Part shown: piece after piece, positions 1-28,358 of the stretch
Position numbering within the stretch: position 1 is the stretch's first letter
Layout of the letters: every line of letters starts with the position of its first letter
Virus record (IMG/VR): IMGVR_UViG_3300032229_000114
Span: 1 to 28,358 of that record
From: a virus
Length of the DNA: 28,358 nt
Reading direction: 5' to 3' (one strand)
The notes under the pieces: model-generated
What the model saw: only the letters and a program-made list of their open reading frames with translations
Told to the model about the DNA's origin: nothing
Databases searched by the model: none
Translations under genes and position numbers: made by a program

Positions 1-183
1 CGAGGAAGAAGCGGCTGCGAGAGCGTCCGTCTGCCATTCGAAGTAGGTGTTCTTAACGTTCTCACGGCCAACGTTCGAGATGAACGGAGTTTCTTCCGGC
101 GAGATGTTATAGATGACGTTCGAGAGGTCTTCACGGATACCGATAGCCGAGTAGCGGGTGAAGGTATTTGCAACAATAGCCAT
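1..183 (-). CDS. Major capsid (coat) protein, DUF5309-like, N-terminal part only
   Basis: Only the first 61 codons are present; the gene runs off the left edge. The start is ATG at 183-181. The N-terminus reads MAIVANTFTRYSAIG, then REDLSNVIYNISPEETPF and ISNVGRENV. This is the typical opening of the DUF5309/SU10-type phage coat family, in which a short arm precedes an 'SP.ETPF.S..G' signature. It lies directly after the scaffold gene, with a 14-nt gap, as expected for a scaffold-coat pair in a head operon. The protein would form the icosahedral shell. The family call is from recognised motifs, and nothing can be said about the missing part. Confidence 0.88.
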   Translation of the reverse strand, partial: MAIVANTFTRYSAIGIREDLSNVIYNISPEETPFISNVGRENVKNTYFEWQTDALAAASSS

Positions 184-197
184 TATTCAAAGTCCTA

Positions 198-1217
198 TTA
201 AATGAGTTTATCCAAAAGAGCGGCTGCATCTGAGACACTGCCGCTACGCACAAGGCGCTGGGACGCTCTCTTCACTTCGGTTGAACGGACGTTGACCTGC
301 GTACCACTGCTGCCGGGACGGACCACCTTAGCTCCACCTTTGTTCGAAGCCTTGGCCTGCTGCACCTTGGTGCGGCCCTTATCGTACAGCATGGCTTTGC
401 GGAGGACTGCCACATGGCTGGCTTGACGCAGGCTTTCGATCTCCTGCTCTGTCAGCCCCTGAGCTACCGCCCAGTCGCGCAGTTCCTTTGCTTCCTGCAC
501 CATTGTCGCCTGATCTTTCCACTCTGGGATCACATCTGGCAATTTGATGCGTTCGGCTTCCACAAATGCCTGAATGGCTCTTGCTTGGTCTGTGGCGGCT
601 TCCTGTGCGAGACGCTGCTGTTCAGCCTGAATGGCCTGCAAGCGATACGTTTGTTCCTCACGGGACTTACGCCACTGTCGTTCTAACCGCGATGCCTCAA
701 TGGGGTCTTCGTTATAAAGAGTGTCCCAATCAGGCTCTCCACTGACTTGCTGCATCAGTTGCTGCTGGAGCAATGGCAGAAGTTCAGCGTATTGAGCGCG
801 TTCCTGACGGATGGTTTCGGCTTCACCTTGGAACGCTTTACGTTCTTCAGCTAGGGCTTGAGCCTTCCGCGTGTAATCTGAGGTCCGGCTATAGCCATTC
901 CGAAGTTCGGCTAGGGTGACTTCCACTTCTTCACCGTCAACTTTCACCCTGACAGTGACATCATCGGGAAGTTCCTGCGTTCCTTCTTCCTCGCTATCGT
1001 CTTCGCTCAGTTCGGCATCGTCGTCATACTCAGCATCGTCTTCGCCGTCTTCGGCATCAACTTCGCCTTCGTATTCTTCCTCTGCCTCACCCGTTTCCGG
1101 GTCTAGCGCCTCAGCTTCGCCTTGGTTGTCCTCTTCAGGGCCGAGCAATTTGCTGATGGCTAAGGTTGCTTCGTGGAGGCCGATCCCAGTATCGGGGTTG
1201 CCGACTTGTTCCGTCAT
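198..1217 (-). CDS. Head scaffolding protein
   Basis: 339 residues. Residues about 25-85 are extremely acidic (runs of E and D). Residues about 115-225 are rich in Q, E, R and A and look like long helices or coiled coil. The C-terminal 60 residues are basic (KVQQAKASNKGG, RSTEVKRASQRLVRSG). An acidic N-terminus, helical middle and basic C-terminus are typical of phage scaffolds, whose basic tail binds coat protein during procapsid assembly. Position supports this: it lies between the portal group and the coat gene. There is no sequence match to a named scaffold that I can prove, so the call rests on composition and gene order. Confidence 0.8.
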   Translation of the reverse strand: MTEQVGNPDTGIGLHEATLAISKLLGPEEDNQGEAEALDPETGEAEEEYEGEVDAEDGEDDAEYDDDAELSEDDSEEEGTQELPDDVTVRVKVDGEEVEVTLAELRNGYSRTSDYTRKAQALAEERKAFQGEAETIRQERAQYAELLPLLQQQLMQQVSGEPDWDTLYNEDPIEASRLERQWRKSREEQTYRLQAIQAEQQRLAQEAATDQARAIQAFVEAERIKLPDVIPEWKDQATMVQEAKELRDWAVAQGLTEQEIESLRQASHVAVLRKAMLYDKGRTKVQQAKASNKGGAKVVRPGSSGTQVNVRSTEVKRASQRLVRSGSVSDAAALLDKLI

Positions 1218-1239
1218 ATATCACCTTTTTTCATAAATG

Positions 1240-1476
1240 TTAATTCCTTGATGCAAGCATTCCTGCGTCAAGGGTCGCCTGTAGGCGGGCTTTCAAACGC
1301 TCTAATCCTTTTAGCGTGTGAAACAGGTCTGAACGCTGCCGATCATCGCCCAATGCGGTGGTGCGCCATTCATTGTAAATGTCAGCCTCAACTTGCGCCA
1401 CGGCTGCAATAAAGGTCTCGTCTTCCAAGATGCGCTTGGCATGATTGGCCTGAGTGATAACGTTGCCCTTATCCAT
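1240..1476 (-). CDS. Small conserved phage head-region protein
   Basis: 78 residues, apparently all helical, with an acidic first half and the segment EADIYNEWRTTALGDDRQR followed by LKGLERLKARLQATLDAG. Small proteins with this pattern (a conserved W, then a helix ending in 'L...L...G.L') are common next to portal and scaffold genes in phages, but their role is not established. The start ATG overlaps the stop of the upstream gene by one base (TGATG), so translation is probably coupled. It could be a minor head or connector component. I recognise the pattern but cannot assign a function. Confidence 0.75.
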   Translation of the reverse strand: MDKGNVITQANHAKRILEDETFIAAVAQVEADIYNEWRTTALGDDRQRSDLFHTLKGLERLKARLQATLDAGMLASRN

Positions 1477-3452
1477 CAGATGAGCGGCCTGTATTGCTGC
1501 ATCCCAGTGTTGTAGATGCCTTGCAATTGTTCGGTTGTCGACTGCGGGTTTAGATATGCCTGCCGCAATTGGCCTTGCAGTGTCTGAGCCTGTGGCACAG
1601 CCAGCAGCCCTTGAGAGACATTTGCACCAAGCTGCTTATACAGATCGTTGATGTATGCGCTTCTATCAGTGATAGGCTGAGAAGGAGCAGTATACGTCAC
1701 TGGCGCAGGCGTTCCTGTTGGCTGCAAAAAGTCACTGATCTGCGGCATCGGAACAGCGCCTTGCAATGAAGCAAGATTTGCATTTGGCGCAGATGCGGCA
1801 GTTTCCAATCGTCCTTGATAAGCCTTTGCCTGATCTGGTGTCATGTAACCACGGCCAACATACGTATCGAGAACGTCGTTTACCGATTTGAAGTAATTGA
1901 AAAACTCAGGCGAACGCATATTGTTATAACGAGTTTGAAGTTGGTCAAGACGCTCTTGCGTCATTCCTGTGTTTTCAGGAGTTGAAGGCCCGAGATTGCC
2001 GCCGATCTGTGTTATCGGAGCATTTGTTGGCGCAGCACCTTCGTTCAGTGTCAACTGAGCAGATTGCGGCAATGTTGCCTGCGCGGCGCTATCCACAAGA
2101 TTAGTTGCCGCTGCTGGCGCGGGCGCAACCGGAGCCGCATTTGCCGGAGGAGTGTATGAATTTACCGTTTGTATGCCTGAGAAAAATTGGGCTTCTGGAC
2201 CAAACCCATACTTCTCATAATCCGTGATATTAGGATTAATCTGCCTGCGCGATGCAAGGCCAGCAAAGTCAGTGCCAGCGCCAAACGGGGAGACATATGG
2301 CGTTGTCGGGCCAGCGCCGCCACCTCCGCCTCCGCCAGCGACTGCACTCCCGACAAGAGATGCTAGGGTCGCATAATCCATAATCCCCATATTTGAGATA
2401 ATTTTGTCAAGGAAACTTGTTCCACCAGCGCCAGCGTTCGTTGCTGCAAGTTCTGCGTCTGTCATGCCAGTCCTTGAATTAGCCAAATCTGCTGCGTTGG
2501 TTGTTGAACCAGCAGCATTAGCCGCAGCAGCCGCAGCAGCCGCACCGCCAGCAAGCAATGACGCTGGGACGAGGTTTGTCGGCATATTTGCTGTCAGCGT
2601 GAGGTCTGGTCCAAACGTTTCCGCTGGCGGCATCGTGTTTGTTGCATTTGATGCAGTTGTAGAACCAGCAGTATTTGCAGCATTAGCCGTGTTGGCAAGT
2701 GCCGCAGCGGCACCGCCCGACGCAACAAGGGCCGCAGCCTCAGCCGCAGTGAAGCCCTTCGCAATGAGAGCGGTAATTACAAGGTCAGAGCCAGCAGCGG
2801 CAACAGCAGGAACAGCCGCAGCACTGACCAATCCAGCAACCGTAGATGCAGGAACGGCAGCAGTTCCCACAGGCGCAAAGCTAAGGCCCTCCAGCGCGCC
2901 CGGAATAAGACCGCTACTAGCACCACCAGCGCCGCCACCAGCAGCACCTAGCAGCGCATTGCCGCCAAAGTACGCCCCAGCAGTTGCAGCAAGAATTCCC
3001 GCCGTCGGAAGAATATACTCTTTAAAAAAGCTGTTTGGAACATCTCCAGCAATAGGTATGCCGTACTGGTCTCCAACCTTGATTGCCTCCCCAAACCCAG
3101 AAGGAAGCGTTGTGTGCATATCAAGTGTTTGGCCTGCAGGCGACCCGCCCATGTCGAGCAATCGCCAGTCAGCCTTATTACCCTGCGGAACAAGCTCTGT
3201 ATTAATGATGCTTAGAATGCGTTTAATTTCTTCTGGCGTACTCCCAGAGGCAAGCACCTTGTTCGTATTATAATCATACAGGGTGTATTGCTTGCCCGGA
3301 TATAGGCCGACCATCCCGTTTTCGCCAAAGCCCGGAGCGTTGCCATAAACAAGGTAATTTGGTGCCATGTATTCTGTCGGCAACAGATTTTGGCTTGCGA
3401 GGATTTGCTCTCGTTCAGCCGGATTGCGTCCTGTGGCAGGAGTTACAGCCAT
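1476..3452 (-). CDS. Large Ala/Gly-rich putative virion protein
   Basis: 658 residues. Residues 1-140 look globular (MAPNYLVYGNAPGFGENG, YPGKQYTLYDYNTNKV). Residues about 145-380 are low-complexity Ala/Gly/Val with several hydrophobic helices, a poly-Ala run and a GGGGGG run. The C-terminal 150 residues are helical and Gln-rich (LDQLQTRYNNMRSPEFFNYF). It follows the portal with a TAATG overlap and precedes the scaffold. Hydrophobic, Ala-rich proteins in this context are often minor virion or DNA-ejection proteins that contact membranes, but no specific family is recognised here. The low-complexity middle could vary in length among relatives. The function is inference from composition and position. 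Confidence 0.75.
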   Translation of the reverse strand: MAVTPATGRNPAEREQILASQNLLPTEYMAPNYLVYGNAPGFGENGMVGLYPGKQYTLYDYNTNKVLASGSTPEEIKRILSIINTELVPQGNKADWRLLDMGGSPAGQTLDMHTTLPSGFGEAIKVGDQYGIPIAGDVPNSFFKEYILPTAGILAATAGAYFGGNALLGAAGGGAGGASSGLIPGALEGLSFAPVGTAAVPASTVAGLVSAAAVPAVAAAGSDLVITALIAKGFTAAEAAALVASGGAAAALANTANAANTAGSTTASNATNTMPPAETFGPDLTLTANMPTNLVPASLLAGGAAAAAAAANAAGSTTNAADLANSRTGMTDAELAATNAGAGGTSFLDKIISNMGIMDYATLASLVGSAVAGGGGGGGAGPTTPYVSPFGAGTDFAGLASRRQINPNITDYEKYGFGPEAQFFSGIQTVNSYTPPANAAPVAPAPAAATNLVDSAAQATLPQSAQLTLNEGAAPTNAPITQIGGNLGPSTPENTGMTQERLDQLQTRYNNMRSPEFFNYFKSVNDVLDTYVGRGYMTPDQAKAYQGRLETAASAPNANLASLQGAVPMPQISDFLQPTGTPAPVTYTAPSQPITDRSAYINDLYKQLGANVSQGLLAVPQAQTLQGQLRQAYLNPQSTTEQLQGIYNTGMQQYRPLI

Positions 3453-5689
3453 TACATCATTCCTTCTGGCGGGAGGACAACAGGAGCTTCCACGGTTGCG
3501 GGCATAATCGGCTGCTGCTGGGCTGCCTGAATTACCGAGCGTTCCAGTTCGCCCTGCTGACGGAGAAACTCGCGGTCACGCTGCATCAATGCCTGAATGT
3601 TGGCCGTGTTGACCTGTGAACCATACTTGGCTTCGATCTCAGCAGACTTCAGCATCACCTCTGCGTCCAACTTATCGCGTTCGCGGTCATCCTTCAGCAG
3701 CATATCTTCGCGCTGCAGTTCAAGCTCTGCAGCCTTCTTCTGGATGTCAGCCTGAATGCTCTGAGCCTGAACCTGTGCCAAGATTGCTTCTGGGCTAGGC
3801 GGTGGCGGCGTCGGTGCTGGTGGCTGGAAGCCCTTGGGATCGGTGAAGAATTGCGAAACATCCTTGAAGCCAGCAATCGAAAGCATCTGCTCAAGCGTGT
3901 TGTAATAACCGCCCATGTTGACCAGCGGATTGTTCATCGGGCCAAGCTGCTGCATAATCATCTCTTGCTTCTGAGCAATAAGATTGAGGAAACCCATTTT
4001 CTGTTCGTCAGAACCAGTGCCAAGCGCGATGTTGACAATAACATCCATGTCAGCATCCCAAACGCGGGGATCGATTGGAACGAACTTATTCCGCAGGCGA
4101 ACCATGCGCGGCTTGTCCTGATTTTTAACAAGCAATTTCAATGACTTATCCATCAAAGTCTTGAAGCCTGTTTCCGCAAACATACGGCAGATCAGTTCGA
4201 TGTGCTGCTGGGCTGCCGTCACGGTTGCATTGACAGCCGTTGCAGTCGCTCCATTCAGTGCGTTTGCATCAAGGCCAGCGGAAGCCTTGTTAATACCAGT
4301 GCGGCTTTCCTTCACCTGATCCATATACTCAAGCATCGGGAATGCGGCGCCAGAGACGTTTGGCGTGATGAAGGGCTGCACGGCACCCGGCGACTTCATG
4401 CGGATGATGCCACCAACTTCGGTATTCAACACGTCCTCTATGGAAGCCTGACCTTCAACAACACCCATGCGCGGGTAGATCGACTGAGCGAGGCTATCCA
4501 GCGTGTTACGCATGATGGACGACTTGATGCGCTGAATGTCCATCACGACGTCAGCGATTGACATACCGAAGAACGTGTGCGGCTCAGGATCGGGGCAGAA
4601 GTTAAAGAACGGATGGTCGTCTACGGCTTCGTTATGAAGCAGCTTATAGGCCGATCCACCAACACAGACCTTCCGCAGTTCAGCAATGCCGTCGCCATCC
4701 ATATCAACATACAGATAGCCTTCGATATAAAGAACCTTGCGGCTTGCTACGTCCGTTCGCCCAGCGCCAAGAATGGTCGCCTGTGGGTTGCGGTCAAACG
4801 TCTCTTGGTTGCCTTCGAAGTCGTCCTGAGTTTCATACCCAAGGTTTTCAATCTCATCCTGCTCATAGCCCAACTGGACAAGCTCAGAGACGGTCATGTA
4901 GCGACGATGGCCGATAAACTCGAAGTCCTCCATCGACTTGGCACGGCGGTCAATCAGAAGCTCTTCAGGCGGAAGCGCGCAGACGTTAAGGCGGCCTTCC
5001 TTCATTTTGCGCACGACAGTGACGCTATAAACTGGCGTCTGAACAACGGTTGCAATGCCTTCAGGCGTCATGAACTCCGTTTCGGAGTATTCAACCTCAA
5101 CCTCACGGAGTTCAACCTCCGGGTCAGACATGAGAACCATATAGCCGTTCTCATCAATGCCTTCGATTTCATAGGTCTTGACGGTTTCCGTCTCATCCCA
5201 CCAAACCTTACCAAAGCCGTTCATGCGGACAAGCGCGTCCTTGAACATGGAATAGCAGTGCGAGAACAGGTTGTTGTCGCGTGTCAGGCAGTAGTTGACA
5301 TAATCCGTTGCCTGCTCTGCGTTTTCAACGTCCTCCGGGCCATTCGGAGCATATTCAACCACTGTCGAAGAGCCGAAGAACACCCGCATAATGGATGGCA
5401 TAATGGCCTGCACGGTATCGCGCACGTCCATTGAGACGACCTGAGAGCGGCCTTCCTCTTCGTTGCCAAATGGTTCGCCCTTGTAATACTGACCAGCCTC
5501 TGCACGGGCAGGAGAAATAACGTCATCAATGTAGGCTTGAGCGTCGTCGATCTCGCCAGCAACAATGCTCTGCAGCTGCTCATCGGTCATGGCTTCATCT
5601 TCAGGCATTTCGGCACTGATCTCAATTCCGCTGTCGAGCGCCATTTCCATTTCCGTGTCAGACGGCTTTGCGTTCTTCCGATATGCCAT
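3452..5689 (-). CDS. Portal protein (P22-like podovirus portal)
   Basis: 745 residues, close to the size of P22 gp1-type portals. The N-terminal half contains the family-like segments RSQVVSMDVRDTVQAIMPS and NGFGKVWWDETETV, plus HPFFNFCPDPEPHTFFGMS before a long helical stretch (MRNTLDSLAQ). It then has INKASAGLDANALNG, which is characteristic of these portals. The last 130 residues are Gln-rich helix, like a barrel domain. The portal dodecamer forms the DNA channel at one head vertex and binds the terminase during packaging. It lies downstream of TerL in the usual order, separated by small genes and an antisense HNH gene. The stop codon overlaps the next start as TAATG. Confidence 0.92.
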   Translation of the reverse strand: MAYRKNAKPSDTEMEMALDSGIEISAEMPEDEAMTDEQLQSIVAGEIDDAQAYIDDVISPARAEAGQYYKGEPFGNEEEGRSQVVSMDVRDTVQAIMPSIMRVFFGSSTVVEYAPNGPEDVENAEQATDYVNYCLTRDNNLFSHCYSMFKDALVRMNGFGKVWWDETETVKTYEIEGIDENGYMVLMSDPEVELREVEVEYSETEFMTPEGIATVVQTPVYSVTVVRKMKEGRLNVCALPPEELLIDRRAKSMEDFEFIGHRRYMTVSELVQLGYEQDEIENLGYETQDDFEGNQETFDRNPQATILGAGRTDVASRKVLYIEGYLYVDMDGDGIAELRKVCVGGSAYKLLHNEAVDDHPFFNFCPDPEPHTFFGMSIADVVMDIQRIKSSIMRNTLDSLAQSIYPRMGVVEGQASIEDVLNTEVGGIIRMKSPGAVQPFITPNVSGAAFPMLEYMDQVKESRTGINKASAGLDANALNGATATAVNATVTAAQQHIELICRMFAETGFKTLMDKSLKLLVKNQDKPRMVRLRNKFVPIDPRVWDADMDVIVNIALGTGSDEQKMGFLNLIAQKQEMIMQQLGPMNNPLVNMGGYYNTLEQMLSIAGFKDVSQFFTDPKGFQPPAPTPPPPSPEAILAQVQAQSIQADIQKKAAELELQREDMLLKDDRERDKLDAEVMLKSAEIEAKYGSQVNTANIQALMQRDREFLRQQGELERSVIQAAQQQPIMPATVEAPVVLPPEGMM

Positions 5690-5698
5690 AGTTTTGCC

Positions 5699-5863
5699 TT
5701 ACTTCTTTTTCGACTTGCCAGCTTCGGACAGAGCAATCGCAATAGCCTGCTTGCGGCTCTTTACAAGCGGGCCTGACTTGCCGCCGCTATGCAACTTTCC
5801 CGCCTTGTATTCTCTATAAACTTTTGCTATCTTCTTCTCTGCCTTAGTAGGAGATTTTGCCAT
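5699..5863 (-). CDS. Small basic DUF6496-like protein
   Basis: 54 residues, encoded as ATG at 5863-5861 to TAA at 5701-5699. The sequence starts MAKSPTKAEKKIAKVYREYK and contains GKLHSGGKSGPLVKSRKQ followed by AIAIALSEAGKSKKK. The 'GKLHSG.K.GP.VK.RKQAIAIALSEAGKSKK' pattern matches DUF6496, a very small Lys-rich family common in phages and some bacteria, of unknown function. It lies just before the portal gene. Its start codon shares the palindrome CATG with the start of the divergent HNH gene, so its ribosome-binding sequence (AGGTG) lies inside the first codons of that gene. Confidence 0.85.
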   Translation of the reverse strand: MAKSPTKAEKKIAKVYREYKAGKLHSGGKSGPLVKSRKQAIAIALSEAGKSKKK

Positions 5864-6365
5864 GACATCACCTGAAGTTTGGAAGCCAGTTCCCGGTTAT
5901 GAGGGTATATACGAAATTAGCAACTTTGGTAAGGTTAACTCAATCAAGGATGGCGAGCGGTTTCCTCGAAAACTTAATACCACAACTCACTATACAAGTT
6001 TTAGCGCCAAAAAACTACCCGAACATAAATCTCAAAAATCCTTTTATATCCACCGCCTCGTTGCGCAAGTTTTCATCGGGCCTCGGCCAGACGGCTGCAT
6101 CATTAGGCACCTTGATGGGGACAGGAGGAATAATCACGTCTCAAATTTAGCCTATGGAACGAAGGAAGAGAATGTTGCTGACACAATTGCGCACGGGTCT
6201 TGCGCAAAAGAGAATAATGGGCGAGCGCTGTTCACGAACGCTGGTGTTTTAGCTGTTACGATGCTGATTGAGAGAGGCGTTAGCTTATCTGAAATTGCTC
6301 GCGGCTGCGGGGTATCCATATCAACCATCCATGCAATTAAGACCGGAAGAAATTGGAGCGGGTAG
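5862..6365 (+). CDS. HNH homing endonuclease (NUMOD4-HNH-HTH)
   Basis: 167 residues. Residues 5-30 (EVWKPVPGYEGIYEISNFG) are a clear NUMOD4 motif. Residues 62-96 form the HNH core (IHRLVAQVF, RHLDGDRRNNHVSNLAYGT), with H64, H83, N90/N91 and H92 among the likely catalytic and metal-binding residues. Residues 125-163 (LIERGVSLSEIARGCGVS) form a C-terminal helix-turn-helix. This is the standard build of phage free-standing homing endonucleases, which nick or cut a related genome lacking the gene and spread by repair. It is antisense to the packaging/head block. AGGAG lies seven bases before the ATG. The first half looks more AT-rich than its neighbours, consistent with recent entry. Confidence 0.93.
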   Translation: MTSPEVWKPVPGYEGIYEISNFGKVNSIKDGERFPRKLNTTTHYTSFSAKKLPEHKSQKSFYIHRLVAQVFIGPRPDGCIIRHLDGDRRNNHVSNLAYGTKEENVADTIAHGSCAKENNGRALFTNAGVLAVTMLIERGVSLSEIARGCGVSISTIHAIKTGRNWSG

Positions 6366-6385
6366 CGCCGTCCAGCTTCTTCATC

Positions 6386-6547
6386 TCATTTTCCTTTCGG
6401 TTTGGCATTCTTAGCAGTTTTTGCAGCAGCCTTGAAAGCGGCAGCAGTAGGAGCGCCCTTAGTTCCGGGCTTGCGCATTTTCTCACCAGAGCCAGCTTTG
6501 ATCCGTTCCCGCTTGGCCGCGATATTCGCATAGAGACCCGTCTTCAC
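6386..6547 (-). CDS. Small basic phage protein, GTG start
   Basis: 53 residues. GTG at 6547-6545 overlaps the stop of the preceding gene as GTGA, and the stop is TGA at 6388-6386. The sequence reads MKTGLYANIAAKRERIKAGS, then GEKMRKPGTKGAPTAAAF and a Lys/Ala-rich tail. The 'GLYANIA.KR.RI..GSGE.MRKPG.KGAPT' pattern is recurrent in tailed phages beside DUF6321-like proteins, with no known function. It ends 20 bases before the end of the convergent HNH gene. Its size, charge and site suggest a small DNA-binding or virion-packaged protein, but that is only inference. Confidence 0.85.
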   Translation of the reverse strand: MKTGLYANIAAKRERIKAGSGEKMRKPGTKGAPTAAAFKAAAKTAKNAKPKGK

Positions 6548-6846
6548 TTGGACTTCCCCTTGTTTCGAGCGGAGATGGCTTTGGACTTGGCTTTCGCGTC
6601 TGCTTTAGATGACGCACCCCATGCTTGCAGCGATAGGAGGAGGCGAGTTGGTCGGCCCTTCTCGTCACGCTCCGGCCCCGGCATTCCACCCATACGTGCT
6701 AAGAATGACGCCCTCCGTGGATTGTCGCCCGACTTAACCGGCGCTTTCAGGTTCATTCCTTCCGCTTTGGCAGACGCACGACCTTTGGCGTTCAAGCCAC
6801 CAGATGCCGACTTCCCTTCCTTGCGCTGCCATGCAGGAGACTTCAT
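6544..6846 (-). CDS. DUF6321-like small basic protein
   Basis: 100 residues, strongly basic. The segments MKSPAWQRKEGKSASGGLNA, APVKSGDNPRRASFLARMGG and PGPERDEKGRPTRLLLSL match the pattern of DUF6321, a phage family of unknown function found near terminase and portal genes. Its ATG overlaps the stop of TerL as TAATG, and its stop overlaps the next GTG start, so it is embedded in the packaging operon. A role in DNA packaging or as a minor head protein is plausible, but nothing in the sequence proves it. Confidence 0.85.
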   Translation of the reverse strand: MKSPAWQRKEGKSASGGLNAKGRASAKAEGMNLKAPVKSGDNPRRASFLARMGGMPGPERDEKGRPTRLLLSLQAWGASSKADAKAKSKAISARNKGKSK

Positions 6847-8111
6847 TAAACGATACCACGTATATTTCGCCTGATAGGCGTATAACCCATTTGCTCTCTG
6901 TGCGCTATGGCAAAGTATCTGGCCGCGTCTGCGTAGTGGCTGGTCCAGTCATGGAACGGATGCGTCTGAAACTCTTGGCGCTTTTCGTCATAGTTGCGAC
7001 GATACATCCGAAGGGCTTCGATGCCAGTCTTGCAAGCCGTCTTATCAAACCAAGAGCGCGGCAAAAGCATACGCAGAGCCTGAATGCCGTCCATGATGTC
7101 CATGCGCGGTGCCACTTCGATGTTACGAAGCCCAAGTTCACTCAGCACTTCAAGGCGGCTCTTGCCTGTCCCCAGTTCACGGACGCGCACGTCATGCGGG
7201 AGATAGTGATTGCCCCAGACGTAGGGCTTATCCTGTAGCTGCTTGACATACCAGTCGAGCGCAACTCCCTCACCCTTCAGGCAGTCGATCCAGCGTGTCT
7301 CGCCGCCATGCGCTTGGACGAACCAGATCACCGTGCTGTCAGACATACCCAAGTCCCATGCGGTATGCACTGGAAGGGCTGGGTCATACGGAACGCTTGT
7401 GATGCGATTGGAGGCTTCCATCTCGCTAAACTCTTTGCCGTAATACGCTCCACGAACAGCGGCTTCGAAGCTGCACTCGTATTCCTGTGCGTATTCGTCC
7501 TCGCTCATCATCCGTCGAGCGTCGCAAAGTTCCTTGTCGTCCAGCAGCCCTGTCTCAGAAGCCTTGAGCATCAGACGCGACCAGTCTTCGTCCTCCTCTG
7601 CGTTCTGCCACAAGTCAAAGAAGACGTTCTTGCCCTTGGGCGTACCAATGAAGATGGCCCAACCCTTACGGTCAGACAATGCTGGGCGGATTACCTGCGT
7701 CCAGACTGTTGGGTTCATGTCCCCAAATTCGTCGAGGACAACGCCATCAAGATAGATACCACGAAGTCGATCGGGATTGTCAGCGCCATAAACCCGGATG
7801 CGGGCCTTGTTGGGCAACTCTACCCATAGTTCGCTCTCATTAATCTTGACGCCCGGAAGGAAGGCAACAGCTTCCTTGATATACGTCCAAGCGATGTCTT
7901 TGGCTTGGTTAAGCTGCGGCGCGATGTAAGCAAAGCGCGGGCTGCTGAGTTTGCAAGCAAGCGCACGACGCACAATCTCATTGACGCAGGCAACAGTCTT
8001 ACCGGCACGACGATGTGCAACGGTAATCATCCATCGTGTTTTACGCTTGTGGAGCGGGAGAAACTGTTCCCGCGCTCTATACGGACTGATTAGGTCAATC
8101 GTCTGTGTCAT
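6846..8111 (-). CDS. terL: Terminase large subunit (packaging ATPase and nuclease)
   Basis: 421 residues from the chosen start MTQTIDLISPYRAREQF. An ATG three bases upstream is equally possible, and an open frame extends further into terS but lacks terminase-like sequence. Walker A is AHRRAGKT (residues 33-40), Walker B is VVLDEF (124-129), and the coupling motif is IGTPKGKN (155-162). The nuclease domain begins with AWDLGMSDSTVIW, where D253 is a likely metal ligand. The enzyme powers DNA translocation through the portal and cuts the concatemer. It overlaps the end of terS by 17 bases, so translation is probably coupled. Confidence 0.96.
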   Translation of the reverse strand: MTQTIDLISPYRAREQFLPLHKRKTRWMITVAHRRAGKTVACVNEIVRRALACKLSSPRFAYIAPQLNQAKDIAWTYIKEAVAFLPGVKINESELWVELPNKARIRVYGADNPDRLRGIYLDGVVLDEFGDMNPTVWTQVIRPALSDRKGWAIFIGTPKGKNVFFDLWQNAEEDEDWSRLMLKASETGLLDDKELCDARRMMSEDEYAQEYECSFEAAVRGAYYGKEFSEMEASNRITSVPYDPALPVHTAWDLGMSDSTVIWFVQAHGGETRWIDCLKGEGVALDWYVKQLQDKPYVWGNHYLPHDVRVRELGTGKSRLEVLSELGLRNIEVAPRMDIMDGIQALRMLLPRSWFDKTACKTGIEALRMYRRNYDEKRQEFQTHPFHDWTSHYADAARYFAIAHREQMGYTPIRRNIRGIV

Positions 8112-8481
8112 CATCCAAGCCGGGATAATGCACAATACCGATGTTTCCTTGGACGTGGAGCTTAGATGGCTCGTTGTAGCCGTGCATTGCATTCAACTCT
8201 TTGACGGCTGCAACCTTAACGCTTCCCGCGCCTGTTTCGTATGTTTCCTTGAGCGCCCTTACAGACATCTCACGGGTCCATAGAACCTTCTCAGCAAGAG
8301 CGCCTTTTAGTTCAGCGATCCTATCCGCCACCTTACTGTTTCGGACAAGCTCAGAAGCGCGAGCATAAATGGTGTTATCAGCCATGCCTTCTGCGTCATA
8401 AGCAGCACGATATGCGCTTGCTTGGTCGAGACCGTCAGCGATGCCTTGAGCGAATGCTTCCTGTTTAAATGTCAATGTCAT
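8095..8481 (-). CDS. terS: Terminase small subunit
   Basis: 128 residues. The N-terminal part (TFKQEAFAQGIADGLDQAS, then AYRAAYDAEGMADNTIYARA and LVRNSKVADRIAEL) is the classic Terminase_2-type helix-turn-helix of small subunits ('Q..FA....G....AYR.AY....', 'A..L..N..V..RI..L'). The second half carries an oligomerisation-like helix (WTREMSVRALKETYETG). TerS recognises the packaging site and recruits TerL. It is the first gene after a 71-base gap that contains a candidate promoter, so it may open the late operon. No strong ribosome-binding site is seen; GGGAG lies about 13 bases upstream of the ATG. Confidence 0.93.
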   Translation of the reverse strand: MTLTFKQEAFAQGIADGLDQASAYRAAYDAEGMADNTIYARASELVRNSKVADRIAELKGALAEKVLWTREMSVRALKETYETGAGSVKVAAVKELNAMHGYNEPSKLHVQGNIGIVHYPGLDDDTDD

Positions 8482-8483
8482 AT

Positions 8484-8543
8484 CAGGCTTATACTCCCGT
8501 TCCGCCTGAAATGCTATTTAGGCTTTCGGCCATGTTTTGTCAA
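8484..8543 (-). promoter_or_regulatory. Candidate late promoter upstream of terS, with inverted repeats
   Basis: On the minus strand a perfect TTGACA (8543-8538) is followed after 17 bases by TAAATA (8520-8515), a weak -10 element. The same gap holds CCTAAAT-AGC-ATTTCAGG, an imperfect inverted repeat of ATTTAGG, and a TCAGGC/GCCTGA inverted repeat. The -10 is poor, so an activator may be needed. This is a reading of sequence similarity only. Confidence 0.4.
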
Positions 8544-8552
8544 AGCAGGAGG

Positions 8553-9014
8553 TTATGACCTGTTCTCCCATCGTGCGTAAATTCGCTCCAATGGTCGACG
8601 GACTTCGACGGAATGCGCGTTCATTTTTGTGCCAACCCATCTGGCGACAGCCTCTCCCCGGATAAGCTCTTCAGGCAGTTCACGATGATCCACTTCGGAG
8701 AGCAGTGTTTGAAGTTCTGATTGCAAGTCCTCTGCGCTGGTTCCATTATCCTTGCGCCACACAGTCACCTCCCATGTGTGACCGTGAATGCCATACCCAT
8801 GCCCTTTATGCGCTGCACAAAGAATTGCAGATGCGCCTGTTAGCGTAAGACACTTCTTCACCTTGTCATTCCTATATAGATTAAAGCGGCATATGGCTGA
8901 TTTAACCGTGCTTTTTGGAAGCCCCAGCGCCTCCGCACACTGCGTTCTGCTAAGTCCGCTTTTATATAAGATTTTCAATTCTCCAACCTGTTTTGTGGTC
9001 CACTCCCGTCTCAT
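8553..9014 (-). CDS. HTH domain fused to a QueD/6-pyruvoyl-tetrahydropterin synthase-like domain
   Basis: 153 residues from MRREWTTKQVGELKIL; the ATG overlaps the DpdA-like stop as TAATG. An upstream in-frame ATG would overlap the neighbour by 97 bases and is rejected. Residues 5-47 are a GcrA-like helix-turn-helix (GLSRTQCAEALGLPKSTVK). Residues 55-150 resemble QueD/PTPS: ILCAAH, IHGHTWEV and EVDHREL, with zinc-ligand candidates H69, H77 and H79 and the D109-H110 pair. The Cys normally found between the first and second His is absent (that loop is short), and the C-terminal catalytic Glu position reads Arg (VEVRRP). Canonical QueD makes carboxytetrahydropterin for 7-deazaguanine synthesis. 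This version may do a different step, for example a DpdL-like decarboxylation. Confidence 0.75.
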   Translation of the reverse strand: MRREWTTKQVGELKILYKSGLSRTQCAEALGLPKSTVKSAICRFNLYRNDKVKKCLTLTGASAILCAAHKGHGYGIHGHTWEVTVWRKDNGTSAEDLQSELQTLLSEVDHRELPEELIRGEAVARWVGTKMNAHSVEVRRPLERIYARWENRS

Positions 9015-9691
9015 TATGCCAATTCCAATTGCCGTGGCCGTGCAGTGTATTTCATAGGACATTGAGCAGCATCCCATCGTTCTGCGCGGGATTTTGGCCG
9101 TCCATCGCAATGATGATTTCTGGCGATGTCAGTGCTGTCAACAGACGCAAAAGGCCAACGCTGACGGCTCATCTGCATTCCACGAAGCATATGAATATTG
9201 GGAGTTCTAGAATGGCGTATAGAAATTTGCTCCCAAGCGTCATCCATCCGGGCTTCCCACTTGGCTGTCAGAAGTTGAGCATACTCTCCAGATGATCCGA
9301 TGCAGATGCGCGGCCACTCATCGCATAAGCGAAGCAATCGACTAATCGGTTCATCCATATGCCAGACAGGTGCTCCGCGATCTCCGTGCGGCCATTGGCT
9401 AATCAGGTCATCTTGTGGCGCTGAGCCTGCGTTGATGACATCTGGAATGACCGCCCATGTCGTCGGGCAATCAAGCCAAACATCGCACCAATCATAATAC
9501 TTTGCCCAGTCTGTCGGCTTACCCTGCTTCCAAGCTGTAAACGCTCCGTTGTCGAGCATAACAGACTGGCCGATCTCGTGGCAAAGTTTCACCTGTTGCG
9601 GCGCTGCGTGAGACACACAAAAGTGACGTCCAGATAATTCCAGCATCACTGATGTTGGCGTTATCGGCGTCCCATGATAGTGAATTGTCAC
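9014..9691 (-). CDS. DpdA-like guanine transglycosylase (7-deazaguanine insertion into DNA)
   Basis: 225 residues, GTG start at 9691-9689, with AAGAGG seven bases upstream. The sequence has a tRNA-guanine-transglycosylase-like plan: LDNGAFTAW (46-54) matches the DSGGF base-recognition loop, VIPDV (81-85) follows, GSSGE (132-136) comes next, and SVDSTDIARN (183-192) matches the TGT nucleophile region 'D..PTR.AR', with D185 as candidate nucleophile. The TGT zinc cysteines are not seen. Short proteins of this type in phages are DpdA subfamily members that exchange guanine for a 7-deazaguanine base in DNA, blocking restriction enzymes. The next gene is QueD-like, which strengthens the call. Which DpdA subfamily it belongs to (DpdA2 is my guess) needs a tree. 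Confidence 0.82.
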   Translation of the reverse strand: MTIHYHGTPITPTSVMLELSGRHFCVSHAAPQQVKLCHEIGQSVMLDNGAFTAWKQGKPTDWAKYYDWCDVWLDCPTTWAVIPDVINAGSAPQDDLISQWPHGDRGAPVWHMDEPISRLLRLCDEWPRICIGSSGEYAQLLTAKWEARMDDAWEQISIRHSRTPNIHMLRGMQMSRQRWPFASVDSTDIARNHHCDGRPKSRAERWDAAQCPMKYTARPRQLELA

Positions 9692-9692
9692 G

Positions 9693-9872
9693 TCAATCCC
9701 TCTTCAACTGTCGCATAGACTTAACAAAGCGCCCGGTCTTTGGGTCGCGGTCAACGAGCGTGTCGTACTCGCTCTGCAGTTCCTCAAGCCTGCGCTTCAT
9801 CCCTGCGTTAGCGATGGCATAACTAGTGGCCGCGCCCAGCACGAACCCTCCGATGGCGTAAATCTCAATCAT
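9693..9872 (-). CDS. Small single-span membrane protein
   Basis: 59 residues from MIEIYAIGGFVLGAATSYAI. Residues 3-22 form one transmembrane helix, followed by a charged coiled-coil-like tail (KRRLEELQSEYDTLVDRDPK) and a basic end. The ATG overlaps the upstream stop as ATGA. A longer in-frame reading would overlap two neighbours and is rejected. It ends one base before the DpdA-like start. The function is unknown; membrane anchors of this size in early phage operons may act in superinfection control, but no evidence is visible. Confidence 0.7.
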   Translation of the reverse strand: MIEIYAIGGFVLGAATSYAIANAGMKRRLEELQSEYDTLVDRDPKTGRFVKSMRQLKRD

Positions 9873-9994
9873 ATTACCTTGCTCCCCAATGCCCAGCCAA
9901 CCCGCGCACAGAATGCCAGTGCGGTAGCGAGTGCGCCAAGCGCCAAAGTCGCTATGATTATGTCTATGAATTGCTGCATCTCTCTCCCTTTCAT
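9869..9994 (-). CDS. Small hydrophobic membrane peptide
   Basis: 41 residues (MKGREMQQFIDIIIATLALG, then ALATALAFCARVGWALGSKVI), mostly one transmembrane helix. ATGA overlaps join it to the genes on both sides, which is the main reason for calling it real. The purine-rich AAAGGGAGAG before the internal ATG at 9979 makes a 36-residue start also possible. No family is recognised. Confidence 0.6.
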   Translation of the reverse strand: MKGREMQQFIDIIIATLALGALATALAFCARVGWALGSKVI

Positions 9995-10206
9995 ACAACC
10001 GTGATCTTCACGTCATAGGCCCATGCGACCAGTTCGATCTGCTCTTCCTTAGTCATCGGGCCGTGTAGCTTTTTGGTTTGAAGAATGGCCTTCGCCAGTT
10101 CCCTTGAGCCTTCCACCAGCCTTGCAAAATACTGAGCATCGCTCTCTTTGCTGGGCAGCTTGCTCGACTGAATGCGGGCAGGCAAGCGCGTCATGAAGCC
10201 GTTCAT
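9991..10206 (-). CDS. Small hypothetical protein
   Basis: 71 residues, mixed helix (DAQYFARLVEGSRELAKAIL, then GPMTKEEQIELVAWAYDVKI). No hydrophobic span and no family that I recognise. ATGA overlaps join it to both neighbours in the chain of tiny early genes between the 73-residue protein and the DpdA-like gene. It is probably soluble and made early; the function is unknown. Confidence 0.65.
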   Translation of the reverse strand: MNGFMTRLPARIQSSKLPSKESDAQYFARLVEGSRELAKAILQTKKLHGPMTKEEQIELVAWAYDVKITVV

Positions 10207-10328
10207 CGGGCAATCTCCGCAGGCTTGTAGCTTGAGACGATGATCTTATCGCCCTTCTGCTTGATGGTCCGCTCAATCACGATTGGCTTGATGCCCTTGA
10301 GCGCCAGATAGTCTCTATAGCTAATCAC
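10203..10328 (-). CDS. Small basic hypothetical protein, GTG start
   Basis: 41 residues (MISYRDYLALKGIKPIVIER, then TIKQKGDKIIVSSYKPAEIAR). The GTG start has GAAGGAG eight bases upstream, which decides the start. The GTG overlaps the upstream stop (GTGA) and its own stop overlaps the next ATG (ATGA). It is basic and beta-rich. No family is recognised. Confidence 0.65.
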   Translation of the reverse strand: MISYRDYLALKGIKPIVIERTIKQKGDKIIVSSYKPAEIAR

Positions 10329-10417
10329 AGGCTAAGCTCCTTCACCAAGGCTACCGTGCAGATGAAGCCCATCATGAATGTGAGTGCCATCGTCCAGATC
10401 ATTTCGCTGCGTGTCAT
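10325..10417 (-). CDS. Tiny membrane peptide
   Basis: 30 residues (MTRSEMIWTMALTFMMGFIC, then TVALVKELSL), a single transmembrane helix with short charged ends. GGGAGAG lies six bases before the ATG, and the stop overlaps the next GTG start. This arrangement supports a translated gene despite its size. The function is unknown. Confidence 0.6.
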   Translation of the reverse strand: MTRSEMIWTMALTFMMGFICTVALVKELSL

Positions 10418-10431
10418 TTGATACTCTCCCA

Positions 10432-10653
10432 TCACCAGCCCTCCGGAATGTTGCCGCCATTGGCAGCCTTTGCCGCTTGATATTCCTGCATCTTTGCCTT
10501 GTAATGCTCGAACGTATCATGCTCTGGCGTTCCAACCTCGTAAGGGTTTTCTCCTCCGTGCTGTCCTGCACCGTAACCGCGCCGCATGGCAAGGTCGATG
10601 CTGTCTGGCTTAAAAACCCTGATGTCGCCGGGGTCTCCATATATGCGTGACAT
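10432..10653 (-). CDS. Small hypothetical protein, first gene of a sub-operon
   Basis: 73 residues, hydrophilic, with an N-terminal RIYGDPGDIRVFKPDSID and a helical C-terminal part (FEHYKAKMQEYQAAKAANGG). It follows a candidate promoter and a leader (10651-10670) that is almost identical to the leader of the first rightward gene. AAGGGAG precedes the ATG. It therefore probably opens the sub-operon that ends with the DpdA-like and QueD-like genes. No family is recognised. Confidence 0.7.
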   Translation of the reverse strand: MSRIYGDPGDIRVFKPDSIDLAMRRGYGAGQHGGENPYEVGTPEHDTFEHYKAKMQEYQAAKAANGGNIPEGW

Positions 10654-10670
10654 TTCTAAACTCCCTTCGT
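10651..10670 (-). repeat. Leader repeat copy 1 (ACGAAGGGAGTTTAGAAATG)
   Basis: Twenty bases ending in the ATG of the 73-residue gene. The other copy, at 14156-14175 on the plus strand, differs at two positions and also ends in a start codon. It contains the ribosome-binding site, but the identity extends beyond it. Confidence 0.7.
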
Positions 10671-10683
10671 TTCTATGCAGCCC

Positions 10684-10720
10684 ATCTTACGACCTAAATC
10701 GCACTGGTCAATACCTAAAT
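10684..10720 (-). promoter_or_regulatory. Candidate promoter with two ATTTAGGT direct repeats
   Basis: On the minus strand TTGACC (10711-10706) and TAAGAT (10689-10684) are separated by 16 bases. ATTTAGGT occurs at 10720-10713 and 10699-10692, exactly 21 bases apart (two helical turns), flanking the -35. The -10 region resembles that of the leftward promoter at 14071-14100 (TTTAG-TCGTA shared). It would drive the chain of genes from 10653 to 8553. Confidence 0.5.
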
Positions 10721-10721
10721 G

Positions 10722-10895
10722 CTATTTTTTTTCACCCTCTGTCGATTTTTGCCAAAACTCAATATCCCATTCGCTTTCGAAGTCCCATGCCCGGAAGCGC
10801 CAGTTCTCAGTCTTGACGTTCCTCCGCACTTGCCCATTTCGAAACTTGATGTCGATGAACTCATGCGGAGGCTTTCGCCCAATGTTATACGGCAT
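10722..10895 (-). CDS. Small hypothetical protein, W/E-rich C-terminus
   Basis: 57 residues from MPYNIGRKPPHEFIDIKFRN, ending with WRFRAWDFESEWDIEFWQKS. A longer in-frame reading would overlap the upstream gene heavily and is rejected. It overlaps the upstream gene by 11 bases. The pattern of a short beta strand, a basic stretch and a W..WDFE..WDI.F end recurs in small phage proteins, but I know no function. It ends in a run of Lys codons just before the promoter region. Confidence 0.65.
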   Translation of the reverse strand: MPYNIGRKPPHEFIDIKFRNGQVRRNVKTENWRFRAWDFESEWDIEFWQKSTEGEKK

Positions 10896-11043
10896 TCTTC
10901 CGCCGCAGCTTGTCAATCTTGTCCAGCGTTTCCAGCGTGATGCCATGCCGTGCGGCAATTGCCTGCTTCTGCATTTCAAGCCAAACAAGGTCGCGGTGGA
11001 TCACGTCGACGTGCTTTGCCCGGAGTGGTGTTCCCTGTGCCAT
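10885..11043 (-). CDS. Small helical hypothetical protein
   Basis: 52 residues (MAQGTPLRAKHVDVIHRDLV, WLEMQKQAIAARHGITLETL, then DKIDKLRRKNAV), likely two or three helices. The 'QAIAARHGITLETLDKI' part looks like a possible helix-turn-helix, which would suit a regulator or DNA-binding role, but this is weak. TGATG joins it to the upstream gene. Confidence 0.6.
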   Translation of the reverse strand: MAQGTPLRAKHVDVIHRDLVWLEMQKQAIAARHGITLETLDKIDKLRRKNAV

Positions 11044-11207
11044 CACTTGCTCACCAAGTCGAAGAAGCGGCGACCATTCTCATCTTTGTGAATTATGGCC
11101 TTCACGGTTTTCATGTTTTGGTTAATCCAGTCTACATAGTCGTCAAAGTGTGTCGGTGCAGTGTGGGCGGTGCCACCTGCCGTGCGTGTGATTTTCTTAT
11201 CGGTCAT
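11043..11207 (-). CDS. Small hypothetical protein after the methyltransferase
   Basis: 54 residues from MTDKKITRTAGGTAHTAPTH, ending KAIIHKDENGRRFFDLVSK. The chosen ATG overlaps the end of the methyltransferase gene by 11 bases; an ATG ten codons upstream is less likely because it overlaps more. It is soluble and belongs to no recognised family. The position suggests co-translation with the methyltransferase. Confidence 0.6.
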   Translation of the reverse strand: MTDKKITRTAGGTAHTAPTHFDDYVDWINQNMKTVKAIIHKDENGRRFFDLVSK

Positions 11208-12261
11208 TGATCTGTTCCACTTTCTGAATGCGTTCACCGATCCAGCGCATGACTGGGACGGCCATTGAATTTCCTAAAACCTTATAACGCGGGCCATCTG
11301 GGCAATCACCTTCTAATTTGTTGCGCCAAGGAATGCAGGTGAAATTGTCAGGAAAGCCTTGTAGACGTTCACATTCGATGGGCGTTAAACGGCGCACACA
11401 ATCCGACGAGGCTACATACGCTTTCGTGTCCGGCGCATGATGTGATCCACTCTGCGTGTTTAAGGCAGGGCTGACGACTGGAACAATGTGATCGAAGTCG
11501 CCTTGAACACCTCCCTCACCGGGGCGTCGCGTTCTCAAGGTGCCGACAGTGACAACGTGGCCGCTCTCTGCAGCTTCTGTTCCACGCGGCCCTTTGCTCA
11601 TACCGGCTGTTAATGGGCCAACTATATCTCGATGCCAGCATTCCGCTCCGCCACGCTTTGCAGTGACTGCTGCAGGGCGTCCGGCAACTTCTTCCCTCTC
11701 CTGTCTGCGCGGCGAAGAATGCCCTTGCAGGCTGTGGCGCTCAAAAAGAACCGCTGCGGCACTGGCTGCGTCTCCAAGACATCCGACAACGAACACACGG
11801 CGGCGCCTCTGGGCCACTCCGAAGTATTGAGCGTCAAGCACTCTGTAGGCGAACCCATACCCGAGTTCGACCAAGCCCCCGAGAATGGAACCAAAGTCCC
11901 GTCCTCCGTTTGATGACAAGACGCCGGGGACGTTCTCCCAAACCACCCATCTGGGCCGTGTTCTGTCAGCAAGCCTAAGAAACTCAAGCGCCAAGTTGCC
12001 ACGGTCATCGCCCAAACCTCCTCTGAGGCCAGCGACTGAGAAGGACTGGCAGGGCGTTCCTCCGACAAGAAGGTCAATTGGTCCATATTCATTTTCCTGA
12101 ATTGTTGTGAAGTCGCCATGCAATGGGACATCTGGGTAATGGTGAGATAGGACGGCACGAGGAAATGGCTCAATCTCACTGAAGAAAGCAGGCTCCCAGC
12201 CAAGAGGATGCCAAGCTGCGGTCGCGGCCTCAATGCCGCTGCAAACGCTGCCATACCTCAT
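11197..12261 (-). CDS. dcm: DNA (cytosine-5)-methyltransferase
   Basis: 354 residues with the full motif set of C5-cytosine methyltransferases. Motif I is GSVCSGIEAATAAW (4-17), binding S-adenosylmethionine. Motif IV is GGTPCQSFSVAG with catalytic Cys71. Motif VI is ENV (109-111), motif VIII QRRRR (151-155), motif IX RRLTPIECERLQGFPD, and motif X YKVLGNSMAVPV. The target-recognition region between VIII and IX is of ordinary length, and its target sequence cannot be read. No cognate restriction enzyme lies nearby, so this is probably an orphan, protective enzyme. ATGA couples it to the replication gene upstream. It lies in the same leftward block as the DpdA-like gene. Confidence 0.95.
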   Translation of the reverse strand: MRYGSVCSGIEAATAAWHPLGWEPAFFSEIEPFPRAVLSHHYPDVPLHGDFTTIQENEYGPIDLLVGGTPCQSFSVAGLRGGLGDDRGNLALEFLRLADRTRPRWVVWENVPGVLSSNGGRDFGSILGGLVELGYGFAYRVLDAQYFGVAQRRRRVFVVGCLGDAASAAAVLFERHSLQGHSSPRRQEREEVAGRPAAVTAKRGGAECWHRDIVGPLTAGMSKGPRGTEAAESGHVVTVGTLRTRRPGEGGVQGDFDHIVPVVSPALNTQSGSHHAPDTKAYVASSDCVRRLTPIECERLQGFPDNFTCIPWRNKLEGDCPDGPRYKVLGNSMAVPVMRWIGERIQKVEQINDR

Positions 12262-12929
12262 CGGTCATATGTCCCTTCAAGCAACTTCACAAACGTGCTA
12301 GGCTGCAGCAGGAAGTCGAAGTTTGCCCGCCAGCCCCTGTCGTTGTCTCCGCACAGGAACTTAGATTTGTCGATGGCTGACAGCGCCTTGGACCAATCAC
12401 CTGCGTCTGGATATTCCTTAATCCGTGCTTGCACCTGTCGTCTACGTGCTTCCGTTACCTTTGATACTTTTGGCAGCCCACGGTCAACAGCGAGATCATT
12501 CCAAGCCTCAACAACATCGTTGACGGTCAGGTCATCGTCAGATGACATATCCTTATCTGGTTTACCAACTGGTTTATCAACTGGTATAGGTTCGTCATCC
12601 TGCTCAAATCCATTTGCTAAATTTGACAAATGGAGTTGCTCGTTTGGAGAATACCATTTCGTCCTATCATATGCGGACTTGTTATAATTGCCGCACACAA
12701 TGAGGCCAGCATCTTCCAGCTTCAGCAGGGCCGATCTGATCTGCGCTTTCGTTAGGTATGGAAACAGGTCATCAAAGGCGGTGATGCTGTTATATGTCCA
12801 ATAGCGGCCATCGTAAAAATGCTTGCTATTGGCGGCATTCTTTTGCGTCCACCAGACAATGTTCTGATGGATCACGGCGGCATTCACGCCAACCAATTTT
12901 GCGATGTTTGGATCAAAACTGTGCATCAT
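12258..12929 (-). CDS. Phage replication protein (replisome organiser / O-like)
   Basis: 223 residues. Residues 1-110 resemble the winged-helix domain of phage replisome organisers (VNAAVIHQNIVWWTQKNAAN, DGRYWTYNSITAFDDLFPYL, then TKAQIRSALLKLEDAGLI, NYNKSAYDRTKWYS). After an acidic linker the C-terminus has the FLCGDNDRGWRANFDFLLQP and STFVKLLEG pattern common to phage DnaD-like and O-like replication proteins. These bind the origin and recruit the host helicase. The adjacent upstream gene is a DnaA domain IV-like protein, which makes a replication pair. A tiny leader ORF overlaps its start. Confidence 0.82.
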   Translation of the reverse strand: MMHSFDPNIAKLVGVNAAVIHQNIVWWTQKNAANSKHFYDGRYWTYNSITAFDDLFPYLTKAQIRSALLKLEDAGLIVCGNYNKSAYDRTKWYSPNEQLHLSNLANGFEQDDEPIPVDKPVGKPDKDMSSDDDLTVNDVVEAWNDLAVDRGLPKVSKVTEARRRQVQARIKEYPDAGDWSKALSAIDKSKFLCGDNDRGWRANFDFLLQPSTFVKLLEGTYDR

Positions 12930-12990
12930 CGCCTCCGATAACTTGCAGAGCGCAATACGCAGCGTTAGACAATCTCATTATCATTGCCAT
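12913..12990 (-). CDS. Possible leader peptide of the replication gene
   Basis: 25 codons (MAMIMRLSNAAYCALQVIGG then DDAQF), ATG at 12990-12988 to TGA at 12915-12913. GAGGAG stands three bases before this ATG, the best ribosome-binding site between the two replication genes, whereas the replication gene itself has only GGAGG very close to its ATG. The stop lies 17 bases inside the next gene, allowing re-initiation. An in-frame ATG further up (46 codons) lacks a good site. Translation is not proven. Confidence 0.4.
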   Translation of the reverse strand: MAMIMRLSNAAYCALQVIGGDDAQF

Positions 12991-13061
12991 TTTCTCCTCG
13001 TGGCAGTGTAGGGCGGGGAAGGGAGCGTCAACTCCATCCTCGCCCGCCTTCATAACACATC

Positions 13062-13421
13062 TCAATCGTCGTTTAAAGCGCCATATTCGACCTTGGATGT
13101 GCGCCGCAGACCCAAGTGATGATTGATGGTCGAACGGTCCATCTGCAAGTGCGCGGCGATCCGATCAGGGTTCCAGCGCAGTTCGTGATGCAGCAGCTTG
13201 ATGAAGTCCCTGCGCGCTGCGACAATGTTTTTCACCCGTGACCGTTGAAACATATCCCGCACAGAAACTCCGTGCTTCTGGAAAATGCGCCGCTTGATGT
13301 CGTCCATCTTGTGGCTAGTATATACAGGCACCTGCACTGGGGCTGGCACCGATAAAATCTCCCTACGTGGCGGACGGGGAAGCGGAGTGTCACGCTTCCT
13401 GTTCGTGGTTATTCTAATCAT
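13062..13421 (-). CDS. DnaA domain IV-like DNA-binding protein
   Basis: 119 residues from MIRITTNRKRDTPLPRPPRR. AAGGAAAG upstream of this ATG decides the start; an ATG 11 codons upstream is possible. Residues about 39-103 match the C-terminal DNA-binding domain of DnaA: FQKHGVSVRDMFQRSRVKNI, then VAARRDFIKLLHHE and MDRSTINHHLG in place of the DnaA signature 'RDHTTV.HA'. There is no AAA+ ATPase domain. The protein may bind DnaA-box-like sites at the phage origin, or may compete with or regulate host DnaA. It precedes the replisome-organiser gene. Confidence 0.82.
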   Translation of the reverse strand: MIRITTNRKRDTPLPRPPRREILSVPAPVQVPVYTSHKMDDIKRRIFQKHGVSVRDMFQRSRVKNIVAARRDFIKLLHHELRWNPDRIAAHLQMDRSTINHHLGLRRTSKVEYGALNDD

Positions 13422-13446
13422 TTGTGCTTTCCTTCCGTTTTCTATA

Positions 13447-13857
13447 TTATTCATCTGCGTTGGGTAGCTGACGTGGCCGGGTTGAGCGGAGTACTCCCTT
13501 CCTTACGCTCCCCGGCCTTATCTCCCGCAGATCGTGTGTTGGAAACAGGGCTTTGAACAGAGCCTTGCGGATCGGCCAGTCCCTGCTGTCGACAGCCTTA
13601 GACCCCTTCACATCTTCGACCACTTCCCTGCCGTGCTGCACGTAGCCGAAATCTGCCAGATAACCCAACCGTCTGCCGTTATCGTGCTTGACCTGTATGC
13701 CATTGATAACAAACCAAAACTGCGGCCAGACGATCAGGTCCTCAATCTCACCAGCGGCCAGCATAACGTGCAATTCATCGCACCTCTTGGCTTCTGAAAT
13801 GCTGTCGTGCTTGTGACCGCTGGTGCAATACGCCTTCTTAGCTTTCCACTTTTTCAC
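13447..13857 (-). CDS. DUF1064 nuclease-like protein (PD-(D/E)XK)
   Basis: 136 residues with a GTG start; AGGAG lies eight bases upstream. The sequence has the DUF1064 plan: SISEAKRCDELHVMLAAGEI, LIVWPQFWFVING, YLADFGYVQHGREVVEDVKG and then the LFKALFPTHDLREI end. The conserved YLADF...VVEDVKG holds the D and E-x-K of a PD-(D/E)XK nuclease; E in the first helix completes the site. Members are found in phage replication and recombination regions and are thought to resolve branched DNA. It overlaps the regulator gene upstream by 20 bases and the extended reading of the downstream gene by eight. Confidence 0.85.
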   Translation of the reverse strand: MKKWKAKKAYCTSGHKHDSISEAKRCDELHVMLAAGEIEDLIVWPQFWFVINGIQVKHDNGRRLGYLADFGYVQHGREVVEDVKGSKAVDSRDWPIRKALFKALFPTHDLREIRPGSVRKGVLRSTRPRQLPNADE

Positions 13858-14047
13858 CTGTAAGCTCCTGCAATTTAATCAGATCATCAAGAGCTTTGGT
13901 TGCCCGGTCAAGAGTGTCCAGCCGGGGCGTTACCTTTTTCCAATTGGTGAAAATCGTCGGAGCCAGCTTTGCCTGCGCGGCGATGGCTGACCGTGTGATG
14001 CCGTGAAACGCGGCCTTAGCGAGTAATTCCCTTACCTTGATATGCAC
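13838..14047 (-). CDS. Small HTH regulator (Cro/CI-like position)
   Basis: 69 residues, GTG start at 14047-14045 with AAGGAG six bases upstream. Residues 13-45 (FHGITRSAIAAQAKLAPTIF, then TNWKKVTPRLDTLDRATKAL) form a compact helix-turn-helix of the XRE type, followed by a short helical tail. It is the first gene leftward from the divergent promoter region, the usual place for an autoregulating Cro-like protein. The target may be the inverted repeat at 14098-14122, which covers its own -35 element. No second repressor gene is visible here, so lysogeny cannot be judged. Confidence 0.75.
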   Translation of the reverse strand: MHIKVRELLAKAAFHGITRSAIAAQAKLAPTIFTNWKKVTPRLDTLDRATKALDDLIKLQELTGEKVES

Positions 14048-14070
14048 TTCGTTCTCCTTGTTGGAAGCCC

Positions 14071-14100
14071 CTCATACGATCTAAAAAATTATATTGTCAA
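14071..14100 (-). promoter_or_regulatory. Leftward early promoter candidate
   Basis: On the minus strand TTGACA (14100-14095) and TATGAG (14076-14071) are 18 bases apart, with an AT-rich spacer. The -35 is perfect and the -10 matches four of six. It would start transcription about 15-20 bases before the GTG of the HTH regulator. Confidence 0.6.
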
Positions 14101-14122
14101 CGCAATTTTTCCTATTGCATTG
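14098..14122. promoter_or_regulatory. Candidate operator, inverted repeat
   Basis: CAACGCAAT and ATTGCATTG are inverted arms of nine bases with one mismatch, separated by seven bases. The left arm overlaps the leftward -35 and the right arm overlaps the rightward -35, so one dimeric protein could control both promoters. The HTH protein encoded next to it is the obvious candidate binder; this is inference. Confidence 0.5.
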
Positions 14123-14142
14123 TTCGATGACGGCTGTATGTT
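14115..14142 (+). promoter_or_regulatory. Rightward early promoter candidate
   Basis: TTGCAT (14115-14120) and TATGTT (14137-14142) are 16 bases apart, upstream of the first rightward gene. Each matches four of the six consensus bases. The -35 overlaps the right arm of the inverted repeat. Confidence 0.45.
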
Positions 14143-14155
14143 GGTCCTGTTAGCA

Positions 14156-14175
14156 ACGAAGGGAACTTAGAAATG
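14156..14175 (+). repeat. Leader repeat copy 2 (ACGAAGGGAACTTAGAAATG)
   Basis: Twenty bases ending in the ATG of the first rightward gene; 18 of 20 match the copy at 10651-10670 on the other strand. It includes the ribosome-binding site GAAGGGA. Confidence 0.7.
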
Positions 14176-14340
14176 ATTGCAGCAGAATATACCAACGGCA
14201 CAACGCGCATCGCTCCGATGCTCTGGATCACCAAGATTGAGAATGGTCGCCGCGAGTACGTCAATGGCTACCCAGTCACTGGCAAGCGCGAAGCCCGCAA
14301 ACTCGCCCAGACACTCAACGCACAGCCTTGGAACTTCTAA
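14173..14340 (+). CDS. Small hypothetical protein, first rightward gene
   Basis: 55 residues (MIAAEYTNGTTRIAPMLWIT, KIENGRREYVNGYPVTGKRE, then ARKLAQTLNAQPWNF). It has a predicted beta-rich first part and a basic helix. GAAGGGA lies seven bases before the ATG. It opens the recombination operon, and its stop overlaps the next start as TAATG. No family is recognised; first early genes of phages often act on host processes, but nothing shows that here. Confidence 0.75.
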   Translation: MIAAEYTNGTTRIAPMLWITKIENGRREYVNGYPVTGKREARKLAQTLNAQPWNF

Positions 14341-14519
14341 TGGATAACCACCAGATCATCACCGCAATCTTGGACGAAAAAGTCTCCAGCCCTTATGGCG
14401 ATAGATGCTCATTTAAGCTGGGGTATTTGATGGCCCTTTTGGCAAACCTCGCAGACCGCCACCCAGAAGTCGCAAATGACTTGCGCAACCGTTTAAACAC
14501 AGCAGGGGAATTAAACTGA
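14340..14519 (+). CDS. Small hypothetical protein
   Basis: 59 residues (MDNHQIITAILDEKVSSPYG, DRCSFKLGYLMALLANLADR, then HPEVANDLRNRLNTAGELN), helical and soluble. It overlaps the previous stop (TAATG) and the next start (TGATG), so it is translated with the ERF gene. The function is unknown. Confidence 0.7.
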   Translation: MDNHQIITAILDEKVSSPYGDRCSFKLGYLMALLANLADRHPEVANDLRNRLNTAGELN

Positions 14520-15073
14520 TGACCATTTACGCAAAGCTCAACGCTGCCCGCGCAGCCTTCCACCAGATGCCGCTCAAAAAGTCCGGCAAAAACTCGTTCG
14601 CAGGCTACAGCTATTTCGAGCTGGGCGACTTCCTGATCCCTGCGCTCCAAGTGTTTGAAACATATGGCCTTTGCTCGATGGTTTCGTTCACGGCGGATGT
14701 CGCAACGTTAATTATTGTAGATACAGAAAATGGCGACACGATCACGTTCACCAGCCCGATGGCGGAGGCCAACCTCAAGGGGACGCACCCCATTCAGAAC
14801 CTTGGCGCGGTTGAGACATACCAGCGCCGTTACCTCTATATGATTGCGCTTGAGATTGTGGAGCATGACGCAATCGACGCATCCAAGCCAATTGAGACCG
14901 CAGCGCCACAGCCGATCAGCGCAGACCAGCTTGAGAAAATTCAGGACTTGGTGGACGCCACCCAAAGCGACGTTGCCGCCATCTGCAAAAAGCTCAAGGT
15001 CAACAGCCTCAAGCAAATGACGCAAGAGCAATACGAATACGTCACTGGCGTACTTGAGAAGAAGAAGGGATAA
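14519..15073 (+). CDS. erf: ERF-family single-strand annealing recombinase
   Basis: 184 residues. Residues 1-125 match the ERF superfamily: IYAKLNAARAAFHQMPLKKS, FAGYSYFELGDFLIPALQVF, the HPIQNLGAVETYQRRYLY segment (the family's conserved 'G...TYARRY' site), then MIALEIVEHDAID. The last 50 residues are a helical domain after a Pro/Ala linker. ERF proteins anneal complementary single strands during phage recombination and genome circularisation. The partner exonuclease (YqaJ) is the next gene and SSB is further down the same operon, a standard two-component recombination system. Confidence 0.92.
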   Translation: MTIYAKLNAARAAFHQMPLKKSGKNSFAGYSYFELGDFLIPALQVFETYGLCSMVSFTADVATLIIVDTENGDTITFTSPMAEANLKGTHPIQNLGAVETYQRRYLYMIALEIVEHDAIDASKPIETAAPQPISADQLEKIQDLVDATQSDVAAICKKLKVNSLKQMTQEQYEYVTGVLEKKKG

Positions 15074-15077
15074 GAGG

Positions 15078-15686
15078 ATGGAGCAGAGATCACCTGAATG
15101 GTTCGCCGCCCGCTGCGGATCACTTGGCGCAAGCCAGCTTAACGAGGCGCTTGCCACCACCAAAAGCGGCTGGGGAGCGTCCAGAGAGAACCTGAAGAAC
15201 AAGATCATCGCTGAGAGGCTGACAGGGCTTCCCTCAGAGGGTTTCCAAAACGCTGCTAAGTTGTGGGGCGTAGAGCAGGAGGATAACGCCAGAAAAGCCT
15301 ATGAGGCGGCCACTGGGACGTTTGTGGAGGAGATGGGCATCGCCCTGCATCCGACGCTCAAGCACACTCACGCCAGCCCGGATGGCCTTGTCGACGATGA
15401 TGGCCTGATTGAGATTAAGTGCCCCAATACCACCACACACATTGAGACACTGAAGTCGCAGAAGGTTCCTACCAAATATATGAACCAGATGCTCTGGCAG
15501 ATGCGCTGCACTGACCGGAAGTGGTGCGACTTCGTTTCGTTTGACCCTCGCCTGCCTGAGAACCTGCAGCTTTTCGTGAAGCGGGTTGAGCGCGACGATG
15601 ATGCAATCCTTGCTCTTGAGACAAAGGTTGCTGAATTTCTGGAAGAGGTCGAGCAGGAGATTGCTGACCTAAACGAGAGGTTTTGA
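15078..15686 (+). CDS. YqaJ-family viral exonuclease
   Basis: 202 residues from MEQRSPEWFAARCGSLGASQ; AAGGGA seven bases upstream supports this start over one eight codons earlier. The 'R...W...R...ITAS' type opening, E67 in WGVEQEDNARKAYE, D102 in SPDGLV, and E112-x-K114 in GLIEIKCP form the PD-(D/E)XK site of lambda-exonuclease-like YqaJ enzymes. The later MNQMLWQMRCT is also typical. The enzyme resects duplex ends 5' to 3', giving single strands for the ERF annealase encoded just upstream. Confidence 0.93.
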   Translation: MEQRSPEWFAARCGSLGASQLNEALATTKSGWGASRENLKNKIIAERLTGLPSEGFQNAAKLWGVEQEDNARKAYEAATGTFVEEMGIALHPTLKHTHASPDGLVDDDGLIEIKCPNTTTHIETLKSQKVPTKYMNQMLWQMRCTDRKWCDFVSFDPRLPENLQLFVKRVERDDDAILALETKVAEFLEEVEQEIADLNERF

Positions 15687-15687
15687 C

Positions 15688-15906
15688 ATGACACAGAATG
15701 AGATGGTTTTGGGCTGGCTGAAGAAAGCTCCAATCGGACCATTTGAGGCCATGAAGGAATTGGGCATTATGCGTCTGGCAGCACGGGTCAAAGACCTGCG
15801 TGATGACGGCCATAAAATCCAGACGGACTGGAACTATGTGATCGACCGCTATGGCGAGGAGCGTCGAGTGGCGCGGTATGTTTTGAAGGAACTGGCGAAT
15901 GGCTAA
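15688..15906 (+). CDS. Small HTH-domain protein
   Basis: 72 residues. The pattern QNEMVLGWLKKAPIGPFEAM, then ELGIMRLAARVKDLRDDGHK and a beta wing (VIDRYGEERRVARYVL) is a winged helix of the type seen in many phage early operons ('..L..LK.G..I...EA...LG..RL.ARI.DLR..G'). It probably binds DNA as a local regulator or replication accessory. GAGAGG lies seven bases before the ATG. It overlaps the next gene by eight bases. Confidence 0.78.
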   Translation: MTQNEMVLGWLKKAPIGPFEAMKELGIMRLAARVKDLRDDGHKIQTDWNYVIDRYGEERRVARYVLKELANG

Positions 15907-16123
15907 ATTGACATTCAAATGGACGATGCGCGGAGAAGAGGCAAAGCCGAGTAAGGCGGACATTGAAAACCTGAAGGCTGAAAACTTCGTGTTCCAGTTG
16001 GACTTTTTGCAAGACGTTATCTTTGAGGCACAAAAACTTTACGAGGAAACGCAGGCCGCATCTGAGGTTCATTGGCATATGCGCCGGATGGAGAAAATGA
16101 ATGGCACTTCCACAACGCATTAA
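15899..16123 (+). CDS. Small hypothetical protein
   Basis: 74 residues, starting MAKLTFKWTMRGEEAKPSKA and continuing as one long helix (FVFQLDFLQDVIFEAQKLYE, then ASEVHWHMRRMEKM). It overlaps the HTH gene by eight bases and the HNH-like gene by 23. No family is recognised. Its place between recombination genes suggests a DNA-metabolism accessory role. Confidence 0.65.
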   Translation: MAKLTFKWTMRGEEAKPSKADIENLKAENFVFQLDFLQDVIFEAQKLYEETQAASEVHWHMRRMEKMNGTSTTH

Positions 16124-16442
16124 GTCCAAGTCTGATAAGGCTGAGCGTGGCAAGAGAAGCCCAGCACATCGCTCTTGGGTACGGGGTTTCGCTTGTTCGG
16201 CCTGCGGATCGACTGAGGCAATCGAAGTCGCACACGTTCGCCGGGGAACAGATGGCGGAATGGGCATCAAACCCAGCGACAGATGGACAATCAGCCTGTG
16301 CAAATCCTGCCACGCTCAACAGCACCAGCAGGGAGAAGAAACATTTGAAAAGTGCCACGGTATTGATATGAAGGCGCTGGCGATGGAGTTTTTCAAAGCC
16401 AGCCCGCATCGGCAGAAGTTAGAAACCAGAGAAGGAGATTAG
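16101..16442 (+). CDS. HNH/zinc-finger nuclease-like protein (DUF968-like)
   Basis: 113 residues. A CSACGS knuckle near residue 32 is followed by IEVAHVRRGTDGGMGIKPSD, then ISLCKSCHAQQHQQGEETF. The C-x2-C...H...GMG.KPSD...LC..CH...H..GE pattern is that of small HNH-type phage recombination nucleases related to DUF968 and NinG/Ref-like proteins. The two CxxC-like pairs would bind zinc, and the His in AHVRRG and the His pair in CHAQQH would form the active site. GGAG lies upstream of the ATG. Its place before NinB agrees with a branch-processing role. Confidence 0.78.
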   Translation: MALPQRIKSKSDKAERGKRSPAHRSWVRGFACSACGSTEAIEVAHVRRGTDGGMGIKPSDRWTISLCKSCHAQQHQQGEETFEKCHGIDMKALAMEFFKASPHRQKLETREGD

Positions 16443-16445
16443 AAA

Positions 16446-16829
16446 ATGACACAGGTTGTCCACCTGCGGGGAAAATACCAAAGGGAACTTTCCAAACAAC
16501 TGATCGACAAAGCGCCGGATAATGCCGTCGTGCGGATCAGCCCTGAGCGCAGAAGCGACGACCAGAACGCAAAAATGTGGGCGATGATCTCTGACGTAAG
16601 CAGAGCAAAGCCCGAAGGCCGAGTGCATATCCCAGAAGTTTGGAAGTGCATTTTTATGGCCGCCTGTGGTCACGAAGTGGCATTTGAAAACGGCTTGGAC
16701 GGGAGGCCATTCCCCATTGGGTTTCACTCCTCCAAGCTGACCAAGGCTCAGATGTCAGACCTTATCGAAAGCATCGCCGCGTATGGAACAATGCACGGCG
16801 TCCAATGGAGTTATGATAATTATGAGTAA
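16446..16829 (+). CDS. ninB: NinB-like recombination protein
   Basis: 127 residues. VRISPERRSDDQNAKMWAMI is the hallmark NinB motif ('R...Q...W....D'), followed by EVWKCIFMAACGHEV and PFPIGFHSSKLTKAQMSDLI, then ESIAAYGTMHGVQW. NinB (Orf of lambda) binds single-stranded DNA and SSB and mediates loading in recombination. A strong GGAG lies eight bases before the ATG. It is the third recombination function in this operon and overlaps the next gene by eight bases. Confidence 0.93.
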   Translation: MTQVVHLRGKYQRELSKQLIDKAPDNAVVRISPERRSDDQNAKMWAMISDVSRAKPEGRVHIPEVWKCIFMAACGHEVAFENGLDGRPFPIGFHSSKLTKAQMSDLIESIAAYGTMHGVQWSYDNYE

Positions 16830-17058
16830 CATGGTTGCAGCCGACGAACTTCGGCTTTTGATTGAGCGTATTGAAAATCTTGAAACAGAAAAGAAAGGCA
16901 TTTCGGACGACATCCGCGATGTGTATTCCGAAGCCAAGGCACGGGGTTATGACGCCAAGATTATGCGTCAGATCATCAAGCTGCGGGCGATGGAAACCCA
17001 CGAGCGTCAGGAATGGGAAGCCGTTCTGGACACCTACACCGCAGCGTTGGGAATGTAA
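16822..17058 (+). CDS. GapR-like DUF2312 nucleoid protein
   Basis: 78 residues from MSNMVAADELRLLIERIENL. The pattern ADELRLLIERIE.LE.EK, DDIRDVYSEAKARGYD, then KIMRQIIKLRAMETHERQEW and DTYTAALGM matches DUF2312/GapR closely along its whole length. In Caulobacter, GapR is a helical, overtwisted-DNA-binding protein that aids replication. A phage copy could help replication fork progress or replace the host protein. Because the family is largely alphaproteobacterial, this is a main clue to the host. ATGs at 16813 and 16831 are alternative starts. Confidence 0.88.
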   Translation: MSNMVAADELRLLIERIENLETEKKGISDDIRDVYSEAKARGYDAKIMRQIIKLRAMETHERQEWEAVLDTYTAALGM

Positions 17059-17059
17059 G

Positions 17060-17437
17060 ATGCAGAAAGTGTTCATTACAGGCGCTCTGGGCCGCGATGC
17101 AGAGCTTAAAGCCACACAGGGAGGTGACGAGGTTCTGACGTTCCCTGTTGGCGTCTCACAAGGCTTTGGCGACAAGAAGACGACCAACTGGTTCCGTTGC
17201 TCTCTCTGGGGCAAGCGCGCCCGGTCATTGCAGCCCTATCTGCTCAAGGGCGTAAAGGTCACTGCAGTTGGGTCGCTGGCTATCGGTGAGTATGAAGGCA
17301 AGGCGCAATTCAACGTGTCAGTCGACGAAGTTGAGTTTATGTCACGCGCTGACAATGCCAAGCAGCCGACGGCGCACGATACGGCCAAGCAGAATGGCTA
17401 TCAGCCTGATCTTGATGACACGGACTTGCCGTTTTGA
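17060..17437 (+). CDS. ssb: Single-stranded DNA-binding protein
   Basis: 125 residues. The OB fold is visible: VFITGALGRDAELKATQGGD, VLTFPVGVSQGF, TTNWFRCSLWGKRARSLQPY and LKGVKVTAVGSLAIGEYEGK. The C-terminal tail is acidic and ends DDTDLPF, like the DDIPF tail that recruits partner proteins. It coats single strands during replication and recombination with the ERF and exonuclease proteins of the same operon. The ATG lies one base after the stop of the GapR-like gene. The ribosome-binding site is weak (GGGAA), so translation is probably coupled. Confidence 0.94.
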   Translation: MQKVFITGALGRDAELKATQGGDEVLTFPVGVSQGFGDKKTTNWFRCSLWGKRARSLQPYLLKGVKVTAVGSLAIGEYEGKAQFNVSVDEVEFMSRADNAKQPTAHDTAKQNGYQPDLDDTDLPF

Positions 17438-17451
17438 GGATGGAGGATGAC

Positions 17452-17664
17452 ATGAGCGCATTGCTACCAATGGCCCGTGAGATTGTCGCAAAAGCCTATC
17501 GCACAGGCTCTGTTGTGTATCGCGGCATCATTGGCGGGCAGTGGGACCGTGGAGAAGCGGTCCAGAATGCCGTGAAGGAACTTGTCAACGCTGGTGGGCC
17601 TTACCCAAAGCTGCCAGAGGAGCGAGAGCCAGAGCGGCCTGTTAACGCTATTGACGATGAGTGA
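17452..17664 (+). CDS. Small hypothetical protein, last rightward gene
   Basis: 70 residues from MSALLPMAREIVAKAYRTGS. GGAGG five bases before this ATG decides the start over earlier in-frame ATG and TTG codons. The middle (VVYRGIIGGQWDRGEAVQNA) and an acidic, Pro-rich end are the visible features. No family is recognised. It is the last gene before the hairpin at 17669. Confidence 0.7.
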   Translation: MSALLPMAREIVAKAYRTGSVVYRGIIGGQWDRGEAVQNAVKELVNAGGPYPKLPEEREPERPVNAIDDE

Positions 17665-17668
17665 GGGG

Positions 17669-17695
17669 ACGGGGGCAGCTAATAACTGCTCCCGT
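17669..17695. terminator. Convergent hairpin, likely bidirectional terminator
   Basis: A stem GGGGGCAG / CTGCTCCC (17671-17678 with 17686-17693, one G-T pair in this reading), extended by two more pairs, encloses the loop CTAATAA. No T-run follows on either strand, so it may be a weak or protein-assisted terminator. It separates the rightward operon from the end of the leftward late block and touches the stop codon of the basic 39-residue gene. Confidence 0.55.
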
Positions 17696-17814
17696 TATCT
17701 CATGTGCGAACGCGGACCCAACTTCTTACGATGACGCAACCCAGCAGGGGAATGACGGCGCTTCTTGCGCTGCTGTGGCTGCCAAGCCTGTTCTTTGGGT
17801 GCCTTCTTAGCCAT
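17695..17814 (-). CDS. Tiny strongly basic protein
   Basis: 39 residues (MAKKAPKEQAWQPQQRKKRR, then HSPAGLRHRKKLGPRSHMR). About a third of the residues are Arg or Lys. The ATG overlaps the upstream stop as TAATG, so it is the last cistron of the late block. A basic peptide at the end of a virion-protein operon could be packaged with the DNA; this is only a guess. Confidence 0.65.
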   Translation of the reverse strand: MAKKAPKEQAWQPQQRKKRRHSPAGLRHRKKLGPRSHMR

Positions 17815-18320
17815 TAGAGCAATCCATCCAAGATACCGGGCAGCTTGTTTTTGGGTTTACGCTTCTTTTTGCTACCCGTGCCGATCTTCGCCAGCAGAGA
17901 TGCGAAGTTCTCTTCTGTAGCGCCTTCAACGTCAAAATCAGGCGCTTCAGGGATGTCGACGCCTTTTGCCTCTGCGGGGGCAATGTTGACCGTCTCAGGA
18001 GCTTTCACGGCAGGCTTTGGAGCCTTTGGTGCCGAATAGGCAATGTGCCAGTGATCACCTGTGGCGTGTTTAGAGCGGCCCTTGCCGACCTCTTCAAGCG
18101 CCTCAACAATATCAATCCCAGCGTCTTTAAAAGCCCCTCTGACAGAACTTAGGTAATCCTTGAACTTCACGCCGGGGATCGGAGCGATGTCAATTGCCCT
18201 GCCGATGTTGTGATACGAACGCGGGTTCTTGCGGCCAAGCGCACTTGTCGGTGAACGCTTGGTGCTAGTTACCCGTGCCGTAGGAAACAGCGACTTAACG
18301 AGGTTGACTGCATCAGACAT
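17814..18320 (-). CDS. M15-type peptidase (virion peptidoglycan hydrolase)
   Basis: 168 residues. Residues 25-95 show the peptidase M15 / D-Ala-D-Ala carboxypeptidase-like zinc site: SYHNIGRAIDIAP (H37, D44) and GDHWHIAY (H90, H92). Residues 100-168 are a Pro/Ala-rich linker and a basic tail (GSKKKRKPKNKL). In this site, beside internal virion proteins, it is more likely a virion-carried cell-wall opener used during infection than the lysis enzyme, since a separate endolysin is encoded at 26526-27140. TAATG joins it to the gene upstream. Confidence 0.85.
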   Translation of the reverse strand: MSDAVNLVKSLFPTARVTSTKRSPTSALGRKNPRSYHNIGRAIDIAPIPGVKFKDYLSSVRGAFKDAGIDIVEALEEVGKGRSKHATGDHWHIAYSAPKAPKPAVKAPETVNIAPAEAKGVDIPEAPDFDVEGATEENFASLLAKIGTGSKKKRKPKNKLPGILDGLL

Positions 18321-20053
18321 TAGCGGCCACCAGCATAAATGTTGACAAGCGCCTGCTGCTCAGGGGTCAGCATCGAAGGACGATTTCCAAGACCCTGCTC
18401 TGGCTGAGATATTAGTGCGGACGATGTTGCCGGAGAAACAGCGCCACGCCATGCCGTCCCAAGCATTTGGGCTGGCTTACTTGGGGTACGGCCAAGAATT
18501 TTAGCAATCGCCTTGCGTCCTGCGGGGGTGTACGGAGCAGCAATCAGCGCAATCGCCGACAACTGAGAGGGTGAAATATCAACTCCCTCATATCCCATGT
18601 TCTGAGCGATTTCGTTGCCAACAGCGCCCAACGATCCAACCGCCCCAAGAATGGCTGAGTTACGCAGCAAACGGCCAGACGTGCCACTATCTGGCAAACG
18701 CGATGGGAGGAGACGGCCAGCCCTCGCAAGATCAGCCAATGGACCTTGACGCTGCCCTTTTGCGAATGATGCCACAGCCCTATCAAGAGACTGCGGTGTC
18801 AAAGCCCCACCAGCCCCAGCAGTCGCTTTCTGCAAGCGAATTTCCTGCGCCCATCCCTTATTGAGGTTTCTTAGCTCTTTTGCCTTTGCCGGGTTTTGGG
18901 CTGCCAGATTGTCGAGTAATTTGCCACGCAACTTCATCACGCCAACACCAATTCGACGCCTGAAGGGGTCTGTGTCCTTCATCATTGTGCTTCCGAGGTC
19001 ACCAAGATTGCTAACAGCAGCTTGCAAATTCTGGCCATTAATCTCGCCGCTGGCATCCATCAGATTTGAAATGTTATCCTTGAAGGCAGCATTCCAATCA
19101 TTGATGAGTTCTGTTCGGCTTGATGGGATGTTCAAACTTTTCAGCACATCTCCAGCATCGTTAACAAACTTGCTCGTGACGCTAAAATTGAGCGACGGGA
19201 CAAGATTGTTATATGCGTTGCTAAGTTCCTTCTTTACCCAGCCAACAGCCTCTTCACCACTCAATTCCTTCGGAACGGTCTTTCCAATAGCCTTTGCGGC
19301 GCGATTTAATGCTGCTTGGCCGTACTCATTAATTGTTCCCTCACGGGAGAGTTGGATCAAATCCCCAACAACAGGAATGTTAGTCGCAGCCTCCTCAAGG
19401 AGAGAAACTCCGCGCCCAGCGATAGTGTTACCCTCCCGCGCTATCATTCCAATAGTGGGATAAATGTTCTCCCGCAGAAGCGACTTAAGAGCGTTAGAGG
19501 CTTCTGGAGCAATAAAGTTTCCAACCAAGTTTGCAGCAGGCTGCAGCGCCCCACCAAATGCAGCCCCGGAGCCGACATCCGACAGAAACTCAGGTAGCTC
19601 ATTTGCGCGTGATAAAAGCGCACTAGAAAGTCCTCCACCAACAGCGGCCTGCGCTATGGTTGCAGGGGCGGTCACAGCCCTGACTGGAAGCATGGCCGCC
19701 GTACCACCAACATTGCCAATCACCTGCCCAACAGTTGACGTATTTCTGCCACGCTCAAGGTCAGTTTGCGTCAATGTCTCCGTCGCAGACGGCAGCCCAA
19801 GGGCCGCGCCAAGGCGATTAATTCCAGCAACGCCGGGGAGTTGTGACTGCTCAAGACGCGCCGCCAAAATATCCAAAGGCTCCCTTGCGCCGAGAACAAC
19901 GCCCTGAGAAATGCTATCGCTTTTTTCAGGCAATGGGGTTTCTTCTGAAATAACCCCAAGCTGCTTTTTCACAACATAATCAATAACTTGCGGGTCAATT
20001 CCCTCCGCAAACTCAAGAACTGTTCCGTCTGGGAGGACTGCTCTCGTCGTCAT
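18320..20053 (-). CDS. Putative internal virion / DNA-ejection protein
   Basis: 577 residues. It starts with TRAVLPDGTVLEFAEGIDPQ, then has an Ala/Gly-rich hydrophobic stretch (about residues 105-190: VIGNVGGTAAMLPVRAVTAP, GGGLSSALL) and long helices to residue 430. A second hydrophobic patch lies near residue 470-520, and the protein ends LTPEQQALVNIYAGGR. Long helical proteins with membrane-active patches are typical of podoviral ejection proteins, which form a channel across the cell envelope. Its ATG overlaps the previous stop as ATGA. The identity is by composition and location, not by a named family. Confidence 0.75.
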   Translation of the reverse strand: MTTRAVLPDGTVLEFAEGIDPQVIDYVVKKQLGVISEETPLPEKSDSISQGVVLGAREPLDILAARLEQSQLPGVAGINRLGAALGLPSATETLTQTDLERGRNTSTVGQVIGNVGGTAAMLPVRAVTAPATIAQAAVGGGLSSALLSRANELPEFLSDVGSGAAFGGALQPAANLVGNFIAPEASNALKSLLRENIYPTIGMIAREGNTIAGRGVSLLEEAATNIPVVGDLIQLSREGTINEYGQAALNRAAKAIGKTVPKELSGEEAVGWVKKELSNAYNNLVPSLNFSVTSKFVNDAGDVLKSLNIPSSRTELINDWNAAFKDNISNLMDASGEINGQNLQAAVSNLGDLGSTMMKDTDPFRRRIGVGVMKLRGKLLDNLAAQNPAKAKELRNLNKGWAQEIRLQKATAGAGGALTPQSLDRAVASFAKGQRQGPLADLARAGRLLPSRLPDSGTSGRLLRNSAILGAVGSLGAVGNEIAQNMGYEGVDISPSQLSAIALIAAPYTPAGRKAIAKILGRTPSKPAQMLGTAWRGAVSPATSSALISQPEQGLGNRPSMLTPEQQALVNIYAGGR

Positions 20054-20727
20054 TTGATGCGGTTTCCATTCTTATCAAAATAAAGCGTTTTCGGGGCCTT
20101 CATGCCCATCATCGCCTTTGCTTGATTAATCTTTGGTGTTCCGGGTTTCACATCGCCAATGCGGCCCTGAAGATAGCCAACCCTGTCATTTACAAGGTTT
20201 TCAAGGCCCAAAACTTTTTCTTCGATAACACTGTCACTATCGTCCGCAGAAGGCTTAAATGCCTCAAGTTTTTGGGCAAACTCCATGCGATCCTGAGCGC
20301 CCTCTCCAGCAACGCGAGTTAGGCGAGAGCCAAGGCTATAAAGTTGGCTGGCTGCAGTTGTGAAACGGCGCACGTCATTTGCAATAGGGTCGGCCTTGAA
20401 CGCTCCGGGAAAATATTCCCGCGCAACGCGCCACGGCTCTTGGCCCTTCATTGACTTATTATAAAGCTCCTTGACCCGATTGATCTGGCTTTGAATTGAT
20501 TTTGTAATCGACAGGTCGGCTGTCAATTCCTGATAAATCTGCTGCGTAGGAATTTTAGCAGTCGCTGCGGCAGTGGACGCCTCAGTGCTTGGCTTCAAAC
20601 CAGCTTTTACAGTTTCAGTTGCAGTTGCTTCAGCGCGAGCAACATCACCACGAAAACCCGGAGTTTTTTCTGTGGAGACAGGAGGCTGATCCCATTGGAT
20701 TGCCCCAAGATCAAGACGATCAGGCAT
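20050..20727 (-). CDS. Putative internal virion protein with FDxxGNxI tail
   Basis: 225 residues. After a disordered, Ala/Thr-rich N-terminus come helices (DLSITKSIQSQINRVKELYN, then RVAREYFPGAFKADPIANDV and SADDSDSVIEEKVLGLENLV). The last residues read LYFDKNGNRIK. The gene before it in the operon also ends in a 'FD..GN.I' motif. It is probably a minor virion protein working with the 577-residue neighbour. No family is recognised. Confidence 0.72.
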   Translation of the reverse strand: MPDRLDLGAIQWDQPPVSTEKTPGFRGDVARAEATATETVKAGLKPSTEASTAAATAKIPTQQIYQELTADLSITKSIQSQINRVKELYNKSMKGQEPWRVAREYFPGAFKADPIANDVRRFTTAASQLYSLGSRLTRVAGEGAQDRMEFAQKLEAFKPSADDSDSVIEEKVLGLENLVNDRVGYLQGRIGDVKPGTPKINQAKAMMGMKAPKTLYFDKNGNRIK

Positions 20728-21343
20728 TTATTGGGTTTCCTTCTACATCAAAACGACGCTGCGTTCCATCGCGATAGCTCACAACTTTATCGCCATTAGA
20801 ATATTCAGTGACGGTGCTGCCGTCGCTCATTTTTCCAGAGCGAGTTGGAACCGGCCTATCTTCTGGAACAAATCTTCTAAGCTCCTCAGACCATTGGCCC
20901 AAGCCTCTCGACTTAAACTGGTCAGCAGCAATTTTATTAATTGTGTCCATATCCGCGACCTGAAGAAACTGCTTTCTTCGTGGATCAGTCTCTGCGCTAA
21001 TCAATTCTTGGCGGTATTGTTCGGCCTGCGCCTGACGCTGTGCGGCCTTGCGAAGCTCCTGAACTTGCAGTGCGCCCTGAACTTGCTGCAACTTCTGCTG
21101 CTGGATGCCCTGCATGACCTGCTGTGGGCTGGTCTGGCTCCCACGGGAAACAGACTTGAGCAGCGCGCCAAGTGCTGACAGCTTTTCACCACCACTGAGC
21201 GTCCCGCCAAGATTGCCGCTCATGATCTGCAAGAGGCGATTGGTTAGGTCTGCACTGCCAGAAGATGGAGCCTCTGGAGCAGCGCCAGAAATATCACTTG
21301 GGACAGGCTGCCCCGGCTTCCATGTAAATGGGTTATATGCCAT
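20720..21343 (-). CDS. Putative internal virion protein, Gln-rich coiled coil
   Basis: 207 residues. The N-terminus (MAYNPFTWKPGQPVPSDISG) is Pro/Ser/Ala-rich and disordered. Residues 70-125 are a Gln-rich helix (QQVMQGIQQQKLQQVQGALQ). The C-terminal 60 residues are predicted beta, ending YRDGTQRRFDVEGNPINA. It overlaps the downstream gene by eight bases and follows the 299-residue protein. It shares composition and the end motif with its neighbour and is likely part of the same ejection apparatus. No family is recognised. Confidence 0.72.
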   Translation of the reverse strand: MAYNPFTWKPGQPVPSDISGAAPEAPSSGSADLTNRLLQIMSGNLGGTLSGGEKLSALGALLKSVSRGSQTSPQQVMQGIQQQKLQQVQGALQVQELRKAAQRQAQAEQYRQELISAETDPRRKQFLQVADMDTINKIAADQFKSRGLGQWSEELRRFVPEDRPVPTRSGKMSDGSTVTEYSNGDKVVSYRDGTQRRFDVEGNPINA

Positions 21344-21345
21344 AA

Positions 21346-22245
21346 TTAAAGCCCCAGAATGCTCTTGAGAAGATTTGCGTTCGACGGTTCAAACAGTGAC
21401 TTAGCAGCGCCAGCAACACCAAGAATGTCGCCCGCAGTGCCGAGGAAGCCCTGACCCGGCTGTGTGGCCGTTGTGGTCGAGGATGTCGTAGCAGGAACGC
21501 CGCTAATGCCGGACTGCAGGATTTTAAGCTGCTCAACTGGATAGCCGCGCTGTGCAAGGAAGTCCTGATACGCCAGATCGAGGTTCTGCTGGGCCATACC
21601 GCGCTGAGCCTGACCGACGCCCGCAAGCATCTGCTGACGTGCCTGTTCCTGAGACAGTGCCTGTGTGCCAAATCCTGCCAACTGCGATGCACCCGCAAGC
21701 TGCTGCGTTGGAAGATTGGAGGCCAGACCTGCAGCCTGACCGTAGCCCTGCTGATAGAGGTTCGCCAGCGTCTGAGCAGTGTTCAAATCCTGTTCGCCAG
21801 CAAGTTGCGCTTCATAGACGCCACGGCGCTCGTTGCCAAATGCACGAGAGGCTGCCAGAGAAGCCTTCGTTGCTGCATCACGCTCTGCACGGGACTGAGC
21901 AAGGCGGCGCATCGTGGCATCGACCACGTTCTCCTGATACGGAGACATAAAGCCCTTAACGTCAGTCTGGAACTGGGCAGGAGAGTAACCAGCGGCGCGC
22001 TGTGCAGCCTGTGTTGCCTGTTCAAGTTGAGGAGCGCCTACACGGTTAGCAACAGCCTGTTCAGCCATTCCAAAAGCCTGCTGTTCCTGCGGGCGGAACT
22101 GAGCAATACGCGGCCCTTGATAAGCCTGATACGGGATCGAGGACACTTGCTGCGCGGCACCAAAGCCACGGGTCAGCAAATCCTGAACAAATGGGTTTAG
22201 CTGCTGCGTCGTTTGCTGCGTTGCAGTCTGACCGCCCTTAGACAT
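21346..22245 (-). CDS. Putative Gln/Ala-rich virion protein
   Basis: 299 residues, strikingly rich in Q and A. Residues 5-95 (TATQQTTQQLNPFVQDLLTR, QGPRIAQFRPQEQQAFGMAE) and 100-230 look like helical bundles, and the C-terminus has a Ser/Thr linker and a hydrophobic helix (FLGTAGDILGVAGAAKSLFE). This build is common in podoviral internal or ejection proteins. AAGGAG eight bases before the ATG is a strong ribosome-binding site, so the protein is probably made in quantity. Confidence 0.75.
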   Translation of the reverse strand: MSKGGQTATQQTTQQLNPFVQDLLTRGFGAAQQVSSIPYQAYQGPRIAQFRPQEQQAFGMAEQAVANRVGAPQLEQATQAAQRAAGYSPAQFQTDVKGFMSPYQENVVDATMRRLAQSRAERDAATKASLAASRAFGNERRGVYEAQLAGEQDLNTAQTLANLYQQGYGQAAGLASNLPTQQLAGASQLAGFGTQALSQEQARQQMLAGVGQAQRGMAQQNLDLAYQDFLAQRGYPVEQLKILQSGISGVPATTSSTTTATQPGQGFLGTAGDILGVAGAAKSLFEPSNANLLKSILGL

Positions 22246-22247
22246 AC

Positions 22248-22607
22248 TTAAAGCTCCTTAGCGATTGTCGTGCAAACCTCTTGCCACCCATCGCCCGCGA
22301 AAATCTTAACCCAACCTCGTCTACCAGATATTGACATCGAATTACAGCCAATACTTTCAGCAAACGCTCTTACCGACTTCTCCATAACGAGAAGCTCATC
22401 CAAGTCCCCACCAGCCAAAAAGATGTGCATCACCTTCTTCTCCGGGAAGATTTGTATCTCAGTCACGACAGCCGACTTCTCGCCCGGCCACAGTTGAAAA
22501 TTACCAGTCGCGATGCCGTCCCAGATGTCACGGATCGTATGCGTCCCCTTGGTGTATTCCAGTGCCGCTTCGATGTACGGCTGGCAGCGCATAAACTCTT
22601 CGACCAT
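22248..22607 (-). CDS. Conserved phage protein of unknown function
   Basis: 119 residues from MVEEFMRCQPYIEAALEYTK; a start 11 codons earlier would overlap the upstream gene by 31 bases. The 'C..YIEAALEY..GTHTI.DIW.GI..G.FQLWPGEKSA.VTEI' sequence and then HIFLAGGDLDELLVMEKSVR and GRRGWVKIF are strongly conserved in podo- and siphoviral tail and head regions. The fold looks like a small GNAT-type domain, but I see no acetyl-CoA motif and assign no activity. It lies between the jelly-roll protein and the virion protein. Confidence 0.78.
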   Translation of the reverse strand: MVEEFMRCQPYIEAALEYTKGTHTIRDIWDGIATGNFQLWPGEKSAVVTEIQIFPEKKVMHIFLAGGDLDELLVMEKSVRAFAESIGCNSMSISGRRGWVKIFAGDGWQEVCTTIAKEL

Positions 22608-22609
22608 TA

Positions 22610-23203
22610 CTACTGCACTTGCATCACTGACAGAAGGCAAGATGGCCCAGATGGGGCAAATGACGTTGCAGCAGAGGCGTGAAGCTCAATGTTCGTGCTA
22701 TCGGCGGCCCACATCAATTCAATATAATCGCCCGCAACCAAGGAAAAGAAGTCATCCCTGCCTGACGCCATATGGCCGCCGTTGATGTCGCTTGTTGACA
22801 GAAACGTGCTTGCGGACACATCGACACCATTTTTCCTGAACCAAAAATATACGGTTTTTGCGCTGGCGTTGTTGGACAGAACCGTGAAGTGGGCTGAGAA
22901 ATTATAGATGCCAGCTTCCTCTACAACAATCCGAGATGCAGGAGAGCCGATTGAAACTTTGTTGCTTTCCTCGGTTGTGTCGAACGTAATTGCGTAAGCC
23001 GTATTCGTCGCGGCAGGAGATACGCTGGTCGTCTTCTTGAACTGGCCGTAGAAGCCTTCGTAAATCAGCTTTGCTGGCGCATAGATGCCAACGTCCTGAC
23101 CCTTCTCGTAAAGAGTGTTGGAATAAAGCTCTATAAGGCGGTTCCGCTGCGCTTCATACGCAGCGTTATATGCACTGGGAGGTGGTGGAAGTTTCAGGCT
23201 CAC
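22610..23203 (-). CDS. C1q-like jelly-roll virion protein
   Basis: 197 residues with a GTG start that overlaps the upstream stop (GTGA). Residues 1-50 are helical (QRNRLIELYSNTLYE). Residues about 55-195 form a C1q/TNF-like beta sandwich: SPAATNTAYAITFDTTEESN, IVVEEAGIYNFSAHFTVL, VYFWFRKNGVDVSASTF, FSLVAGDYIELMWAADSTNI, and ATSFAPSGPSCLLSVMQV. The 'V.E.AGIYN...F' and 'GDYIEL.W' motifs are typical. Such domains occur on phage tails and decorate or bind the cell surface. Confidence 0.82.
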   Translation of the reverse strand: MSLKLPPPPSAYNAAYEAQRNRLIELYSNTLYEKGQDVGIYAPAKLIYEGFYGQFKKTTSVSPAATNTAYAITFDTTEESNKVSIGSPASRIVVEEAGIYNFSAHFTVLSNNASAKTVYFWFRKNGVDVSASTFLSTSDINGGHMASGRDDFFSLVAGDYIELMWAADSTNIELHASAATSFAPSGPSCLLSVMQVQ

Positions 23204-24684
23204 CTACGACCCCCAGCAATCGCATTTAGACGCTGTGTTCCGACGCGCCAATCAGTCGGCGGGCTGGTTGTCGTTACCCGCATCTTGACCTGTCGCCCAT
23301 TGAAGCGAACTGATGTCGGATTTGCCAGCGTGTAAGGCCCGTAAGACGTTTCTTCGGCATTTGGGTAGTAGCGGGTTTTGAACGTCGCCACGACACCGCC
23401 TTGATTGCGTTCGTCAGGGATTAGTTCGTTGACATACATAATGTTGTCGCCGTTGCCGATCTGAACAGGGCCGCTCTCAGCGTAAGGGAGCGAACTATCG
23501 TAGTTCAAGCCAACTTCATGGTCATAGATATAGCCGTTCGTCCCGACCATAATCGGGTTGCGGAAGACGCTGCGGTCCGTCCCACAAGTGCGGGCCAAGC
23601 TGCCGATTGTCCAATGGTTCTCAACGTAATCCCACGCAACATAGCTGTCGTTCTCATTTGAGTTGGCCGACGGATAGAACCACCAAACCTCATTAAACTG
23701 AGCGTTGTTGACAGCGTAAACCTTGGAAATTTGGTTCGTGTTGATGTTGTTGAAGACGTAATCGTAAACTTCACAAGGCAGCGGCTTCACGTAACCATCA
23801 AAGACATGGAAACCGCGCTGACCCATCCACACAGCAGCGTTATCGAGAACAGCCACCGCATTTGCAGAGATCACGCCACAGGCGCGACCAGCGATTTCAG
23901 CCGAATATACAAATGGCTGGCCGACATATGTTAGAACGTGTGCGTCAATGTCAGTCAGGATCAGGTTTTGACCACGAACGCGCTTGGCGCAAATAATCTT
24001 GCCTGTTGTCTGAAGGTCAACGGAGCCAGCAAGGTTTGTCGATGCCGCTGTCCAGATCGTGTTATTTTCAAGGTCAGACCATGCAACACGACGGCTATTC
24101 CCAGACGCTCCCAAGGCGAACATTGAGCGTTCAGCGGTAACAAGAAGCCCTTGACAGCTTGTTGGCGCATTTGTGATTACAGCGGCCTTAGTTGGCGTTG
24201 AGGCATCCAACTGCCATTCGTATAGTTTGCCATCAGATGTGGAGCAGCCGACGAGATATTCGCCCCAAGTATCAAAGCTCCAAGTCGTTGCGGGCGTTAC
24301 AGAACCAGCATCAGGGCGAGGTGTGCCGTAATAGCCAGTGCTATAAGTGCTAATCCCGTAGCCAGCGCCCGTAGAAGCATCGTCAGACCCCGACGTAAAG
24401 CCAACTGGCGTAATATCCACCAACCCGCTCGATTGCGTCATAGCATACAGCTTAGATGGTGTGCCGATCCCAGCGAAGCGAATGCCAGCGTTTGTCTTCC
24501 ATGTGATTAGGCCACGAGCCTTGCCAGTTACAGTCCCGCTTCCGCGACGTTCCCATCCCCCAACAGGCTCCATCGCGCCCTCAGTCCAACGAACTAAGTT
24601 TACGTCATACCAGCGCCCGGTTGACTGAAGCTCAGTCCCGTTGCGAAAAACGCCTGCCGGTATTTGTAGTGAAACTAGGGCCAT
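23200..24684 (-). CDS. P22 gp10-like tail hub / packaged-DNA stabilisation protein
   Basis: 494 residues, almost all beta strand. The N-terminus (LQIPAGVFRNGTELQSTGRW, VNLVRWTEGAMEPVGGWERR) is the signature of the podoviral P22 gp10-type 'phage stabilisation' family, followed by repeated WSFDTWGEYLVGCSTSDGKL-type blades consistent with a beta-propeller. In P22, gp10 joins the portal-gp4 connector to the tail needle and closes the head after packaging. It follows the DUF6378 gene by two bases. It is the clearest tail gene in the window and supports a short-tailed phage. Confidence 0.82.
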   Translation of the reverse strand: MALVSLQIPAGVFRNGTELQSTGRWYDVNLVRWTEGAMEPVGGWERRGSGTVTGKARGLITWKTNAGIRFAGIGTPSKLYAMTQSSGLVDITPVGFTSGSDDASTGAGYGISTYSTGYYGTPRPDAGSVTPATTWSFDTWGEYLVGCSTSDGKLYEWQLDASTPTKAAVITNAPTSCQGLLVTAERSMFALGASGNSRRVAWSDLENNTIWTAASTNLAGSVDLQTTGKIICAKRVRGQNLILTDIDAHVLTYVGQPFVYSAEIAGRACGVISANAVAVLDNAAVWMGQRGFHVFDGYVKPLPCEVYDYVFNNINTNQISKVYAVNNAQFNEVWWFYPSANSNENDSYVAWDYVENHWTIGSLARTCGTDRSVFRNPIMVGTNGYIYDHEVGLNYDSSLPYAESGPVQIGNGDNIMYVNELIPDERNQGGVVATFKTRYYPNAEETSYGPYTLANPTSVRFNGRQVKMRVTTTSPPTDWRVGTQRLNAIAGGRR

Positions 24685-24686
24685 AT

Positions 24687-25016
24687 CTACTCTTCATCGT
24701 CAAGGCTGAACGTAAACATTACCTCTATATCATCATTGTCTGCGTTTTGCCACGCTTCCGCCATGAGCGCCGCATAAGCGATTGCGTCCTCAGAACTATC
24801 CTGATGCCACGTATCTGACTGCTGCTGCCGCGCAAGTTTCAAGAGCAGCATAAAGAGCCAACCGTCTTGTTCGCTGAGAATGTTTCCAGTCAGCACATTG
24901 AAAGCCGCAACCGTGCGGTCCATGCTGCGTTCGCCTTCTGGTGTATCGTATTCCTGCGCCCGTTCGAGCATCAAGTCAGCGGCCCGCTCTAAAAATTCAA
25001 TAGCTGAAATTGTCAT
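24687..25016 (-). CDS. DUF6378-like protein
   Basis: 109 residues from MTISAIEFLERAADLMLERA. The pattern LERAADLMLERAQEYDTPEG, FNVLTGNILSEQDGWLFMLL, then LKLARQQQSDTWHQDSSEDA and IAYAALMAEAW matches DUF6378, a phage family whose conserved helices, 'L.K.AR' and 'HxDSxxDxxxYxxL' resemble nucleotide-hydrolase-like helical folds. The function is not established. The start overlaps the end of the metallophosphoesterase gene by 20 bases; longer readings overlap more. Confidence 0.8.
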   Translation of the reverse strand: MTISAIEFLERAADLMLERAQEYDTPEGERSMDRTVAAFNVLTGNILSEQDGWLFMLLLKLARQQQSDTWHQDSSEDAIAYAALMAEAWQNADNDDIEVMFTFSLDDEE

Positions 25017-25989
25017 CTTCACTTGCTCCGTCGAATACACATTCGCCTCTGAAATATGCCTTTTCATTGATAACCTCACATAGCTCAGGAGGAAGGAGAA
25101 GGCCGTCCTTGAACGTCAGGACTGCAAAGCCAGACGTGTGCGGCGACGGATTGTTTTCAGCATAGTCAAACTGCGGACCATGCGGATTGGAGAGAGTGCC
25201 TGTGTCGACACCATAGCGGCGGCCATTATAGTCAGCCCAAGGGGTCACAGCCAATCTGTGCAGGTGGCCGGTGACAATGCTGCGGCCTGATTTCAGGGTG
25301 TTGTTGTAAGTTGCATGGATGCCGTTGTGATACCGGTGCTTGACCATCAAGTTTTGGTTTATCATCGTCGACCATGTGAAGTCCCAGCGGCTGAACTTCT
25401 CTTCCAGCCGTTGCACCACGCCATCATATTCCGAAGCGTTGACGCACAGAGCGCGGTCAAAGCGGGCATCATGATTGCCGACGTTCCAAATCTTGTGGCA
25501 GCCCTTTGGCAGACGCTGCTCAATCTCATCAAGGCGGTCTTGGCAGACTTCCAATTCCTCTTTGACTGTCGGTAACTCAGTCCAGCCAAGTGGTGCATGA
25601 CGGCTGACCCGCGCACCATCGAACAAGTCGCCATTTGCAAACACTGTTCTGGGCTTCAATTCCTCAATCAGCAGTAGCAGGGCTTCATTGGCTACCGTCC
25701 GGGCCTGATTGGGCCACCAGTGTGCGTCAGAGAAGGCAATGACAGTGCCTGTGTCGATGTTGAGGTCGATCTGCCGCTTATATGCGCGTCCTGCATCATC
25801 TGCTGTCCATTTGCTTGGACCTTGCATTGGAACGCTCTTTAGAATGATCCCGCGCTGTGCAAGTCGTTCGCGTCGAGAGTAGACACCACGCTCTTTGATG
25901 CCAAGAATGGTCGCAACCTTTGCAGGACTGCCGCCACCTCGCTCCCACGCTAGGATAAACTCTTCATCTGTGAATGTTGGTGCTGGCAC
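24997..25989 (-). CDS. Calcineurin-like metallophosphoesterase with N-terminal HTH
   Basis: 330 residues, GTG start with GGGAG eight bases upstream. Residues 1-45 are a helix-turn-helix (GGSPAKVATILGIKERGVYS). Residues 83-250 hold the dinuclear metal site: FSDAHWW (D88, H90), NGDLFD (D121), GNHD (171-174) and GHLHR (241-244). Members cut phosphoesters in nucleotides, nucleic acids or proteins; the substrate cannot be read here. Such HTH-phosphatase proteins are common in phages of Proteobacteria. It sits between the lysis genes and tail genes, an unusual place for a DNA enzyme, and could process DNA after packaging or counter a host defence. Confidence 0.9.
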   Translation of the reverse strand: MPAPTFTDEEFILAWERGGGSPAKVATILGIKERGVYSRRERLAQRGIILKSVPMQGPSKWTADDAGRAYKRQIDLNIDTGTVIAFSDAHWWPNQARTVANEALLLLIEELKPRTVFANGDLFDGARVSRHAPLGWTELPTVKEELEVCQDRLDEIEQRLPKGCHKIWNVGNHDARFDRALCVNASEYDGVVQRLEEKFSRWDFTWSTMINQNLMVKHRYHNGIHATYNNTLKSGRSIVTGHLHRLAVTPWADYNGRRYGVDTGTLSNPHGPQFDYAENNPSPHTSGFAVLTFKDGLLLPPELCEVINEKAYFRGECVFDGASEDDNFSY

Positions 25990-26002
25990 AATGTAATCTC
26001 CC

Positions 26003-26308
26003 TTACTTGGCTTCCAATGCCTTCTTCCAAGCCTCTACCGTCAAGCGATGCTTGACACTGCAGTCAGTGTATTTCGCAATGATGTCGGCTTCCCAGACAG
26101 CCCGGTCAGGATCAGTCAGCAGTGCTGGAGGCGCTGGAAGCAGCGGGCAATTCGACGCCAGATTTACCGGAGGCTGCGGCATTGGCGTCACGGACACCGC
26201 TTTCGAGCAACCCGCTAATGCCATCAGGAGGAGTGCAATCAGCAGGCACAGCAGGAGCCGTTTTGTATATTTCACGAATAGTGTTGGTGCGTTCGGTTGC
26301 CACGACAT
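26003..26308 (-). CDS. Rz1-like outer-membrane spanin lipoprotein (o-spanin)
   Basis: 101 residues from MSWQPNAPTLFVKYTKRLLL. After a basic N-terminus, a hydrophobic helix ends in the lipobox LMALAGC, with the lipid-bearing Cys at about residue 34. A Pro-rich periplasmic part follows (PMPQPPVNLASNCPLLPAPP). It lies out of frame within and past the end of the Rz-like gene, the classical nested arrangement. With Rz it would span the periplasm and fuse the membranes at the last step of lysis, which implies a Gram-negative host. A start 13 codons earlier exists. Confidence 0.88.
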   Translation of the reverse strand: MSWQPNAPTLFVKYTKRLLLCLLIALLLMALAGCSKAVSVTPMPQPPVNLASNCPLLPAPPALLTDPDRAVWEADIIAKYTDCSVKHRLTVEAWKKALEAK

Positions 26309-26510
26309 TGGCTTGATCCCGCTCGACTTCGTAAACCTGCGAAACATCGTCTACCGCCTTTTGCATTTCTGCACGTTGCTTTTCAGCTTTTTCCAGAGCC
26401 TTTGAATATGCGGCATCGCACTGCCAATCGCGGACTTTGTAACCGGCGACTGCGCCAACAACAAGAGTGCCTGCCGCCACATAGCCCATAAGCGGATTAA
26501 ACGGGAGCAT
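26112..26510 (-). CDS. Rz-like inner-membrane spanin (i-spanin)
   Basis: 132 residues. Residues 8-24 are an N-terminal transmembrane anchor (MGYVAAGTLVVGAVAG), followed by a coiled coil (KALEKAEKQRAEMQKAVDDV, QVYEVERDQANVVATERT) and a Ser/Ala-rich end. This matches the build of Rz proteins. The Rz1-like gene begins inside it in another frame and extends 109 bases beyond its end. It directly follows the endolysin gene, which completes an endolysin-spanin cassette. Confidence 0.88.
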   Translation of the reverse strand: MLPFNPLMGYVAAGTLVVGAVAGYKVRDWQCDAAYSKALEKAEKQRAEMQKAVDDVSQVYEVERDQANVVATERTNTIREIYKTAPAVPADCTPPDGISGLLESGVRDANAAASGKSGVELPAASSASSTAD

Positions 26511-26525
26511 TGGCCCTTTATCCTT

Positions 26526-27140
26526 TCAAGCGCGCCAAGAAGCATACTTCTTAGTTTTAGCCTTGCGGTCATCCAGTCCATGCGTCCCTCCATTGATGCG
26601 CTTGGTTAGCGCGAGGATAGCGGCATCGTTGACACCCTTGTCGCAGATCGACCACAGCTTGTTCTTGTCGAAGAACCAGAGCGCGCTCTCAAAGCAAAGT
26701 TCAGTAGCAACCAGATCAGGGTTGTCCATAACGTCTGGGCGGCCAACATAATTAGCAAACGCCTGATAGTTGTCCTTGCCGGTCAGCTGGAGCGCGCCGC
26801 GTCCACGGAATTTCCATCCGTCTCCTGATCCTTCAGGTCCGTTGCCCATGCGATTTGCATAGACACGATTGGCAATCTTCTGCGGCTGCCGCTCGTAGAG
26901 CCGTGCTTCGAGATCGGTCTTAAAATACTTGCCAAAGATGCTGCGAAGCCCCTTGGCGCTGTAATTGAGGTTCTCTGAGAACGTCTTGAAGTTGCCGCTT
27001 TCATGCGCCGTTTGAGCAAAAAAATGCGCAGCGCGATTTGATGATAGCTTATAGTAAGCAGCACCGCGCTTGAAAGTTCCCGGACCAAACGCGCCATCTG
27101 CCGTTACTCCGATCTTCTTCTGTAGGTTAATCAGGCTCAT
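26526..27140 (-). CDS. Endolysin, glycoside hydrolase family 19
   Basis: 204 residues from MSLINLQKKIGVTADGAFGP. The first 25 residues look like a shortened peptidoglycan-binding repeat (ADGAFGPGT). The GH19 domain has HFFAQTAHESGNFKTFSENL (proton donor E47, second E57), YSAKGLRSIFGKYF, NRMGNGPEGSGDGWKFRGRG and LQLTGKDNYQAF. It cleaves the glycan strands of peptidoglycan. No signal peptide is seen, so release should depend on a holin; three membrane proteins encoded just upstream are candidates. ATGA overlap with the 55-residue gene. Confidence 0.93.
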   Translation of the reverse strand: MSLINLQKKIGVTADGAFGPGTFKRGAAYYKLSSNRAAHFFAQTAHESGNFKTFSENLNYSAKGLRSIFGKYFKTDLEARLYERQPQKIANRVYANRMGNGPEGSGDGWKFRGRGALQLTGKDNYQAFANYVGRPDVMDNPDLVATELCFESALWFFDKNKLWSICDKGVNDAAILALTKRINGGTHGLDDRKAKTKKYASWRA

Positions 27141-27304
27141 CGGTCCTGTCCCTTGTTCCACAATTCAAAGAGCGTCTTGATCTTTTCCTCGACCACGCCA
27201 AGGCGGACATCCATCTTGGCGAGGATAATGGTCAGAGAGATAAACGCAAGAACGACCGGCCAGAGTTGGCCGATCAATTCGACGGTTGAGAGATTGTCAG
27301 CCAT
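27137..27304 (-). CDS. Small membrane protein, holin candidate
   Basis: 55 residues (MADNLSTVELIGQLWPVVLA, FISLTIILAKMDVRLGVVEE, then KIKTLFELWNKGQDR). One transmembrane helix at about residues 11-29 is followed by an amphipathic, charged coiled coil. The stop overlaps the endolysin start as ATGA, which favours a role in lysis, such as holin, antiholin or XhlA-like protein. It is too short for most multi-span holins. Confidence 0.72.
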   Translation of the reverse strand: MADNLSTVELIGQLWPVVLAFISLTIILAKMDVRLGVVEEKIKTLFELWNKGQDR

Positions 27305-27793
27305 TTATGCCGCCGGGTTGCGCCAGTCAGGGAAGTCGTCTTCATCAACAACGCCATCGCCGTTTGCGTCATAGCGCAGATCGTTGCGGTATTTCTCCCA
27401 AGGGGCCATATCGTCGTCGTCATCGTCGTCTTCGACCACAGCGGCAACCGGCGCAGGCTCTGGTGCGGGAGCAGGAACGGGCGCAGGGGCAGGTGCTTCC
27501 GGCTCAGGCGCGTCAAGTTCAAGCGGCTCTTCCTTGTCACGCGCATTGGCGTTCAGGCTAAGGCCGCCCAGAAGACCGACGAACGCACCAATGACGGTCT
27601 GGAATGCAGGGTTAATCGTCTCAAGGATAGCCGTGCTGTCAACCATCTCATTCGGCACGAACAGGCCGACAGCGAGAGCCAGCACCACAACAAGGATCAC
27701 AGCAGCCAGCGTGACAATCGCCACACGGACCACAAACTCGATGGTGTCGTTTACGCCATCTTCCTTGCTTTCAAAATCGTTCAAGAAACTCAT
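27305..27793 (-). CDS. Two-span membrane protein with EF-hand-like tail (holin candidate)
   Basis: 162 residues. Residues 20-47 are a long hydrophobic helix (VVRVAIVTLAAVILVVVLAL), and residues 60-80 a second one (PAFQTVIGAFVGLLGGLSLN). A long Pro/Ala/Glu linker (PEPEAPAPAPVPAPAPEP), an eight-Asp run and a C-terminal EF-hand-like loop (DANGDGVVDEDDF) follow. Two spans with a charged C-terminus suit a holin; the calcium-binding motif is unusual for one. It is joined to the neighbour upstream by an ATGA overlap. Confidence 0.78.
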   Translation of the reverse strand: MSFLNDFESKEDGVNDTIEFVVRVAIVTLAAVILVVVLALAVGLFVPNEMVDSTAILETINPAFQTVIGAFVGLLGGLSLNANARDKEEPLELDAPEPEAPAPAPVPAPAPEPAPVAAVVEDDDDDDDMAPWEKYRNDLRYDANGDGVVDEDDFPDWRNPAA

Positions 27794-28008
27794 CGGTCAG
27801 CCTTATTGTCTAGCTTGTCCTCAATCCGGCGAAGGTGTGTCATCACCTCATCGAACTTCTTATCGATAGCCGAAAACTTCTCATCACCAAAATCTAGCTT
27901 GGTTTCTAGAATTGCCAGACGGTTGCTCAACTTCGTCCAAACGCCAATGATGGCAAAGACGCCAGCAATTAGGGTGAGAAGCGTGTCAATGCCGAATGAC
28001 ATATCCAT
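27790..28008 (-). CDS. Small membrane protein, XhlA-like
   Basis: 72 residues from MDMSFGIDTLLTLIAGVFAI; an ATG five codons upstream overlaps the neighbour. One transmembrane helix (residues 8-27) is followed by a heptad-rich helix (NRLAILETKLDFGDEKFSAI, then FDEVMTHLRRIEDKLDNKAD). This is typical of small XhlA/hemolysin-like phage membrane proteins that act in lysis. It is the first of three adjacent membrane genes before the endolysin. Confidence 0.75.
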   Translation of the reverse strand: MDMSFGIDTLLTLIAGVFAIIGVWTKLSNRLAILETKLDFGDEKFSAIDKKFDEVMTHLRRIEDKLDNKADR

Positions 28009-28010
28009 TG

Positions 28011-28355
28011 TTAGGCAACCCATTCTTCAACTGGCGCATCCGGCCAGACAGGAGCCAGAAGGTCAGCATCGCGCAGGGCTTGGCGATAAGTAGCAAATGC
28101 CGTCTTGCATTCGGCTGTCAGGTTAACGTCTGCAAGCTGCGTCCAATCGCACAGAGCCAGCTTCGAGTTACGGACGTTGCGGTTGCCAGCCTTTGTGGCT
28201 TCATCCTTAGCCGTTAGCTCATCAGCAGACAGGCTTTCAACCGTCACAGCGTAAACGTCACCGCCTTCAAGATAGGCTTCGCAGGAAACCAGCTTCTGAG
28301 TGGCTGCATCGTGCGCCTTGAAATAGGTCACTGGAACAAGGTTGTTCTCAGTCAT
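28011..28355 (-). CDS. Tail-fibre-assembly-like protein (Caudo_TAP-like)
   Basis: 114 residues. The C-terminal half (NRNVRNSKLALCDWTQLADV, LTAECKTAFATYRQALRD, PVWPDAPVEEW) fits the tail-fibre assembly chaperone pattern 'R...L...DWTQL.D..L......W..YRQ.LRD......WP..P'. The N-terminal part (YFKAHDAATQKLVSCEAYLE) is less typical. The protein would help fold or attach tail fibres or spikes, whose gene is expected just upstream, beyond the window. Its ATG at 28355 is preceded by the end of another gene (TGA at 28354-28352) that is not otherwise visible. Confidence 0.72.
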   Translation of the reverse strand: MTENNLVPVTYFKAHDAATQKLVSCEAYLEGGDVYAVTVESLSADELTAKDEATKAGNRNVRNSKLALCDWTQLADVNLTAECKTAFATYRQALRDADLLAPVWPDAPVEEWVA

Positions 28356-28358
28356 CCA

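Follow-up and report, generated by a model that had tools for sequence, protein, structure and literature searches.

Does the short QueD-like protein encoded beside a DpdA-like transglycosylase in this phage DNA make an ordinary precursor, or does it do something else for the modification of the phage genome? The window, i.e. the whole stretch of DNA that was analysed, is the IMG/VR virus record IMGVR_UViG_3300032229_000114 (28,358 bp, classed linear). It is probably a fragment of a phage genome, so that more pathway genes may sit outside it. A reading of the letters without database searches (hereafter the sequence-only reading) had proposed here a 225-residue TGT-like protein followed by a QueD-like domain joined to it by TAATG. 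Both open reading frames are found on the minus strand at that place, the DpdA-like one starting at GTG and the QueD-like one at ATG, and the overlap is there (Table 1).

Small ORFs lie upstream of the pair, and the terminase subunits (8481..8095 and 8192..6846) lie downstream. Fusions 97% and 82% identical to the second protein adjoin DpdA in contigs L003 and L004 respectively. Compared with their relatives in L004, both genes are under purifying selection (dN 0.03 / dS 1.7 for the DpdA-like gene and dN 0.10 / dS 2.8 for its partner). This selection, a match to PHROG_887 and the 107 phage records with DpdA-like relatives retrieved by tblastn at E<=1e-3 indicate that these are not chance reading frames.

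Table 1. Features of the DpdA-like/QueD-like locus (positions in the window; residues numbered within each protein).
Feature	Position	Strand	Basis
DpdA-like DNA guanine transglycosylase gene, 225 aa	9014..9691	-	PHROG_887; hhalign vs 9g-type DpdA; AlphaFold2 model
DNGAF motif, residues 47-51, counterpart of 9g DSGAF	9539..9553	-	D47, N48, G49 invariant in 43 sequences; hhalign
GSSGE motif, residues 132-136, G132 invariant	9284..9298	-	alignment and hhalign
His167, invariant, same segment as 9g His196	9191..9193	-	alignment and hhalign; PMC6884629
SVDSTDIARN motif, residues 183-192, putative nucleophile Asp185, counterpart of 9g SCDSS	9116..9145	-	S183, D185, S186 invariant; hhalign
TAATG overlap of DpdA stop and HTH-QueDs start, shared A; translational coupling	9012..9016	-	sequence
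HTH-QueDs fusion gene, 153 aa	8553..9014	-	Pfam, family alignment, predicted structure; 97% and 82% identical fusions in L003, L004
GcrA-like helix-turn-helix, residues 4-54	8853..9005	-	PF07750 E 5e-4, PF13518 E 4e-4; helices 7-18, 23-30, 34-43
QueDs domain, short QueD/PTPS T-fold, residues 56-153	8556..8849	-	family alignment; Foldseek; profile search
Zn-ligand histidines H69, H77, H79 (AAH...HGH); Gly73 at QueD Cys position, -4 from HGH	8778..8810	-	H69, H77, H79 invariant in alignment
Asp109-His110, catalytic dyad of QueD/PTPS, kept	8685..8690	-	DH in 36/40 aligned sequences
Arg140 replacing QueD substrate-anchoring Glu, then Glu143	8586..8597	-	R 38/38, E143 36/38 QueDs

Elsewhere in the window, a SU10-type portal protein gene (3452-5689, minus strand; PF23899, E 5e-209) suggests a podovirus-like phage. 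A NUMOD4/HNH homing endonuclease look-alike (5862-6365, plus strand) lies between the terminase and portal genes and runs opposite to its neighbours. A Dcm-like cytosine-C5 DNA methyltransferase (11197-12261, minus strand; PF00145, E 2e-53) is possibly a second DNA-protection gene of the same phage.

The identity of the first protein rests on profiles. PHROG_887 (queuine tRNA-ribosyltransferase) covers its residues 1-192 with an E-value of 9.9e-55, and hhalign against a profile of the phage 9g, RHEph04 and BcepGomr DpdAs gives a probability of 96.8 (E 2.3e-10, 157 columns), in keeping with the DpdA-like label of the sequence-only reading. This alignment pairs DNGAF with DSGAF, PVWHMDEP with PCFHAGEP, GSSGE with GGLVG and SVDST with SCDSS (window and 9g type respectively). 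The DNGAF, GSSGE and SVDSTDIARN sites that had been pointed out are thus present, and a CxCxxC zinc motif is absent, as had been noted. Among 43 aligned homologues D47, N48, G49, D84, H111, G132, H167, R170, D185 and S186 are invariant, and so is S183. H167 lies in the segment that matches His196 of 9g DpdA (IHMLRG vs VHGFG), where the alignment is gapped; DpdA2 is devoid of this histidine (PMC6884629).

Other searches were less informative. Pfam, NCBIfam and phmmer against the PDB gave nothing credible for this protein alone; the Pfam TGT family (PF01702) did not match it at E<=10, nor did a single E. coli TGT sequence by hhalign. Against the immuto phage DpdA the match was weak and partial, the DpdA1 profile being required. 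With the AlphaFold2 model (pLDDT 92), a structure search of BFVD returned phage queuine tRNA-ribosyltransferases and, more weakly, a protein of Vibrio phage nt-1 which is probably the DpdA2 of that phage. In the PDB, Foldseek returned only low-TM barrels, with the TGT-like Cap10 (9ntn) on top at a TM-score of about 0.5, so the fold alone is no proof of DpdA identity. The candidate references Vibrio phage phiVC8, Cellulophaga phi38:1 and Acinetobacter phage SH-Ab 15497 carried no annotated deazaguanine gene.

The tblastn relatives include Rhizobium phage RHph_N3_2, Pam5, Caulobacter phage DMCA, BTP1, SPN3UB, SfI and 7-11. Relatives begin at an ATG equivalent to the GTG of the window (M-TIHYHGTPIT), and 225-240 aa is a normal length for the family; a truncated DpdA was considered and rejected on this ground. 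In the tree the window DpdA falls in the clade of the 7-11, SfI, BTP1 and SPN3UB proteins, separated by a long branch (4.4) from the 9g/CAjan/Rosebush type. By profile and by its conserved active-site residues the 225-aa protein is a DpdA-type transglycosylase, with DNA as its presumed substrate. The DpdA of Salmonella phage 7-11 (L115) scores 147 bits with the family model, and this phage is, to our knowledge, the only member of the family with measured DNA. In that DNA dADG was measured at 50 per 10^6 nt (PMC6884629), so that only about 0.02% of G is modified: the presence of the base counts for a DpdA module, and its low level counts against the reading that we favour below.

The second protein had been described as a QueD-like domain. 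This description stands, but the protein starts with a GcrA-like helix-turn-helix (HTH) which had been missed. We call the short QueD-like family QueDs; it comprises about 40 distinct sequences of 98-105 aa. Taken alone, the window protein matches PF01242 (PTPS/QueD) with an E-value of 3e-4, just below the curated cut-off, while 31 of 32 family members match it, the best at 4.5e-8. The comparison with E. coli QueD by hhalign gives 90%, PH0634 (2dj6) is matched by profile (E 1.6e-5), and Foldseek of the predicted fold finds E. coli QueD (3qna, E 4.5e-6; 4ntk, E 1.2e-5). The weak similarity of the single sequence is therefore firmed up by the family matches and by the predicted fold. No PHROG matched the QueDs proteins scanned, and among the 50,697 phage records of INPHARED a detectable QueDs is found in Caulobacter phage DMCA only.

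Only 3 of 32 family members have the HTH, namely the proteins of the window, L003 and L004. L010 and L012 possess a separate GcrA-like HTH ORF after DpdA, an arrangement that makes local fusion a likely origin of HTH-QueDs. The N-terminal extensions of QueDs in L072, L088, L095 and L101 were also considered as HTH domains and rejected; they look like upstream in-frame reading.

Whether QueDs could be a true QueD was left open by the sequence-only reading; its active site argues against it. In the PTPS/QueD family the Cys of the CxxxHGH motif is catalytic and a Glu anchors the pterin. Of the 11 QueD proteins used for comparison 10 contain the Cys, whereas in the short family only the clade L078-L080/L089 has it. 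Outside this clade the position is mostly occupied by Asp, Glu, Gly or Thr (Asp or Glu in 21 of 40). At the column of the anchoring Glu (vKET) all 38 members of the short family that reach it have Arg, vs Glu in 10 of 11 comparison proteins. The Cys-less exception among the latter, L035, has Arg too, i.e. both changes travel together there. For canonical QueD encoded beside sister DpdAs (L043, L048 and L049, with QueE) both Cys and Glu are kept. They are also kept in the QueD of Cellulophaga phiST, RHEph04, BcepGomr and immuto, which were tried as QueDs and rejected. With Cys lost and Glu changed to Arg, both the chemistry and the substrate contact by which QueD is defined are gone, and on these residues QueDs is unlikely to be an ordinary QueD. 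A non-Cys residue is nevertheless possible at the Cys position in relatives of PTPS: an entry for the PTPS of Plasmodium vivax gives Glu37 as catalytic.

Two variants are worth mentioning. In L035 (6022-6429) and L042 (1505-1915) a longer QueD-like protein, Cys-less and with Arg for the anchoring Glu, is encoded directly upstream of DpdA and is possibly an intermediate on the way to QueDs. The QueDs copies of L018 (6426-6752) and L019 (6038-6364), which still adjoin DpdA, have a zinc motif degraded to HEH and read DGR where the family has DH; they are possibly inactive or divergent.

To what extent is QueDs tied to DpdA? IMG/VR was scanned with a QueDs alignment whose query was drawn from DpdA neighbours, the scan itself using QueDs sequence only. 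It gave 46 loci, two of which (L108 and L110) are canonical QueD, leaving 44 that contain several near-duplicates. A DpdA-like ORF adjoins QueDs in 42 of these 44 contigs, one small ORF being interposed in L010-type contigs; the exceptions are L097, where the contig ends, and L101. The usual order is QueDs-DpdA, and the reverse is found in the window, L003, L004, L074, L081, L086 and L090. Adjacency is thus kept while the order varies. The linkage is real and, more than profile, fold or active-site residues, supports the pairing of a DpdA-type transglycosylase with a QueD-like protein. In the tree, moreover, QueDs adjoins members of several DpdA clades. Fifteen of the 44 contigs also have QueE, nearly always in the order QueE-QueDs-DpdA and with gene ends that overlap; QueC occurs in L099/L100 only. 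A scan of genomes added two MAGs. In one, from Sphingomonas (L122), QueDs is next to DpdA; in the other, a proteobacterial one (L123), it abuts a very divergent DpdA-like ORF (6958-8004; LDNGAWTAF) to which the family model gives 19 bits. The latter suggests that QueDs may pair with further DpdA types.

Several other genes recur in these cassettes. In L010 (7746-8132), L011-L013 and L051, QueDs and DpdA are separated by a nucleoside 2-deoxyribosyltransferase-like gene (PF05014), which in L097 (539-913) directly follows QueDs; it places a base-exchange enzyme in the cassette. Cassettes with QueDs and cassettes with YhhQ both encode, next to DpdA, a conserved small protein of about 85 aa (Pam5_29; weak PHROG_9572 match; L068:6681-6941, L001:15726-15980, L056:10731-10976, L099:8278-8520, L118:3518-3763, L122:9004-9264). 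PAPS-reductase-like genes are found near the cassette in L004 (2317-3051, directly after HTH-QueDs), L008 (12426-13199) and L016 (12161-12988).

The same DpdA family adjoins YhhQ, canonical QueD (with or without QueE) or QueDs, never two of them at one locus. YhhQ is the neighbour in RHph_N3_2, Pam5, Flyfo, RHph_X2_30 and many contigs. Among 70 DpdA loci, QueDs occurs with YhhQ or canonical QueD in none (naive P 1e-6, a value that ignores phylogeny). On a tree of 73 DpdAs the partner labels need 19 changes, the QueDs label alone about 6 (5-7 by bootstrap; the starred branches force at least 2). YhhQ is described as involved in preQ0 transport (PMC5372724). This swapping with YhhQ and QueD makes the supply or editing of the precursor the most likely role of the cassette's second gene.

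Where would the precursor come from? The sequence-only reading had seen no queC, queE or folE in the window and had looked to the host, or to DNA outside the window, for it. The searches agree: nothing in the 28-kb record matches YhhQ, QueC, radical-SAM enzymes (QueE) or Pfam TGT, and the phmmer reference search finds no FolE. The same picture emerges from 13 larger QueDs phage records (34-79 kb, complete DMCA included), in which FolE, QueC and YhhQ are all absent; each has one PTPS, and four have a radical-SAM (QueE) gene. There is no QueC near the canonical QueD of L043, L048 and L049 either. DMCA infects Caulobacter vibrioides, and the control genome of this species carries its own QueC and PTPS, so a redundant phage QueD would add little there.

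The reading that we favour, with a probability of roughly 45%, is that the pair is a minimal 7-deazaguanine DNA-modification module in which QueDs would edit the precursor base after QueE. Host FolE, QueD and QueE (or a phage QueE) would lead to 7-carboxy-7-deazaguanine (CDG). QueDs, a repurposed QueD fold, would probably not make CPH4 from dihydroneopterin triphosphate but would alter a 7-deazaguanine base, most simply by decarboxylating CDG to 7-deazaguanine before host QueC, and would thereby provide DpdA with a base that the host does not use. DpdA would then exchange guanine in the phage DNA for this base through Asp185, its putative nucleophile, and the altered N7 face of the modified guanine would hinder restriction. 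For DNA incorporation and for the blocking of restriction we infer from characterised relatives (PMC6884629). In the window phage and its two near relatives the HTH would perhaps tether or regulate QueDs. More tentative is a stronger form of the proposal, in which QueDs would be a new T-fold family (Cys-less, Glu-to-Arg) editing a 7-deazaguanine precursor of the host queuosine pathway, the phage DNA would carry a 7-deazaguanine base (7-deazaguanine itself or one not seen before) made by a two- or three-gene cassette, and the HTH would tether the enzyme to DNA in the window lineage.

QueDs could instead still be a CPH4 synthase, i.e. a QueD boosting the first committed step, with host or phage QueE and host QueC finishing preQ0 and DpdA inserting dPreQ0 or dADG. 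The retained zinc histidines and Asp-His dyad fit this. So do several observations that also count against editing: QueDs fills the slot of canonical QueD in QueE-QueD-DpdA and never occurs alongside it, as expected also of a QueD isozyme; half of the members have an Asp or Glu that could substitute for Cys, and the clade L078-L080/L089 even keeps the Cys; and L099/L100 encode QueC, needless for a decarboxylation. The window, however, has Gly at this position, the Glu-to-Arg change at the substrate anchor is invariant, and the host species of DMCA already has PTPS and QueC. We hold a QueD activity to be rather unlikely.

In a second alternative QueDs would have no enzymatic activity and would serve DpdA as a binding partner or carrier, for substrate hand-over or as a specificity subunit, with the HTH adding DNA contact in the window lineage. 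There is an analogy in eukaryotes, where the inactive QTRT2 supports the active TGT subunit. The lost catalytic residues, the near-obligate adjacency with overlapping frames and the HTH fusion would all suit such a role. But a pure scaffold need not keep the zinc ligands and the Asp-His dyad, which are almost invariant family-wide, and the co-occurrence of QueE suggests metabolism; a non-enzymatic QueDs thus seems unlikely. Finally, it is improbable that the DpdA-like protein targets tRNA or another molecule, the pair tuning host queuosine. The protein is a distant TGT relative, and Cap10, which is TGT-like and partners a CD-NTase, belongs to the wider superfamily too. But the profile closest to the DpdA-like protein is that of phage DpdA, an enzyme that acts on DNA and does not stand in for the TGT of E. 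coli (PMC6884629); the tRNA-binding zinc domain is absent, and there is no profile match to E. coli TGT or to Pfam TGT.

The editing of a precursor by QueDs, if it occurs, would explain how compact phages obtain a modified guanine that their host does not make, and would add a small new enzyme to the chemistry of modified DNA. For most phages with a lone DpdA neither a precursor route nor the inserted base is known (PMC6884629), a question on which a conserved partner, in exchange with a preQ0 transporter and with true QueD, gives a handle. DpdA and QueDs side by side in dozens of environmental phages point to an uncharacterised step in the disguise of phage DNA, and DMCA, the one isolate found with the pair, makes the system testable now.

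Compared with known systems, the window DpdA shares with the phage DpdAs of the 9g/CAjan/Rosebush type the homology over 157 columns, the aligned DSGAF/DNGAF, PxxH.EP, GG/GS and xDSS/DST motifs and perhaps, where the alignment has gaps, an equivalent of His196. It differs by its length (225 aa vs about 300-317 aa), by its long branch in the tree and by having no full preQ0 pathway adjoining. The singleton DpdAs of gamma-proteobacterial phages (Salmonella phage 7-11, SfI, BTP1, SPN3UB) belong to the same PHROG and the same clade and likewise have no adjoining pathway genes, but 7-11 and SfI are devoid of a QueDs partner. The phages that associate DpdA with YhhQ (DUF165/VUT), such as Rhizobium phage RHph_N3_2, Pseudanabaena phage Pam5 and the Flyfo siphovirus, have a DpdA of the same family with an adjoining partner gene; this partner is a preQ0-import protein and not QueDs, and never both. 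In CBASS, Cap9/Cap10 modules pair a TGT-fold protein with a 7-deazaguanine enzyme. They are unlike the pair described here: the structural match is at a TM-score of about 0.5, Cap10 acts on the CD-NTase protein and its partner is QueC-like.

On the side of the partner, QueDs has in common with QueD/PTPS (E. coli QueD 4ntk; PH0634 2dj6) the T-fold, the three zinc histidines and the Asp-His dyad. It differs in its 98-105 aa, in the Cys gone in nearly all members, in the Arg for Glu in all and in one HTH-fused lineage. DpdL is reportedly a QueD-like protein of DpdA phages, a predicted CDG decarboxylase acting after QueE. QueDs would resemble it in this, and a DpdL-type role, with 7-deazaguanine as the base, is compatible with our data. 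As QueDs is found in a single INPHARED record (DMCA), a DpdL described from other sequenced phages would at least not be a close relative of QueDs. DpdA-based 7-deazaguanine modification of DNA is already known; the pairing of DpdA with a QueDs of rewired active site appears to be a new variant, though less new should QueDs prove orthologous to DpdL.
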